The notes beneath the pieces are model-generated. The model searched no databases. It saw nothing but the letters and a program-made list of their open reading frames with translations, and was not told the DNA's origin. From positions 1,759,501 through 1,823,500 of the forward strand of contig NZ_CP011797.1 in assembly GCF_002795845.1 (NCBI RefSeq): a DNA stretch of 64,000 nucleotides. Reading direction: 5' to 3'. Below are positions 1 to 64,000 of this stretch, one piece after another. How positions within the stretch are numbered: the first letter of the stretch is position 1; every line of letters starts with the position of its first letter. Position numbers and translations under genes: made by a program. This stretch comes from Reinekea forsetii (lineage in GTDB: Bacteria; Pseudomonadota; Gammaproteobacteria; Pseudomonadales; Natronospirillaceae).

Positions 1-71
1 GCCAAGTTGACGATCGCCAAGGCCGAAACGATGCCTAATAGCAGAGTGATGAAGACTAGTTTTTTTAACAC
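1..71 (-). CDS. mltG: MltG endolytic murein transglycosylase, N-terminal fragment (cut by window edge)
   Basis: Only the first 23 codons are present. A GTG start at 71-69 overlaps the end of pabC and opens a frame reading MLKKLVFITLLLGIVSALAI, a short basic head followed by a hydrophobic stretch typical of an N-terminal membrane anchor. MltG (YceG) is an inner-membrane lytic transglycosylase that cuts nascent peptidoglycan strands. The identification is inferred mainly from position, because mltG commonly follows pabC, so the product name is less certain than the presence of a coding start. Translational coupling to pabC is likely given the overlap. Confidence 0.55.
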   Translation of the reverse strand, partial: MLKKLVFITLLLGIVSALAIVNL

Positions 72-871
72 GTTTGGGCTAACTCACTGTGAAAGAGATG
101 GATGTCGGCATGGCGCGGTAACGGCCGCGCCATTAAGGATTCAATCGGGACTAGACCCATTAGACTATTGGACAAAAAAGCCGCATCGACCTGGTCCAGC
201 TCATCCACCGCCAGTGCGCTGATCTGAATGTCAGGGAAACGGGTCAGCAGCTGCTGACGTATTACACCGGCGACACCGGCCTGATCAACCGGTGGTGTAG
301 ACCAGTACCCATGCCGAAAAAAGAATAGATTGGCAGAGCTGGCTTCGACAATAGAGCCGCTGTCGGTGGCCATCAAGACCTCATCGACACCTTGTCGCCG
401 CGCGCTCTGACGAGCCAAAACCGAATCCAGCCGATTGAGGTGCTTCATGCCGGCCAGAGTCGAGTTGACGCTGACGTGGGTCTCGGACAGGGCAACCGAA
501 GCGCCCTGCGCCGCCCAGTCGGGACGATGATAGGGACTGCATTGCACGAGAACATCGGTCTGTTGTAACAGGGGGTCGAAATCATAGCCGCGCCCGGGGT
601 TGCTTCTCAACAACATGACTTTAATCAGATGGGGTGCATCCAGATGGGCACAGAGCGCGGTCAATTGTCCGCGCAGCGCAAGCCTCTGCGCGCTGGACCA
701 TGCCATACCCAAACGATGGGTGCCGGCGCTGAGGCGATCAAGATGCGGCCCGAGAAAGTGAGGCCCATGTTGATCGGCTAACAGCGTCTCAAACAGGCCA
801 TCGCCATAAGCTAAACCTCGGTGGGATAATGGAATGGCGCCACTGACGCCATTTAACAGACTGATATGCAT
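65..871 (-). CDS. pabC: Aminodeoxychorismate lyase (PabC)
   Basis: 268-residue fold-type IV PLP enzyme, the usual family length. It converts 4-amino-4-deoxychorismate to p-aminobenzoate and pyruvate in the folate pathway, in the cytoplasm. The N-terminal motif HRGLAYGDGLFETLL (about residues 17-31) and the later VLMATDSGSIVEASSANLFF segment are characteristic of the branched-chain aminotransferase/ADC lyase family. It lies downstream of fabF on the same strand and overlaps the mltG start, as in many gammaproteobacteria. The partner gene pabB is in this window at about 61-62.5 kb, not adjacent. Confidence 0.93.
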   Translation of the reverse strand: MHISLLNGVSGAIPLSHRGLAYGDGLFETLLADQHGPHFLGPHLDRLSAGTHRLGMAWSSAQRLALRGQLTALCAHLDAPHLIKVMLLRSNPGRGYDFDPLLQQTDVLVQCSPYHRPDWAAQGASVALSETHVSVNSTLAGMKHLNRLDSVLARQSARRQGVDEVLMATDSGSIVEASSANLFFFRHGYWSTPPVDQAGVAGVIRQQLLTRFPDIQISALAVDELDQVDAAFLSNSLMGLVPIESLMARPLPRHADIHLFHSELAQTC

Positions 872-913
872 GGTTTCCGGGCTAACAGAGTTCAGAGGTA
901 AGGCACGATAGTA

Positions 914-2152
914 TCAAACTTTGCTGAAGATAAGAGAGCCGTTTGTACCGCCAAAACCAAATGAATTGCTGAGCGCATGATTGATCACCATATTACGCGC
1001 CGTGTGAGGAACGTAGTCAAGATCACAGGCCGGATCCGGGTTATCCAGGTTGATGGTCGGGGGAGCAACCTGATCTTTGATCGCCAAGATACAGAAAATC
1101 GCCTCCACTGCACCGGCAGCGCCGAGCAAGTGGCCAATCATCGATTTGGTCGAGCTGACCACGATTTTGTCCGCATCGCCACCATAGAGACGTTTAACCG
1201 CTTGCGATTCAGCCAAATCACCGGCCAGTGTCGAGGTGCCATGGGCATTAATGTAGTTAACGTCTAACGGATTTAAACCGGCATCCCGTAAGGCGTTGTC
1301 CATAGCGGCCGCGGCACCAGCGCCATCGGCAGGCGGTGAGGTCATATGATAGGCATCGCCACTCATACCAAAACCGGTTAATTCGGCATATATCTTCGCA
1401 CCGCGGGCCTTGGCGCTCTCATATTCTTCGAGCACGACCACACCGGCACCATCACCGAGCACGAAACCGTCTCGATCTCGATCCCACGGACGACTGGCGC
1501 GCGTTGGATCATCGTTGCGCGTGGATAAGGCCCGCGCCGCGCCGAAACCGCCCATGCCCAACTGGCCGGACGCCATTTCGGCACCGCCTGCTACCATCGC
1601 ATCGGCATCGCCGTAGGCGATCGTGCGCGCGGCATAACCAATATTGTGTGTGCCCGTGGTGCAGGCAGTTGTAATGGCAATATTTGGGCCTTTAAAACCA
1701 TACTCGATGGATAGGTTGCCCGAAATCATGTTGATAATGGCAGCGGGGACAAAAAAGGGTGAAATACGGCGTGGGCCACCCTTTTGCAGAGCAAGATGAT
1801 TCTTCTCGATAGTATCGAGCCCCCCGATGCCTGAACCGATGGCAATGCCAATTCGACCGGCGGTGGCTTCAGTCGCTTCAATACCGGAGTCCTGGATCGC
1901 TTCAACAGCGGCCGCATAGCCGTATTGAATAAAACCATCCATCTTTTTGGTATCTTTAGGATTCATATAGTCGGCTGGATTGAAATCTTTCACCTGAGCC
2001 GCAAATTTGGTGGTGAATTTTTCAGCATCGAACAGCTCGATGCGATTCACGCCGCTTTTTCCGGCCAAAATACCCGCCCACGTTGATGCGACTGAATTCC
2101 CTAATGGACTAATACAACCCAGCCCAGTTACCACCACACGTCGTTTTGACAT
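914..2152 (-). CDS. fabF: 3-oxoacyl-ACP synthase II (FabF)
   Basis: 412-residue beta-ketoacyl-ACP synthase II that condenses malonyl-ACP with acyl-ACP during fatty-acid elongation. The catalytic Cys is in [10 protein letters not shown] (about Cys164), and the two His are in NAHGTST and [11 protein letters not shown] start at the ATG giving [10 protein letters not shown], preceded by GGAGAAATTAAG. A start 16 codons further upstream has no homologous N-terminus and would run into the acpP terminator. It is the distal gene of the plsX-fabD-fabG-acpP-fabF cluster, separated from acpP by an intrinsic terminator that presumably lowers fabF output relative to acpP. Confidence 0.97.
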
Positions 2153-2202
2153 CTTAATTTCTCCAAGACTGCCTTGCTTCTTCATTATGCAGAATAGCAC
2201 TC

Positions 2203-2237
2203 AAAAAAAAGCCGTATTGCCCGGAGGTCAATACGGC
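2203..2237 (-). terminator. Intrinsic terminator between acpP and fabF
   Basis: A 9-bp perfect stem (2211-2219 with 2229-2237, arms GCCGTATTG and CAATACGGC) is followed on the minus strand by eight T (2210-2203). It lies just after the acpP stop and before the fabF start, so it probably attenuates read-through and lets acpP be expressed at a much higher level than fabF. Confidence 0.85.
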
Positions 2238-2258
2238 TCCTATTGTTGACTAAATCGC

Positions 2259-2495
2259 TTAACCCACGTGGGTGTTTACGTAATCGATCGCGTCCTGAAC
2301 AGTCTGTAATTTCTCAGATTCTTCATCTGGAATTTCAGTTTCGAATTCTTCTTCCAAAGCCATCACCAAGTTAACCGTATCCAGAGAATCGGCACCCAGA
2401 TCATCGATAAAAGATGATTTTGCGTTGACGTCTTCTTCTTTAGCGCCTAACTGTTCACAAACTATTTTTTTAACTCGATCTTCGATGCTGCTCAT
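2259..2495 (-). CDS. acpP: Acyl carrier protein (AcpP)
   Basis: 78 residues, very acidic, the normal ACP length. Ser37 in the DSL motif (GADSLD) is the site of 4'-phosphopantetheine attachment. The protein carries acyl intermediates for FabD, FabG, FabF and PlsX, all encoded beside it, and for the LPS enzymes. Its gene sits between fabG upstream and fabF downstream, with 102 bases separating it from fabG. A downstream intrinsic terminator suggests it is the most strongly expressed gene of the cluster. Confidence 0.98.
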
Positions 2496-2597
2496 TATAA
2501 GAACTCCTAAAAGGTATTTAGCACAGTTATACGTGCTGGCTAGTTTATATAAACGTTATCCTATTGAGCAAGTTAAATGACGACCAACTTGCCAAAA

Positions 2598-3341
2598 TTA
2601 ACCCATATACATGCCGCCATTGACATGCAAAGTTTCTCCAGTGATGTATGACGCACCATCACTGGCCAAAAACGCAACCGCATGTGCGATTTCATCCGGT
2701 GTACCCAGGCGCGCTAACGGCACCTGTTTCAGTAGAGTTTCTTTTACATTTTCCGCCAGATCATGGGTCATGTCGGTTTGAATAAAGCCTGGCGCAACCG
2801 AGTTGACGGTAATGTTGCGGCTACCGATTTCACGCGCTAAGGACCGCGTAAAACCCTCCACGCCGGCCTTGGCGGCACAGTAGTTGGCTTGCCCGGCATT
2901 ACCGGCGGAGGCGACAACCGATGAAATATTGATGATTCGGCCAAAACGGGTGCGCGTCATGGCTTTGATGACCGCCTTACTCATGCGGAACACCGAATTC
3001 AGGTTGGTGTCGATCACCGCATTCCATTCAGTCTCTTTCATGCGTAAAAAAAGATTATCCTGGGTAATGCCGGCATTGTTGACTAATACCGCTGGGGCAC
3101 CGAATTCGGCCTGAATATCGGCCATCACAGCATCGATGGAGGCGCCATCGGTGACGTTCAGACAGTAACCCTTGCCGCTAATGCCCAACTCGGCAAACCG
3201 TTGGCTAATTTTTTCCGCGCCACTTTCTGAGGTCGCGGTGCCCAACACAATAAAGCCGTCATGGCCGAGTTTGTCAGCAACCGCCGCGCCGATGCCGCGA
3301 CTGGCGCCGGTCACAAGGGCAACTTTTTTGGCATCTGTCAT
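2598..3341 (-). CDS. fabG: 3-oxoacyl-ACP reductase (FabG)
   Basis: 247-residue short-chain dehydrogenase that reduces 3-oxoacyl-ACP with NADPH. The sequence shows the nucleotide-binding TGASRGIG (residues 11-18), NNAG (88-91), and the catalytic triad Ser141, Tyr154 and Lys158 in NISSVVAS and ANYCAAKAG. Only five bases separate it from fabD upstream, so the two are co-transcribed. Confidence 0.97.
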   Translation of the reverse strand: MTDAKKVALVTGASRGIGAAVADKLGHDGFIVLGTATSESGAEKISQRFAELGISGKGYCLNVTDGASIDAVMADIQAEFGAPAVLVNNAGITQDNLFLRMKETEWNAVIDTNLNSVFRMSKAVIKAMTRTRFGRIINISSVVASAGNAGQANYCAAKAGVEGFTRSLAREIGSRNITVNSVAPGFIQTDMTHDLAENVKETLLKQVPLARLGTPDEIAHAVAFLASDGASYITGETLHVNGGMYMG

Positions 3342-3346
3342 AACTA

Positions 3347-4273
3347 TTATCCTAATCGTTTTTGAAACGAAGCTAGATTGCCGATGGCGGTATGAATCAC
3401 ATCGCCGGCAATTCGTTTGTTCAAGCCACTCAAGACCTTACCCGGGCCACATTCGATAATCTCGGTAACCCCAGCGCTGGCCATAAATTGCACCGACTTT
3501 GTCCATTGAACCGGCTTATAGAGCTGTTCCAATAGGTTTTTGCGAATTTCGCTAATATCGGTCACGCCGAGCGCAACGCGATTTTGCACAATCGGCGCCG
3601 ACGGACTGTTAAAGTGGATCGCCTGCAACCGCTGCGCGAGTGTATCAGCCGCTGGTTTCATTAACACGCAATGCGACGGCACACTGACCGACAGGGGTAA
3701 TACCCGTTTCGCGCCCATAGTCTTTAAAATCACCATGGCCCGTTCAACAGCGGCGGTATTGCCGGCAATTACCACCTGGCCCGGGGTGTTGAAATTAACC
3801 GCCGACACGACAGCGCCCTGCTCCGCTGCCAGACACCCGTCGATTACAGCCTGATCGTCCAAGCCCAAAACAGCCGCCATCAAGCCTTCACCAGCCGGAA
3901 CGGCCAATTGCATAAGCTGGCCGCGCAATTCAACCAGCTTTATGGCATCAGCAAAGCTAACGGCACCGCTGGCAACCAACGCACTATATTCACCCAGGCT
4001 GTGCCCTGCAAATAAAATGGGCTTCAAGGGTGACTGTGCCGACCAGAGTCGATATAGCGCTATGCTGGCAGTCAATAGCGCAGGCTGGGTCTTCTCAGTT
4101 CGATTTAACTCTTCAATCGGGCCGTTTAGGGCCAGATCGGTAACATCATATCCCAGCAATTCGGACGCTTCGGCGAACGTATCGCGCACGATTGGGTAGG
4201 TTTCCAGCATTTCTGCCAGCATACCGACTTGCTGTGACCCCTGACCTGGAAACACGAATGCGAGTTTATTCAT
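3347..4273 (-). CDS. fabD: Malonyl-CoA:ACP transacylase (FabD)
   Basis: 308 residues, typical for FabD. It loads malonyl groups from CoA onto AcpP. The N-terminal FVFPGQGSQQVGM and the nucleophile motif GHSLGEYSALVA (Ser92) are diagnostic, and the catalytic His lies in SVPSHC near residue 200. It follows plsX after a 159-base gap. Many bacteria have fabH between plsX and fabD; here there is none, which as I recall is also the Pseudomonas arrangement. Confidence 0.97.
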   Translation of the reverse strand: MNKLAFVFPGQGSQQVGMLAEMLETYPIVRDTFAEASELLGYDVTDLALNGPIEELNRTEKTQPALLTASIALYRLWSAQSPLKPILFAGHSLGEYSALVASGAVSFADAIKLVELRGQLMQLAVPAGEGLMAAVLGLDDQAVIDGCLAAEQGAVVSAVNFNTPGQVVIAGNTAAVERAMVILKTMGAKRVLPLSVSVPSHCVLMKPAADTLAQRLQAIHFNSPSAPIVQNRVALGVTDISEIRKNLLEQLYKPVQWTKSVQFMASAGVTEIIECGPGKVLSGLNKRIAGDVIHTAIGNLASFQKRLG

Positions 4274-4432
4274 ACTGAGATGGATCCTGTTTTTGCCAAT
4301 AGAGTGGCATTATCCGAGTAATCTCAACGCTTTAAAGGCAAGCCCCGTTGAAACATTTATGAATTCTAGGACATTAAGCGGCCCAACGCTGACTCAAAAG
4401 CCGAGTAATGACCCCCCCGCTTGAAGCTAAGA

Positions 4433-5437
4433 TTAATCCAGAGGCCACTTTTCAACTAATTTGTCCAATTCTCGCCGAATCTTCCCGGTCGAGTCCAGAG
4501 CTAGCGCGCTTACCGCGCGTTCGATGGCGCTGGCGAAGGCCCTGTCGTTGGCATTGCCATGACTCTTCACCACGAGCAGGTTACTGCCGGCAACAAGGGC
4601 CCCATTGGCCAAGCGTGGATCGAGTTTTTTTAGTACGGTCGTTAATTGTCGTTTTAGCCACCAGGCCAGTAGCGGTTTTAAGAGGCCATGCTCGAGTCGT
4701 GCTTTGAGTAAGGCAAAGGTTAGGTCCAGCGCGCCAGCGGAGGCTTTAATAATGGAATTGCCGGTAAATCCGTCGCAGACAATTACATCCGCCTGGCCGC
4801 TGAAGATGTCAGACGCCTCAATAAAGCCTCGATAGTCAATATCCGACCAGCCTTGCAAGGTCGCATGCGCTAGGCGCAATGCCTCCGGTCCTTTGTAATA
4901 CTCAGCGCCAACATTGAGTAGGCTTAGGCGGGGATTGGCCTCGCCGGTAGACGCCAATGCCTTGCCCACGGCGGCATAGGTTAAGAGTTGTTGCTGGTTG
5001 GCGGTAAAGGAGGCGCCCAGGTCGAGCATCATCGCCGTGCCCGTCAGAGTCGGCAACCAGGCGGCCAGCACGGGGCGATTCAGGGCCGGATGCAGTGCGC
5101 CATATTTGCCGACCAACACCAATAACACGCCGGTATGTTCGGCCGACACCAACGCATCGACCTGCCCATCGCGTAGCGCTTTGAAGGCGGTTTCTATTGA
5201 ACTAAAGCCGTCACGACGCATCAATTGAGCCGGCTTATGGGCCAGGTCAGAAATGTCATTGGTATCGATCCATTCAATATTGGCGGGGCAGGAATGTTTG
5301 AAGGCTTGGCGTGCATTCAGGTTGCCAAATAAGACACCATGATGCTGGGGATTAGCGCGAAAGTAGCGGAAACAGGCAGGGATAAGAATAGAGGGGCCGA
5401 AGTCCCCTCCATGTAAATCAATGGCAATGCGAGCCAT
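4433..5437 (-). CDS. plsX: Phosphate acyltransferase (PlsX)
   Basis: 334 residues. PlsX makes acyl-phosphate from acyl-ACP for PlsY in phosphatidic acid synthesis and acts as a peripheral membrane protein. The N-terminus MARIAIDLHGGDFGPS corresponds to the family's D-x-x-GGD-x-x-P motif, with LHGGD where DAMGGD is more usual. The start lies eight bases after the rpmF stop, giving the classic rpmF-plsX pair. Confidence 0.95.
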   Translation of the reverse strand: MARIAIDLHGGDFGPSILIPACFRYFRANPQHHGVLFGNLNARQAFKHSCPANIEWIDTNDISDLAHKPAQLMRRDGFSSIETAFKALRDGQVDALVSAEHTGVLLVLVGKYGALHPALNRPVLAAWLPTLTGTAMMLDLGASFTANQQQLLTYAAVGKALASTGEANPRLSLLNVGAEYYKGPEALRLAHATLQGWSDIDYRGFIEASDIFSGQADVIVCDGFTGNSIIKASAGALDLTFALLKARLEHGLLKPLLAWWLKRQLTTVLKKLDPRLANGALVAGSNLLVVKSHGNANDRAFASAIERAVSALALDSTGKIRRELDKLVEKWPLD

Positions 5438-5445
5438 TAATCTAT

Positions 5446-5625
5446 TTAGTCATCACGACCTGCAACGACCTTGTGGCCTTTGTAGAAGCCATCTGCAGTA
5501 ACATGGTGACGACGGTGAGTTTCACCGCTGGTGCCATCAACTGTCAGAGTGGGTGCCGAAAGGGCATCATGTGAACGACGCATACCGCGACGTGAACGGG
5601 TCACTTTACTTTTTTGAACTGCCAT
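5446..5625 (-). CDS. rpmF: 50S ribosomal protein L32 (RpmF)
   Basis: 59-residue basic protein beginning [20 protein letters not shown], a clear L32 N-terminus, and ending [10 protein letters not shown] strong ribosome binding site (AGGAGG, 9 bases before the ATG) precedes it. L32 is a structural protein of the large subunit. The zinc-binding Cys residues of some L32 forms are absent, so this is the Cys-minus type. It sits between yceD and plsX as in most proteobacteria. Confidence 0.96.
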
Positions 5626-5661
5626 GGCTAAAAGCCTCCTACTAACTGATTTGTTTGAAGA

Positions 5662-6177
5662 TCACTTCAAAACTTTTAAAACATCGAACGGATTAGGAGC
5701 TTTTTCAGGAGATCCCTTTGACTCATCCGTCCCAAATTGGGTTTCAATACGACATTCGCTGTCTGGGTGCATTGCGTGCATGGGGAGGCTCAATAATAGC
5801 TCTTCCTCCACGATGTCCGCGACATCCAGTAACGCATCTGGAAGCAATAATAACGCATCCAGGTGAGCCGGTAGTGCTTTAGCCATTTCATCGTTATAAA
5901 CCAGGGTAAGTGTAAAATCACCGTCCAGTTTAGAACCATAAACTTGCAAACACCGTTGGCACTGCAAATTCACAATAGCTGTTACATGACCAAAAATTAG
6001 CCGCCGGCCGGATTCGTCACGATCAAATCTCAAACTTACCTGAGCTGATTCGTCGATTCCCGCGGTGGTTTCATCCAGGCGTTTTAACCGTTTCGCACTA
6101 ATAACACCTTCCAGTAGAGTGAGCTTGTCAGCCAACTGGTAGGGATTCACACGATCTGGTAATTCGAAATTTGACAT
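5662..6177 (-). CDS. yceD: YceD family protein (DUF177), 23S rRNA accumulation protein
   Basis: 171 residues if translation starts at MSNFELPDRV; an in-frame ATG eight codons upstream (6201) is also possible, and neither has a strong Shine-Dalgarno sequence. Family members have the LQCQRCLQVY segment seen here near residues 80-90, with a further Cys in ECRIE towards the C-terminus. YceD is associated with 23S rRNA processing and accumulation in other bacteria and plants. It heads the yceD-rpmF-plsX-fab series and is divergent from maf, with about 95 bases between them for both promoters. Confidence 0.88.
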   Translation of the reverse strand: MSNFELPDRVNPYQLADKLTLLEGVISAKRLKRLDETTAGIDESAQVSLRFDRDESGRRLIFGHVTAIVNLQCQRCLQVYGSKLDGDFTLTLVYNDEMAKALPAHLDALLLLPDALLDVADIVEEELLLSLPMHAMHPDSECRIETQFGTDESKGSPEKAPNPFDVLKVLK

Positions 6178-6272
6178 AGGCGCGGTATCATACTTATGCA
6201 AAAATGTAAGTCAAAGGCTTTTTAGAGATCAAAGCTGTAATGAGTGTAAATTGGACCTTATGGAGATAAACA

Positions 6273-6854
6273 ATGAGTCAGCGACTGGTTTTGGCCAGCA
6301 CCTCGCAATACAAGCGTGCTCAATTGCGACTACTGGGTGTGCCCTTTACCTGCGTCGATCCGGGTGTCCATGAAGATCATGCGCAGTATAGTGGCGATCC
6401 GGAGTCTTATGCAATCGACCTTAGCCAGCAAAAAGCCATCGCCAGTGCGAAACGAAACCCAACGGCCTGGGTGCTTGGCTCCGATCAGGTGGCTGTGGCG
6501 GCCGATGGCACCCTACTCACCAAAGCCGGCACCCCAGAGAAGGCCGTTGTACAGCTCCAGCAATGCCAGAACCAGACGGCAACTTTTTACAGTGCCGCCT
6601 GCCTGCTGCGCGGCGATGTCAGCTACCGTTGGTCGGTTCGTACGCGGGTCACCTTTCGGCAGCTGGATTACGCCGAGATCTGTCGCTACGTCGAGGCAGA
6701 TCGGCCAGAGCACTGCGCCGGCAGCTTTAAGGTGGAAGCCTTAGGGATAAGCCTGTTTCGTCAAATACAATCAAACGACCCGAGCGCACTGGTCGGTCTG
6801 CCCCTGATGACGTTGGCCGAGCACCTGCGGCAGGTCGGCTTTCAGGTGCCCTAG
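6273..6854 (+). CDS. maf: Maf family nucleotide pyrophosphatase (YceF-like)
   Basis: 193 residues, starting MSQRLVLASTSQYKRAQLRLLG, the standard Maf N-terminus with the conserved Ser-x-x-(K/R)R nucleotide-binding loop. Further family motifs are the catalytic Asp in WVLGSDQV and CAGSFKVEALGISL. The YceF subgroup hydrolyses 7-methyl-GTP as a house-cleaning enzyme. Subgroup assignment rests on the location beside yceD/rpmF and the QSNDPSALVGLPL ending. A ribosome binding site GGAGATAAAC precedes the ATG. Confidence 0.93.
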   Translation: MSQRLVLASTSQYKRAQLRLLGVPFTCVDPGVHEDHAQYSGDPESYAIDLSQQKAIASAKRNPTAWVLGSDQVAVAADGTLLTKAGTPEKAVVQLQQCQNQTATFYSAACLLRGDVSYRWSVRTRVTFRQLDYAEICRYVEADRPEHCAGSFKVEALGISLFRQIQSNDPSALVGLPLMTLAEHLRQVGFQVP

Positions 6855-6870
6855 GCCGGCCCGCCACTTG

Positions 6871-6897
6871 AATTGAGGCGGGCTGGGCGCCTCAATT
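6871..6897. other. Hairpin without U-tract at the maf/sppA convergent junction
   Basis: A 10-bp perfect inverted repeat (6871-6880 AATTGAGGCG, 6888-6897 CGCCTCAATT) with a 7-base loop. It overlaps the last codons and stop of sppA. Neither strand has a T-run after it, so it is not a canonical intrinsic terminator; a 3'-end-stabilising or bidirectional termination role is an inference. Confidence 0.6.
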
Positions 6898-7875
6898 GAG
6901 CGTAACGCCCTGACTGACGCCGAGCTTGACCAGTGCCTGAGCTAAACTGACACCCAGGTTGCGAGCGAAGGCCTCGAGTGGCGAGGGTCGCAGCGAAAAG
7001 TCCACCGTCTGCGGATAGCCCAGCTCGCGCGCCAGTTCGGCGGTTGATTTAAGGCCGTCAATCAAGCCCAATTCCAAAGCCTGACTGCCGGTCCAGAACA
7101 ACCCACTGAACAACTTGGGACTGTCGACCAAACGATCACCGCGACCGAGCTTAACATCCCGAATAAATTGCTCATGAACATCATTGAGCAGGATTTCAAA
7201 GAGTGCCTGTTCGTCCGGATTCAGCACCGAAAAGGGGTCTAAAAAGGCCTTATGGTCACCCGAGGTGAATTGCCGACGCTCGATACCCACCTTGTCCATC
7301 AGATCCTGATAGCCAAAACCGGCCGCCGTTACCCCGATAGATCCGACGATACTGGCACCGCTGGCATAAATTTCCTGGGTCGCAGCGGCAATATAATAAG
7401 CGCCACTGGCCCCGGAATCGACGATGACCGAATAGATCGGTACGTGCTCATTGAGCGCCCGTTGACGTTGAATTTCATTAAAAATATAGGCCGACTGCAC
7501 CGGGCTGCCGCCCGGGCTGTTGATGCGGAGGATTACCGCTTTGGTGTCTGGGTGTTGCAGTGCCGCGCTTAGGCTGCCGATAACGGCATCTGCGCCAGCT
7601 AATTCGCCACTGGCGATGGTTCCCTCTATATCGATCACGGCAACATGGCCACCGGTTTTGCCAATACTGGTTGAGCCAGCGCTATTGGTGATAAAAAGCA
7701 CCAGAACAGCCAGGATATAGATAAAGGTCAGTAACTTAAAAAAGATACCCCAGCGGCGGCTGCGGCGCAGCTCGGTAGTATTCGCCATCACGACGCGTTC
7801 GATTAAGCGCCATTCTTTCTTGTCACCCTCAACAGGACCTAGGGCATCTGAGTTATTTGACCCGTATCCAAACAT
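6892..7875 (-). CDS. sppA: Signal peptide peptidase SppA, 36K type
   Basis: 327-residue serine protease of family S49. A cytoplasmic head of about 45 residues is followed by one membrane segment (about 46-65, FKLLTFIYILAVLVLFIT). The protease domain carries the Ser nucleophile in SGASGAYYIAA and the general-base Lys in SGDHKAFLDPF, the Ser-Lys dyad of the short SppA/SohB type. It degrades cleaved signal peptides at the membrane. Its start directly abuts the rluC stop with no gap, so the two are coupled. Confidence 0.94.
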   Translation of the reverse strand: MFGYGSNNSDALGPVEGDKKEWRLIERVVMANTTELRRSRRWGIFFKLLTFIYILAVLVLFITNSAGSTSIGKTGGHVAVIDIEGTIASGELAGADAVIGSLSAALQHPDTKAVILRINSPGGSPVQSAYIFNEIQRQRALNEHVPIYSVIVDSGASGAYYIAAATQEIYASGASIVGSIGVTAAGFGYQDLMDKVGIERRQFTSGDHKAFLDPFSVLNPDEQALFEILLNDVHEQFIRDVKLGRGDRLVDSPKLFSGLFWTGSQALELGLIDGLKSTAELARELGYPQTVDFSLRPSPLEAFARNLGVSLAQALVKLGVSQGVTLN

Positions 7876-8826
7876 TTATGACTCCTTAGCAGTTAAACCG
7901 GTTAACAAAGACTGAAGCCGGGGATCGAGTTCGGCATTGATGGTCAGTTCTGTGCGCTCGATCGGGTGCGGTAGGCGTATCTGTACCGCGTGCAAAAACA
8001 ATCTCTTTAAGCCTAGACCATGGGCGATGGCCTGGGTGGCTGCATCTTGATACTTGTCGTCACCCAGAATGGGGCATCCGGCATATTGACAATGCACACG
8101 AATTTGATGCGTTCTGCCGGTGACCGGCTGAGCCTCAACCCAAGCACAGTCTGCAAACTGCTTTAACAGTCTGAATCGAGTTAAGGATGGCTTGCCATCC
8201 TTATGGACTGATACGCGTCTTTCACCGGTTTGGCTTTCTTCATGGCGTAACAGAGGCGCATCAACGCTGTTAATATCGCTTGGCCAGATGCCGCTGACCA
8301 GGCACCAATAGGTTTTCTGCAGGTTCTTTTTTAGTCGAAATTCATCCTGCATTAGCACCAGGCTTTTACGCTTCTTGGCGATCAATAAGATGCCCGAGGT
8401 GTCTCGATCGATGCGATGGACCAATTCGAGGAACTTCTCCTCCGGTCGGTCGGCACGCAAGGCTTCGATCAGGCCCAGCTTTAAGCCCGAACCGCCATGC
8501 ACTGCCAGGCCGCTCGGCTTATTGATGGCGAGCATTAGCTCATCTTCATAGACCACAGCAGCTTTGAGATCTTGGCGTAGCTTCTGGCCCGGCTCAACCG
8601 TTGCCACGGCCTTTATCGCATCGGAAACGGGCGGAATACGCACCATATCGCCTTCGTTTAATTTGGTGTCGGGCTTGGCCCGCTTGCCATTAATGCGCAC
8701 CTCACCCTTACGAATCAAGCGATAGACGCGACTCTTAGGAACGTTATTTAGGACGTAGGTGAGGAAGTTGTCCAGACGCTGATCGACGCGATCTTCTTCA
8801 ATTTCGATAAATTGAACTTTTGACAC
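7876..8826 (-). CDS. rluC: 23S rRNA pseudouridine synthase RluC
   Basis: 316 residues from the GTG chosen here (VSKVQFIEIE), which has an AAGGA site seven bases upstream; an ATG 16 codons further upstream would add a hydrophobic, unrelated head. The N-terminal S4 RNA-binding domain (about 10-75) precedes the RluA-type catalytic domain with the Asp in LVHRIDRDTSG. RluC modifies 23S positions 955, 2504 and 2580 in E. coli. It is divergent from rne, as in E. coli and Pseudomonas. Confidence 0.95.
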   Translation of the reverse strand: MSKVQFIEIEEDRVDQRLDNFLTYVLNNVPKSRVYRLIRKGEVRINGKRAKPDTKLNEGDMVRIPPVSDAIKAVATVEPGQKLRQDLKAAVVYEDELMLAINKPSGLAVHGGSGLKLGLIEALRADRPEEKFLELVHRIDRDTSGILLIAKKRKSLVLMQDEFRLKKNLQKTYWCLVSGIWPSDINSVDAPLLRHEESQTGERRVSVHKDGKPSLTRFRLLKQFADCAWVEAQPVTGRTHQIRVHCQYAGCPILGDDKYQDAATQAIAHGLGLKRLFLHAVQIRLPHPIERTELTINAELDPRLQSLLTGLTAKES

Positions 8827-9261
8827 ACAAAATCCTTTATATAGGATGAAAACAACGATGATAACAGCTCGCATAGCATTGAAGCAGCCCTACTTTACTG
8901 CTATATTTAAAAGTGCTTGGTATATTAAGTCTGCCACCCAGAGATCACACAGGTGCCCAGGCTTAAGTGCTCAACGTAAACATTTATATTGGTTGGGCAG
9001 CAAGAACAGTTTGAAACAGATTTAGTGATGCACCCATAAGGCAGAAAATATTCCTTTTCCATGTGAATATTTCTAAATAGAGCTGGTATCTCCGTTAGAC
9101 TCTTACCTAAATGATGTCTCGCTTGGACAAAACATCGCCGGTTTTTGCGCGCGTTTAATAACGTTATTTGTATCTTGTTAGTCGATTCCTATCGATGTTT
9201 GCCTCTGTGCTCCTGTTTTGCTGCTCTGAAATGTATATAAAAATCAGAGTGTTAGATCTTA
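8827..9261. other. 435-base rluC/rne divergent intergenic region (long rne leader)
   Basis: No gene is seen. The region is AT-richer than its flanks and must contain both divergent promoters. It includes a hairpin with arms AGAAAATATTC (9043-9053) and GAATATTTCT (9065-9074), one bulged A, and a 12-base palindrome AATAACGTTATT (9157-9168). In E. coli, rne has a 361-nt leader used for autoregulation by RNase E; a comparable function here is inference. I cannot place either promoter with confidence. Confidence 0.5.
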
Positions 9262-12198
9262 ATGAAAAGAATGTTAATTAACGCCACTCAAGCCGAAGAG
9301 CTTAGAGTCGCCCTGGTCGATGGCCAGCAACTGTACGATCTCGACATAGAAGCCGGTTTTCGCGAGCAAAAGAAAGCCAACATCTATAAGGGACGTATCA
9401 CCCGCATTGAACCCAGCCTTGAAGCCGCCTTTGTTGAATTTGGCGCTGAACGGCATGGTTTCCTCCCGCTGAAAGAAATCGCTAAAGAGTATTTTATCGA
9501 TTCCAATATGTCTTCGCGTTCCAGCATCAAGGAACTGATCAAAGAAGGCACCGAAGTTATCGTCCAGGTCGACAAAGAAGAACGTGGTAATAAGGGTGCT
9601 GCCCTGACGACTATGGTCAGCTTAGCCGGTCGTTACCTAGTGTTGATGCCCAATAACGCTCGAGCCGGTGGTATTTCACGCCGTATCGAGGGTGATGAGC
9701 GTGCACAAATCCGCGAAGCGCTCCAGGGTGTCGTCATTCCCAATGGTATGGGTATCATAGTCCGCACCGCGGGCATCGGTCGCTCGACCGAAGAGCTACA
9801 GTGGGATTTAGATTACTTGCTGCAATTGTGGACCTCCATTACCGCCGCATCTGTTACCCGCCCTGCACCCTTCCTGATCCTGCAAGAAAGCAACGTGATC
9901 TTACGTGCGATTCGGGATTACCTGCGACAGGATATCGATACCGTACTGATCGACACTAAGGATGCGTATAACTACGCACTCGATTTCGTGCAAAAAGTGA
10001 TGCCCGGTTATCAGAATAAGATCAAGCTGTATGAAGATACGGTACCGTTGTTCAATCGCTATCAAATTGAAACGCAAATCGAGACCGCATTTCAACGCGA
10101 AGTTAAATTGCCCAGCGGCGGTTCTATTGTTATTGATCCGACCGAAGCCTTGGTTTCGATCGACATCAACTCCAGCCGCGCGACCAAGGGTGGCGACATA
10201 GAAGAGACGGCCTTCAATACCAATATGGAAGCTGCCGAAGAAATTGCCCGCCAATTGCGCCTGCGCGATATGGGTGGTTTGATTGTGATCGATTTTATCG
10301 ATATGAATCAGGCCAAGCACCAGCGTGAAGTAGAGTCCCGCATGAAAGATTCCACGGACTCTGATCGTGCTCGTGTCCAGATCGGGCGTTTGTCCCGTTT
10401 TGGCTTGTTGGAAATGTCCCGTCAGCGTTTGCGCCCATCACTTGGAGAGACCAGCGGCATTGTATGTCCTCGCTGTAACGGCCACGGAACCATTCGCGAC
10501 GTCAAATCCCTTTCTTTGGCTATCCTTCGTCTGATCGAAGAAGAGTCATTGAAAGAGCGTACAGCGCAGATTCGCACTATTGTGCCATTATCGGTTGCGA
10601 CCTATCTGTTGAATGAAAAACGTGATGCCATAACGGATATCGAAAAACGCCACAAGGTCCATGTCCTGGTCGTGCCGAATCCAAATATGGAAACACCGCA
10701 CTATGAAGTAGTGCGCATGCGCGATGACGACGAGACCTTGGTCACGGACGAGCCGAGCTACGCCATCAAGTTTGACGAGCCACCGCTTGAAACCGAAGTG
10801 GTCCTCGAAGCAATGGTTAAGCCACAAGAAGCGGCCATTACCTCGATACAGGCTTCTCGAACGGCAGCACCGATTCCAGAATCCACCGCAGAAGCTAAGC
10901 CAAAAGCCCCTGCTGCCAAGGTTGCCGCTGGACCGTCAGTTGCGGCGAAGATTGGCAAGTGGTTCAGTGGCATCTTCAAGTCTGAAGAAAAGCCTGTCGT
11001 GCCTACGTTTAAAGCGACCAAACCGGCGACGAGCAACTCCAGAAATGGTCGAGATCGTGATCGTGATCGTGATCGATCTAAAAACTCGAACAATCGTAAT
11101 CGCAATTCGCGCAATCAGAACAGCGATCGCAAGCCGAATCCTGCGCGAACCGAAGTACGCGCCGACGTCCAAGAATCCAAAAAGGTTGAAGAGCAGGTCG
11201 CAGTCGCCCTGGCGAAACCCGAAACGGAAACAGACAACGAGCCGGGCACTGATGCTGAGCCACGTCGCACTACCGTGCGTCGTCCGAGCCGAGACGCCCA
11301 AAGCGGTCGCGTGATCGTCGATGAGATCGGACAAAATCGTCAAACCCGCGGTGACAGCAAGAATGCCGCCAAACGAGTGCGACCTGAAAAGCCGACCGAA
11401 ATCGTCTCTGAGATTGATTTCGACCTAGTCGGTAAGAAGCCGGTCGACGCAGCTGCCGCTGACGCAACAGAACAGGCGGTTACCAATGCAGTAGCGGGCA
11501 CGCCAGAAGTATCGGTATCCGCAGAGCCGATTACTGTTGAGACCCGCGCTGAGGTAACGGCCGTCGCAGAGGTTGCTGTAGCCGCTGCCGTTGAGCCCGA
11601 AGCAGAGGTTGAAATAGCCGCTGCTGTTGAGCCCGAAGCAGAGGTTGAAATAGCCGCTGCCGTTGAGCCCGAAGCAGAGGTTGAAGTAACTGCTGCCGTT
11701 GAGCCTGAAGTGGAAGCTGAAGCTGAAGTGGCCCCTGCTGCTGAACCTGAGGTTACTGTTGAAGTGGCTGCTGCTGAGCCCGAGGTTGTTGTCGAAGAGG
11801 CGGCCGTTGCTGAGCCCGAGGCCGCTGTTGCAGTGTCGACCTCTGCTGAGCTTGAAGCCGTTGCGGCAGAAATTGAGGTGGTCGCCGAGGTTGCTAGCAC
11901 TCCTGAGGCCATTATCGAAGCCCCAGTTGCGGCCATACCTGCCAGCCCATCGGCAACGGTCGAGCAAGAGACGCCTGCTGCGTCTATCCTGACCGAGTCG
12001 CCAACGCCCGAAGTTGCGCATGAGACCATAGCGGCCGAGCCGGTTGCGCAAGCCACTGTTAGTGACGTTGCGCCGGTAACTGCCGATGCTGAAGCTGAGA
12101 CATCGGAAGATGCCGCTGTGCCGGGTGCACGAGCCGCCAATGATCCGCGCGAAGTTCGTCGTCGCAAAGTTGCTGCCGAAAAGACCGATCAAGACTAG
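9262..12198 (+). CDS. rne: Ribonuclease E (Rne)
   Basis: 978 residues. The catalytic half (about 1-510) has the S1 domain ([21 protein letters not shown]), the metal-binding Asp301 and Asp344 in SIDINSS and VIDFIDM, and the Zn-link CPRC (Cys402/Cys405). RNase E starts decay of most mRNAs and matures rRNA and tRNA. The non-catalytic half is low-complexity: a short amphipathic stretch (about 559-574, [14 protein letters not shown]) resembling a membrane anchor, an Arg/Asn-rich RNA-binding tract (about 592-625) with an RDRDRDR run, then a long Ala/Glu/Val-rich tail containing three near-identical 12-residue repeats (about 774-809). The tail is probably where degradosome partners bind. A strong terminator follows. 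Confidence 0.97.
11581..11688 (+). repeat. 36-bp tandem repeat, three copies, inside rne
   Basis: Three consecutive 36-base units (11581-11616, 11617-11652, 11653-11688) differ at only two positions by eye: one GCC/GCT change, and ATA to GTA at the end of unit 3. A diverged fourth unit follows. Each encodes [12 protein letters not shown] or a close variant. The near-identity at DNA level indicates recent duplication, so copy number may vary between strains. Confidence 0.9.
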
Positions 12199-12216
12199 GT
12201 TGTTCTGTACTAATAG

Positions 12217-12246
12217 AAAAGGGGCTCAATGAGCCCCTTTTTTTTT
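12217..12246. terminator. Bidirectional terminator between rne and murB
   Basis: Seven-bp GC-rich stem GGGGCTC/GAGCCCC (12221-12227, 12231-12237) with a 3-base loop, flanked by AAAA on the left and nine T on the right. It can end rne on the plus strand strongly and murB on the minus strand more weakly. Confidence 0.92.
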
Positions 12247-12263
12247 CCTTTTTTAAGGCGCTC

Positions 12264-13274
12264 TTATGACCAAAATCGCGGCTCAACCTCCAGCGCCAAA
12301 CCGAATAAACCCTCAACCTGCTGCTGCACCCAGCCTGACCAGGCCAAGACGTCGGTCGATGAGGCGCGCCGCGGGTTGATCAGCACCAACGCCTGTTCGC
12401 TGTAACACCCTACCCCAGCGGCACTGGATTGGCCGCGTAACGCCGCCCTATCGATCAGCCACCCCGCCGCAATCTTGTAGTCAGCACCGGACTGAAAAGA
12501 CACCAAGTCGGGGAACTGCTGCTGCAGTCGTTGAAAAACATCAGCACCGACCAGAGGATTCTTGAAAAAGCTGCCGGCATTCGGAATAAGCCTAGGATCG
12601 GGCAATTTCGCTTGCCGAATGGCCACTACCCGATCGAATACATCTGCGGCGCACAGGTCTGGTTGTGCCTTGAGGCTTTGCAAGGGTCCATATTCGAGCG
12701 TGGGGACAAAATCTTGCTCGACAGTGAGGCGAATCGAGCAGATCAAATAACGATTTTCATCGCTTTTAAAGATGCTGTTGCGATATTCAAAGAGACACTC
12801 GGCATTACTGAAGATTCTAAATTCGCTGTTGAATAGATCATAGGCGCGCACGCTTACGAGACGATCGGCAAGCTCTACACCGTAGGCACCAATATTTTGC
12901 ACTGGTGCTGCGCCCACCGTACCGGGTATCAGCGCCAGGTTTTCCAAGCCCGACCAACCCTGAGCAATGGTCCAGGCGACCAGGTCGTGCCAGTTCTCGC
13001 CGCCGGCTATATCGATCTCCACCCGATCGATCGTTTGCCCGACAATCTCGCGGCCGAGCAGTGCATTGTGAACCACGCAGGCATCGATACGGTCGGACAG
13101 CACCAGGTTACTGCCGCCACCGAGCACCCGCATTGGCAGCTGGTGAGCGTTGCAATAGGTGATAATGGCGGGCAGATCCTGTTCCTGCGTTAATTCGACA
13201 AAATGACTGGCAAGCGATGGAATGGCCAGGCTGTTTAAGGCCTGCAAGCTGATGTTCTGTTTAATATCAACCAT
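12264..13274 (-). CDS. murB: UDP-N-acetylenolpyruvoylglucosamine reductase (MurB)
   Basis: 336 residues, the long type I MurB form. It reduces UDP-GlcNAc-enolpyruvate to UDP-MurNAc using FAD and NADPH, the second step of peptidoglycan precursor synthesis. The FAD-binding motif VLGGGSNLVLSD (about 52-63), the GLENLALIPGTVGAAPVQNIGAYG segment, and the catalytic Ser in IPNAGSFFKNP are present. The usual N-terminal NTFGI is replaced by NSLAI. Start choice is between MVDIKQN (used) and MPVI four codons earlier. A protein phosphatase gene often found between murB and kdsB in Pseudomonas is absent. Confidence 0.95.
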   Translation of the reverse strand: MVDIKQNISLQALNSLAIPSLASHFVELTQEQDLPAIITYCNAHQLPMRVLGGGSNLVLSDRIDACVVHNALLGREIVGQTIDRVEIDIAGGENWHDLVAWTIAQGWSGLENLALIPGTVGAAPVQNIGAYGVELADRLVSVRAYDLFNSEFRIFSNAECLFEYRNSIFKSDENRYLICSIRLTVEQDFVPTLEYGPLQSLKAQPDLCAADVFDRVVAIRQAKLPDPRLIPNAGSFFKNPLVGADVFQRLQQQFPDLVSFQSGADYKIAAGWLIDRAALRGQSSAAGVGCYSEQALVLINPRRASSTDVLAWSGWVQQQVEGLFGLALEVEPRFWS

Positions 13275-13313
13275 GATGACGGGCATCCTGTACTCGTTGA
13301 GGTGTGGAGTCGA

Positions 13314-14063
13314 TCATGACTTAGTGTTCAAAAAGGCCAGTTTGACCTGTTCCAAATCCTCGGCCGTATCCACACCGATCGGGATCGGCAGCAAGGACTT
13401 TTGAGCGACTATGCGATGGCCATGTTCCATAAATCTCAACTGCTCGAGCTTTTCCAAGCGTTCCAGCTGACCTTCGCCATAGGTAACAAATAGGTCCAGC
13501 GCCGATTTTCGATAGGCGTACAGGCCGACATGGCGTTTTAAGAAATGCTCCGGCCCAGCCAGGCCGTCTCGATCGAAGGGGATAGCCGATCGGCTAAAGT
13601 AGAGCACCGCATCGTTTTCAGCTTGAACCAGCTTGACCATATTGGGGTTGTCACGCCCCAATTCGACGGCAATCAGTTCGTAGAGAGTCGCAACTGAGGC
13701 CTCAGGGTGTCGCACTAACAGTTGCGCCACCTGGTTGAGATTATCGGCGGGCATTAGCGGTTCATCGCCTTGCAAGTTGATAATCAGGTCGTCGGCGGCC
13801 AAACCCAGGATTTGAGCGGCCTCTTGCAATCGGTCGGTTCCGCTAACGTGATCGGCTCGCGTCATAATCGCCTCAAAGCCATGTTCACGGACAATCGCCT
13901 GAATGCGCGCATCATCGGTGGCGACCACGATCTGATCGACCGGCGCGGCGCTGGCCGTCTCGCACACCCGAACGATCATCGGCTTGCCCGCAATGTCCAA
14001 CATGGGCTTGCCCGGCAGGCGAGTAGAACTAAAGCGTGCCGGTATGATGATGACTTTTTGCAT
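13314..14063 (-). CDS. kdsB: CMP-Kdo synthetase (KdsB)
   Basis: 249 residues. It activates Kdo with CTP for transfer to lipid A precursors. The N-terminal IIPARFSSTRLPGKPMLDIAGKPMI and the NLQGDEPLM motif are typical of the CMP-sugar transferase fold. Its start overlaps the 3' end of lpxK by 35 bases, in a different frame. The Kdo pathway genes kdsA and kdsC are about 11 kb away in the same window. Confidence 0.97.
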   Translation of the reverse strand: MQKVIIIPARFSSTRLPGKPMLDIAGKPMIVRVCETASAAPVDQIVVATDDARIQAIVREHGFEAIMTRADHVSGTDRLQEAAQILGLAADDLIINLQGDEPLMPADNLNQVAQLLVRHPEASVATLYELIAVELGRDNPNMVKLVQAENDAVLYFSRSAIPFDRDGLAGPEHFLKRHVGLYAYRKSALDLFVTYGEGQLERLEKLEQLRFMEHGHRIVAQKSLLPIPIGVDTAEDLEQVKLAFLNTKS

Positions 14064-15009
14064 GGATTTGCTCCCTGAGGCTGGCTAACACTCGGCGCTC
14101 GAATTCGGTATCGAAATCGAAAGCGATAGTGAGTACATAAATGTGGGGGTAACGCGTTAGATCCAATTTAATGGCATCTTTCTCAGTAATTATAATCGGC
14201 CATTGATTATTGGCCAGTGCTTCCGGGCTAATCAGCTGGTGATCGGCAAAGGACAGGGTCTCAATCACCTCATAGCCGAGGTCGACCACCGAGCGTTGAA
14301 ACGAGTTAAAATTACCAATGCCAGAGCAGATCTTAACCGGCCCTTGCACCAAGGCTTTGCCTAGGCTGTTGAGCGGAATGGCCGCCGTTAATCGGGCCAG
14401 TTCATAGGGCATGGGCAGCGCCAATGGGTGCTGCTTGACGACAATAAAATCGACACTCTTGAGCCGTCCGGCCGTCTCACGCAGAGGTCCGGCAGGCAAG
14501 AGGCAGCCATTGCCCAAGCCGCGCAAGCCATCGAGCATGAGGATCTCTAGATCCCGGTGCATGGCATAATGTTGTAGGCCATCATCACTGATGATCAAAT
14601 CGACCGAGTGATGGGCCAAGACAAAGTTAACCGCCCGATGCCGTTGCGGATCCACAACCACAGGAATATTCAGCCGTTGCGCCAGCATCTTGGGCTCATC
14701 ACCACAGTGTTTTGCGCTAATCTGCTCGGTTATCTGAAATGGAAACGCCCTATCCGGTTTGGCGCCATAGCCGCGACTGACCACCGCGACGCGAATGCCA
14801 TGACGCTGACAAAGTTCTGCCAACCAGATAATCATCGGCGTCTTGCCGGTGCCGCCAACGGTTAGGTTGCCCACGACCAAAACCGGCCGCGTATAGGGCC
14901 GAGTTGAGCGGCGCAGGCGCTTACCTTGGCTAATCAGTAAAACCAGAGCGGTCAAGGGCAAGAGCAACAAGGCCTGCCAACTTAAGGTGGGGTTAAACCA
15001 GAACTTCAT
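14029..15009 (-). CDS. lpxK: Tetraacyldisaccharide 4'-kinase (LpxK)
   Basis: 326 residues. It phosphorylates the 4' position of the lipid A disaccharide. One N-terminal membrane segment (about 10-27, LSWQALLLLPLTALVLLIS) precedes the P-loop VGNLTVGGTGKTP (about 46-58) and the SDDGLQHYAM motif with the catalytic Asp. The 3' end runs 35 bases into kdsB. In P. aeruginosa a small Trm112-like gene lies between lpxK and kdsB; it is missing here. Confidence 0.96.
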   Translation of the reverse strand: MKFWFNPTLSWQALLLLPLTALVLLISQGKRLRRSTRPYTRPVLVVGNLTVGGTGKTPMIIWLAELCQRHGIRVAVVSRGYGAKPDRAFPFQITEQISAKHCGDEPKMLAQRLNIPVVVDPQRHRAVNFVLAHHSVDLIISDDGLQHYAMHRDLEILMLDGLRGLGNGCLLPAGPLRETAGRLKSVDFIVVKQHPLALPMPYELARLTAAIPLNSLGKALVQGPVKICSGIGNFNSFQRSVVDLGYEVIETLSFADHQLISPEALANNQWPIIITEKDAIKLDLTRYPHIYVLTIAFDFDTEFERRVLASLREQIHAKSHHHTGTL

Positions 15010-15055
15010 TGTTATCTGACCTCATTGCGCCATTGAATGGACCGGGCCGGTCAGG

Positions 15056-15472
15056 CTAGTTGGCTTCGGCCTGGGTCGTAATGCTGACCTTGCTAAATCC
15101 CAATTGCGCCACAGCATCGAGCGCCACAATAAAGGATTGGTGCGGTGCCTGGGCATCGGCCGTGATGACAATGGGTTTGGTCTTCGAGGTGTCGGATAGC
15201 TCGGCCAAGGCACGCTTTAGGGAGCCGATGTCCTGTTTTAAGAGCACCCTATCGTTCAACGCATAGGTACCACTTCGATCGATTAGGATTTCGATCGGTA
15301 GTTCGTCTTCGGCCGCGACTTGGCTTTGACTCTCCGGCAGATCTATCTGTAGTTGGGTCTCCCGGCTGAAGGTGGTCGTCACCATAAAAAATATCAATAG
15401 CAAAAACACCACATCGATCAGTGGTGTGACATTTACCGATACCTCTTCTTGACGACCGCGACGGAATCTCAT
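15056..15472 (-). CDS. exbD: ExbD/TolR-type energy transducer
   Basis: 138 residues with a single N-terminal membrane segment (about 14-34, VTPLIDVVFLLLIFFMVTTTF) carrying the conserved Asp at about residue 18, followed by a periplasmic domain. ExbD/TolR proteins work with ExbB/TolQ to couple the proton motive force to outer-membrane processes. It overlaps exbB by four bases (ATGA). Because it lies in the comEC-lpxK block and not beside tonB or tolA, the partner and true function are unknown. Confidence 0.88.
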   Translation of the reverse strand: MRFRRGRQEEVSVNVTPLIDVVFLLLIFFMVTTTFSRETQLQIDLPESQSQVAAEDELPIEILIDRSGTYALNDRVLLKQDIGSLKRALAELSDTSKTKPIVITADAQAPHQSFIVALDAVAQLGFSKVSITTQAEAN

Positions 15473-16089
15473 TTTTTGTTACTGGACCCGTCGTTATAGA
15501 TGGCCTCGACCAGTTTGGCACTGTCCTGTTCCATCAGCACCAGCAGTTCATCGATCTTACGCGCCAGAGCACGATGAAAGATCACTGCGGGAATGGCCAC
15601 GGATAGGCCCGCTGCCGTGGTAATGAGGGCTTTGGAGATGCCGCCGGCCAATACCGCGGTATTGCCGGTGCCTTGCAACATGATGTCAGAAAACACATCC
15701 ACCATACCGAGCACGGTACCAAGTAGGCCCAACAACGGCGATATCGCCGCTATCGTGCCCAAGGTATTGAGGAATTTCTCCATTTCATGGGCGACATGGT
15801 CACCGGCCTCTTGAATGGCATCCTTCATCGCTTCGCGACCGTGCCGGGAGGTGGTTAAGCCTGCCGCCAAGACAAAACCGAACAAACTGCTCTGCTTGAG
15901 TTCCTTAATTTTATTGGCGTCCAGCTCCTGATTTTTAATCCACAGCCAAACCTGAGGCAATTGCTCCTTTGGTCGGACTTTGGCAACCCGCAGGGTCCAA
16001 TATCGTTCCACGGTAATGGCCAAGGCGATTACCGAACTGAACACGATCGGTAACATCAACCAACCGCCTGACTTAATAATCTCAAACAC
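15469..16089 (-). CDS. exbB: ExbB/TolQ/MotA-family proton channel protein
   Basis: 206 residues with a GTG start preceded by GGAGGATAGCT. It has three hydrophobic segments: near the N-terminus (about 10-30), and at about 107-130 and 150-175, with the family-typical ISPLLGLLGTVLGMVDVF and GGISKALITTAAGLSVAIPAV. It forms the proton-driven motor with the downstream ExbD. Conserved neighbours comEC and lpxK suggest an envelope-related job distinct from the TonB and Tol systems, but nothing in the sequence decides this. Confidence 0.9.
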   Translation of the reverse strand: MFEIIKSGGWLMLPIVFSSVIALAITVERYWTLRVAKVRPKEQLPQVWLWIKNQELDANKIKELKQSSLFGFVLAAGLTTSRHGREAMKDAIQEAGDHVAHEMEKFLNTLGTIAAISPLLGLLGTVLGMVDVFSDIMLQGTGNTAVLAGGISKALITTAAGLSVAIPAVIFHRALARKIDELLVLMEQDSAKLVEAIYNDGSSNKK

Positions 16090-16149
16090 AGCTATCCTCC
16101 TCTGAGGGGTGTTACTTTATCATAAGCACTTTTTAAAATCGTATAAAAA

Positions 16150-18348
16150 TCAATAAATAAGGCGTTTTCGAAAGGCCGAATCCCAACTTCTGTAGCGCAT
16201 GCCCTGCGCCCCGAAGGTGACTTGGATCGTACCAACCTTGGCGGTACTCAGGAGCCGCCGCTGTGGCTGGTTAAACCAGCTTAGCAGCATAGGCGATGGC
16301 CAACGCGGTCTGGCACGATCTGCGCTGCTAAGGATAAATAGCGCCGAGCGATTGGCCGTAAGCCAATCTTGTGCCGAGCTGCTGGCGGAGCCATGATGGC
16401 CCAAAACAATCATATCAAAGGGGAACAGCTCGGGGTGTTGCTGCAGTATAAAATACTCAATCCGCTTGCTGGCATCACCGGTGATGAGAACTCGCCCGAA
16501 GCCTGAGTCATAGACCAAAATACAGGAATGATTATTGTCCGTATCCATCAGAACGGATGGGATGGGAATAAAACGCAGAAAGTCGTTCAATTGCCCAGCC
16601 CGATGGCAATTGCGCCAAGCCGATCGCGCGGCCGGAACGGTTGTGAGGGTGCGCGGTTGCCCCGCCCAAGTTACCAACTGCGGGTCTCGGGTTAAGATGA
16701 AATCCGCACCCGCGGCATGGTCTATGTCTGAATGGCTGACCACCAAGCCGGAAAGTGATCGGACCCTGCGGGCTAAATTGCGTTCGAACAGGCTGGTTAC
16801 ACCGCTCTGCCCGCCCGTATCATAGAGCCAACGATCGTCATTGTGTTCAATTAACACCGCTTGACCGTGACCGACATCGAATACCGTCACCCGCCGGGTC
16901 GCCCTAGGCTCCGATGCCAAGTGAAAGGTCATAAAGCCCAGGCCGAACAGCAATCCGAGCACCAACTTAAAGCGCCGATCCGGCAGCCACGCGAAGAGCA
17001 TCAGTAAACTGGTTGCGAGCACCACCGTTAGCAGCGGCCACCAGGGTAACAATGTGCCGAAGTCACCGGCCCAAGCCATCACCCGAATGAGCATCTCGAC
17101 GCCCCATTCAAAGGGCGGCACCAGTTCACTGCGGCCAAGTAGCAAAATGGCGAGGGCTAAGGGCAACAGCAGCAAAGCCAGACACGGAGTGACTAGGAGG
17201 TTAACCAGAGCCGCCAGCGGATTGAGGTAAAAGCCGAAGACCAGCGCCCAAGGCAGAATGGACAGGGACATAAACACCTGAAACAGCACCAGCTTCAGTA
17301 ACCAATGGCGCGTGGCGATGAGTCGCCAACGCCAGAGCAACAGAATGATCAACACCGAGCTGAAGCTCAACCAGGCCCCCAGTCCGAGCCACGCCTCGGG
17401 CCTCATGAGCGTGAGGCCGATGGCCGCAACAGTGAGTCCACTGTACCAAGGCACCTGCCAACCGACCTGAACCAGCACAACCGGCAGCAGGGCCATTAAC
17501 AGCGCCCGGGTAGCCGGTACCGGCCAGCCGAGCAAGGCGACATAGGCCGCGACTATGGTCAATACCACCAGATAGCGATGGGTCTGCGGGATCATTAGAC
17601 GCCCGGCGCATAGCCAGGCCACGCCGTTCACCAGAGCCAAGACCATCAGGCTAACGAAGCCGATGTGCATGCCACTGACCACCAATAGATGGACCAATTG
17701 ATTCTGTGCCAGGTCGGTGCGCAATTCAGATGACAGCGCAGCGGACCACCCGAGCGCCAGCGCACGCCACAATTCCAAACTGGCGGCGTCATCGAACAAG
17801 CCCTGACGTTGGTGATACAGACTTTGCGCTAGGGTGGGCCGATAGTCTTGCTGGTGCAGCGTCTTCAGGCTGGCCTTGGCATCAATTCGGGTCGCAAAAT
17901 TGAAACTGTCGGCGTTAAAGGCGCCCGGAATGATATACCCGAACGGCTGGCGCACTTGGAAGTCTCCGCGCAGGCAGTGACCGGCAAGCAAGGTCGATGG
18001 CTCCAGTGCGATCGGCAAGGTCAGGCGTACCCGACGTAGGGAAAGTGCCTCGGGCTGTTCGACAACTCGAGCCATGGCGCTGCTGTAATCAAGGTAAGGC
18101 TTAGGGGGCTGTTCGAGACAGACGGTCAGAGGCACCCGTTGATGCACCCAAGAACGGGGTAAAACATGCGCACTGGTGCGCTCCAGTTGGCCGAGCACCA
18201 AGATGCCGAGGCCCACAGACGCAAAAAAAAGCCCTCTACGCCGACGTATCGGTACTAAACTGCCGACCGCCAGCAAAGCTAGCGCGGGCCAGAACCCCAA
18301 GTAATACCAAGTCGAAATGAGGCTTAAGAGTAGCGCGGTGATGAACAT
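16150..18348 (-). CDS. comEC: ComEC/Rec2 family DNA internalization protein
   Basis: 732 residues, the usual ComEC size. An N-terminal DUF4131 region with membrane segments is followed by the central competence domain of many hydrophobic helices (about 210-480, including HLLVVSGMHIGF) and a C-terminal metallo-beta-lactamase-like domain with HSDIDHAAGADF and VLGHHGSASSSAQDW. ComEC is the inner-membrane channel that takes up single-stranded DNA during natural transformation. No other competence gene is nearby, so transformability is not demonstrated. Confidence 0.93.
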   Translation of the reverse strand: MFITALLLSLISTWYYLGFWPALALLAVGSLVPIRRRRGLFFASVGLGILVLGQLERTSAHVLPRSWVHQRVPLTVCLEQPPKPYLDYSSAMARVVEQPEALSLRRVRLTLPIALEPSTLLAGHCLRGDFQVRQPFGYIIPGAFNADSFNFATRIDAKASLKTLHQQDYRPTLAQSLYHQRQGLFDDAASLELWRALALGWSAALSSELRTDLAQNQLVHLLVVSGMHIGFVSLMVLALVNGVAWLCAGRLMIPQTHRYLVVLTIVAAYVALLGWPVPATRALLMALLPVVLVQVGWQVPWYSGLTVAAIGLTLMRPEAWLGLGAWLSFSSVLIILLLWRWRLIATRHWLLKLVLFQVFMSLSILPWALVFGFYLNPLAALVNLLVTPCLALLLLPLALAILLLGRSELVPPFEWGVEMLIRVMAWAGDFGTLLPWWPLLTVVLATSLLMLFAWLPDRRFKLVLGLLFGLGFMTFHLASEPRATRRVTVFDVGHGQAVLIEHNDDRWLYDTGGQSGVTSLFERNLARRVRSLSGLVVSHSDIDHAAGADFILTRDPQLVTWAGQPRTLTTVPAARSAWRNCHRAGQLNDFLRFIPIPSVLMDTDNNHSCILVYDSGFGRVLITGDASKRIEYFILQQHPELFPFDMIVLGHHGSASSSAQDWLTANRSALFILSSADRARPRWPSPMLLSWFNQPQRRLLSTAKVGTIQVTFGAQGMRYRSWDSAFRKRLIY

Positions 18349-18369
18349 CCATGTCCTTGCCGAGGCGGG

Positions 18370-19056
18370 TTAGGAAATCAGCATTAATTGGCCTTTGGTT
18401 AAGCGGAACTGGATCGGGACGTTTTTCGCCCATTCCTGATTGTGCGTCACGATCACGAAGCTGGACGCCAGGTGGTGATTTAAGGATTCAATCAGTCTAT
18501 GGACCTGTTCCGACGTGTCTTCATCGAGATTACCGGTAGGTTCATCCATTAAAACCACATCGGGTTGCTTCACTAAGGCCCGCGCGATCGCGACCCGCTG
18601 CCGCTCGCCGCCAGACAATTCGGCGGGTCGATGGCTCATCCGGTCTTGCAGGCCGACCTCGGTCAACAGGTGATGCGCATAGGCAATGGCATCCGGCCCA
18701 GCACGACCCTTAATACGCCAAGGCATCAGGACATTGTCGAGCGCTGAAAACTCCGGTAATAGGTGGTGAAACTGGAACACAAAGCCCATATGAGTATTGC
18801 GCGCGGCGGCGCGCTGACGATCATTCTGCTGGCCGATCACCTGGCCGGCCATGGTTACCGTGCCCGAGGTTGGATCGTCCAGGCCGGCCAATAGATTCAA
18901 GAGCGTGGTTTTACCCGAACCGCTGGTTCCGACAATACTGGCCATTTCGCCTCTGTGGATCTCGAAACTGATCTCCTTGAGCACATCGACCCGATCAGGA
19001 CCCATCTGAAAGCTGCGGGTCACTGCCTGGCAGCCTAAAACCGAATTAAGATTCAT
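18370..19056 (-). CDS. lolD: Lipoprotein-releasing ABC ATPase (LolD)
   Basis: 228 residues from [10 protein letters not shown]; the frame is open 68 codons further upstream but that part lies inside the permease gene in another frame. Walker [13 protein letters not shown], the Q-loop, signature [15 protein letters not shown], and Walker [13 protein letters not shown] are intact. LolD powers extraction of lipoproteins from the inner membrane for transfer to LolA. It overlaps the permease by 11 bases, so they are translationally coupled. Confidence 0.95.
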
Positions 19057-20290
19057 AACGTAAGACCTCCGCCGGGGATATCTTGGACGCCTTCCAAGCC
19101 GGATAGATTGTCGACAGAACCGAAATAATAAAGGTGGCCGAGGAGATGATGAGCACATCACGCCAGTCCAGTTCGGACGGGATATAGTTGATAAAGTAGA
19201 CATCGGAATTAAGAAACTGCATATCGAAGGCCGTTTCAACCCAGGCAATGATGTCGGCAATCGTTAGGGCGCCGATCACTCCAAGCAATACGCCCATGGC
19301 GATCCCAATTAAGCCAATGGCGGTGCCCTGAACCATAAAGACGCCGAGTATTTGTCGACTGGTCGCACCCAAGGTGCGCAATACGGCGATCTCGCCCTGC
19401 TTGTCGGTAACCAACATCACTAGGCTGGACACTATATTAAAGACCGCAACGGCGACAATCATAAAGAGCAGTAGACCGACCAAGCGTTTCTCCAATTGGA
19501 TCGCCTGGAATAAATTGCCCTGGGTACGGGTCCAATCGGAGACAAAGTAGACATCGGGCAGTTCCCGCCCGATATCGAAGGCAATCTGACGGGCTTGAAA
19601 CAGATCCGTGGTGCGCAACTGCAGGCCATCGATGGCATCGCCATATAGCATCAGCTTGGCCAAATCATCGATATGGGTGATAACCAGGCTCGAATCGAGT
19701 TCCGCGCCGACCTTAAAGATGCCAACCAGGGTAAAGCGTTTAAAACGCGGTTGGATACTGGCGATCGTCACCGACATCTCCGGTACGATCAGGGTCAGCT
19801 TGTCTCCAAGGGAGACACCCAGCACGCGCGCCAGCGACGCGCCGATGATCACCCCGAAAGATTGATCGTCTAAGGCCGCAATCGAACCGGCGATCATATG
19901 GTCAGGTAAGATAGACACGGTGCCAACGGTCGATGGCTCAACGCCGCTGAGCAAGGCCCCCCGGGTGCGATCGTTGGCAATGACCATACCCTGGCTTTCA
20001 ATATAGCCAGAAGCGCCTAAAACCATGGGATGCTGTAAGGCAATTTGCCGAATGGTTTCGGAATTTTTGAATTCTCCGGGTAGGGAGATGGTCGCATGAG
20101 GTACCATGCCGAGAATGCGGGTGCGCATTTCGCGGTCAAAACCGTTCATAACCGACAAGACTATAATCAATACCATGACGCCCAGAGTCAGGCCGACCAT
20201 GGAGATTCCGGAGATGAATGAGATAAAATGATTACGCCGTTTGGCGCGTAAATACCGAAGACCTATATAGAGTGGTAGGCTGTGAAACAT
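19046..20290 (-). CDS. Lipoprotein-releasing system permease (LolC/LolE family)
   Basis: About 414 residues from the ATG giving MFHSLPLYIGLRYLRAKRRN; a TTG three codons upstream is an alternative start. It shows the LolC/E layout: an N-terminal membrane helix (about 23-47, ISFISGISMVGLTLGVMVLIIV), a large periplasmic domain, then three membrane helices (about 268-290, 315-345, 375-400). It partners LolD to release outer-membrane lipoproteins. Only one permease is encoded here, whereas E. coli and P. aeruginosa have lolC-lolD-lolE. A homodimeric LolF-like transporter is possible if no second copy exists elsewhere. Confidence 0.92.
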   Translation of the reverse strand: MFHSLPLYIGLRYLRAKRRNHFISFISGISMVGLTLGVMVLIIVLSVMNGFDREMRTRILGMVPHATISLPGEFKNSETIRQIALQHPMVLGASGYIESQGMVIANDRTRGALLSGVEPSTVGTVSILPDHMIAGSIAALDDQSFGVIIGASLARVLGVSLGDKLTLIVPEMSVTIASIQPRFKRFTLVGIFKVGAELDSSLVITHIDDLAKLMLYGDAIDGLQLRTTDLFQARQIAFDIGRELPDVYFVSDWTRTQGNLFQAIQLEKRLVGLLLFMIVAVAVFNIVSSLVMLVTDKQGEIAVLRTLGATSRQILGVFMVQGTAIGLIGIAMGVLLGVIGALTIADIIAWVETAFDMQFLNSDVYFINYIPSELDWRDVLIISSATFIISVLSTIYPAWKASKISPAEVLRYES

Positions 20291-20386
20291 ATAAGGCAAA
20301 ATCCATAAATAGCAGCGAACGGCAACTATATTGACTACAATTCACCATGAGATCTATTTTACACAACAATGACAACAGGCGAACAG

Positions 20387-20938
20387 ATGAAACCCTCTAT
20401 ACCCGATGATCGGCGTGACTCTTTTCGAGTTGAAATGAATGCAATGGTGAGCGCCGTGAAGGTCGATGGTAGCCGGATTGTTGACGCCAGTGACTGTTTC
20501 CCCGAATTGCATGTCATGGCATTGCAATCCCAGTCGGCGGTGATCGAACAGGAAATGAACCTCATCAGTGACCGGATTAAAGACATTGCGGTGCGCAAAA
20601 TACTCGACCTGTTGCAGCAAAAAATCAGTCTGATGGCCAAACTGATCGACATCCAAACGGCCCAAGCGAACAACCTAAAGACGCAACTGATCGATATCAG
20701 CACCGGGGGCTGCTCAATTGTCTTACCCGATACCCTTGAAGTGGGTGATCGTATGGCCTTGGCGCTAATTTTCACCCCAAGTTATTTCTCCCTATTTACC
20801 CTCGCGACCCTGACCGAACAGAGCGACCGCGATGGGCTGCGAAAATATCATTTCCGCTTTGAAAATCTTTTAGAATCGCAGCAACAGACGCTGTTAAAGT
20901 TGATGTTTAAAGCACAAACCAATCTTCATAACACCTAA
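20387..20938 (+). CDS. PilZ-domain protein with long helical insert
   Basis: 183 residues from the second ATG (MKPSIPDDRR), which has AGGCGA upstream; an ATG six codons earlier lacks one. The c-di-GMP binding elements RRDSFRVE (about 9-16) and DISTGGCS (about 112-119) are separated by roughly 100 residues instead of the usual 20-30. The insert is helical in character (VIEQEMNLISDRIKDIAVRK and following). Such a layout resembles the tetrameric PilZ proteins described in Xanthomonas, where long helices oligomerise. It is divergent from the lol permease; P. aeruginosa has a PilZ gene in the same place. Effector target unknown. Confidence 0.82.
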   Translation: MKPSIPDDRRDSFRVEMNAMVSAVKVDGSRIVDASDCFPELHVMALQSQSAVIEQEMNLISDRIKDIAVRKILDLLQQKISLMAKLIDIQTAQANNLKTQLIDISTGGCSIVLPDTLEVGDRMALALIFTPSYFSLFTLATLTEQSDRDGLRKYHFRFENLLESQQQTLLKLMFKAQTNLHNT

Positions 20939-20956
20939 ACGAGACTCCCCCAACGG

Positions 20957-22030
20957 ATGACTGACCACCTAGTACTCCCAGCCGAATGGCATCAGCAAGA
21001 TGCAATACTCATTACCTGGCCGCATGCCTTGAGTGCATGGGCCGCGAACCTAAGCTTTGTTGAACTAAGCTATATAGATCTGACGACGACCCTGTCCCAC
21101 TATCAGGATATGATTATTCAATTGCACCCGAGTGTCGATCTGGAAAAACTATTGCGCAAGTTGACTCAGTCTGAAGCCAATTTGAGCAAATGCCACTTCG
21201 TGGTCCTAGCCAGCAATGACACCTGGGCCCGCGACCACGGCCCTATTGGCGTTTTAGACCAGGGTATGACCAAGCTGTTGGACTTTACCTTTAACGGCTG
21301 GGGCAATAAGTTCGAAGCGCAATTGGATAACCAGTTGAATCGCGCTATGGCCGATCTGGGCCTTGTGGTGGCCACCACATCGATTGACTGGGTGCTTGAA
21401 GGCGGTAGTTTGGAATCCGACGGCCAAGGCACCCTGTTGACCACCAGTGCCTGTCTATTGAACACCAATCGAAACGGCAAGGTATCTAGGGCTCAGGTCG
21501 AAGAGCGCATGGCAAGCTGCCTAGGCGCAAACAGAATGCTTTGGCTGGAATCCGGTGCGTTAGAGGGCGACGACACCGATGCCCATATCGACACCCTGGC
21601 CCGCTTTGCATCCGTCTCAACGATAATTTATCAGGGTTGTACCGATCCGTTGGACAGCCATTATGCCAGCCTGGTTCAGATGAAAGCTGAGTTGGCGGCT
21701 TTTCGCACCAACGATGGTGTGGCCTATGACCTGATTGAATTGCCTTGGCCGTCGGCCAAGTTTGCCGCTGATGGGCACCGACTGCCGGCCACCTACGCTA
21801 ACTTTTTGATCACCAATAAGCTGGTTCTGGTACCGACCTATGATGACCCGATGGATATATTGGCTATAGAGCTAGTGCAACGGGCCTTTCCGAATCATTT
21901 TATTAGGGGGATCAATGCCCTGCCACTGATCGAGGAGCACGGTTCGCTGCACTGCATCACCATGCAGCTCATCGAGGGGTCGGTCAATTTCAAAGGCCGC
22001 TTCGAGAGCCTGCCCGGCACCATGGGCTGA
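20957..22030 (+). CDS. Agmatine deiminase family protein (AguA-like)
   Basis: 357 residues. It belongs to the peptidyl-arginine/agmatine deiminase family, which hydrolyses agmatine to N-carbamoylputrescine. Key elements are LPAEWHQQDAILITWPH, WARDHGPIGV, WVLEGGSLESDG, the catalytic His in DAHIDTLARF and the Cys in SLHCITMQ (about Cys332). The partner N-carbamoylputrescine amidase (aguB) is not adjacent, so the pathway cannot be confirmed locally. The gene follows the PilZ gene by 18 bases. Confidence 0.88.
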   Translation: MTDHLVLPAEWHQQDAILITWPHALSAWAANLSFVELSYIDLTTTLSHYQDMIIQLHPSVDLEKLLRKLTQSEANLSKCHFVVLASNDTWARDHGPIGVLDQGMTKLLDFTFNGWGNKFEAQLDNQLNRAMADLGLVVATTSIDWVLEGGSLESDGQGTLLTTSACLLNTNRNGKVSRAQVEERMASCLGANRMLWLESGALEGDDTDAHIDTLARFASVSTIIYQGCTDPLDSHYASLVQMKAELAAFRTNDGVAYDLIELPWPSAKFAADGHRLPATYANFLITNKLVLVPTYDDPMDILAIELVQRAFPNHFIRGINALPLIEEHGSLHCITMQLIEGSVNFKGRFESLPGTMG

Positions 22031-22032
22031 CC

Positions 22033-22051
22033 CGCGGCCTGCCCGGCCGCG
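22033..22051. other. Hairpin without U-tract between aguA-like gene and dinG
   Basis: A 7-bp GC-only stem (22033-22039 CGCGGCC, 22045-22051 GGCCGCG) with loop TGCCC fills the 21-base gap between two convergent genes. No T-run follows on either strand. Confidence 0.6.
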
Positions 22052-25073
<3,022 letters not shown>

Positions 25074-25082
25074 GCGGGTGCT

Positions 25083-25673
25083 CTATTGTGGCGTTCCGGT
25101 GCGGTTTTTCTCGAACTGGGGCGTCATGGACTGTGCATAGGCGTGATCATATTTCCCCTGGGCCATCAGAATCAGGTCACAAACAAAGCGCGCCACACCC
25201 TGCCCACCATCCATCGGCGTGACCAGATCGGCGGCCTGGCGGACCAGGCTGTAGGCATCCGCCGGGCAGATACCCACGCCAGCCAGAGACATGGCTGGCA
25301 AATCGACCATATCGTCTCCGACAAAGCACAGTTGCGCCGGGGCCAAAGCCTCTTGCGTCGCCAAGGCATCGAGCTGAAAGCGCTTATCCTTCACGCCGGC
25401 AAAGTAGTGTTTGATGCCCAGATCGGCCATCCGCTGAGCCACCATGGGCGAGTCTTTCGCCGTCATGATTGCAACCTGCACCTGACAGTCGTGCAGGAGT
25501 TTAATACCCACCCCATCTTTAACATTAAAGACCTTTAAAGCCTCGCCTTGTGCTGAGTAATAAAGTCGGCCGTCGGTCAACACCCCGTCGACATCGAAGA
25601 CCACCAACTTGATGGCCTTTAGTCGGAGGTTGAGTGCATCGCGCGCGCCGGTAGCGTTATCCGAAGAGGTCAT
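25083..25673 (-). CDS. kdsC: Kdo-8-phosphate phosphatase (KdsC)
   Basis: 196 residues from MTSSDNATGA. A HAD-family phosphatase that removes phosphate from Kdo-8-P. Motif I VVFDVDGVLTDGRLYY carries the nucleophile Asp, motif II is IMTAKDSP, and motif IV FVGDDMVDLPAM is intact. The chosen ATG overlaps the end of the upstream HTH gene by 17 bases in another frame, suggesting coupled translation. Upstream in-frame ATGs at 25688 and 25706 are alternatives. There is no strong Shine-Dalgarno sequence. Confidence 0.93.
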   Translation of the reverse strand: MTSSDNATGARDALNLRLKAIKLVVFDVDGVLTDGRLYYSAQGEALKVFNVKDGVGIKLLHDCQVQVAIMTAKDSPMVAQRMADLGIKHYFAGVKDKRFQLDALATQEALAPAQLCFVGDDMVDLPAMSLAGVGICPADAYSLVRQAADLVTPMDGGQGVARFVCDLILMAQGKYDHAYAQSMTPQFEKNRTGTPQ

Positions 25674-25890
25674 AGTGGGGTCCGCCATCCGGAAGATCAT
25701 TATCAAGCCAGCGATCGGGCTTGCTGAAGGTTTGTTCTATCTGTCTGGCGAAGCTCGTCGAGATCACGCGGGTTCCCTTGCACAGGGATCCGGCCTGTTT
25801 CACCGAGATACCCATACAGTTGGCAAATTCTTCCACGCTGAGCGCGTTTTCAGCCAGCAAAGCGGCCAATTTTTCAACCTGAACTGTCAT
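25657..25890 (-). CDS. Small helix-turn-helix protein of unknown role
   Basis: 77 residues from MTVQVEKLAALLAE, preceded by AGGGCAGGT. An ATG 15 codons upstream would place the start inside the ppiD terminator, so I reject it. Residues about 18-38 (SVEEFANCMGISVKQAGSLC) look like a HTH of the XRE type, followed by ISTSFARQIEQTFSKPDRWL. The ending FSKPDRWLD is a pattern I associate with small Cro/CI-like regulators. It overlaps kdsC by 17 bases, so a link to Kdo or envelope regulation is possible but speculative. Confidence 0.72.
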   Translation of the reverse strand: MTVQVEKLAALLAENALSVEEFANCMGISVKQAGSLCKGTRVISTSFARQIEQTFSKPDRWLDNDLPDGGPHYDLFG

Positions 25891-25902
25891 ACCTGCCCTA
25901 CC

Positions 25903-25930
25903 CAAAATAAAAAGGCTGCCGAAGCAGCCT
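25903..25930 (-). terminator. Intrinsic terminator after ppiD
   Basis: Seven-bp stem AGGCTGC/GCAGCCT (25913-25919, 25924-25930) with loop CGAA, followed on the minus strand by TTTTTATTTT. It ends ppiD transcription 29 bases beyond the stop and separates it from the HTH-kdsC pair. Confidence 0.9.
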
Positions 25931-25958
25931 ATCATAAACCCATCAAGCTCCGATCAAA

Positions 25959-27791
25959 CTAAGGACGGATGCTAATATCGGCGGCTTCACGCACCTGGTT
26001 AAACAAAACCTGGTACTGAGCACTGCCGGCAAAGGTTGTAGCGAACTTCTTTGCGGCCAGCTGTTGAGTCTCGCTTGGAGATGTATCGACCACCTCAGTG
26101 ACGGCGATAACATAGGCCAGATCACCATCTTCCAATGTTGCTACACTGAGACCATTAACCGGTGCTGGCAAGGTAAAGGCTTTCTCAACCACGTTGTCAG
26201 GCAGGCCGGTCGCGTTGCGATCGATAAGCTCCGGGTCGGTCCAATTATCATCTAAAGCAACTGTGCTGGCTAATATATCGGCCAATGCGGCTGACATCAG
26301 TTCAGTCGCCATACGATCGGCTACCAAGGTACGGATATCGGTCTCAACCTCAACAAAAGGCTTAACGGCTTCGCCTTGATAATCCAATTTCTGGACCACA
26401 ATCAGGTCGCCGGCAGCGGTTTTAACAACAGAACTGATCATGCCGTCATCGACCACTGTGGGCGAGAACACCGCGGCGGCAAAACCATCTTCGGCCATCA
26501 GCTCATCGTCCGAGCTGCGTGTTAGCCAGTCGGTTTCGATCACGTCGGTCTGAAAGTTAAGCGCCACATCGGCAATATCATCGGAGGCAAAGGCATCGTC
26601 AGCCAAATCGGCGGCCACTAGGATCATTTCATCCCGTGCTTTACGCTCTTTCAATACTGCCGTTAACTCGGCAGTCTGATCGGCCAATGAAGCGGCCTGG
26701 GCCGTGGATAAGGAATCCAGCTGAATCAGGTGAACACCATATTCAGTAGTGACCAAGTCAGATACATCGCCTTCCTGAGTCAATTCCATCGCCGCGTTAT
26801 AAAACTCCGCGACATAGACATCTGGAATGAGCTCACCCAATGAACCACCAAATTCGGCACTGCCCGGATCATCAGACAACTCGGTGGCAAGATCGGCAAA
26901 GGCTTCACCCGCAGCCAGTCGCGCCAATGCACTTTGAGCTTCGGCAGCATTGTCGGCGCCATCGGCAAACAGGATATGCGAAACGGTGCGTTGCTCATTA
27001 CTTGCCAATGCTGCCAGGTAGGACTGGTAGGCGCTGTCGATTTCGTCGTCAGTGACCAATGCATCGGCGATCATATCTGCCATAGCAACACGCACGACCT
27101 TGACCTTGACCCGCTCCTCACTGAGAAACTGATCCTGATTTTCGTCATAATAGGCCTGCAGGTCGTCAGTACTGGGCGCTACTGAGGCCAGATAATCGGC
27201 CGCAGACAGGGTTCGATAGGCTACTTTTCGCTGCTGTGCATCCAAGGAGGCATAGCGAGCAACAGACTTTTCATTGACAAAAGCGCTGTTCACCAAACCC
27301 GATTGCATCTGCGTTAACGCGGCCTGTGCCCGTTGGGACGCTATAAAGGACTTGTGATTAAAGCCATTGGCCGACAGCAGGTTCAGATACATGTCTTGAT
27401 CGAATTTGCCATTCAATTGAAAGGCAGGCACTTCGGTTAAGGTTTTCAAAACCTGGTCATCCGATACTTCGAATTTTAGGTCCTGAGTTAACTGCGCCTG
27501 CAATTTTTGATTAATGAGGATGTTCAGAACTTCTTGGCGTAGGAATGGTGAGTTTGCCAGTTGAGAACCGATTTCCGCGCCATACTGACTGGTCAACTCT
27601 TGTTGACGGCTGTTTAGCAATCGCTGGTAATCATTCTCGGAGATGTCGTCACCATTAACCGTTGCCGGTGCCGAGTTGCCGGCAATTGAAATTATGGATT
27701 CGGCGCCAAAGAATACGAAGGTAATAACGATCAAACCAACGATGGTTTTACCTACCTTACCCTTTGCTGAATTTCGAAAGGCCTGGAGCAT
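25959..27791 (-). CDS. ppiD: Periplasmic folding chaperone PpiD (SurA/parvulin-like)
   Basis: 610 residues. A short cytoplasmic head and one membrane anchor (about 16-38, IVGLIVITFVFFGAESIISI) are followed by a SurA-like chaperone region and a parvulin domain (about 265-365: VSHILFADG, FADLATELSDDPGSAEFGGSLG, GVHLIQLDS). PpiD sits at the Sec translocon and assists emerging periplasmic and outer-membrane proteins. Its parvulin domain often lacks activity in PpiD proteins. It lies downstream of hupB, as in E. coli and Pseudomonas. Confidence 0.95.
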   Translation of the reverse strand: MLQAFRNSAKGKVGKTIVGLIVITFVFFGAESIISIAGNSAPATVNGDDISENDYQRLLNSRQQELTSQYGAEIGSQLANSPFLRQEVLNILINQKLQAQLTQDLKFEVSDDQVLKTLTEVPAFQLNGKFDQDMYLNLLSANGFNHKSFIASQRAQAALTQMQSGLVNSAFVNEKSVARYASLDAQQRKVAYRTLSAADYLASVAPSTDDLQAYYDENQDQFLSEERVKVKVVRVAMADMIADALVTDDEIDSAYQSYLAALASNEQRTVSHILFADGADNAAEAQSALARLAAGEAFADLATELSDDPGSAEFGGSLGELIPDVYVAEFYNAAMELTQEGDVSDLVTTEYGVHLIQLDSLSTAQAASLADQTAELTAVLKERKARDEMILVAADLADDAFASDDIADVALNFQTDVIETDWLTRSSDDELMAEDGFAAAVFSPTVVDDGMISSVVKTAAGDLIVVQKLDYQGEAVKPFVEVETDIRTLVADRMATELMSAALADILASTVALDDNWTDPELIDRNATGLPDNVVEKAFTLPAPVNGLSVATLEDGDLAYVIAVTEVVDTSPSETQQLAAKKFATTFAGSAQYQVLFNQVREAADISIRP

Positions 27792-27828
27792 TGAATTTTC
27801 AACCCCGCTTTATAAGCTCTTATTAAAT

Positions 27829-27855
27829 AAAAAAAAAGCGCATCAATTGACACGC
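27829..27855 (-). terminator. Intrinsic terminator after hupB
   Basis: Stem-loop at 27838-27855 (minus strand GCGTGTC AATT GATGCGC, with two G-U pairs) followed by nine T and then ATTT. It separates highly expressed hupB from ppiD. Confidence 0.8.
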
Positions 27856-27903
27856 TACTATCCAAAACATCTGGAGCGACGGATGTTAATCCGCCTGACT
27901 GAC

Positions 27904-28176
27904 TCAGTTTACCGCGTCTTTCAAAGCTTTACCGGCTTTGAAACTCGGTACACGAGCGGCCTTGATTTCAATGGGTGCACCTGTTTGAGGATTGCGGCCT
28001 GTACGAGCGGCGCGATCTTTAACAGAGAAGGTACCAAAACCCACTAATACGACTTGGTCGCCGTCTTTCAAAGCGCCCGTCACGGAATCGACCATTGCAT
28101 CCAATGCTCGACCTGCGGCCGCTTTTGATAAGTCAGCCGCAGCCGCAACCGCATCAATCAATTCAGATTTATTCAC
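27904..28176 (-). CDS. hupB: DNA-binding protein HU-beta (HupB)
   Basis: 90 residues, exactly the HU length, when started at the GTG giving (M)[16 protein letters not shown], with AGGGGAAT upstream. An ATG five codons earlier has no HU homology. The DNA-binding arm contains [21 protein letters not shown] and the protein ends [14 protein letters not shown] is a nucleoid-associated dimer that bends DNA. It lies between lon and ppiD, the standard order. Confidence 0.97.
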
Positions 28177-28335
28177 ACTATTCCCCTTCACTTAGTTTTA
28201 TAGATATAAGATTACTGTTGAAAAGCTAATTAAGTATCAGCAGACCACCCAGCACCTTGTTAATTAATTCTTCGTAGCTTTTTTATCATTCCGGAGACAA
28301 CTTATACCAGTCTCAAAAAACCCCTGTCAAGCTGC

Positions 28336-30759
28336 TTAGTGCGTACTAATGCTGCTTTCGGTGCTGTTTTTTGATTTCTGCTTCGAAATTGCCGCAGCGA
28401 CCTCTTCATCGGACAAGGGTTTAGGAACAGTTTCTAAGGCTATTTCTAATACCTCGTCGATCCAAGAGACCGGACGAATGTCTATTTCATTTTTTATATT
28501 ATCAGGTATCTCTTTTAGATCACCGATATTTTCGCGCGGAATAATCACTATTTTTATACCACCACGATGAGCGGCTAGTAATTTTTCCTTAAGTCCGCCA
28601 ATTGGCAGAACCTGTCCGCGTAGCGCAATCTCGCCAGTCATGGCAACGTCTGCCCGTACTGGAATCTTAGTAAGTACCGATACTAATGCGGTACACATCC
28701 CAACGCCAGCAGAAGGTCCATCTTTTGGCGTTGCGCCTTCTGGAACATGTATATGGATATCTTTAGTCTCGTGAAAATTAGGTACTATACCCAATTTTTG
28801 CGCCCTACTGCGCACTACGGTCATGGCCGCTTGTATCGACTCTTTCATTACATCGCCGAGCGAGCCGGTGCGTAACACTACGCCCTTGCCGTCCACACAC
28901 GTGGCTTCCAGATTGAGCAGTTCCCCGCCCACGGACGTCCAAGCGAGTCCTGTGACCATGCCGACCTGATTTTCCTTGTCGGCAATGCCGTACTTGAACT
29001 TCTCAGCCCCAGAATACAGTTCAATATTGGTATTATCAATGGTGGTCAATGTTTTGCTGTCACCCAACACATTAGCCATAACCACTTTTCGGCATATTTT
29101 GGCTATTTCTCGTTCTAAGCCACGTACGCCGGCCTCTCGAGTATAATGCCGAATCAGCGAAATAATAGCGCTATCTGAAAAGAGTACCTCGTCTTTTTTC
29201 AAGCCATTGGCAGAAACCTGCTTCGGCGTGAGGTAGCGCTGTGCAATATTTAATTTTTCGTCTTCGGTATAGCCCGGGATTCGAATGACTTCCATTCGAT
29301 CAAGCAACGGTACCGGTATATTCATGCTGTTGGAGGTGCAAACAAACATTACGTCGGATAAGTCGAAGTCTACCTCAAGATAATGGTCGTTGAAGGTATG
29401 GTTTTGTTCCGGATCCAAGACCTCGAGTAAGGCCGAGGCTGGATCACCGCGATGATCCATACCCATCTTGTCAATTTCATCGAGCAAGAACAGCGGATTA
29501 CGAACCCCAGCTTTGCTGAGCTTTTGCACCACCTTACCCGGCATTGAACCAATATAGGTTCGCCGATGGCCGCGGATTTCCGACTCATCGCGCACACCAC
29601 CCAGTGCCATGCGCACAAACGAGCGATTGGTGGCATTGGCAATGGATTGCCCCAGAGAGGTCTTACCCACCCCTGGCGGCCCAACCAGGCACAGTACCGG
29701 CCCTTTGACTTTCTTGACGCGCTGTTGAACGGCAAGATATTCCAAGATCCGGGCCTTGACCTCATCGAGACCGTAGTGATCGGCTTCCAGTACCGCTTTA
29801 GCCTTGGCCAGATCGTGGCGAACACGCGATCGTTTGGCCCACGGGACGCCGAGCATCCAATCGAGGTAATTACGCACCACCGAGGCTTCCGCTGACATCG
29901 GCGACATCATCTTGAGTTTATTTAACTCTGCCAATGCTTTGTCTTTAGCGTCTTTCGGCATGCCGGCTTCGCCGATCCGACGCGCCAGGTCTTCGACCTC
30001 GGTGGCATTATTTTCGTCGAGATCACCCAGTTCTTTCTGGATGGCCTTGATCTGTTCATTGAGATAATACTCGCGCTGCGATTTCTCCATCTGTTTTTTT
30101 ACGCGTCCACGGATGCGTTTTTCAACTTCCAACAGATCTATCTCGGACTCCAGCAGCGTCAGCAGATGTTCAATTCGATCTCGCTCCCCCGCTACTTCAA
30201 GAACCTTTTGTTTCTCATCAACCTTTAGTGAGAGGTGCGATGCAATGGTATCGGCTAAGCGCCCAGGGTTTTCGATGCTGTTCAAAGAGGTAATAACCTC
30301 CGATGGCACTTTTTTGCTAAGCTGAACATATTTGTCGAATTGCGCCATTAGAATGCGCACCAACGACTCCTGCTCGCGCTCTGTCAAAACATTGCTGCTT
30401 AGGACAACGGCTTTGCCGGTTAGGAAATCTTCTTGCTCGACAATTTCCTCCAAAGCGACACGGTCAATTCCCTCAACCAATACCTTGACCGTACCATCGG
30501 GCAACCTGAGCAGTTGAAGGACAGTAGCCAGGGTGCCGACTTGATAGAGATCTTGGTGATTGGGTTCATCGTCTTTGGCGTTCTTCTGCGCCACAAGCAA
30601 GATTTTCTTGTCGTGATCCATCGCATGTTGCAGCGCCGCAATAGACTTTGGGCGACCGACAAATAATGGGATAACCATGTGTGGATAGACCACAACATCT
30701 CTTAATGGTAACAGGGGTAAGTCCAACGACAGACTTTCGGTTAGGTCCGGATGCGCCAT
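28336..30759 (-). CDS. lon: ATP-dependent protease La (Lon)
   Basis: 807 residues. An N-terminal substrate-binding domain (LPLLPLRDVVVYPHMVIPLF), an AAA+ module with Walker A GPPGVGKTSLG (about 355-365) and a C-terminal protease domain with catalytic Ser in PKDGPSAGVG (about 680) and Lys further on. Lon degrades misfolded and regulatory proteins, including SulA in E. coli; a SulA-like gene is present at 52.6 kb. It is preceded by the clpX terminator, so it must have its own promoter; I could not identify a convincing heat-shock promoter by eye. Confidence 0.97.
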   Translation of the reverse strand: MAHPDLTESLSLDLPLLPLRDVVVYPHMVIPLFVGRPKSIAALQHAMDHDKKILLVAQKNAKDDEPNHQDLYQVGTLATVLQLLRLPDGTVKVLVEGIDRVALEEIVEQEDFLTGKAVVLSSNVLTEREQESLVRILMAQFDKYVQLSKKVPSEVITSLNSIENPGRLADTIASHLSLKVDEKQKVLEVAGERDRIEHLLTLLESEIDLLEVEKRIRGRVKKQMEKSQREYYLNEQIKAIQKELGDLDENNATEVEDLARRIGEAGMPKDAKDKALAELNKLKMMSPMSAEASVVRNYLDWMLGVPWAKRSRVRHDLAKAKAVLEADHYGLDEVKARILEYLAVQQRVKKVKGPVLCLVGPPGVGKTSLGQSIANATNRSFVRMALGGVRDESEIRGHRRTYIGSMPGKVVQKLSKAGVRNPLFLLDEIDKMGMDHRGDPASALLEVLDPEQNHTFNDHYLEVDFDLSDVMFVCTSNSMNIPVPLLDRMEVIRIPGYTEDEKLNIAQRYLTPKQVSANGLKKDEVLFSDSAIISLIRHYTREAGVRGLEREIAKICRKVVMANVLGDSKTLTTIDNTNIELYSGAEKFKYGIADKENQVGMVTGLAWTSVGGELLNLEATCVDGKGVVLRTGSLGDVMKESIQAAMTVVRSRAQKLGIVPNFHETKDIHIHVPEGATPKDGPSAGVGMCTALVSVLTKIPVRADVAMTGEIALRGQVLPIGGLKEKLLAAHRGGIKIVIIPRENIGDLKEIPDNIKNEIDIRPVSWIDEVLEIALETVPKPLSDEEVAAAISKQKSKNSTESSISTH

Positions 30760-30829
30760 GTAAACCTCAGAATAATAGAAAACACTTTCATCAACTATGG
30801 CGGCAAATTGAAGGATATCAATAGCTTAG

Positions 30830-30853
30830 CAAAAAAAAACGGGCCGAAGCCCG
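30830..30853 (-). terminator. Intrinsic terminator after clpX
   Basis: Five-bp GC stem CGGGC/GCCCG (30840-30844, 30849-30853) with loop CGAA, followed on the minus strand by about ten T. It isolates clpX from lon. Confidence 0.85.
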
Positions 30854-30858
30854 CTTAG

Positions 30859-32142
30859 TCAGTCTGCGTTACCGCTTGCGACCCGTTGAGACTCGGTGCT
30901 TTGGTAAATTAATAAGGGCTCAGACTCGCCGTTAATCACCGACTCATCAATCACCACCTTAGTGACATTAGCCTCTGATGGCACTCGATACATGGTATCG
31001 AGCAACACATTTTCCAAGATCGAGCGCAACCCCCGTGCCCCGGTGTTGCGCTGCATCGCCTTTTGAGCGATCGCTTTGAGGGCGCTTTCGCGGATGTCGA
31101 GCTCAACCGATTCCATATCAAACAGCTTTTGATACTGCTTCACTAAGGAGTTCTTCGGTTGGGTCAAGATTTGCATCAAGGCCTCCTCGTCGAGCTCTCT
31201 TAACGTTGCAACGACCGGCAAGCGGCCAATAAATTCAGGTATTAGGCCATATTTAACCAAGTCCTCAGGTTCAACCTCGGAGATGATGGAACCGATCAGA
31301 CGCTCGTCTTTTTTGATCACCTCGGCATTAAAGCCGATACCGCCCTTTTCAGTTCGATGCTGAATAACCTTCTCCAGACCTGAAAAAGCGCCGCCACAAA
31401 TAAAGAGGATGTTGGCGGTATCGACCTGTAAAAACTCCTGCTGCGGATGCTTGCGGCCGCCCTGCGGCGGCACGGAGGCTACCGTGCCCTCGATCAGTTT
31501 GAGCAGGGCTTGCTGCACACCCTCGCCGGAGACATCACGTGTGATCGATGGGTTGTCCGATTTACGTGAGATTTTGTCGATTTCATCAATATAGACTATG
31601 CCACGTTGGGCCTTTTCGACATCATAATCACACTTCTGCAGCAGCTTTTGAATGATGTTTTCGACATCTTCCCCGACATAACCGGCCTCGGTTAGCGTCG
31701 TTGCGTCGGCGATGGTGAACGGGACATTTAATAGCCGCGCCATCGTTTCGGCGAGCAATGTCTTACCGCTTCCCGTCGGGCCGATAAGCAAGATATTGGA
31801 CTTACTCAGCTCAACATCGCTATTCGTTTCAGCATACTGCAAACGCTTGTAATGATTGTATACCGCGACCGACAACACCATCTTGGCGCGTTCTTGGCCA
31901 ATAACATATTCGTCCAGTGTTTCGCGTATTTCAGCGGGCACTGGTAACTTGGCACTGTCACTCTTAGGGGCAATTTCCTGTAACTCTTCGCGAATAATGT
32001 CGTTACATAGATCGACACATTCGTCACAGACAAATACCGACGGGCCGGCAATCAGCTTTCTGACTTCATGCTGGCTCTTCCCACAGAAAGAACAATAGAG
32101 CAGTTTGCCGTCGTCGCCCTTTCTGGTTTTATCGTCAGCCAT
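30859..32142 (-). CDS. clpX: ATP-dependent Clp protease ATP-binding subunit ClpX
   Basis: 427 residues. The N-terminal zinc-binding domain has Cys17, Cys20, Cys39 and Cys42; the AAA+ core has Walker [13 protein letters not shown], pore loop GYVGED, and Walker [11 protein letters not shown]. ClpX unfolds tagged substrates and feeds them to ClpP, encoded 123 bases upstream. The IGF-like loop for ClpP docking reads KGGIGFNAE (about 275). Confidence 0.98.
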
Positions 32143-32265
32143 GTAAATACTCCAATACCTTTCTATCTAACAAAGATGCAACCGACTGGCCCAAAAGGCA
32201 AGCCCTGTACCCGTCAATTCCTGTTTTTTGTGCGGAAATCACGGGCAGGCTGCGACATATCTTAA

Positions 32266-32898
32266 CTAAGAGCGAGTCGCAATGACCTTATCGATCAATC
32301 CATATTCCACGGCTTGTTCCGCGGTGAGGAAATTATCTCGATCGGTATCCTTTTCGACTTCATCGAATGGTCTACCGGTATGATAGGCCATAATTTCATT
32401 CAAACGCTGTTTCATTGAGAGTATTTCTCGCGCATGAATCTCAATATCGGTCGCTTGGCCCTGATATCCACCAAGTGGTTGGTGAATCATCATACGGGAA
32501 TTGGGCAGACAATAACGTTTGTCTTTAGCGCCGCCCGCTAACAGCAACGCGCCCATACTGGCGGCTTGACCGATACACATGGTACTTACATCAGGCTTAA
32601 TAAACTGCATGGTGTCGTATATGGCCATGCCCGCGGTGACCGAGCCCCCGGGTGAATTGATATAGAGGTGAATATCCTTATCTGGATTTTCGCTTTCTAG
32701 AAACAGCAATTGAGCTACGACCAGATTGGCTGTGTAATCCTCGATCGGGCCGATCAAAAAGATGACATTTTCCTTCAATAATCGGGAATATATGTCGAAT
32801 GAGCGCTCGCCTCGGGAGGTCTGCTCTATGACCATTGGAACCAAGCCACCTGCATTGACTATCTCGCTGGCGAAACCCGGTTGGCGATCTGATGACAT
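32266..32898 (-). CDS. clpP: ATP-dependent Clp protease proteolytic subunit ClpP
   Basis: 210 residues from [10 protein letters not shown], preceded by AGGAGTCTTTAT. An ATG 21 codons upstream falls in the tig terminator region and is rejected. The serine protease triad includes Ser114 in [10 protein letters not shown], His139 in MIHQPLGG and an Asp near residue 188. The short N-terminal extension is probably processed. ClpP forms the tetradecameric chamber used by ClpX. Confidence 0.97.
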
Positions 32899-32928
32899 AT
32901 AAAGACTCCTACTTAAAAGTAATGAAAC

Positions 32929-32963
32929 AAAAAAAAGCTGGCTTCCAAAATGAAGAGCCAACT
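32929..32963 (-). terminator. Intrinsic terminator after tig
   Basis: Stem AGCTGGC/GCCAACT with one G-U pair and an internal bulged extension (32936-32942, 32957-32963), followed on the minus strand by eight T. It lies just upstream of clpP, so clpP must be transcribed partly from its own promoter or by read-through. Confidence 0.78.
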
Positions 32964-33011
32964 TTTATTGTAGTCGTTTAAACCAATTGCCTTGCTGCGG
33001 GTTAGTGGTGC

Positions 33012-34325
33012 TTAACCCTGCGCTGCGGTCTTTGATTTAATGGCTTCTTCATAGCTGACAGCCGTGTCAACAATTTTACATTTTGATAAGATATGGTCAA
33101 CTGCGGCGTTTTCAACCACTACGGCCTTAACTTGATCTAACATTTCAGCATTATTACTATAATAATCAATAACCTGTTGCGGATCCTGATATACCGACGC
33201 TTGGTCTGCGATATAGCTCTTAACCGCGGCTTCATCAGCCTTAATCTCGGCAGACGTTACCACTTCATTCATAATCAGGCCGATTTTGACCCGTCGAGCA
33301 GCCTGTTCGCTGAACAAATCGTCCGGCAATGCACTAGGATCTATCTGGGATTGCTCGCCGAACTGCTTAACGGCTTGCTGCTTCAGACGTTGAATCTCTT
33401 CTTGCACCAATGCTTTCGGGACATCAAATTCATTGGCCGCAACCAGTTGGTCGATAACGGCGTTTTTCAGCTGTCCATCTAACGCGGTACGGGCCTCACG
33501 CTCCATGTTCTGGCGGACTTCAACCTTAAACGTCTCTACGTCCTTGCCTTCTGCGCCAAAGGCGGTAAAAAACTCGGCGTTCAACTCAGGCAATTCAGCT
33601 TCAGCAACTTCCAACACCTTAATGTCAAAAACAGCGAGCTTACCGGCCAATTCTTTGTTGCCGTAATCTTCTGGAAAGGTTACGTCGATAGCCTTCTCGC
33701 TGCCAACAGCCATGCCTTCGATGCCCGATTCGAATCCTGGAATCATCTGGCCAGAACCTAGGGTGACCGACTGCCCTTCAGCGCTGCCGCCGTCGAACAG
33801 TTCGCCGTCAATCTTGCCGGCAAAGTCAATCTTAACCCGATCGGTCAACTGAGCGACCCGATCCACGGCCACAAAGTTGGCGCGCTGCTTTTGCAGATTT
33901 TCGAGCATCGTATCGATATCAGCATCGGTAACAGTGGCAGTCATTTTCTCAAGTTCAATGCCGTCAAAACTGGCCAAGGTGACATCCGGAAAGACTTCAA
34001 AGGTCGCAGTAAACTCTACGTCCTGGCCCGTGATGTCTTTGGTGAACTCGATGCGCGGTGCGCCGGCTGGAATGATTTTTTCAGCGGAGATCGCTTGGAC
34101 GTAGTGGTTACGCACAACATCTTCAAGAACTTCAGCGCGAATACCTTCGCCAAAACGTTGCTTGACGACAGACATAGGAACCTTGCCGGGACGAAAGCCG
34201 TCGATCTTAACTCGTCGGGCGGTGTCCTTTAATTTTTGACTAACAGCATTATCAATTTCATTTGCTGGTACGCCGACAGTCATGCGGCGTTCAAGACCAG
34301 CGGTTGTCTCGACAGAAACTTGCAT
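33012..34325 (-). CDS. tig: Trigger factor (Tig)
   Basis: 437 residues. An N-terminal ribosome-binding domain (with RRVKIDGFRPGKVPMSVVKQ, containing the GFRxGK-type signature), a FKBP-like prolyl isomerase domain (about 155-240: FDGGSAEGQSVTLGSGQMIP) and a helical chaperone domain. Trigger factor meets nascent chains at the ribosome exit. It heads the tig-clpP-clpX order found in most gammaproteobacteria. Confidence 0.97.
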   Translation of the reverse strand: MQVSVETTAGLERRMTVGVPANEIDNAVSQKLKDTARRVKIDGFRPGKVPMSVVKQRFGEGIRAEVLEDVVRNHYVQAISAEKIIPAGAPRIEFTKDITGQDVEFTATFEVFPDVTLASFDGIELEKMTATVTDADIDTMLENLQKQRANFVAVDRVAQLTDRVKIDFAGKIDGELFDGGSAEGQSVTLGSGQMIPGFESGIEGMAVGSEKAIDVTFPEDYGNKELAGKLAVFDIKVLEVAEAELPELNAEFFTAFGAEGKDVETFKVEVRQNMEREARTALDGQLKNAVIDQLVAANEFDVPKALVQEEIQRLKQQAVKQFGEQSQIDPSALPDDLFSEQAARRVKIGLIMNEVVTSAEIKADEAAVKSYIADQASVYQDPQQVIDYYSNNAEMLDQVKAVVVENAAVDHILSKCKIVDTAVSYEEAIKSKTAAQG

Positions 34326-34441
34326 GAGGCTTCCTCTTAATTATAAAAATACGGAAAAAATTTGGGCTGTTACTCTAAGGAGGCAGCAGCCCATAATCAA
34401 GGCCTAAAGTACCGTTAATTTAGTTTTTAACCGATTTAGGC

Positions 34442-34470
34442 AAAAAAAAAGGCCGTATAAACGGCCTTTT
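34442..34470 (-). terminator. Intrinsic terminator of the Pro-Arg-His tRNA operon
   Basis: Six-bp stem GGCCGT/ACGGCC (34451-34456, 34461-34466), loop ATAA, with nine T on the minus strand immediately after. It lies 8 bases beyond the tRNA-His 3' end. Confidence 0.9.
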
Positions 34471-34477
34471 CAAATAT

Positions 34478-34554
34478 TGGGGTGGACGATGGGGCTCGAA
34501 CCCACGACCACCGGAATCACAATCCGGGGCTCTACCAACTGAGCTACGCCCACC
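34478..34554 (-). tRNA. tRNA-His (anticodon GTG)
   Basis: Full cloverleaf with acceptor GTGGGCG/CGTCCAC, anticodon stem CCGGA-loop TTGTGAT-TCCGG and encoded CCA. The extra G at position -1 that is characteristic of tRNA-His is encoded (34554). It is the last gene of the operon. Confidence 0.95.
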
Positions 34555-34573
34555 ATATCTGTACGTTGTGTTT

Positions 34574-34650
34574 TGGTGCGCCCGGCAGGACTCGAACCTG
34601 CAACCACTCCCTTAGAAGGGGAGTGCTCTATCCGGTTGAGCTACGAGCGC
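34574..34650 (-). tRNA. tRNA-Arg (anticodon TCT)
   Basis: 77-base cloverleaf with acceptor GCGCTCG/CGGGCGC (one G-U pair), anticodon loop CTTCTAA and encoded CCA. It reads the rare AGA/AGG Arg codons. Middle gene of the Pro-Arg-His operon. Confidence 0.95.
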
Positions 34651-34684
34651 ATTCCAGCCCGTTCTGCCGTTCACCTATCGATTT

Positions 34685-34761
<77 letters not shown>

Positions 34762-34783
34762 ATCGATCCGTGTCCGTCAACGT

Positions 34784-34819
34784 GGGGCGCATATTAATGA
34801 TGGACTCACCTTGCGTCAA
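34784..34819 (-). promoter_or_regulatory. Sigma-70 promoter of the Pro-Arg-His tRNA operon with GC-rich discriminator
   Basis: On the minus strand, TTGACG (34819-34814), a 17-base spacer, TAATAT (34796-34791) and the discriminator GCGCCCC (34790-34784). Nearly ideal spacing and a GC-rich discriminator are the hallmarks of stringently controlled stable-RNA promoters. The same discriminator plus ACGTTG recurs at the second tRNA operon. Confidence 0.82.
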
Positions 34820-34973
34820 ACGTTATTTAAAAAAAATCTTAAAAAACAACGCGGTAGCCTATTTTGCGTACACAAAACGCGCCTCAGGAATGACGCACAA
34901 GCGGGTTGCCGTCTGGTCAGTCGCGTGAGAAAATAGCGGATTGACTTCTAACCCTAGCCGACAAGGTGATTGA

Positions 34974-35840
34974 GTGACTGCGAAAATAATTGACGGCAAG
35001 GCCATTGCGGCCGAGCTGGTTGCTAAGATATCCCTCGAAGTAAAGGCTTTAACTAGCCAAGGCCACCGCCCGCCGGGCTTGGCGGTTATATTAGTGGGGT
35101 CTGATTTTGCCTCGCAAAAATACGTTGGCAGTAAGATGAAGGCCTGTAACGACGTTGGCTTTAAGTCAAAAACCTATGAATTCCCCACAACAGCGCGGGA
35201 AAAGGAAATCCTTGATCTGATCGACACCCTAAATGAGGACGCCTCTATAGACGGTATCCTGGTGCAGATGCCGTTACCCGAGCACATTAACGCCGATACC
35301 ATCGTTGAACGGATAAAGGTCGATAAGGATGTTGATGGCTTTCATCCATTCAATATCGGTCGCTTGGCGCAGCGCCGACCTCTGCTCGAGAGCTGCACTC
35401 CGAAAGGTATTATGGCGCTGTTACAGAGTACCGGCGAAGCCGTGCGCGGCAAGGAGGCGGTTGTGGTCGGCGCATCCAATCACGTTGGAAGGCCCATGTC
35501 CCTGGAACTGCTCTTGGCCGGTGCGACGGTGACTACGACCCATCGCTTCACCCAGAATCTGGAAAAACATGTCCGCGACGCCGATATAGTCGTTGTTGCG
35601 GCCGGCAAACCTGGCCTGGTAAAAGGCGAATGGATCAAACCTGGTGCTATCGTTATCGATGTTGGCATCAACCGCAATGAACACAACCAGATTGTCGGCG
35701 ATGTCGAATTTGAGGCCGCCTACGATCGTGCCGGCTGGATAACGCCGGTTCCCGGTGGTGTCGGCCCAATGACAGTGGCCACCCTAATGGAAAACACCCT
35801 AATTGCTGCAAAACAATTGCATCTTGGCATTACCAATTAA
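34974..35840 (+). CDS. folD: Bifunctional methylene-THF dehydrogenase/cyclohydrolase (FolD)
   Basis: 288 residues with a GTG start preceded by AAGGTG. It oxidises 5,10-methylene-THF to methenyl-THF and hydrolyses it to 10-formyl-THF. Family motifs include [18 protein letters not shown] with the catalytic Lys, [23 protein letters not shown] and the Rossmann segment [12 protein letters not shown]. The usual second residue of the last motif is R (GRSxxVGxP); here it is A-S-N. It is followed by ppiB after 14 bases. Confidence 0.96.
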
Positions 35841-35854
35841 TAAAAGGATAGACG

Positions 35855-36352
35855 ATGAACGTTTTACTTAAGACCTCTATGGGCGATATCAAGATTCAAC
35901 TGGATTTTGACAAAGCCCCTAAATCGGCGGCGAATTTTCAGCAATACGTGGAAGATGGTTATTTCAACGGTCTGATCTTTCACCGGGTGATCAATGGCTT
36001 TATGGTTCAGGGTGGCGGCTTTGAGCCGGGCATGACCCAACGCGCCAGCGGTGCGGCGATTAAAAATGAAGCCAACAATGGTGTCAAAAACACTAAATAT
36101 AGCTTGGCTATGGCCCGCACCATGGATCCGCACTCAGCAACCGGTCAGTTTTTTATCAATGTCGCCGATAACAGCTTTCTCGATTTTAAGTCTGAAACTG
36201 CAGATGGTTGGGGTTATGCCGTATTTGGTGCAGTCATTGACGGCACCGAAGTGGTTGACCGCATCAAAGCGGTGCCCACTACCTCTAAGGCCGGCCATCA
36301 AGACGTGCCGACCGACGATGTAATCATCGAATCCGCCACAATGGTCGATTAA
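35855..36352 (+). CDS. ppiB: Cytoplasmic peptidyl-prolyl isomerase B (cyclophilin)
   Basis: 165 residues without a signal peptide. A cyclophilin with [15 protein letters not shown] (catalytic Arg), [20 protein letters not shown] and [15 protein letters not shown]. It speeds prolyl cis-trans isomerisation. The TAA stop shares its last base with the lpxH start (TAATG), so the two are coupled. The order folD-ppiB-lpxH resembles the Pseudomonas arrangement. Confidence 0.96.
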
Positions 36353-37104
36353 TGATCCAGTCTTTTGAGAATGCGCTGTTCATCTCGGACATCCATTTGA
36401 CCGAAGATCGCCCGGACGTCGTTCGGGCTTTTTTTGACTTTTTACGCTGGATTCCAGAATCAACCGAGGCACTCTTTATACTCGGAGACTTTTTTGAATA
36501 TTGGGTCGGTGATGATGCAACCAGCGATCTAGCCAACCAAGTCGCCATCGCGCTAGCCCATATTGCCAATAGCGCGCAAATACAGATCTTTTTTGTCGCG
36601 GGGAATCGAGATTTTGCACTTGGCAAGCGCTATGCCAGCCGTTGTCAGATGACTGTGCTCGCAGATGAAAGTCACTTCAAGATAGCCAATCGGCAGGTCG
36701 TCGTGACTCATGGTGATCAATATTGCAGCGACGATGTGAGTTACCAGCGCTTCCGCGCAGTGATTCGCCATCCTCTCGTGCTCTCCGCCCTACTCGGCTT
36801 ACCGAAAAAATACCGGGTCCGGCTGGCAGAAAGCTTGCGGGCACGATCCAAATTCCGCTTTCAGACCAACCCGGTCTATATCGATGTTAACGAGCAAACC
36901 ATTGCGGCCGCTTTCGCTCGCCTGGGCTGCCAACTGATGATTCACGGTCACACCCATCGGGCCGACATCCACACTTATGAGCACGACAAGGCTATGCATA
37001 CCCGGTTGGTATTGGGCGATTGGCATCATCTTGGCTGGTATGCCCAGTTAAACGCAACGGGGCACTCGTTACACCAGTTCGCGATAGCCCAACCGGTATT
37101 TTAA
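36352..37104 (+). CDS. lpxH: UDP-2,3-diacylglucosamine diphosphatase (LpxH)
   Basis: 250 residues. A calcineurin-like metallophosphoesterase that makes lipid X in lipid A synthesis. Metal-binding motifs are FISDIHL (Asp13, His15), GDFFEYWVGDD, GNRDFALG, THGDQYC and HGHTHRAD. It is convergent with miaE and the two stop codons overlap by four bases. Confidence 0.96.
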   Translation: MIQSFENALFISDIHLTEDRPDVVRAFFDFLRWIPESTEALFILGDFFEYWVGDDATSDLANQVAIALAHIANSAQIQIFFVAGNRDFALGKRYASRCQMTVLADESHFKIANRQVVVTHGDQYCSDDVSYQRFRAVIRHPLVLSALLGLPKKYRVRLAESLRARSKFRFQTNPVYIDVNEQTIAAAFARLGCQLMIHGHTHRADIHTYEHDKAMHTRLVLGDWHHLGWYAQLNATGHSLHQFAIAQPVF

Positions 37105-37727
37105 GCCGCTAGTGGCGGGCCACTGTGAAAACGAAATTCATTATCGGGACGGGTAATCAGTTCTTGTTCGGCCGCGAGGAAGAGTTCGACGCGAGGAGTA
37201 ATCGGCTCGACGCTGTATTGCTGGGCCAAACCCAGATAGTCACCATAGTGCCGACATTCACTGCGCAAGAGCGAAAAATAGAACTTGGCCAAATCATCGT
37301 CTAAAAAGGGTATCAATCGGGCGAAACGCTCACAGGAGCGAGCTTCGACGATAGCACCGATAATACATTTATCGACCAGCAAATAAGGCTCTTGCCGATT
37401 CGCCAATTTAAACAGCCCGGCCGCATAGCGTGAAGCCGATACCTCGATGTAGTCAATGCCACGCAACAGCATTATTTTATGCACCTGATCAAAGTGCACC
37501 AACTCCTCACGCGCCAACTTACTCATCTTCGCCAACAACTCGGGTCGGTCGATATATTTAAACATCAGTGACATGGCGGTTGAGGCCGCCTTTTTTTCAC
37601 AGTTGGCGTGATCAATCAGCAAGGTTGGCAGCTGAGTCACCGCCATATCAAGCCACTCCTGAGGTGTTTCACAGGTTAAAAAGCTCCGAATCTCAACTAA
37701 CAGATCGTCTATAACCGCCGGTTCCAT
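37101..37727 (-). CDS. miaE: tRNA-(ms2io6A37) hydroxylase (MiaE)
   Basis: 208 residues. A ferritin-like di-iron monooxygenase that hydroxylates the isopentenyl side chain of ms2i6A37 in tRNAs. Iron ligands are visible as REELVHFDQVH, EARSCERF and ECRHYGD. It is present in Pseudomonas and Salmonella but not in E. coli K-12. A single transcription unit, convergent with lpxH. Confidence 0.93.
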   Translation of the reverse strand: MEPAVIDDLLVEIRSFLTCETPQEWLDMAVTQLPTLLIDHANCEKKAASTAMSLMFKYIDRPELLAKMSKLAREELVHFDQVHKIMLLRGIDYIEVSASRYAAGLFKLANRQEPYLLVDKCIIGAIVEARSCERFARLIPFLDDDLAKFYFSLLRSECRHYGDYLGLAQQYSVEPITPRVELFLAAEQELITRPDNEFRFHSGPPLAA

Positions 37728-37923
37728 TGCACCACCCTTCTATTTTGTTGGTTCTTGCTGTGAGGCACCCCGTGCTAATAAAGGACCTTAATGGGCGCGA
37801 ATTATAAGAACTGGTCAAAAAAATGCTACGTTTGTTGATTAATTTGACCTATTTACCGCTAAAAGTGGATATCACGGCAAATATTCATACAATTTGCGTT
37901 TTCACCTAGACTTGAGTTGTTTA

Positions 37924-39012
37924 ATGCCGTTTCCGTTTGCTCCTGATCAATACCAAAGCCAATTGGCCGCCAAAGAAGCTATCCTAACCGAACTATTAGC
38001 CGACTGGACGCGACCAGCGCTAAGCGTTTGCGCTTCGCAACCGAGCCATTACCGGATGCGTGCGGAGTTTCGCATTTGGCATGATGGTGCACGCTCTTAT
38101 TACGCCATGTTCGACCCCAAAAACCCGACCGTACCGCTCGAGGTGACCGAGTTTCCGGTGGCCTCAAAGTTATTGAACCGGTTAATGGATGAGGTTATGG
38201 CAGGTGTGATGAGCGATCCGGAACTGCGCCATAAGCTATTCCAGGTGAACTTTCTCACGACCCAGTCCGGCGATGCACTCATAACTCTGATATATCATCG
38301 GCAATTGGCCGAGGACTGGCTCGAACGTGGCAACCATTGGCAGAGTGTGTGGGGCTTCCCGGTGATCGGTCGGGCACGCAAGCAACGGCATGTGTTAAGC
38401 CGAGACTTTGTCACCGAACAGCTCAGTATCGCCGGCCAGAGCTACGATTTTCACCAGTATGAGAGCAGCTTTACTCAGCCCAATGCCGGCGTCTGTGAAC
38501 AGATGGTCAGCTGGGCCGTCGCACAAACACTGGGTTCGCAACAGGGCGACCTGATGGAGATGTATTGCGGCAATGGTAATTTCTCCATTCCCCTGTCGCA
38601 CAACTTTCGCTTGGCCCTTGGCACAGAGATTTCACGCACCGCGGTTAAGAGCGCCCAAGAAAATATCAGCCTGAATCGACGTGACAACTTAAAAATCGCT
38701 CGCATGGCCAGTGAAGACCTGTCCAAAGCCTGGGTTAAAAATGAACCCAGTCGGCGCTTTAATGAGTTTGACATGGCCTCCTATGACTTTGATACCGTGT
38801 TGGTTGACCCGCCTCGAGCGGGTTTGGATGAGGACACCATCAGCCTTATTCAGCGCTTTCGACGCATCGTCTATGTGTCGTGTAACCCAGAATCAATGGT
38901 CGCCAATATAGCCGCCTTGCAAGGTGACTATAGGATGACCGCCTGCGCCCTATTCGATCAATTTCCCTACACCCATCATATGGAAGCCGGGGTCATCTTA
39001 GAGCGTTGTTAA
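37924..39012 (+). CDS. trmA: tRNA (uracil-5-)-methyltransferase (TrmA)
   Basis: 362 residues from the ATG giving MPFPFAPDQYQS; a TTG ten codons upstream is less likely. It makes m5U54 in the T loop of tRNA. The methyltransferase domain shows MYCGNGNFSIPL for SAM, DPPRAGLD, and the nucleophilic Cys in YVSCNPESM. Length is close to E. coli TrmA (366). Confidence 0.96.
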   Translation: MPFPFAPDQYQSQLAAKEAILTELLADWTRPALSVCASQPSHYRMRAEFRIWHDGARSYYAMFDPKNPTVPLEVTEFPVASKLLNRLMDEVMAGVMSDPELRHKLFQVNFLTTQSGDALITLIYHRQLAEDWLERGNHWQSVWGFPVIGRARKQRHVLSRDFVTEQLSIAGQSYDFHQYESSFTQPNAGVCEQMVSWAVAQTLGSQQGDLMEMYCGNGNFSIPLSHNFRLALGTEISRTAVKSAQENISLNRRDNLKIARMASEDLSKAWVKNEPSRRFNEFDMASYDFDTVLVDPPRAGLDEDTISLIQRFRRIVYVSCNPESMVANIAALQGDYRMTACALFDQFPYTHHMEAGVILERC

Positions 39013-39135
39013 GCCAGCGCCAGGACATGCGCCACTCAGGCATAGATCTGAATATGACACCCTTTTAGCGTACAATCTAACCGTTATAACCGCGGCCTGA
39101 CCCCCGGCCGCCGCCCCTCAAATTTGGAGTAACAG

Positions 39136-40215
39136 ATGTTTTCAGCCTTTCGCTTGGTTCGGATTCCACAAGACAGTCAATTGCAGGCGTGGAACGCCGC
39201 CGATGAACTGCTCTTGGAGCGCCTTAATACCAGTACCGCCGGCAAAATAGTGGTCGTCAACGACGACTTTGCCGCCCTTGCCGTGGCGCTGCACGAAAGC
39301 GATCTGGACTGGTGGCACGACTCGGCCATGGCCCAAGAAGCACTGCAGCTGAACTGCAGCAAGAATGCCGTTCGATTGCCCCAGATAATCGATCAGCTGG
39401 CCACGGTGGCCACCTATCAAACGGTGATCATCCACATTCCCAAATCAATTAAATTGTTTCAATGGCAATTGGAGCAGCTTATTGCGGCCAGCTCGGCTGA
39501 GACCCAGTTTTATGTTCTGGGCATGGTCAAACATGTTGGCAAGGGTCACATAAAGGTCATGGAACAGCTCTTTGCCGAGGTTGAACCCGGTCGAGCGGAG
39601 AAAAAAGCTCGGGTAATTCGTCTGCAGAAACCGATCACATCGGCCCAATCGGTTGGCAACAGCCAATATCAGGTACCCGAGCTATCGGCCGAATTCACCA
39701 ACCTGCCCGGCTGTTATGCGGAAAATACCATTGATCCCGGGGCGCGCACCTTTATTGGCTTTTTTAACCTAATGCCTCAGGTCAACAAGGCGCTGGATCT
39801 GGGCTGTGGCAATGGACTTTTGGCAGTTGCCCTGCTGCAGCGGCAGCCGGAGCTCGAACTGTGCTTGGTAGATGACAGTCAACAGGGCTTGGCGTCGGCG
39901 CAACTCAGCCTGGCGGCAAACGGTTGGACCGAGAAACTCAGTTATCGGCACAGTAATGGCCTGAACCAGTTGGCTCACGATGAGCAATTTGAGCTAATTA
40001 TCTGCAATCCGCCCTTTCATCAGAGCACGACCCTAACTGAAAACATCGCCGTCAAGATGATCCGTGATGCCGGCCAACACCTAACTGAGGGTGGACAGCT
40101 GTGGTTGGTTGCCAACCGCCATTTGGATTATCGCACCGCCTGCAAACGCCATTTTCAGGCGGTCAAGCTGCGCTCCAATAACGCCCGGTTCAATATTATT
40201 CAGTGTATTAAATAG
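39136..40215 (+). CDS. rsmC: 16S rRNA m2G1207 methyltransferase RsmC family
   Basis: 359 residues with two Rossmann-like domains. The C-terminal one has LDLGCGNGLLAVALL and the base-flipping motif IICNPPFHQ (N-P-P-F), typical of N2-guanine methyltransferases. The N-terminal domain is a degenerate copy. RlmG (23S G1835) is a close paralogue; length and arrangement favour RsmC but do not exclude it. A ribosome binding site TTGGAGTAACAG precedes the ATG. Confidence 0.87.
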   Translation: MFSAFRLVRIPQDSQLQAWNAADELLLERLNTSTAGKIVVVNDDFAALAVALHESDLDWWHDSAMAQEALQLNCSKNAVRLPQIIDQLATVATYQTVIIHIPKSIKLFQWQLEQLIAASSAETQFYVLGMVKHVGKGHIKVMEQLFAEVEPGRAEKKARVIRLQKPITSAQSVGNSQYQVPELSAEFTNLPGCYAENTIDPGARTFIGFFNLMPQVNKALDLGCGNGLLAVALLQRQPELELCLVDDSQQGLASAQLSLAANGWTEKLSYRHSNGLNQLAHDEQFELIICNPPFHQSTTLTENIAVKMIRDAGQHLTEGGQLWLVANRHLDYRTACKRHFQAVKLRSNNARFNIIQCIK

Positions 40216-40266
40216 GGCGCGGGTGTCGGCCGGCGATATAAAGATATAAGCATGGAGGGCGACTTG

Positions 40267-40500
40267 ATGCAAAATGCGCTAATCTGCCCACTCTGTCTGG
40301 CGGATAACCGGTGCGCTTCCGCCGCTTCTACTAATAGAAGTAGCGCCGATAAGGCTGCCGACTGCTGGTGTATGGCGCTAGAGATTCCGCCTACCCTGCT
40401 CGCACAGGTGCCGACTGCGCAGCGCAACCGAGTGTGCATCTGCGCAACCTGTATTGCCGCTTTCTGGTCTAATGCAGGCTCGGAGGTAGGCGATGCTTAG
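40267..40500 (+). CDS. Cysteine-rich CWC family small protein
   Basis: 77 residues from the ATG with GGAGG eight bases upstream. Eight Cys occur at about positions 7, 10, 16, 33, 35, 57, 59 and 62, in CPLC, CWC and CICATC, matching the Cys_rich_CWC family, whose function is unknown and which probably binds metal. It follows rsmC in the same direction and is convergent with rlmKL, all rRNA modification genes. A role in RNA modification is only a guess by association. Confidence 0.75.
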   Translation: MQNALICPLCLADNRCASAASTNRSSADKAADCWCMALEIPPTLLAQVPTAQRNRVCICATCIAAFWSNAGSEVGDA

Positions 40501-40534
40501 CCCGAGCACAGGGCTTCATCGACTCCTACCGACC

Positions 40535-40565
40535 GCCTAAGGCTGACCACCGGTTGGCCTTAGGC
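40535..40565. other. Hairpin without U-tract at the CWC/rlmKL convergent junction
   Basis: A 9-bp perfect stem GCCTAAGGC/GCCTTAGGC (40535-40543, 40557-40565) with a 13-base loop that can itself pair ACC with GGT. It overlaps the last codons and stop of rlmKL. No T-run on either side. Confidence 0.6.
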
Positions 40566-42710
40566 AAAGCGATGGCGGATTTCGAAGCACTGGTGCGGCA
40601 AGCCGCGTTTGAAATCGTTCGGTACCGAGCGCAGCGTGACATCCTTGACTTGGAAACGGGCCTTCAGTTCCTCGGCAAGGACAAACTTCCTGGCGTTGTT
40701 GGAAAACACCAGCACCCCTTCTGCGGTGAGCAACTGCATGGCATCATTGATCATCGACTCATGATCGCGCTGAACATCAAGTGTGTCGGTCATGCGCGCA
40801 GAGTTACTGAAGGTTGGCGGATCGAGAATAATCAGATCAAAGGCATCCTTGCAATCCTTTAGCCAGGTTAAACAATCGGCGTGCACAAACTGATGGTTTG
40901 GCCCTTCTTTACCGCCGTTCATCTCAAGATTATCGCGCGCCCACTTCAGATAGGTCTTGGACAAATCCACGCTAACCGTCTTGATCGCCCCGCCCAGCAA
41001 GGCGTGGGACGAAAAACTGCCGGTATAGCAGAATAGGTTCAGAACGCGTTGCCCTTGGGCATTTTTCTGCACCCACTGGCGGGTATTGCGATGATCGAGA
41101 AACAGGCCGGTATCCAAATAGTCGAGCAAATTGACGCGCAACTTGACGCCGTATTCGGTGACATCAAAGAATTGGCCCGAGGGTGCATTCTTTTCGTACT
41201 GCTTGGTGCCCTTCTGCTTCTCGCGGCGCTTCACCGCGATTTGCGCGACGGGAATGGTGAAGATCTGAGATAACAGATCGACCGCCGTTAACAGGCGCTG
41301 CTGGGCCTTATGCTCCGGTACCGATTTGGGCGCGGCGTATTCCTGCACATGCAGCCAATCGCCATAATGGTCGACGGCAATGGCAAAGTCGGGCAGATCG
41401 GCATCGTAGACACGATAGGCTTCGATGCCCTCTTTAGCGCGCCATTTTTTAAGCTGCTTGAGGTTTTTCTCAACCCTATTTTTAAAGGCCAAAGCCTGTT
41501 CTGAGGCTCCCGCGGAGAGCGTGCTTTCACGTGGTTGATCGGCTGGAGTGGCCTGATAACGATACAGCGTCGTTTCAATAGCGCCGTTGTAAAAGGTCCG
41601 TTTCTGCGTCGGCCGGAGGCCGATTTCACGCGCGAGGATATCTTCTGAGGTCAACATAGCCATCGACCAACCCTCTAACTCACCGCGCGCGATCTCACCG
41701 ATACGGCGGTAGGTCTTTAGCAGCGTTGGCTTATCACCCAAGCGCTCACCATAGGGTGGGTTCGACAACCATAGGCCTGGCTTTAACGGCCAATGGGTTG
41801 GCAGAGTCCAGTCATCTAGGTCTTTGTAATAACAACGCACCTGTTCGGCCAGACCCAATTTCTCTAGGGTCTCATTGGCCTGCGCAATCACGCCAGCATC
41901 GCTGTCGTAGCCCAGAATCGGTGGCATCTGCTCAATACCGACCAAGCGTCGTGCGCGGGCATCCTGCTGTACCGTCTGCCAATCCTCATGCGCATGTTGT
42001 AGCCAGCCTTCAAAGCCGAAACGTGCGCGGCCCAAACCGGGTGCGTAGTCGGCGGCAATCATCGCCGCCTCAATGACCAGCGTACCGGAACCGCACATCA
42101 GATCTAAGAAGGACTGTTTCTCGCGTGCCATGGCGGGCCAATCGGCGGCACACAGCAGTGCCGCAGCGAGATTTTCTTTGATCGGGGCCGGCCCGGTCGA
42201 TTGGCGGTAACCACGGCGATGCAAGGAATCACCGGTTAGCTCGATGCCGAGGAACATTTTCTTTTTAGCGACCTGAGCATAGATGGTTAAATCTGGATCT
42301 TGAGCTACATCTGGACGGGTGCCGTGTCGGGCACGGAACTGATCGACCACCCAGTCCTTAACCTTTTGCGCGCCGAAGCGGGTATCGCGAATTTCTGGCA
42401 AATAGCCGGAAAAATTGACCTTGAGAGAACCCGTTGGCCTGACATGCTGATCCCAATCGACCGACGTCACCATGCGCTCTAGGGCCACAAAGGAGACATC
42501 ACTGGTTTCATCCAGCGCGAGAAAGACGCGGTTGGCCAAACGACTCCATAAACACACTCGATAGGCATCGATCAAGGGCCCCTCAAAGGTTACACCCTTG
42601 TGCCAATCCCCGGTTTTAACCGCGCAAATGCCTTCAATTTCTTGCCTGAGTAGCCCGGTTACACCCTGTGGGCAAGTGACCCAGAATCGAAATGTTTGTG
42701 TGTTAGTCAT
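40560..42710 (-). CDS. rlmL: Bifunctional 23S rRNA methyltransferase RlmKL
   Basis: 716 residues, a fusion of two methyltransferases. The N-terminal THUMP domain and RlmL part carry DLMCGSGTLVIEAAMIAADY and LSNPPYGERLG (m2G2445); the C-terminal RlmK part carries VLNLFCYTGSFSSHAL and LILDPPTFSNSARM (m7G2069). The fused form is characteristic of gammaproteobacteria. It is divergent from rmf. Confidence 0.96.
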   Translation of the reverse strand: MTNTQTFRFWVTCPQGVTGLLRQEIEGICAVKTGDWHKGVTFEGPLIDAYRVCLWSRLANRVFLALDETSDVSFVALERMVTSVDWDQHVRPTGSLKVNFSGYLPEIRDTRFGAQKVKDWVVDQFRARHGTRPDVAQDPDLTIYAQVAKKKMFLGIELTGDSLHRRGYRQSTGPAPIKENLAAALLCAADWPAMAREKQSFLDLMCGSGTLVIEAAMIAADYAPGLGRARFGFEGWLQHAHEDWQTVQQDARARRLVGIEQMPPILGYDSDAGVIAQANETLEKLGLAEQVRCYYKDLDDWTLPTHWPLKPGLWLSNPPYGERLGDKPTLLKTYRRIGEIARGELEGWSMAMLTSEDILAREIGLRPTQKRTFYNGAIETTLYRYQATPADQPRESTLSAGASEQALAFKNRVEKNLKQLKKWRAKEGIEAYRVYDADLPDFAIAVDHYGDWLHVQEYAAPKSVPEHKAQQRLLTAVDLLSQIFTIPVAQIAVKRREKQKGTKQYEKNAPSGQFFDVTEYGVKLRVNLLDYLDTGLFLDHRNTRQWVQKNAQGQRVLNLFCYTGSFSSHALLGGAIKTVSVDLSKTYLKWARDNLEMNGGKEGPNHQFVHADCLTWLKDCKDAFDLIILDPPTFSNSARMTDTLDVQRDHESMINDAMQLLTAEGVLVFSNNARKFVLAEELKARFQVKDVTLRSVPNDFKRGLPHQCFEIRHRFA

Positions 42711-42936
42711 TTTTAGACAGATTCTCTATAAAAAATATATTAATTAGTGTTTATTCGTATATGTAAGCTTTTGTAAGGGTCGGGAATCGTCCTAAGCAGC
42801 CCGCTAAATGGGCGTGCCAGTATTCGATTTCTTCTTATATATACTATTCATATAAAAATCGATGTTTAGATTATATTGTTCATCGACACGTACGTCCTTA
42901 ATTAGTTACAACAGTAGCACATCTTTAGCTTTCACT

Positions 42937-42961
42937 TGGAACGTGTTTCCTTTGCGTTCCA
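42937..42961 (+). other. Hairpin in the rmf 5' leader
   Basis: Seven-bp stem TGGAACG/CGTTCCA (42937-42943, 42955-42961) with an 11-base loop, 33 bases upstream of the rmf ATG. It is likely part of the mRNA leader; no T-run follows. A role in rmf mRNA stability or translation is inferred only. Confidence 0.5.
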
Positions 42962-42994
42962 GACTTTAGAAGCAACAATGTACGAGGCACACCT

Positions 42995-43210
42995 ATGAAA
43001 CGACAAAAAAGAGACATGATGGAAAGAGCTTTTCAAAAGGGATATATGGCCGGAGTAGAAGGCAGATCTAAAGAGTTATGCCCTAAAGAAGAAGGGCCGG
43101 AGCATCAACAATGGATCAACGGCTGGCGTGAAGGACGCAGCGACCATTGGGACGGCTACACCGGCGTTAGCGGTATCCATCGCGTCAATGAAGTTGTCAT
43201 TCATCATTAA
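42995..43210 (+). CDS. rmf: Ribosome modulation factor (RMF)
   Basis: 71 residues, starting MKRQKRDMMERAFQKGYMAG, nearly identical in pattern to E. coli RMF (55 residues) but about 16 residues longer at the C-terminus. RMF drives 70S dimerisation into 100S hibernating ribosomes in stationary phase. The ribosome binding site is GAGG. The 284-base region upstream holds no gene and an AT-rich stretch, consistent with a regulated promoter. The order rlmKL-rmf-pyrD is the same as in Pseudomonas. Confidence 0.95.
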   Translation: MKRQKRDMMERAFQKGYMAGVEGRSKELCPKEEGPEHQQWINGWREGRSDHWDGYTGVSGIHRVNEVVIHH

Positions 43211-43227
43211 AGAGAACGAAGCTCGAT

Positions 43228-43257
43228 AAAAAAAGCCAGCAAATGCTGGCTTTTTTT
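43228..43257. terminator. Bidirectional terminator between rmf and pyrD
   Basis: Stem AGCCAGC/GCTGGCT (43234-43240, 43245-43251), loop AAAT, with seven T after it on the plus strand and seven on the minus strand. Confidence 0.92.
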
Positions 43258-43283
43258 ATGGCGCTAAGATCGTTGTTTTAAGA

Positions 43284-44297
43284 TTAGAGCCGAGCCACGC
43301 GCTCGATGGCCTGTCTGACCAAGGTCGGACCATGGTAAATAAAGCCGGTATAGAGCTGCACCAAATCGGCCCCGACTCTGAGCTTTTCTTCCGCCTCATG
43401 GGGCGACATAATCCCGCCGACCCCTATTAGGGGTATTTTGCTGTCGAGTCGTTCGCGAAACAGCTTCAAAACATGATTCGCTTGCTCTCGCACCGGCGCA
43501 CCGGACAAGCCCCCGGCCTCATCGGCATATTGAAAACCGCCGACCTCTTCGCGTGACACAGTGGTATTGGTGGCAATAACCCCCTCAACCTCAAGTTCAT
43601 TGAAGGTGCTGGCCAATGTCTGCACCTCCTCATCGGTTAAGTCTGGCGCGATCTTGATCAAGATAGGGGTGTGCCTAAGGGTTTGATCCAGCGCCTGTTG
43701 GCGCTGCTTGAGGGCGCTAAGCAGTTGACTCAAATTATCGCCAAATTGCAGGTTCCGCAGCCCCGGGGTATTGGGCGAGGACAGGTTGATCACTATATAG
43801 TCTGCCACCTCATAGACCCGATCCAAGCAATAGAGATAGTCATCCACGGCCTGGTCCTCGGGGGTGTCCTTGTTTTTACCGATATTAATACCGACAACGC
43901 CCTTATAGGTCGTTCGTTTGACGCGCTCAACCAGGTAGTCGACCCCCTTATTGTTGAAGCCCATGCGATTGATAATGGCTTCTTTTTCGGGGATGCGAAA
44001 AATACGCGGTAAGGCATTGCCCGGTTGAGCCTTCGGCGTCACGGTGCCGACCTCAATAAAACCAAAGCCCAAGGCCCCCAAGGCATCGATATAATCGCCG
44101 TTCTTGTCCAAGCCGGCGGCAAGACCGACCGCGTTAGGGAATTCCAGGCCAAATACAGTGACGGCTTTCTGCTGCGTGGGCTTGGGTAAGAGGCCCGTCA
44201 AACGCAACCGCGACAGGGCTCCCAGGCTATCCATGGAGAGTTCGTGTGCCGTTTCACCAGATAACAAAAATAGTGCTTTTCGTAAGACGGAATACAT
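43284..44297 (-). CDS. pyrD: Dihydroorotate dehydrogenase, class 2 (PyrD)
   Basis: 337 residues with the N-terminal amphipathic helix of membrane-associated class 2 enzymes. It oxidises dihydroorotate with quinone in pyrimidine synthesis. FMN-binding and active-site motifs GLAAGLDKNG, GFIEVGTVTPKAQPGN, NLSSPNTPGLRNLQ (catalytic Ser), and GVGGIMSPHEAEEKL are present. A ribosome binding site GGGAG precedes the ATG. Confidence 0.97.
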   Translation of the reverse strand: MYSVLRKALFLLSGETAHELSMDSLGALSRLRLTGLLPKPTQQKAVTVFGLEFPNAVGLAAGLDKNGDYIDALGALGFGFIEVGTVTPKAQPGNALPRIFRIPEKEAIINRMGFNNKGVDYLVERVKRTTYKGVVGINIGKNKDTPEDQAVDDYLYCLDRVYEVADYIVINLSSPNTPGLRNLQFGDNLSQLLSALKQRQQALDQTLRHTPILIKIAPDLTDEEVQTLASTFNELEVEGVIATNTTVSREEVGGFQYADEAGGLSGAPVREQANHVLKLFRERLDSKIPLIGVGGIMSPHEAEEKLRVGADLVQLYTGFIYHGPTLVRQAIERVARL

Positions 44298-44360
44298 GTG
44301 TTTCTCCCAGGCTAAGTGAGCCGGATTATACTGACTTTGACGGCGGTTGACAGAACGGGA

Positions 44361-44603
44361 TCAACCGACCTTCACAATGTTAACGAACTTGTGTTCGGCA
44401 TCGAAATGAATGGCAAAGCTGCCCCGAATGCCTTCACGCGTTACAAAGGGTTGCAAAATTGCGGTAGGAAAACGTACCCGACGGCCATCTTGTGAAAAGG
44501 CTGAAACCTGGGTAACTGAGCCCTTATAGTGCTTTAGGTATTCATCGGCGCTGATCACCAGATCAACAATTAGGGTACTTTTAGAGGCTGGTATGGCGGG
44601 CAT
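44361..44603 (-). CDS. DUF2835 family protein
   Basis: 80 residues, no signal or membrane segment. It contains LVIDLVISADEYLKHYKGSV followed by TQVSAFSQDGRRVRFPTAIL and GSFAIHFD, the pattern of the DUF2835 family of small PilZ-like beta proteins of unknown function (family assignment from memory). It lies between pyrD and the glutamate dehydrogenase gene, all on the minus strand. Confidence 0.8.
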   Translation of the reverse strand: MPAIPASKSTLIVDLVISADEYLKHYKGSVTQVSAFSQDGRRVRFPTAILQPFVTREGIRGSFAIHFDAEHKFVNIVKVG

Positions 44604-44729
44604 GGTTAGGGTTCTGTCGAGTAGCGCTATTAGGCTTGATGGTTCTATTATCTAATAAAAGTTACGCAAAAAACAAGGGCACTTTTGCTCGACCGAGGGT
44701 CAGCGCCAGTACCCTAACTTGGCCCGGAC

Positions 44730-47700
44730 TTAGAGTTCCGGCATGGTGGCCTGAGACAGATCCAGCAGTTCTCGAATCGCGACGCTGTACATGCTGAATT
44801 CCGGTTCGCTTACGGCACGAATCTCGTTCATCATCCGCAACCAGCGATCGACCAGAATCTTATTGTCCTCCAACCACCGGTCTACGGTGGTCTCGAGCTG
44901 ATCGGTCTCGGTCATCTGGATAAATAAACCCTGGGTGATGCGACGTTGTTGCCATTCTAGGTCATCGCGGAACGATTCGCGGGCCATGGCCTGCCAATGG
45001 GTCATCACCTTGAGAGAATTGACCTGTCGGGAAAAGAGTTCCAGACCAAGCGATTCACCGACGCGGAAATATCCGTTAGCGACCGCCAACGAGTCGCGCT
45101 TCAGGCTTTGCGCGACAGCGACCACACCCAGAGAGGTATACATCAGATCGGCGGCGGCGATGCGCTTGGCCAGGCTCTCGGGTACGCCGACGTCGATCAT
45201 TTTCTGAGCATCGGCCAACCAGACATCGTTTTGTTCAGGCGACAATACCTGCTCTAAGCTGCCCGCCATTTCCTGTAACGGTTGTTTGAAAAGCGCAATC
45301 ACATTGGCGATGTCGATGCCAGAACGGAAGTTTTTAATCAACCAGCGCGAACTGCGACGCACCATCCGCATAGTGATGAGCATCATTTTCGACTGTAAAT
45401 CGGCCGAGATCTGGTGGTCCAAGGCTTCAATTTCAGCCCACAGGTCGTGCAAACCGAAGATCTCGCGACTCGCGACATAGGCTTTCGCGGCCTCGATCGG
45501 CGATGCGCCGGTACTCTCATGCAAACGACTGAAAAAGGTAATGCCCATATAGTTGATCATATCGTTCGCCACCTGGGTGGCGATGATCTCCTTACGCAGG
45601 CGATGTTCGTTCATCATCTTGCCGAACTTCTTTTGCATCGCCGTTGGGAATTCGGTTACTACGATGCCGCGAATGAAGTCGTCATTAGCCAGCTCTTTCT
45701 TTGCCAAGACTTCTTTCAGGTCGCCTTTGACGTAGGATATCAACACGGCCAATTCGGGACGAGTCAGACCGAAGCCATTGGCTTTACGTTCGGAAATTAG
45801 ATCGTCGCTGGGTAAGAATTCCAGTTCGCGGTTAAGTTTACCGGCGTCTTCAAGGTTGTGAATCAAGCGTCTATATTCTTCAACACGCGGAAAGGACTCA
45901 GTGAAGGCTATGCCTAAGGCCTGGGTCTGGCGGTAGTTATTCGTCAGGACCAGCTCAGAGACGTCTTCGGTCAGCTTTTCCAAGGTTGAGTTGCGTTGTT
46001 TAACGGTCATGTCGCCATTGGCGACCATTTCGTCCAACAAGATCTTCATATTCACTTCATGGTCCGAGCAATCAACCCCGCCGGCATTATCGATAAAGTC
46101 GGTAAAACTGCGCCCGCCATTGAGATTGTATTCGATGCGTCCGAGCTGGCTAAAGCCTAAGTTACCGCCCTCGCCAATCACCTTGCAGCGCAATTCATTG
46201 CCATTGATGCGTAAGGCATCGTTGGCCTTATCGCCGATGTCCAAGTGATTTTCCGATGTGGCCTTAACATAGGTGCCAATACCGCCATTCCAGAGCAGAT
46301 CAACCGGCGCTTTAAGCATGGCGATCATCAGGTCGGTAGGCGATATTTTGCTTACCGTCAGTTCAAAGAGGGCCGTCATTTCCTTACTAACCGGAATCGA
46401 TTTCGAACTGCGACTGAAGATGCCGCCGCCTTTCGACATCAGCTTAGCGTTATAGTCCTCCCAGCTGGAACGGGGCAAGTCAAAAAGTCGCTGACGTTCC
46501 TTGAAACTGACGGCCGCATCCGGGTTGGGGTCTATAAAAATATGCATATGGTTAAAGGCACCGACCAACTTAACCGTCTGCGAGCGCAGTAGACCATTGC
46601 CAAAGACATCCCCCGCCATATCGCCGATACCGACGACGGTAATGGGGTCATCTTGGACATTGATATCCATTTCGCGGAAATGACGTTGTACGCTAACCCA
46701 AGCGCCTCGGGCCGTGATCGCCATTTTCTTGTGGTCGTAGCCAAACGAACCACCCGATGCAAAGGCGTCTCCGAGCCAGAAGTTGTATTCTTTTGCCACG
46801 CTGTTGGCAATATCGGAAAAGGTCGCCGTGCCCTTGTCGGCCGCGACGACCATATAGGGGTCGTCCTTATCGTAGCGGACGACCTGTTTTGGCGGGCTGA
46901 CCGCATTGTCCACCAAGTTATCGGTGATATCGAGCAGACCCCGAATAAAGGTTTTATAACAGGCAATGCCCTCTTTAAAAAAGGCATCCCGATCCGATGG
47001 TGGTGGTAATTGCTTAGCAACAAAGCCACCTTTGGCACCAACCGGCACGATAACCGCATTCTTGACCTGCTGGGCCTTGACCAGTCCGAGCACTTCGGTT
47101 CGGAAATCCTCGTTTCGATCGGACCAGCGCAGGCCGCCTCGAGCAACACTGCCGCCGCGTAAATGCACCCCTTCGATGCGCGGCGAATAGACGAAGATTT
47201 CAAACTTGGGTTTGGGCAGGGGAATATCGCTGATTTGGCTGGAATTGAGTTTAAAACTGATATATTCCTTGCGCAGCCCGGCCGCATCTTCCTGATAGAA
47301 GTTGGTCCGAACGGTGGCCAAGATCAATTCAATATAACGCCGAATAATGCGATCTTCGTTGATATTGTTGACATCTTCGAGCAACAGTTCAATCTTTTCG
47401 ACCCAACGCTCGACCATGCCGACATCGCTTTGCTTGTCGGGATTGAAGCGGGCAGAAAACAATTCCGACAGGTGGTCAGTCAGTTCCGAATAACGAATCA
47501 AGGTCTCCGCTATATATTCCAGACTAAGACCGAAGCGAATCTGTTTCATATATTTGGCGTAGCCGCGCAACATGGCCACTTCACGCCAGGTTAATTTGGC
47601 GCGCAAAATAAGTCGGTTAAACTGATCGTTTTCGGCGCGACCCTTCCAAACGTTCAAGAACGCCTTGGAAAATTCTTCTCGATATTGGGCCGGATCTAGG

Positions 47701-49547
47701 TTGGCATCGGGCTCATAGAGCAGATTAAAGTCATAGATCCAGGTGCAGCCATTTTCCGGGTGATTGATATCAAAAGGAAATTCATCGATAACCTTTAAAC
47801 CCAGATTTTCTAAGATAGGTATTAAATCCGACAACAGGAGCGCTTGGCCCTTGTTAAATATTTTCATCTTGAGTATCGAACCGTTGGGTTCGATGGAGCT
47901 GAAAAAACTCAGCGTAATCTGTTCATCCGGATTAGTGTGCAAGCTCTCAATCCGTTGTATATCCGCCACCGCAACGCGCGCGCTGTACTCTTCGGTATAA
48001 CCAGATGGAAAGGCATACTCGTAAGAATGATAGAGACGGATGCCCTTCTCTTCGCCAAAGGACTCTACCAATGCATGTTGCAGGTCATCGGTCCAGCGCT
48101 TGGCAATCTGCACGATCCGGCTCTCCAACAGCTCTACCGGCGGTAACACATCAAGTGGTGCGGCTAATTTAAAGACAAAGCGGGATCGAGCCAGCACCGA
48201 CTCACTGAAAATGGTGGTGTAATCTGACCCTTCGACGGAAAAATATTCCGCCAACATGTCATGAACCTTAATCCGAATTTGGGTATTGAAAATATCTCTG
48301 GGCATATAAACGACCGCATTGAGAAATTTTCCGTAAGCATCTTTACGCAAAAACAAGCGAATCTGTTTCCGTTCCTGAATCGATTGCACGTCGCTGGACA
48401 CCCGCAACAGGGTATCTTCATCGCTTTGAATCAACTCGTCACGTGGGAAATTATAGAGGATTGCGGCAAGCTCTTTGTAAGCATGACCGCCGGCGGTGAA
48501 GCCGCTGTTAACCAAGACTTTAAGTATTTTACGGCGCACAACGGGGATGTTTTGCGGTGTTTCATTGTAAACCGATGAGGTATAGAGCCCTAAAAATCGA
48601 CGCCCACCCACAACTTCGCCCTGATCATTGAATTCTTTCACCAATATATAGTCTGAATAAGCCGAGCGATGCACGGTGGATCGGCGCCCGGACTTAGTAA
48701 AGATCAATAATTCCTGCTTAAACACATGATCTCGACGTTCCTGAGACATGGCATCAATCGACTCACTGCGCCGATTGTGGTTCTTCTTAAAGAGGCCCAA
48801 TTCAGTCCCGGGGACCTGCTTTACCATGCCGTCCTCGATAACATACTCATCATAGGCTAGAAAGCTGAAGTGATTGTTAGCGATCCACTGCATAAACACG
48901 CTGGCTTCTGCCAATGCCTGCGCACTGAATGGGTATTTCTTGCGCTCAAGGTCTGCGACCACTTCCTGGGTTTTAGCCATCATTTTTGGGAAGTCATCGA
49001 CGACATAGATAACGTCGTCCATCACCTCAGACAATGCGCTTTCGACGGCCTGACGTTGCTCGGAAATAGAGGTGCGGTCCATTTCCAGACAGAGTAGTAA
49101 TTCCTTGGTGCCTTCTGGCCCGAAGCCACTGAACTGGCCTGCCTCGGTGCGAATAACCGAAAAGGTGCCGTAGAAGACGGCATGGATGTTTAGGCCAAGC
49201 TTATTTAACGCTAAGCGAGCGGAATCGATGACGAATGGCAGGTCATTGTGCAAAATCGATACTATAGTGTGCTGGCTTTGCCATTCATGTTCTTCAACAT
49301 TGGGGTTAATCACCTGGATACTGGCACGGTGAGACGGTCTTGCTTGCAGTGTGCGCCAAAGGGTCACGACCATACCGGCTAGATCGGACAAATCGTACTT
49401 AACCAAATCTCGCATACCGGCGTGGCGGAACAGACCTGTGATGAGGTTATTGAGATCCTTTTGATGCTCTTCAGGAAAGTGTGACCTGAGATGTTGAAAC
49501 AAGGATTCCATCAATTCGTCATGGCTGTTCGTTAGCACTGTGGACAT
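44730..49547 (-). CDS. gdhB: NAD-specific glutamate dehydrogenase, 180-kDa type (GdhB)
   Basis: 1605 residues, the size of the large GDH-180 class. It deaminates glutamate to 2-oxoglutarate with NAD. A long N-terminal regulatory region (about 1-700, with ACT-like parts) precedes the catalytic core: RGGSVARGGLRWSDRNEDFR, VKNAVIVPVGAKGGFV with the catalytic Lys, and VVGIGDMAGDVFGNGLL for NAD. A helical C-terminal region follows. The ribosome binding site is AGAGG. This class, known in Streptomyces, Pseudomonas and Shewanella, usually serves amino acid catabolism and is allosterically regulated. Confidence 0.96.
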   Translation of the reverse strand: MSTVLTNSHDELMESLFQHLRSHFPEEHQKDLNNLITGLFRHAGMRDLVKYDLSDLAGMVVTLWRTLQARPSHRASIQVINPNVEEHEWQSQHTIVSILHNDLPFVIDSARLALNKLGLNIHAVFYGTFSVIRTEAGQFSGFGPEGTKELLLCLEMDRTSISEQRQAVESALSEVMDDVIYVVDDFPKMMAKTQEVVADLERKKYPFSAQALAEASVFMQWIANNHFSFLAYDEYVIEDGMVKQVPGTELGLFKKNHNRRSESIDAMSQERRDHVFKQELLIFTKSGRRSTVHRSAYSDYILVKEFNDQGEVVGGRRFLGLYTSSVYNETPQNIPVVRRKILKVLVNSGFTAGGHAYKELAAILYNFPRDELIQSDEDTLLRVSSDVQSIQERKQIRLFLRKDAYGKFLNAVVYMPRDIFNTQIRIKVHDMLAEYFSVEGSDYTTIFSESVLARSRFVFKLAAPLDVLPPVELLESRIVQIAKRWTDDLQHALVESFGEEKGIRLYHSYEYAFPSGYTEEYSARVAVADIQRIESLHTNPDEQITLSFFSSIEPNGSILKMKIFNKGQALLLSDLIPILENLGLKVIDEFPFDINHPENGCTWIYDFNLLYEPDANLDPAQYREEFSKAFLNVWKGRAENDQFNRLILRAKLTWREVAMLRGYAKYMKQIRFGLSLEYIAETLIRYSELTDHLSELFSARFNPDKQSDVGMVERWVEKIELLLEDVNNINEDRIIRRYIELILATVRTNFYQEDAAGLRKEYISFKLNSSQISDIPLPKPKFEIFVYSPRIEGVHLRGGSVARGGLRWSDRNEDFRTEVLGLVKAQQVKNAVIVPVGAKGGFVAKQLPPPSDRDAFFKEGIACYKTFIRGLLDITDNLVDNAVSPPKQVVRYDKDDPYMVVAADKGTATFSDIANSVAKEYNFWLGDAFASGGSFGYDHKKMAITARGAWVSVQRHFREMDINVQDDPITVVGIGDMAGDVFGNGLLRSQTVKLVGAFNHMHIFIDPNPDAAVSFKERQRLFDLPRSSWEDYNAKLMSKGGGIFSRSSKSIPVSKEMTALFELTVSKISPTDLMIAMLKAPVDLLWNGGIGTYVKATSENHLDIGDKANDALRINGNELRCKVIGEGGNLGFSQLGRIEYNLNGGRSFTDFIDNAGGVDCSDHEVNMKILLDEMVANGDMTVKQRNSTLEKLTEDVSELVLTNNYRQTQALGIAFTESFPRVEEYRRLIHNLEDAGKLNRELEFLPSDDLISERKANGFGLTRPELAVLISYVKGDLKEVLAKKELANDDFIRGIVVTEFPTAMQKKFGKMMNEHRLRKEIIATQVANDMINYMGITFFSRLHESTGASPIEAAKAYVASREIFGLHDLWAEIEALDHQISADLQSKMMLITMRMVRRSSRWLIKNFRSGIDIANVIALFKQPLQEMAGSLEQVLSPEQNDVWLADAQKMIDVGVPESLAKRIAAADLMYTSLGVVAVAQSLKRDSLAVANGYFRVGESLGLELFSRQVNSLKVMTHWQAMARESFRDDLEWQQRRITQGLFIQMTETDQLETTVDRWLEDNKILVDRWLRMMNEIRAVSEPEFSMYSVAIRELLDLSQATMPEL

Positions 49548-49751
49548 AATAGCCTCTGTATTATTGTTATAGTCGAGTTGTCTGGCGCTGTGACGCCGTC
49601 ATCAGGATATCGAAAAATTCTTTTGTATCTTAACAAGTTGCAATAAAATGCCTGCAATAGACTTATACTGTGAATATGCGCCATTTTGGTAACAGTTGTC
49701 ACAACTTTTATTGTTAATGTCGCTCAATGTCGCTAATTCGAAAGGTGCTTT

Positions 49752-49946
49752 ATGATTAAGTTGAACAAACCCGGATTTTGGCAAGTAACGAAAAGTGTTT
49801 TGTCGGCTGTTATTGGTGTCCAGAGCAACCGAAATAGACTACAGGACTTTGCAAGCCCGAGCATTTGGCCATTCGTGGCGGGCGGCCTGATCTTTACGGT
49901 CTTGTTTGTCGGTGGCTTAATTGCGCTGGTAAGCATAGTCGCCTAA
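49752..49946 (+). CDS. DUF2970 family small membrane protein
   Basis: 64 residues. FWQVTKSVLSAVIGVQSNRN is the family signature, followed by one C-terminal membrane helix (about 40-62, WPFVAGGLIFTVLFVGGLIA). A good ribosome binding site AAGGTG precedes the ATG. Function unknown. It is convergent with a 36-residue membrane microprotein across a shared terminator. Confidence 0.82.
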   Translation: MIKLNKPGFWQVTKSVLSAVIGVQSNRNRLQDFASPSIWPFVAGGLIFTVLFVGGLIALVSIVA

Positions 49947-49979
49947 GCGCTGCGCATGCAAAATCTGCCGGGCCGAAAC

Positions 49980-50007
49980 AAAAAAAAGGGCTTCAGCCCT
50001 TTTTTTT
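49980..50007. terminator. Bidirectional terminator between two small membrane protein genes
   Basis: Stem GGGC/GCCC (49988-49991, 49996-49999) with loop TTCA, extended by eight A on the left pairing with eight T on the right. Works on either strand. Confidence 0.88.
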
Positions 50008-50030
50008 GTAATGCATGCAAGGTGGCGAAT

Positions 50031-50141
50031 CTAGACCCCAGCAACCCAATAGACGGCCGTCACAACCACGGTAAAGATGACAACAACCGCGGCAATCGCA
50101 TCGGCTTGTGAATCGCTCATTTTTGATTTGCTAATGGACAT
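50031..50141 (-). CDS. 36-residue single-helix membrane microprotein
   Basis: Reads MSISKSKMSDSQADAIAAVV and continues as one hydrophobic helix (about 14-36) ending in YWVAGV. A purine-rich ribosome binding site (GAAAGAGAGAAT) precedes the ATG, and a terminator follows the stop, so the unit has the signs of a real gene. The head MSDSQADAIAA is polar and acidic. I do not recognise a function. It is divergent from cysI with 234 bases between. Confidence 0.65.
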   Translation of the reverse strand: MSISKSKMSDSQADAIAAVVVIFTVVVTAVYWVAGV

Positions 50142-50375
50142 ATTCTCTCTCTTTCTTGTTTTTTTGATCTAACCCGTTTCACCGACTTATAGGTAGGTGC
50201 TCGCAGAGCATTTAATAGGCTTTTGATACGTTCCGCAACCCGCTTTATATAACGTTATCGTCTTAAATTATGAAACTTTAATACTTCAGAGAATAAAGAA
50301 CCTTCTGTATAGTACGTGGATATAGGGTCGGCTGTGGTCGATCGGCTTGATTTCCGTTTCTGATGAGGGTGCTAC

Positions 50376-52037
50376 ATGTACGTTTACGACTCGTATGACC
50401 AACAAATCGTTGATCAACGCGTTGCGCAGTTCCGAGAACAGACGGAGCGCTTCCTGACTGGTGATTTAAAACCCGAAGAATTTCTGCCGCTGCGCCTGCA
50501 AAATGGTCTCTATGTGCAGCGTCATGCGCCGATGCTGCGCATCGCCGTACCCTATGGTTTGATGTCCGCTCGCCAGTTGCGCACCATTGCTGATGTCAGT
50601 CGGCAATTCGATAAGGGTTATGTCCATTTCACCACCCGGCAGAACATTCAATTGAATTGGCCGGCGCTGGAAGATGTACCCGATATCTTGGCCGAATTGG
50701 CCGCTGTGCAAATGCATGCGATACAAACGTCGGGTAACTGTATCCGTAACACCACCACGGACCAATTTGCTGGGGTTATGCCCGATGAGGTCGAAGATCC
50801 ACGTCCCTGGTGTGAAATTATCCGCCAATGGTCGACCTTACACCCAGAATTTGCCTATTTACCGCGCAAATTTAAAATTGCCGTCAATGCAGCCACCACG
50901 ACCGACAGGGCCGCGATCCGCTTCCACGATATAGGCCTGCAGTTGGTTAAAAATGCCGATGGCGTCGTGGGTTTTCAGGTATTCGTGGGCGGCGGACTTG
51001 GGCGTACGCCCCTTCCTGGGCAAGAAATACGCGCCTTTTTGCCCAAGGAAGACCTGCTGACCTACTTGGAAGCAATTCTACGGGTATACAACCTGAACGG
51101 TCGTCGAGACAATAAATACAAGGCTCGAATTAAGATTTTAGTTAAGGCCCTCGGCATCGACGCTTTTAAGGCTATGGTCGAAGAGCAGTGGCAGGTCAAT
51201 AAGGGTGGCGCCGCGACGCTAACCGATGCTGAAATTGATCGAGTCGGGCAATTCTTTACCGATCCGAACTATGCTGCCCTAACCGATCAAAGCGACCTGC
51301 TAGGGCAGCAGCGCTTTGCCCACGACGGTTTTAACAAGTGGTTGAGCTATAATGTCGAGGCGCACAAGCAACCCGGCTACGCCGCGGTAACCTTGGCACT
51401 GAAAAAGACCGGATATGCCCCTGGCGATGCGACCGCGGAACAATTAGACGTGGTGGCGGACTTGGCCGATCAGTACTCCTTTGGCGAGCTACGAGTGAGT
51501 CACCAACAAAACCTTATCCTCGCCGACGTCAAACAAGCTGACCTACTGATTCTCTGGCAACGACTCGATCAACTGGGCTTTGCCGATCCGACGGTTGGCA
51601 CCCTAAATGATGTAATTTGCTGCCCTGGGGGTGACTTCTGCGCCCTGGCCAATGCCAAGTCGATCCCCATAGCCGAGGCGATCCAGTTACAGTTTGATGA
51701 TCTGGACTATCTCCACGACCTGGGCAATATCGATCTGAATATATCCGGTTGTATGAACGCTTGTGGCCATCACCATATCGGCCATATCGGTATCTTAGGG
51801 GTCGACAAAAAGGGCGAGGAATTTTATCAAGTCTCACTGGGCGGGGATAGCGGCATCGATGGTCGAGTTGGCAAGATATTGGGGCCTTCAGTTAAGGCCG
51901 ACCATATTACCGAGGTCGTGCAGCAGGTGATAGATGTCTTCTTAGCCCAACGTCAGCCGCAAGAACCCTTTATCGACGTGGTTCAGCGCATCGGGCTAAC
52001 ACCTTTTAAGGAGGCTGTTTATGCACCATCTCATTAA
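50376..52037 (+). CDS. cysI: Sulfite reductase hemoprotein (CysI-type nitrite/sulfite reductase)
   Basis: 553 residues. It reduces sulfite to sulfide using siroheme coupled to a 4Fe-4S cluster. Cluster ligands are the Cys in CCPGGDFCALA (about 414-421) and GCMNACGHHHIG (about 458). N-terminal ferrodoxin-like half-domains contain HFTTRQNIQLNW and TSGNCIRNTT. No flavoprotein cysJ is adjacent, so electrons may come from ferredoxin or another reductase, as thought for Pseudomonas. GAGGG precedes the ATG. It overlaps the DUF934 gene by 17 bases. Confidence 0.93.
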   Translation: MYVYDSYDQQIVDQRVAQFREQTERFLTGDLKPEEFLPLRLQNGLYVQRHAPMLRIAVPYGLMSARQLRTIADVSRQFDKGYVHFTTRQNIQLNWPALEDVPDILAELAAVQMHAIQTSGNCIRNTTTDQFAGVMPDEVEDPRPWCEIIRQWSTLHPEFAYLPRKFKIAVNAATTTDRAAIRFHDIGLQLVKNADGVVGFQVFVGGGLGRTPLPGQEIRAFLPKEDLLTYLEAILRVYNLNGRRDNKYKARIKILVKALGIDAFKAMVEEQWQVNKGGAATLTDAEIDRVGQFFTDPNYAALTDQSDLLGQQRFAHDGFNKWLSYNVEAHKQPGYAAVTLALKKTGYAPGDATAEQLDVVADLADQYSFGELRVSHQQNLILADVKQADLLILWQRLDQLGFADPTVGTLNDVICCPGGDFCALANAKSIPIAEAIQLQFDDLDYLHDLGNIDLNISGCMNACGHHHIGHIGILGVDKKGEEFYQVSLGGDSGIDGRVGKILGPSVKADHITEVVQQVIDVFLAQRQPQEPFIDVVQRIGLTPFKEAVYAPSH

Positions 52038-52509
52038 GGACGGGGTACGGATCGCTCATGACCCTTGGCAAATACTTGCAGGCGATTACAGTGCTAACCT
52101 GCCCAACGGATCGCTCCTGCCGGTTTCATTGTGGACCGAACGGGGGCCTGAGCTTTGCCAAGCAACGGCCGAACTGGGGGTTTATATTCGGGAAAATGAA
52201 GACCTAAGCGGTCTAATAGACTATTTGCCAACGATTGCCGTGGTCGCTTTTCAGTTCGGTAAGGTCGCCGATGGCCGTGCCTTCAGTTACGCCCGTCAAC
52301 TGCGCGAGCAGTTTGGTTATAGCGGTGAAATACGTGCTACCGGAGACTTTATGCCCGACCAAGTCGGCTATTTAGAGCGCTGTGGCTTTAATGCCTTTGC
52401 TTGCCGAAGTGCCGCAGAGCAACAGACAGCCTTGTTAATACGAGCCGCCCTGCCCGTCAATTATCAGGCCGATGTGCAACAAAGCCAACCGCTCTTTCGA
52501 CGTCGCTAA
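52021..52509 (+). CDS. DUF934 family protein, CysI partner
   Basis: 162 residues. It overlaps the 3' end of cysI by 17 bases and has its own strong AAGGAGG site inside cysI, so translation is coupled. VVAFQFGKVADGRAFSYARQ and DFMPDQVGYLERCGFNAFAC are hallmarks of DUF934, which is almost always found beside sulfite reductase hemoproteins. A supporting role in sulfite reduction is likely but undefined. An intrinsic terminator follows. Confidence 0.88.
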   Translation: MHHLIKDGVRIAHDPWQILAGDYSANLPNGSLLPVSLWTERGPELCQATAELGVYIRENEDLSGLIDYLPTIAVVAFQFGKVADGRAFSYARQLREQFGYSGEIRATGDFMPDQVGYLERCGFNAFACRSAAEQQTALLIRAALPVNYQADVQQSQPLFRRR

Positions 52510-52525
52510 GCGGCGGCCAATAAAG

Positions 52526-52550
52526 AGAGCCGTAACGGGCTCTTTTTTTT
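52526..52550 (+). terminator. Intrinsic terminator after cysI-DUF934
   Basis: Six-bp stem AGAGCC/GGCTCT (52526-52531, 52538-52543), loop GTAACG, with eight T (52543-52550). The last two T form the start of the -35 element of the next promoter. Confidence 0.9.
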
Positions 52551-52577
52551 GACTTCCCACTGAAAGCTGTATATAAA
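52549..52577 (+). promoter_or_regulatory. Sigma-70 promoter of the SulA-like gene
   Basis: TTGACT (52549-52554), 17-base spacer, TATAAA (52572-52577). The -10 element lies inside the first LexA box, so bound LexA would block RNA polymerase. Confidence 0.75.
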
Positions 52578-52601
52578 TACAGGTACTGGAATTTCATACA
52601 G
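52567..52601 (+). promoter_or_regulatory. Tandem LexA boxes (SOS operator)
   Basis: Box 1 CTGTATATAAATACAG (52567-52582) is a perfect CTGT-N8-ACAG match with an AT-rich centre. Box 2 CTGGAATTTCATACAG (52586-52601) differs at one conserved position. They start 19 bases apart, about two helical turns, and end 13 bases before the SulA-like ATG. Confidence 0.88.
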
Positions 52602-52614
52602 TATAGAGGTCGAT

Positions 52615-53073
52615 ATGATAGCCGCTCAGCAACATGCCCAGCTTAACCAACACTTTTTGCTCTCCATGGGCAAAAAAGCCAGATCCTTTGTGGAGTTCCA
52701 TGCCTATGACTCCCCATTACTGAATCAATGGCACCATCTGATTGCATCGATGCGCGCCAACGCTAATAAGCGTCAATGGGTTACCCTAATCAATCCACCC
52801 TTCATTCCCAATGATCAGTATCTGAATGAAATTGGGCTCGGGGACTATTATGTTCGGATCATCCGCTTGGCCCAAAACAGTGAGGCCACAACTCGATATA
52901 TCCAACGTTGCGTGCAAAATGGCAAAAGCTCGATCGTGGCGGTGTGGTCAAACAGCGTTGATGAGCTGCCCGAGGTGTTATTAAATGAGTCGCCCCTAGG
53001 CTGCCAAGCCTTGGTGTTTTCGGCCGGCAACCAGGCACAATTCCGGGATCAACAGCTGGAAATAGCTTTTTAA
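52615..53073 (+). CDS. sulA: SulA-like SOS cell division inhibitor
   Basis: 152 residues. The central part LLNQWHHLIASMRANANKRQ, WVTLINPPFIPNDQYLNEIG and RYIQRCVQNGKSSIVAVWSN aligns by eye with SulA's RecA-like core (E. coli [21 protein letters not shown] and VRALRTGNYSVVIGW). SulA binds FtsZ and stops septation during DNA damage, then is degraded by Lon. Tandem LexA boxes upstream support SOS control, and lon is in this window. It stands alone rather than next to lexA as in Pseudomonas. Confidence 0.82.
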   Translation: MIAAQQHAQLNQHFLLSMGKKARSFVEFHAYDSPLLNQWHHLIASMRANANKRQWVTLINPPFIPNDQYLNEIGLGDYYVRIIRLAQNSEATTRYIQRCVQNGKSSIVAVWSNSVDELPEVLLNESPLGCQALVFSAGNQAQFRDQQLEIAF

Positions 53074-53098
53074 TTTAGTACATAAGTATCAGAAGCTA

Positions 53099-53116
53099 GA
53101 CCGGCTAAAACCGGTC
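53099..53116. other. Hairpin without U-tract at the sulA/dadA-like convergent junction
   Basis: Six-bp stem GACCGG/CCGGTC (53099-53104, 53111-53116) with loop CTAAAA that contains the stop codon of the minus-strand gene. No T-run follows on either strand. Confidence 0.55.
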
Positions 53117-54340
53117 CGCTCGATAAGGCCCGATTGGAATATCACTGGGTAGCCCTTGAATCGTTTGCGCGAGCAAATGCCCAGTGGCGGCACTCTGAGT
53201 CATCCCTAGGTGGCCATGGCCGAAGGCCAGGGTTAGGTTCGGCCAACGCGGATGGGCGCCGATGACCGGAACGGAGTCTGGTAACGAGGGCCGAAAACCT
53301 AGCCAGGTCGATTGTTCGGTAAAGTCGACAGAGGGCAAGATCTGCCGCGCGATGGCCACTTTACGGCGCACCCAAGCAAAGTCCGCCGGGGCGTCCAAGC
53401 CGGCTAATTCTACTCCAGCGGTCATCCGTAAACCGTCATCCATAGGCGACAGCACCAGATGTTTTTCCATATGCATCACCGAACGCGAGAGTTCACTGTG
53501 GCCGCTAAACTGCAGGTGATAACCGCGCTCTGTTTCCAGGGGGAAAGTATCACCCAGGGTGGCCAATAAGCGCTGTGACCAGGCCCCAGCACAGACCGTT
53601 AAGGCGCTGCAGCGATGCTTGAGATCTGGACCGGTGACGACAAACTGGTCCGCTTCCGGCTTGATTTCGCGGGCTTCACCTTGCAGGAAGATCACCCCCC
53701 GGCGCTGCAACTGATCCGCCAAGCGTATCAAGAGCCTATGCGGTTGGCGTATGGTTTGCGCTTGGCTTTGCAACATGCCGTGGCGAAACTGGTGGCCCAA
53801 TGAGGGTTCGAGTTGACGCACTTCATCGGCGGTCAATTGTTGATAGCTCAGCCCAACGGCGTCCAGATAAGGTTTTTGAGTCGCCATGGCAGCCATGGCG
53901 GCATCGCTTTCAAACAACTTCAACCAGCCGCTATCGCGAAATTCATCCTGCAGATTGAGGTCCGATATCAGTGCGCGCCAATTGCGGTTCGACAAGGCAT
54001 TTAATTTGCTGATCGCCTGGGCATTTTGATCCTGCCGATGCGCGCTCGACTCGCGTAACAGGCGCACCAACCAAGGCATGATTGCCAAGCGATAACGCCA
54101 GGGTATAGATAGGCTGGAGTCGGCCGTGACCAGCATCTTCAAGCCTTGCCAGATTAAACCCGGCTCACCCAGCGGCATAACACTGCCCACCGCCAGGACC
54201 CCCGCGTTACCGTATGAGGCCTGGCCGTCGTCGCCCGGTACCAAGCGATCTATTACCGTCACTTGGCGACCGGCCTCAGACAGATAGTAGGCGCACATCA
54301 AACCGATGATTCCGCCGCCAACAATAGTGTGCTGCGCCAT
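53105..54340 (-). CDS. FAD-dependent D-amino acid dehydrogenase (DadA-like)
   Basis: 411 residues from MAQHTIVGGGIIGLMCAYYL, preceded by GAGGTTGCCC. The frame is open 64 codons further upstream but that part is Cys-rich and unrelated. The Rossmann motif GGGIIG, GNAGVLAVGSVMPLGEPG, and the C-terminal LGFRPSLPDSVPVIGAHPRWPN and GHGHLGMTQSAATG fit the DadA/GlyOx family. It would oxidise D-amino acids to 2-oxo acids, passing electrons to the membrane. No alanine racemase is adjacent, so exact substrate is unknown. Confidence 0.85.
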   Translation of the reverse strand: MAQHTIVGGGIIGLMCAYYLSEAGRQVTVIDRLVPGDDGQASYGNAGVLAVGSVMPLGEPGLIWQGLKMLVTADSSLSIPWRYRLAIMPWLVRLLRESSAHRQDQNAQAISKLNALSNRNWRALISDLNLQDEFRDSGWLKLFESDAAMAAMATQKPYLDAVGLSYQQLTADEVRQLEPSLGHQFRHGMLQSQAQTIRQPHRLLIRLADQLQRRGVIFLQGEAREIKPEADQFVVTGPDLKHRCSALTVCAGAWSQRLLATLGDTFPLETERGYHLQFSGHSELSRSVMHMEKHLVLSPMDDGLRMTAGVELAGLDAPADFAWVRRKVAIARQILPSVDFTEQSTWLGFRPSLPDSVPVIGAHPRWPNLTLAFGHGHLGMTQSAATGHLLAQTIQGLPSDIPIGPYRADRF

Positions 54341-54600
54341 GGGCAACCTCGAAAAAGTATTGATAAACGGGCCGTCATCGCACCGCCGACTGTTTGTTGC
54401 GCACAGAGGGCAACTGATGAGCAGAGTGTCACTGCTGCACCGACAAGTCCAGCCACCTTTTGAGTAGCAACGAGGATCCTGCTTGAATAGCTGAAGCCCG
54501 TCGTCGGCACGATATAACTGCGCATTTTCCAAGCAGACAACAAAAGTCGCCTAGAGGCGGAGGCCTTAAGCAATAGAATGACGCTAGAGGAGGATGAAGA
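54341..54600. other. 260-base region between the dadA-like gene and tRNA-Leu
   Basis: No gene supported. I looked for tRNA-end duplications or integrase remnants that would mark an attachment site and saw none. The region should contain the dadA-like promoter on the minus strand. A weak stem (CGCC/GGCG around 54549-54560) near a short T stretch on the minus strand may end the tRNA operon, but it is not convincing. Confidence 0.35.
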
Positions 54601-54687
54601 TGGTGCGGGTGGCCGGACTTGAACCGGCACGACTGTTAAGTCGCAAGATTTTAAGTCTTGTGTGTCTACCGATTCCACCACACCCGC
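54601..54687 (-). tRNA. tRNA-Leu (anticodon TAA)
   Basis: 87 bases with the long variable arm of class II tRNAs, acceptor GCGGGTG/CACCCGC, anticodon stem CAAGA with loop CTTAAAA, and encoded CCA. Last gene of the Gly-Cys-Leu operon. Confidence 0.95.
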
Positions 54688-54826
54688 AAAAGACTTAGAC
54701 GTCGCCGTCTGACTACTCCTTTTACCACGGAGTCAGTGGTCATGCGTCGGCAAACTGGTTGCAATAACAACAGACCAGGAAATGACGATTAAAAATTCTG
54801 AGACTCATTTAAACCCTGAGAAAGGG

Positions 54827-54900
54827 TGGAGGCGCGGGTCGGAATCGAACCGGCGTACGCGGAGTTGCAGTCCGCTACATGACCACTCTGCCACCGCGCC
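54827..54900 (-). tRNA. tRNA-Cys (anticodon GCA)
   Basis: 74 bases with acceptor GGCGCGG/CCGCGCC, anticodon loop CTGCAAC, and encoded CCA. Second gene of the operon. Confidence 0.95.
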
Positions 54901-55037
54901 AAACTTGCATATTTTAACCAGTGTGCCGCTGGTCAGTCCTTAGAGTATGAAGCAATGCCAATCGAGCCGACAATTACTAACTGGTGTTACAAACCAAGTT
55001 ACTTCTTACTGGTAGAACCGAAGATCTAGCGGATTTT

Positions 55038-55112
55038 TGGAGCGGGAAAGGAGATTCGAACTCCCGACCCCAACCTTGGCAAGGTTGTGCTCTACCACTG
55101 AGCTATTCCCGC
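55038..55112 (-). tRNA. tRNA-Gly (anticodon GCC)
   Basis: 75 bases with acceptor GCGGGAA/TTCCCGC, anticodon loop TTGCCAA, and encoded CCA. First gene of the Gly-Cys-Leu operon, the same order as E. coli glyW-cysT-leuZ beside pgsA. Confidence 0.95.
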
Positions 55113-55153
55113 GTTAAAAATCCCGTTTTTAGCGGCTTTCGCCCTAGCAACGT

Positions 55154-55188
55154 GGGGCGCATTTTATACCAGCGCCCTCGAATGTCAA
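55154..55188 (-). promoter_or_regulatory. Sigma-70 promoter of the Gly-Cys-Leu tRNA operon with GC-rich discriminator
   Basis: On the minus strand, consensus TTGACA (55188-55183), a 16-base spacer, TAAAAT (55166-55161) and discriminator GCGCCCC (55160-55154), followed by ACGTTG. The sequence GCGCCCCACGTTG is identical to that at the Pro-Arg-His operon 20 kb away. Confidence 0.82.
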
Positions 55189-55215
55189 ACACTTTTTCCT
55201 TTAAATTTTAAGCAC

Positions 55216-55767
55216 TTAGGACGACTTTGGTTTTAGATCCTGCCAGGCGGCCCGCAAATATACAATCATCGACCAGAGGGTCAGAACCGCAGCCAACTGC
55301 AAGGCCGCCAATCCCAAATTGGCAATAATGGTACCCGGCACCTGGCTCAGCAAGACAATGATCGACACCATCTGTACCGTTGTTTTCAGCTTGCCGAGCA
55401 TATTAACGGCCACACTGGCGCGTTTGCCGGCTTCGGCCATCCACTCGCGCAACGCCGAAATAACAATTTCACGGCCGATGATAATGACCGCCGGAATGGT
55501 TAACCAGACCGTTTCATGGCGTTCAACTAAGACAACCAAGACGGAGGCCACGATTAACTTATCGGCTACCGGGTCCAAAAAGGCCCCAAAAGCGGTCATC
55601 TGACCCCATTTACGTGCTAAATAGCCGTCAAACCAATCTGTTATGGCCGCAATGGTAAAGAGAATGGCAGTGGCCATATAAGCCCAAGCGTACGGCGAGT
55701 AATAGACACCCACACAGACGGGAATGAGAAGCAGTCTGAGCAAGGTGAGGAGATTTGGGATATTCAT
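55216..55767 (-). CDS. pgsA: CDP-diacylglycerol-glycerol-3-phosphate 3-phosphatidyltransferase (PgsA)
   Basis: 183 residues with several membrane helices. The CDP-alcohol phosphotransferase signature is complete: DWFDGYLARKW then GAFLDPVADK (D-x2-D-G-x2-A-R-x8-G-x3-D-x3-D). PgsA makes phosphatidylglycerol phosphate. It is preceded by uvrC and followed by the tRNA operon, the same arrangement as in E. coli. Confidence 0.96.
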   Translation of the reverse strand: MNIPNLLTLLRLLLIPVCVGVYYSPYAWAYMATAILFTIAAITDWFDGYLARKWGQMTAFGAFLDPVADKLIVASVLVVLVERHETVWLTIPAVIIIGREIVISALREWMAEAGKRASVAVNMLGKLKTTVQMVSIIVLLSQVPGTIIANLGLAALQLAAVLTLWSMIVYLRAAWQDLKPKSS

Positions 55768-55849
55768 GACGTTACCGCATATTAAGATGCGGCATTATAA
55801 ACACTCTAAGGGGGCTTTGGACACCTCGCCGTACACAAGAATGTCTTGA

Positions 55850-57685
55850 TTAGCCCGAATGTAAAAAATTATAGATATCTTGAGCCAATGTCTTGGAAAT
55901 ACCGCTGACCTTGGTGATTTCATCGACACTGGCCGACTTAACCGCAATGGCGCTGCCAAAATGGCGGATCAGTGCCCTTCTGCGCCCCGGTCCGACCTGT
56001 GGTACCTCATCTAAGACCGACCCCAGACGTGCCTTGCCGCGCCTGGCTCGATGTCCGGTAATGGCAAAACGATGCGCCTCGTCGCGAATATGCTGGATCA
56101 AATGCAGGGCCGGTGAAAAGTTTGGTAACAGAATGACCTGATCCGGTGTTTCAAAAAACAAGGTCTCCATGCCCGGCTTCCGGGTTTCCCCCTTGGCGAT
56201 CCCTAACAGCGGAATTGCAATACCCAGCTCGTTCATAACCTCACGGGCCATACTCATCTGGCCCTTACCGCCATCGACGATTAACAGGTCGGGCAATCGG
56301 GTTTCTTCCTTCTGCAGCCGGGCATAGCGCCGTTGAATGGCTTGCGCCATGGCCGCATAGTCATCACCGGCGGCGACATTTTCAATATTAAACTTGCGGT
56401 AAAGCGACTTATTGGGTCCATCGCGATCGTAGATCACGCAAGACGCAGTGGTGGCTTCACCGCTGGAATGGGATATATCGAAACATTCGATCCGCTCTGG
56501 AATCTGTTCCAGGCTCAGCACCTCCTGTAAGGCCTCTAAGCGCTGGGTTACCTGAACGCCATGCGACATGCGCAGTTGCAGTTGTTCCGCGGCATTGGTC
56601 TGCGCCAGATCTAACCACTTGGCACTGGTGGTGCGCACGGCGCTTTGGATCGTCACGCTCTTGTGATATTGCTCCTTAATCGCCGCAGCCAGAGATTGGG
56701 CATCGGGGATCGGTACATTGGAAAGGATCTGACTGGGGCAGTCACCATGCTGACGAACCAAATAATATTGCGCCAAAAAACCGGTCATAATCAGCTTTTC
56801 ATCATCTTCGATACCTGGCTTGGGAAAGAAACTCCGGCTACCGATCATGCGTCCATCGCGCACCATTAAAAAATGGATGCAGACACCGGAGGCTTGTTTT
56901 ACCACGGCAAAGACATCGACATTGCCCTTGGCCCCGGAAACATATTGTTGCTCTTGGACCTTGCGCAAAAACATCAGCTGATCGCGAAACTCCGCGGCAT
57001 GTTCGTAATCGTATTGCGCGGCCGCCTGATCCATTTCGATCTCAATGGTGTCGATTAACTCCTGGCTTTTGCCTTGCAAAAAGGCCCGAGTTTTGTCGAG
57101 ATCTTGTTGATATTCGTCGTCCGAGACCAGGCCGACGCAGGGGGCCTTACAGCGCTTGATCTGGTACTGCAGACAGGGTTTTTGGCGATTGGCGTAAACG
57201 CTGTCTTCGCATTGGCGGATGCGAAAGGCTTTTTGCAGTAAAATTAGGCTTTCGCGCACTGCCGTAGCGCTGGGAAACGGGCCGAAATACTCATCCTGGG
57301 TGTTGCGCGCGCCACGATGCAAATACAGACCAGGCCGGTTGTGCTGTTTTGACAATTTTAGATAGGGATAGGACTTATCATCGACCAGTAAAATATTGTA
57401 AGGCGGTCGATGCTTGCTGATTAGGGTCTGTTCTAATAGGAGGGCTTCGGTTTCACTGTGAGTGATGGCAATTTCAATCGACTGTATCTTGCTGACCAAG
57501 GCGACCGTCTTGTTGGTTAGGCCGCTGGCGCGAAAATAGCTGGAGACGCGGCTCTTGAGGTTTTTCGCCTTGCCAACATAGAGCAACTGGCCATCGCTCG
57601 CATACATCCGATAGACCCCAGGACGAGTCGTTAGATTACGTAGAAAGGATTTAGGATCAAAAACAGTCGTTGTGGTTTCAGGCAT
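55850..57685 (-). CDS. uvrC: UvrABC excinuclease subunit C (UvrC)
   Basis: 611 residues. Domains in order: N-terminal GIY-YIG nuclease (about 15-95, RPGVYRMYASDGQLLYVGKA), a Cys-rich middle (CEDSVYANRQKPCLQYQIKRCKAPC split across 168-195), the UVR motif (about 200-240), the RNase H-like nuclease (with CFDISHSSGEATTASCVIY and LLIVDGGKGQ), and tandem HhH at the C-terminus. It makes both incisions in nucleotide excision repair. No LexA box is apparent. It follows gacA/uvrY by 36 bases, the classic pair. Confidence 0.97.
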   Translation of the reverse strand: MPETTTTVFDPKSFLRNLTTRPGVYRMYASDGQLLYVGKAKNLKSRVSSYFRASGLTNKTVALVSKIQSIEIAITHSETEALLLEQTLISKHRPPYNILLVDDKSYPYLKLSKQHNRPGLYLHRGARNTQDEYFGPFPSATAVRESLILLQKAFRIRQCEDSVYANRQKPCLQYQIKRCKAPCVGLVSDDEYQQDLDKTRAFLQGKSQELIDTIEIEMDQAAAQYDYEHAAEFRDQLMFLRKVQEQQYVSGAKGNVDVFAVVKQASGVCIHFLMVRDGRMIGSRSFFPKPGIEDDEKLIMTGFLAQYYLVRQHGDCPSQILSNVPIPDAQSLAAAIKEQYHKSVTIQSAVRTTSAKWLDLAQTNAAEQLQLRMSHGVQVTQRLEALQEVLSLEQIPERIECFDISHSSGEATTASCVIYDRDGPNKSLYRKFNIENVAAGDDYAAMAQAIQRRYARLQKEETRLPDLLIVDGGKGQMSMAREVMNELGIAIPLLGIAKGETRKPGMETLFFETPDQVILLPNFSPALHLIQHIRDEAHRFAITGHRARRGKARLGSVLDEVPQVGPGRRRALIRHFGSAIAVKSASVDEITKVSGISKTLAQDIYNFLHSG

Positions 57686-57721
57686 GCAATCGCTTTAAGT
57701 CAGATAAACAGAATGATCCGA

Positions 57722-58366
57722 TTAGACCATTTCTTGAGGCTCCAGTAATCCATAGCGAATGGCTAGATGCGTGAGTTCCACGTCGCTGGTTACCGATAAT
57801 TTTTCAAATACTCGATACCGATAAGTGTTCACGGTCTTGGGACTCAAACAGAGGGTGTCGGATATTGCCTGCACCTTTTTACACGAACAGATCATGGTCG
57901 CAATCTGCATTTCACGATCGGACAGATCATTAAAGGGATTATCCGAGACGCCGAGGCTCTGTAAGGCCAATTTTTGTGCGATGGTCGGCGTTAAATATTT
58001 CTTGCCCGCCATAACCGTTTTAATCGCCTGGATCATTTCGTCTGTCGAGGCACCCTTAGTTAGGTAGCCGGACGCGCCGGCCTGCAACAGGCGGGCGGGA
58101 AATGGGTCATCATCGCAAGCCGTGACGGCAATGATTTTAATTTCCGGAAACAGGCGTTGAATTTTTTTCGTCGCCTCGATGCCATCCATGCCGGGCATGC
58201 GGACATCCATCAGAATGACATCCGGCTCATACTCCTTGGCCAGGTCAACCGCGCGTTGGCCGCTATTGCCGTCGGCCACAACGCGAATGCCGGCGACATC
58301 GGCTAAGAGGCGTACCAGACCAAAACGAACCAAATCATGATCATCTATTACTATGATTTCAACCAT
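57722..58366 (-). CDS. gacA: Response regulator GacA/UvrY
   Basis: 214 residues from MVEIIVIDDHDLVRFG, with AGAGGG upstream; an in-frame ATG eight codons earlier is an alternative. Receiver domain with phospho-acceptor Asp54 in ILMDVRMPG and Lys in GYLTKGAS; C-terminal LuxR-type HTH (DLSDREMQIATMICSCKKVQ, LSPKTVNTYRYRVFEKL). Paired with sensor GacS/BarA (not in this window), it activates small RNAs that sequester CsrA. Position next to uvrC is conserved. Confidence 0.95.
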   Translation of the reverse strand: MVEIIVIDDHDLVRFGLVRLLADVAGIRVVADGNSGQRAVDLAKEYEPDVILMDVRMPGMDGIEATKKIQRLFPEIKIIAVTACDDDPFPARLLQAGASGYLTKGASTDEMIQAIKTVMAGKKYLTPTIAQKLALQSLGVSDNPFNDLSDREMQIATMICSCKKVQAISDTLCLSPKTVNTYRYRVFEKLSVTSDVELTHLAIRYGLLEPQEMV

Positions 58367-58442
58367 GACGGTGCCCTCTTGGTAAGCCAAAGCATCATAC
58401 TTCGGGCTAGTTTGTTAGGAAAGCTCTTTTCGGTCGCTAACA

Positions 58443-59834
58443 TTAGAGGTGAGTCTCAGCAAAGGCGGCCAAGCGACTGCGCGCGACCCCGCGCAGGCTA
58501 ATGGCACCACCATGTTGAAAACCCTTAAAACGCTCGCTCATATAGGTCAAGCCTGAACTGGTCGAGTTCAGGTAGGGGGTGTCGATCTGCGCCAAGTTAC
58601 CCAAACAAACTACCTTGGTGCCCTGCCCGGCCCGGGTAACGATGGTCTTGATCTGATGTGGCGTCAGATTTTGCGCTTCATCGACAATTAGAAAGCTCTG
58701 TTGAAAGCTGCGTCCGCGGATGAAGTTAAGACTCTTGAACTGTAGGGGTACCTTAGCGCCGACATAGTCGGCGCTGCTGCCAGGGTCGAAGTCTTCGGCG
58801 TGTAAGGCTTCCAGGTTGTCGGTAAAGGCGCCTAACCAGGGCTGCATCTTCTCGGCCTCAGAACCGGGCAAGAAGCCTATTTCTTCGTCCAAACCGCGGG
58901 TGCTGCGCGTGGCGATGATGCGCCGGTATTCCTTGCTTTCCATGGTTTGCTCTAAGGCACAGGCTAGGGCTAAAATCGTTTTGCCGCTGCCAGCCGGTCC
59001 ATTTAAGGCCACCAGATCAATTTCCGGGTCAAATAAAAGCTGCAAGGCCATCGCCTGAAACAGATCTCTTGGAGCGAGCCCCCAGGCTTTTTGACGCATT
59101 AATAGGTTAGTATTAAGCAATTCGATCGCGACCTGATCGCCATCTTCTCGGCAGATTCGGCAGACAAACTCCTTGTCGTCGTAAATAAATTGATTAACGT
59201 AGGCGGTACGCTCAAGAATGGCCTGAAGAGTGGTTTTGTTCATCAGATGGTAGCCACTACCAGCCACTTGCTGAGGCTCCAAGGCCTCAATCTGCGCCCA
59301 AAAACTGCCCACCACATGATGGTATCCGGTGGCTAAGGAGTCGAGATCGCTGATTAATTGATCATTGTGATAGTCTTCCGAGGATAGCCCAGCACCACGG
59401 GCTTTGAGGCGCATATTGATATCTTTGGTGACCAGCACCACCTCGCCGAGATCGGTCTGCTGCTGCAGCATCAAGAGATCGTTGATAATTCGATTATCGT
59501 TGCTGTTCGGCCGTAACCCCAGGCCGTCTTGGTGCGTGGGCATTAGAATCGAAATGGCTCCTAGGGCCTGCCCGCCGGCTCGGATAATCGGCACCCCGGC
59601 CATGATCTCGGCCGGGCTTGCCGCGCCGAGTAGCGTATCGAGGGTACGCACGGCTTGGCGCGCATCGGCGGCCAAGCCGGTGTTGCCCACCTTGAGCTTA
59701 TCGAGTTCTTCCAGCACCACCATCGGTATGACCACACGATGCTCTTCAAATTTAAATAGGGCGTTGGGATCGTGAATCAGAACATTGGTGTCAACGGCGT
59801 AGCAGCGCAGGTCGGATAACGGCATTTTGGTCAT
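58443..59834 (-). CDS. PIN domain-PhoH ATPase fusion
   Basis: 463 residues. An N-terminal PIN nuclease-like domain (VDTNVLIHDPNALFKFEEH, LVTKDINMRLKA with acidic residues) is fused to a PhoH P-loop ATPase (GPAGSGKTILALACALEQT, ILVDEAQN-like FLIVDEAQNLTPHQ). This PhoH2-type layout is known as an RNA unwinding and cleaving enzyme in mycobacteria, where an antitoxin gene precedes it; here no antitoxin-like gene precedes it. Start chosen for GGGG eight bases upstream. Confidence 0.9.
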   Translation of the reverse strand: MTKMPLSDLRCYAVDTNVLIHDPNALFKFEEHRVVIPMVVLEELDKLKVGNTGLAADARQAVRTLDTLLGAASPAEIMAGVPIIRAGGQALGAISILMPTHQDGLGLRPNSNDNRIINDLLMLQQQTDLGEVVLVTKDINMRLKARGAGLSSEDYHNDQLISDLDSLATGYHHVVGSFWAQIEALEPQQVAGSGYHLMNKTTLQAILERTAYVNQFIYDDKEFVCRICREDGDQVAIELLNTNLLMRQKAWGLAPRDLFQAMALQLLFDPEIDLVALNGPAGSGKTILALACALEQTMESKEYRRIIATRSTRGLDEEIGFLPGSEAEKMQPWLGAFTDNLEALHAEDFDPGSSADYVGAKVPLQFKSLNFIRGRSFQQSFLIVDEAQNLTPHQIKTIVTRAGQGTKVVCLGNLAQIDTPYLNSTSSGLTYMSERFKGFQHGGAISLRGVARSRLAAFAETHL

Positions 59835-60035
59835 ATGTCATACCCCTAAAGGCCCAGTGCAGCATCCATAGGTGTGTCCTGGGGACGGCTTAGCATCGCG
59901 CCAAGCCAAAAAATTCTTACCGAAGCAGGCCCGATGATTCATCTTTAGCCCGTCAATAGCCTAGGTCGAACCCGGCTTACCCGCAGGGCCCGCCGCTGCT
60001 AAGCACCCGCTCTAGCCCGATTCAGGTCGAGCAGG

Positions 60036-60977
60036 TTATGAAAAAGTATGGTCTTCGGCCGCCAAGGCCAAGCTGATCGCGCCCGGCCCAACATTTAAAC
60101 CACTGGTGAGGCCCATTACACAGGTAATTAACTCAACCTGATGGAGTTTGGCCACCGCCTTTAATTCCAGGAAACCGTCAAATCTTTTTAAATCGGCCTC
60201 GTCACCGGCAATGCTGACCACCACATAGGGCGATAGGAGGCCGATTTTAATGCGGTTGATGCCGTAGGCAAAAAGCCGATTCACCGCCTGGTCGAAACCT
60301 CGGACCTTGGCGATCGGCATGGTTTCGTCGTTTTTCGCCTGTATGATCGGCTTTATAGAAAACGACTTGGCGACAAAGGCGCCCAAGGCACTCAAACTGG
60401 TCTCGCCTCGCTTGCGGGCGCGATCGCGGATATAGGCGACATCGGGCGGAATAACAAAGCCGTATATTTTGCGTTTAAAGGCTTCGGCCAAGCGCAAAAT
60501 ATCGTGCCGGCTTTTATTGGCGGCAATTAGATCCGACGTAAAGGCCGCCAATACGCCTTGACCGGTAAAGAGGGTGCCGGAATTCATCACCCTCATGCTG
60601 AACATGCGGTTGGTTTCTCCGCGCGCCTTGGGCCCGCGACAGGATCGTTGAATGAGCCGCTGGGCCTCGACACAATGGGCATGGATCGCACTTCTTTTTT
60701 TGCTCACCGTCTGTACCAGACCAAAATCAACGTGCGGGACAATCTCGCGCATAAAGATCTGGTGGATCTGTTCGCTACTGTAGGGGGCCGATTCAGCTTC
60801 ATGGCTTAAGGTGAGCAAATTTTGTCGATAAAAGGCTTGCAGGCGATTACTGTCCTTATCATCGGTATAGATTTTATCATCCACCTTAATCGAAATGGGC
60901 AGCAAATGAATTCCTCGCTTATCGAGGAAGTCTTTGGGTAGGTCGCAGGCCGCATCAACTATTAAAACGATACTCAT
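60036..60977 (-). CDS. DegV family fatty-acid-binding-like protein
   Basis: 313 residues. N-terminal VLIVDAACDLPKDFLDKRGI and LLPISIKVDD are the DegV signature, and the C-terminal EDHTFS ends without further domain. DegV proteins bind a fatty acid and in Firmicutes (FakB) supply it to a fatty acid kinase. No FakA-like DAK gene is adjacent. The 201-base gap to the PhoH gene is non-coding with no clear motif. It is divergent from pabB, with 57 bases between. Confidence 0.85.
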   Translation of the reverse strand: MSIVLIVDAACDLPKDFLDKRGIHLLPISIKVDDKIYTDDKDSNRLQAFYRQNLLTLSHEAESAPYSSEQIHQIFMREIVPHVDFGLVQTVSKKRSAIHAHCVEAQRLIQRSCRGPKARGETNRMFSMRVMNSGTLFTGQGVLAAFTSDLIAANKSRHDILRLAEAFKRKIYGFVIPPDVAYIRDRARKRGETSLSALGAFVAKSFSIKPIIQAKNDETMPIAKVRGFDQAVNRLFAYGINRIKIGLLSPYVVVSIAGDEADLKRFDGFLELKAVAKLHQVELITCVMGLTSGLNVGPGAISLALAAEDHTFS

Positions 60978-61034
60978 CGGTGTAATTGCCTCTTTTTATG
61001 GTTATCATTTGCTCTTAATGGGAATTGCCCGTTA

Positions 61035-62492
61035 ATGCGGCCCGCATCATCAGCCTGCCAATTGGCTTACGATCCATTTTGCCCAATCAAGGATTTTCTG
61101 TTGCACCTTTTACCCATCCCCTATGCCCCAGACGATCGGTTCGGTATCGATTTTCTTGCCAGTCAACCCGGATTGATCTGGTTCCACAGTGGCTCCCAAT
61201 CGACCGACAGCGAGTGGTTCTCAGCCTGGCCATCGGTGGAGTACCAATACCTTGGCCAAGAACAGATCCGGGTTACCGATCACACCGGCCACAGTCGCGC
61301 GTTAACGGGCGATTTTTTTGACTGTTTGAAGACCCATTGCCCAAAAATAGAGGGCCATACGGACATCCTCTTTGGCGGTGGTTTGGCCGGCCACCTAAGT
61401 TATGATTTCGGTCTGGAATTGCACAAGGTGCCCTCTCAATTCCCATCTCACGGGGCCCCACTGGCCATCGTCGGGCAGTATGACTGGTCTATTAGTATAG
61501 ACCATACTCAGCAGCGGGCCTTTTTGGTGGTGCAAGATTATTGTCCGCCGGCGATCGCTGCGCGGGCGCGGGCCTTGGTCAAGCAACTCACCGCTCAGCG
61601 CCCAGCCACGCCAGCAGTCGTTGCCTCAAGGTCAGCTAACACGGCTCCGAGCCTGATGCCCGATACCGCGTCGAAATGGAGCTGTGACATGTCTGAACGG
61701 CGCTATACCGAGGCCTTCCAACACATTCAGGACTATATTGTCTCCGGCGATGTCTATCAGGCCAACCTGACACGACAATGGTCGACAAGCGCTGCCGGCT
61801 TGCCCGATTGGGAAATTTATCAGCAACTGATCTGTGCCATGCCCGCGCCCTTTTCCATGTTTCATCGACACCGGCGCGGCTCCTTGTTGAGTGTATCGCC
61901 GGAACGGTTTATTCAGATTCGCCAAGGCCGAATGCAGGCCCAGCCAATTAAGGGCACGCGACCACGGGGTCGGGACGCGGAACAGGATGAATTATTCCGG
62001 CAAGAGCTGCTCAATAGTGAGAAGGATCGCGCCGAAAATCTGATGATCGTCGATCTGTTGCGCAATGATTTGGCCCGCCATGCCAAACCCGGTTCGGTGC
62101 AGGTCACTGGCCTGTTCGAGATTCAGAGTTTTAACAACGTCCACCATCTGGTCAGCACAGTCGTTGCAGAAATAAAGGATAGCGCGCACCCACTCGACGT
62201 GTTGCGTGACGCGTTCCCAGGCGGGTCTATTACCGGCGCGCCGAAAAAACGCGCAATGGCCGTTATCGACGAAGTGGAAACCACCCGACGCGGACACTAC
62301 TGCGGCTGCAGTTTCTTTTTAGCGGGCGACGGCTATTTGGACAGCAATATTCTGATTCGCAGCGTCAGCTTGGCAGACGACACCCTGACCTGCAGCGGCG
62401 GCGGCGGAATAGTCTACGACAGTGAATGTGCAGCGGAATATGCGGAAAGCGAGGTGAAGGTCCACGCCATCATGGCGGCGCTCAGACCTTAG
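61035..62492 (+). CDS. pabB: Aminodeoxychorismate synthase component I (PabB)
   Basis: 485 residues. It forms 4-amino-4-deoxychorismate from chorismate and ammonia; PabC (window start) completes PABA formation. The chorismate-binding domain is intact: YIVSGDVYQANLTRQW, LLSVSPERFIQI, PIKGTRPRG, ENLMIVDLLRNDLAR, and PGGSITGAPKKRAM. The start is uncertain because the nearest purine-rich stretch (GGGAATT) is 11 bases away. Neighbours thrH and cysH follow, an order shared with Pseudomonas. Confidence 0.95.
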   Translation: MRPASSACQLAYDPFCPIKDFLLHLLPIPYAPDDRFGIDFLASQPGLIWFHSGSQSTDSEWFSAWPSVEYQYLGQEQIRVTDHTGHSRALTGDFFDCLKTHCPKIEGHTDILFGGGLAGHLSYDFGLELHKVPSQFPSHGAPLAIVGQYDWSISIDHTQQRAFLVVQDYCPPAIAARARALVKQLTAQRPATPAVVASRSANTAPSLMPDTASKWSCDMSERRYTEAFQHIQDYIVSGDVYQANLTRQWSTSAAGLPDWEIYQQLICAMPAPFSMFHRHRRGSLLSVSPERFIQIRQGRMQAQPIKGTRPRGRDAEQDELFRQELLNSEKDRAENLMIVDLLRNDLARHAKPGSVQVTGLFEIQSFNNVHHLVSTVVAEIKDSAHPLDVLRDAFPGGSITGAPKKRAMAVIDEVETTRRGHYCGCSFFLAGDGYLDSNILIRSVSLADDTLTCSGGGGIVYDSECAAEYAESEVKVHAIMAALRP

Positions 62493-62499
62493 AAGTCAC

Positions 62500-62528
62500 A
62501 TAGGCGCCCGACGGTATCGGTCGCCTAT
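62500..62528. other. Hairpin without U-tract at the pabB/thrH convergent junction
   Basis: An 11-bp stem with one C/T mismatch: ATAGGCG (62500-62506) pairs with CGCCTAT (62522-62528) and CCGA (62508-62511) with TCGG (62517-62520), around loop CGGTA. It fills the gap between two convergent stops, with no T-run on either strand. Confidence 0.62.
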
Positions 62529-62544
62529 AGGGTTTAGCGCTATT

Positions 62545-63162
62545 TTACAGCGTCAGGTCGCGCACACTGGCCTTTAAGAACTCTTGCTTGAGGGCTTCAT
62601 AACCGGTCACTGCTGGGAATTGCGGGAATTCCGCAATCACATTAGCCGGTGCATTGAACAGAATGCCCGCCTCGGCTTCGGCTAACATATTGGTATCATT
62701 GTAAGAGTCACCCGCGGCAATACAGCGATATTTCAGGCTATGAAACGCCTGAATCGAACAGCGCTTGGGATCTGCCTGACGAATTCGATAGTCGACGATT
62801 TCGCCGGTCGCAGATACCTCCAACTTATGGCATAGCAAGGTTGGAAAGCCCAGCTGACGCATCAATGGCTGGGCAAACTCGTAAAAAGTATCCGATAAGA
62901 TTACCACCTGAAAGCGTTCACGCAGCCAATCGACAAATTCAGGCGCGCCGGGCAACGGGCTTAGGGTGGCTACAACGGCTTGAATCTCAGGCAAACCGAG
63001 CTTGTGTTGCTGCAAGATGGCCAATCGCTGGCGCATCAATACGTCATAGTCGGGGATATCCCGTGTCGTCGCCTTGAGCTCTTCGATGCCGGTTTTTTCG
63101 GCAAACGCAATCCATATCTCGGGGATCAAGACCCCTTCTAAATCCAGACAAGCCAGTTCCAC
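62545..63162 (-). CDS. thrH: Phosphoserine phosphatase/homoserine phosphotransferase (ThrH)
   Basis: 205 residues from a GTG giving (M)ELACLDLEGVLIPEIW, which matches the known Pseudomonas ThrH N-terminus and has GGGAG eight bases upstream; a GTG three codons earlier is too close to it. HAD motif I DLEGVL, ILSDTFYEFAQPLM and AAGDSYNDTNMLAEA are present. ThrH dephosphorylates phosphoserine and can pass the phosphate to homoserine. Confidence 0.94.
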   Translation of the reverse strand: MELACLDLEGVLIPEIWIAFAEKTGIEELKATTRDIPDYDVLMRQRLAILQQHKLGLPEIQAVVATLSPLPGAPEFVDWLRERFQVVILSDTFYEFAQPLMRQLGFPTLLCHKLEVSATGEIVDYRIRQADPKRCSIQAFHSLKYRCIAAGDSYNDTNMLAEAEAGILFNAPANVIAEFPQFPAVTGYEALKQEFLKASVRDLTL

Positions 63163-63296
63163 AGCACACACTCCCAGAAGGTTAGGTTAATAATGGGCCT
63201 AATGTAGAGCCACTTAGATCTTAGAGCAACAGTAAAAAGTGAATTGTAGTGTTGCCGACAGGCCTACAGATAGCCTGACACAGGCTTCAATTAAAT

Positions 63297-63312
63297 GATT
63301 CCACGTGGAACA
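63297..63312. promoter_or_regulatory. parS-like ParB binding palindrome
   Basis: GATTCCACGTGGAACA matches the chromosomal parS consensus TGTTCCACGTGGAACA at 14 of 16 positions, with the central 12 bases TTCCACGTGGAA perfectly palindromic. It lies in the thrH/cysH divergent gap, 120 bases before cysH. A half-site GTTTCACGT follows at 63319-63327. An alternative is an operator for another factor that recognises CACGTG. Confidence 0.55.
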
Positions 63313-63431
63313 TCTCAGGTTTCACGTTATTCGATCAGGTTATGTAATAAGGTTATCTTATACGGGTATTTAATTTTTACGCCGCGTCATGGTACCTTTT
63401 GGATCACTTTTATGTTTTCGGATCGCCTCTA

Positions 63432-64000
63432 ATGAACGACTTGCTTAACTATCAACTGGAATTGAGCGCCCTATCCCCGCGTGACATTATCAAACGGGCC
63501 GTGGCCGATCACGCCGATATCGCCGTTTCATTCAGCGGTGCCGAGGACGTGGTGTTGGTCGATATGATTAGTAAACTCAGCGCCAAGCCCCGGGTCTTTA
63601 CGCTCGATACCGGGCGTCTGCACCCGGAAACCTATCGCTACCTAGAGCAGGTACGCAATCATTATAAGATCGATATCGAGGTGTTCACTCCGGATCATGT
63701 TGCGCTGCAGGCGCTGGTGCAGGAGAAGGGTTTGTTTAGCTTTTTTACCGACGGTCATCAGGAATGTTGTGGCATTCGCAAAATAGAACCCCTCACTAGA
63801 GCCCTGTTGCCTTTGAACGCTTGGATTACCGGGCAACGCAAAGATCAGAGCCCGAACACTCGCAGCACGGTGCCGGTGGTGCAACCGGATACGCTCTTTA
63901 GCGGCCAAAACGCGATCTTGATGAAATATAACCCGCTCGCTAACTGGTCATCGGCCGATGTCTGGAACTATATCAAGATGTTCGAACTGCCGTTCAATCC
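63432..64000 (+). CDS. cysH: Phosphoadenylyl/adenylyl-sulfate reductase (CysH), N-terminal part, cut by window edge
   Basis: The first 189 residues are present. VSFSGAEDVVLVDMI is the PP-loop that binds the nucleotide, followed by FTLDTGRLHPETY, DGHQECCGIRKIEPL, WITGQRKDQSPNTRS and YNPLANWSSADVWNYI. The Cys-Cys pair in QECCGIRK is one half of a 4Fe-4S cluster, so this is the iron-sulfur type that in Pseudomonas reduces APS directly. It provides sulfite for CysI, encoded 11 kb upstream. Divergent from thrH. Confidence 0.95.
   Translation, partial: MNDLLNYQLELSALSPRDIIKRAVADHADIAVSFSGAEDVVLVDMISKLSAKPRVFTLDTGRLHPETYRYLEQVRNHYKIDIEVFTPDHVALQALVQEKGLFSFFTDGHQECCGIRKIEPLTRALLPLNAWITGQRKDQSPNTRSTVPVVQPDTLFSGQNAILMKYNPLANWSSADVWNYIKMFELPFN

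Follow-up and report, generated by a model that had tools for sequence, protein, structure and literature searches.

A putative SOS promoter-operator and a stand-alone SulA/ImuA-family protein with a clamp-motif-like C-terminal end in Reinekea forsetii

The window, a stretch of 64,000 nucleotides of Reinekea forsetii (NZ_CP011797.1, positions 1,759,501 to 1,823,500 of the forward strand), belongs to a genome of 3.66 Mb assembled as one contig. The features of the locus studied here are listed in Table 1. A gene for a small SulA/ImuA-family protein was found downstream of cysI and a DUF934 gene, behind the terminator of that pair and a promoter of its own with two LexA boxes. No imuB or polymerase gene was found beside it, and the next gene was an FAD oxidoreductase gene on the opposite strand. 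Genes of this kind, joined neither to lexA nor to imuB, are called stand-alone below. Genes for tRNA-Leu, tRNA-Cys and tRNA-Gly were located at 54601-55112 of the window, between the FAD oxidoreductase gene and pgsA; the short ORFs called across these tRNA genes are probably not real.

Table 1. Features of the locus (window positions).
Feature	Position	Strand	Remarks
cysI (sulphite/nitrite reductase), upstream neighbour	50376..52037	+	Pfam NIR_SIR
DUF934 gene, upstream neighbour	52021..52509	+	Pfam PF06073
Intrinsic terminator of cysI-DUF934	52522..52550	+	10-pair stem plus T tail
-35 element TTGACT	52549..52554	+	Read from sequence
LexA box 1 CTGTATATAAATACAG	52567..52582	+	Perfect core; covers the -10 element; conserved
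-10 element TATAAA	52572..52577	+	Inside box 1; read from sequence
LexA box 2 CTGGAATTTCATACAG	52586..52601	+	One mismatch; 19 bp after box 1 (start to start)
152-aa SulA/ImuA-family protein, stand-alone clade	52615..53073	+	ORF, profile, model, tree
RecA/SulA-fold core, residues 24-138	52684..53028	+	VIA-align Z 10.8 to 1OFU chain X, 10.4 to 1OFT
C-terminal tail, residues 141-152, predicted disordered	53035..53070	+	pLDDT <50
Hexapeptide QLEIAF, beta-clamp-binding-like motif	53053..53070	+	Conserved at the very end

The terminator stem spanned 52522-52547 and the T run 52543-52550, and the first two T residues of the TTGACT element were shared with the terminator tail, as described in the initial annotation. 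The spacer between TTGACT and TATAAA was 17 nt, which by sequence makes a good promoter; the promoter scan missed it because the scan requires a T at position 6 of the -10 element. Box 1 was the sole perfect CTGT-N8-ACAG within the window. With transcription inferred to start at about 52584, box 1 would lie over the -10 element and box 2 over the first transcribed bases. The same annotation had reported a doubled LexA operator with its first box on the -10 element and the second beginning 19 bases later, and both statements agreed with our reading and measurement. The spacing corresponds to about 1.8 helical turns, not to the two turns it had given. Its further suggestion of cooperative and tight control found no support here; for the E. 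coli lexA double operator, no detectable interdimer cooperativity was reported (excerpts of PMC7440846).

A count of perfect CTGT-N8-ACAG cores in the genome gave 52, versus 25 for the reversed control pattern. A lone perfect core is therefore unremarkable, and a single box was set aside as weak evidence. Four of the 52 cores shared one sequence (G000:C1:458353, 2574405, 3435524 and 3458912); one of these copies (L011) looks like 23S rRNA, which we take to be a source of false positives in LexA-box scans. The tandem pattern (at most one mismatch) was found at 27 places in the 22 genomes of the family and at none with the reversed control. By coordinates, the 27 pairs lay at 12 stand-alone genes, 10 lexA genes, two imuA genes and three other places (G007:C101:1500, G008:C1:3262370 and G009:C9:18048).

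Seventeen stand-alone genes were compared: 14 in the family of the window, among which the proteins of G002 and G003 were identical, and three in family f37 (G172, G231 and G093). Comparison of the boxes in relatives, which had been proposed as a check, showed that all 17 genes, the window's included, carried a pair of boxes at a 19-bp spacing, in which 14 to 16 of the 16 core bases matched. The refuting outcome named in the initial annotation, a conserved gene that had lost its boxes, was thus not seen. The spacing was constant while the inner bases of the boxes varied. The 14 family proteins were only 17-60% identical to the window protein, yet the operator pair was kept. When the upstream regions were shuffled in two-base blocks, 0 of 1020 shuffles scored 14 or higher. 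A chance origin of the pair was ruled out because the 19-bp pair was present in 17/17 genes and no shuffle scored as high.

The promoter elements were less uniform. The distance from the start of TTGAC to box 1 was 18 bp in 14 of the 17 genes and 17 bp in one, and TATAAA stood at the matching place in 12 of 17 as scored. At one locus (L133) a 28-bp pair tied with the 19-bp pair (score 14); its -35 element, -10 element and T run are absent from the counts because the script chose the 28-bp pair. Fusion of the terminator with the -35 element (T run of at least 7) was observed in 4/7 Reinekea genes and in 0/9 other genes measured, and is a local trait.

In this genome, matching boxes also preceded lexA, imuA, a dinB-like gene and a further gene that we take to be recA, which makes it very probable that the cell uses a LexA with this specificity. 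The palindrome overlaps the promoter and was conserved in 17/17 stand-alone genes; the SOS control first proposed for the window's gene was borne out to this extent, and LexA control is very likely from the sequence. At the lexA loci of the 22 family genomes, the two boxes were 19 bp apart in 13 and 18 bp apart in five, and a pair at 18-19 bp was absent in four. The 19-bp geometry also occurred at imuA in three genomes, and box 2 of imuA in G012 was identical to box 2 of the stand-alone gene in G019. In other families of the order, imuA-type genes had two LexA-like boxes at 17-18 bp (L158-L163, L188, L192 and L193); the imuA genes of the order may therefore often have their boxes in pairs.

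The gene had also been described as not linked to lexA. This held in the sense of an operon and failed in the sense of position: the two genes are on one strand with 17 kb between them, and in the 13 Reinekea and Saccharospirillum genomes they shared contig and strand and were roughly 13-38 kb apart. The flanks of lexA, searched to at most about 1.5 kb on each side, contained no SulA/ImuA gene at any of the 22 family loci. Direct linkage in a Pseudomonas-type lexA-sulA operon was rejected for the window, since its distant lexA had no adjoining SulA gene.

For the window protein, no Pfam match was obtained up to E 0.1 (PF03846 SulA included), and TIGR00623 (SulA) gave no match up to E 0.01. The NCBIfam scores were 34.0 bits for ImuA (NF033429) and 22.6 bits for SulA (NF041583), with a cut-off of 150 for both, and ImuA was the best curated family in three of the four stand-alone proteins scanned. 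A PDB search with the window protein alone found P. aeruginosa SulA at E 0.098, behind an unrelated chain, while the profile of the 14 stand-alone proteins matched two SulA chains at E 1.3e-11 and 2.7e-11. The search for related loci returned none with the single protein and eight named loci with the stand-alone alignment.

AlphaFold models had a mean pLDDT of 67.7 for the window protein and 77.3 for a Saccharospirillum protein. SulA was the best structural match of both models (Foldseek E 2.6e-4 and 1.7e-11, respectively), including P. aeruginosa SulA in its FtsZ complex (1OFU), and RecA came next, as expected for this fold. According to its model, the window protein has the SulA fold, and a putative division inhibition is plausible. 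The original label of SulA-like was thus apt for the fold; it was not apt for the curated scores, in which SulA stood far under its cut-off and below ImuA, nor for five Saccharospirillum orthologues, which grouped with ImuA. The curated scores and the operon context fit neither family, so the protein should be filed neither as SulA nor as ImuA. It is a new variant inside the SulA/ImuA superfamily.

A tree of 86 rows showed the lexA-linked SulAs as one group (100/99) and ImuA as a third group (82/77), with the stand-alone clade on one side of a branch (97/69), outside both. Constraining the stand-alone proteins to group with the ImuAs of G011, G012 and G021 cost 0.33 log units (p-AU 0.487). A reduced tree was built after the first tree was seen, with 14 of the 86 rows, long branches among them, dropped. 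Because 12 of these rows were stand-alone proteins (seven of Reinekea, G009, G019 and three of f37; the other two were ImuAs with poor domain limits), the reduced tree speaks only for the five Saccharospirillum rows, which formed one clade (95/96) with the ImuAs of G011, G012 and G021. Joining the Saccharospirillum set to lexA-linked SulA cost 7.7 units and was not rejected (p-AU 0.204).

The identity of a Saccharospirillum protein was 46% over 124 aa to the G011 ImuA versus 32% to a lexA-linked SulA, and the highly diverged Reinekea rows scored about equally with the ImuA and SulA profiles. On balance, descent of the stand-alone clade from an ImuA is likely, although the full set of rows gave it no firm placement. 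Protein lengths were 250-251 aa in the ImuA of sister genera, 174-195 aa in Saccharospirillum and 148-164 aa in Reinekea. The family shows apparent intermediates: two genera have a full-length ImuA in the vicinity of cysI-DUF934, and Saccharospirillum and Reinekea have the short forms.

The gene was present in 7/7 Reinekea genomes, its own included. In the family, 17 of the 22 genomes had a match (14 short stand-alone genes and three full-length ImuAs) and five had none. Ten genomes of f37 had one match each; in three it was a stand-alone gene only, and in seven a lexA-linked SulA only. This complementary occurrence in f37, together with the 0/22 lexA-linked genes in the family, suggests that the stand-alone gene replaces the lexA-linked SulA and hence shares an SOS role with it, in a pattern with few lineages behind it.

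The pair cysI-DUF934 directly preceded the stand-alone gene in 11 genomes and lay about 1.3 kb before it in G002 and G003, with other genes between; cysI was not beside the gene in G009 and the three f37 genomes. In G011, G012 and G021, imuA lay about 2.7-4.3 kb from cysI-DUF934, with other genes between DUF934 and imuA and different wider surroundings. These imuA genes had a tandem operator of like build. Behind them lay imuB and dnaE2, recognised from their frames in G011 and G012, with dnaE2 of G021 confirmed by Pfam. Among the f37 genomes (L252/L253 loci), the stand-alone gene of G093 lay about 6 kb from uvrC-pgsA, and that of G231 lay about 6 kb from a relative of the window's uvrC-adjoining gene at 57725-58414; these positions hint at an old shared location.

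Elsewhere in its genome, R. forsetii has an imuA and also a second gene of DnaE type. At G000:C1:2539300-2549000 (L172, L256), a LexA-boxed imuA was followed by a 531-aa frame and then by recQ. The frame had no Pfam or NCBIfam match, and its last residues resembled those of the imuB-like frames in G011 and G012. The second DnaE-type gene was found further on, past recQ and behind two opposite-strand frames, and this mutasome cluster is apparently interrupted by recQ.

The C-terminal end was examined in the same proteins. The pattern Q-x-x-[LMIF]-x-[FLIV] formed the end of 17/17 stand-alone proteins, the f37 members having been found with a profile that already held tail columns and so favoured tail-bearing matches. 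The stricter form Q-[LMI]-x-[LMIF]-x-[FLIV] fitted 16/17, and G009 fitted the loose form only. Examples were QLEIAF (window), QLEMEF, QLALAL, QLSLAF and QLQLAL, and the linker ahead of the motif varied in length and sequence. Matches to the family were present in 171 of 293 genomes; from those listed, 40 loci, mostly picked for short frames, were compared and gave three stand-alone, 28 lexA-linked and nine ImuA-type proteins. At the very end, the motif was found in 0/28 lexA-linked SulAs and in 0/41 ImuAs (one of which, L166, was cut by a contig end), and it was rejected as a general trait of SulA or ImuA. The 28 lexA-linked SulAs (L135-L157, L164, L165 and L167-L169) ended at most six residues from the last aligned profile position and had no tail. 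A similar stretch occurred within the last 75 residues of 9/41 ImuAs, and QLDLGF-type stretches were found near the C-terminus of ImuA in G011, G012 and G021. As background, the motif was found in 3 of 176 frames of at least 200 aa, a set that includes non-coding frames and overlapping regions, and all three were stand-alone genes.

The tail of the Saccharospirillum model was likewise of low confidence and without secondary structure. The last strands ended at residue 136 in the window protein and 156 in the Saccharospirillum protein, so the tail is unlikely to be the last beta-strand of the fold. Two Y-family polymerases of the window's genome bear recognisable motifs, QLTLW in the DinB-like and QFDLF in the UmuC-like protein; DnaE had no match to the pattern used. 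The clamp motif also occurs in a QLxLxL form. Its consensus is QL[S/D]LF, Pol IV carries QLVLGL at its C-terminus and Pol II carries QLGLF, and the Pol III clamp peptide reads Gln, Val, Glu, Leu, an inserted Glu and Phe (excerpts of PMC3716654). The window tail resembles these peptides in its Gln and hydrophobic residues, in its C-terminal position, which is usual among them, and in lying in a flexible region, as judged against the loosened pattern set in this analysis. The carriers named in those excerpts are DNA polymerases, whereas the window protein belongs to the SulA/ImuA family. The open-licence literature, in the parts consulted, described neither a clamp motif within a SulA/ImuA-family protein itself nor a sulA gene under a doubled operator. 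From the pattern and its position, the QLxLxF-type motif probably serves to dock the tail on the sliding clamp.

We favour, with a probability of about 0.5, the reading that the locus is an SOS promoter-operator and that it controls an ImuA-derived, clamp-docking SOS checkpoint protein. LexA dimers on the two boxes, at the -10 element and the transcript start, would hold the gene off, and RecA-triggered cleavage of LexA would turn on the sigma-70 promoter, whose first bases are also the last of the preceding terminator. The small protein made from the gene would share the inactive-RecA fold with SulA and ImuA. Its clade would have arisen from an ImuA that lost its link to imuB-dnaE2 and was then shortened. 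As a checkpoint factor of the SOS response, the core would stand in for the lexA-linked SulA, which is absent from these genomes, and the disordered tail would dock on the sliding clamp.

A doubtful though possible alternative is an ordinary, diverged SulA that binds FtsZ and blocks division, with the tail as a Lon or Clp degradation tag. The best structural match, FtsZ complex included, is P. aeruginosa SulA (PA3008; 1OFT, 1OFU; NF041583), which is alike in RecA-like fold, size and SOS context, and the occurrence complementary to lexA-linked SulA would also fit; unlike that protein, the window gene stands outside the lexA operon and has its own tandem operator and a C-terminal tail with the motif. 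A ClpYQ degron near the SulA C-terminus has been published (excerpts of PMC10743992). E. coli SulA (b0958; TIGR00623) is likewise stand-alone: its gene has a LexA box of its own close to the start, and the protein ends in a tail. However, E. coli sulA has one perfect box and no second box of at least seven core matches upstream, and its tail has another end, without the terminal Q-x-x-hydrophobic-x-hydrophobic of the window protein. That tail serves Lon degradation, so the window tail could be a degron. Against such a SulA stand the preference for ImuA as the curated family in 3/4 stand-alone proteins and the absence of the terminal pattern from 28/28 lexA-linked SulAs. The invariant Gln at the sixth position from the C-terminus and the alternating hydrophobic residues are not explained by any tail degron known to us.

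Equally tentative is a small ImuA confined to DNA repair, which would help to bring translesion polymerases or RecA to the clamp, or to regulate them there, and would have no role in division. The affinity to ImuA in family score, tree and identity favours it, as do the QLDLGF-type stretches noted above and the binding of ImuA' to ImuB in mycobacteria (PMC11791113, in excerpt), which has been modelled more widely (PMC6511836, in excerpt). ImuA of the sister genera, the best curated match (NF033429), also shares the operator build and the cysI-DUF934 vicinity. However, imuA and a second gene of DnaE type are already present at another place in the genome, and the stand-alone gene has no adjoining imuB, dnaE2 or other polymerase gene. 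The window protein is about 100 residues shorter than the sister-genus ImuA and bears the motif at the very end. As for the operator, it is improbable that repression comes from box 1 alone and that a doubled site does nothing more. In the window, box 2 is the weaker of the two, and the double operator of lexA in E. coli behaved as a matched single operator did (excerpts of PMC7440846), but the pair and its 19-bp spacing were kept in 17/17 genes while the inner bases vary. The E. coli lexA operator likewise has two boxes, one overlapping promoter elements (same excerpts), and differs in that a like build here serves a second gene besides lexA. The window boxes are 19 bp apart, and those of the E. 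coli lexA double operator are about 21 bp apart.

SulA and ImuA are inactive relatives of RecA, of which SulA stops division and ImuA helps mutagenesis. How one gave rise to the other is unsettled in the excerpts of the literature that we met, and the apparent intermediates of this family bear on that question. The role of operator doubling was called unclear in the E. coli work (excerpts of PMC7440846), and a fixed 19-bp double operator at lexA and one target gene is a natural test of it. On a broader and rather speculative reading, which we hold less probable than the preferred one, a SulA-fold protein derived from the mutasome subunit ImuA replaces SulA and is tethered to the clamp, so that division arrest or a replisome checkpoint would be coupled to the replication machinery under a lexA-like operator. 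Since the operator copies the lexA geometry, lexA and the checkpoint gene would on that reading switch together. If the tail binds the clamp, the protein would connect the SOS checkpoint directly with the replisome.
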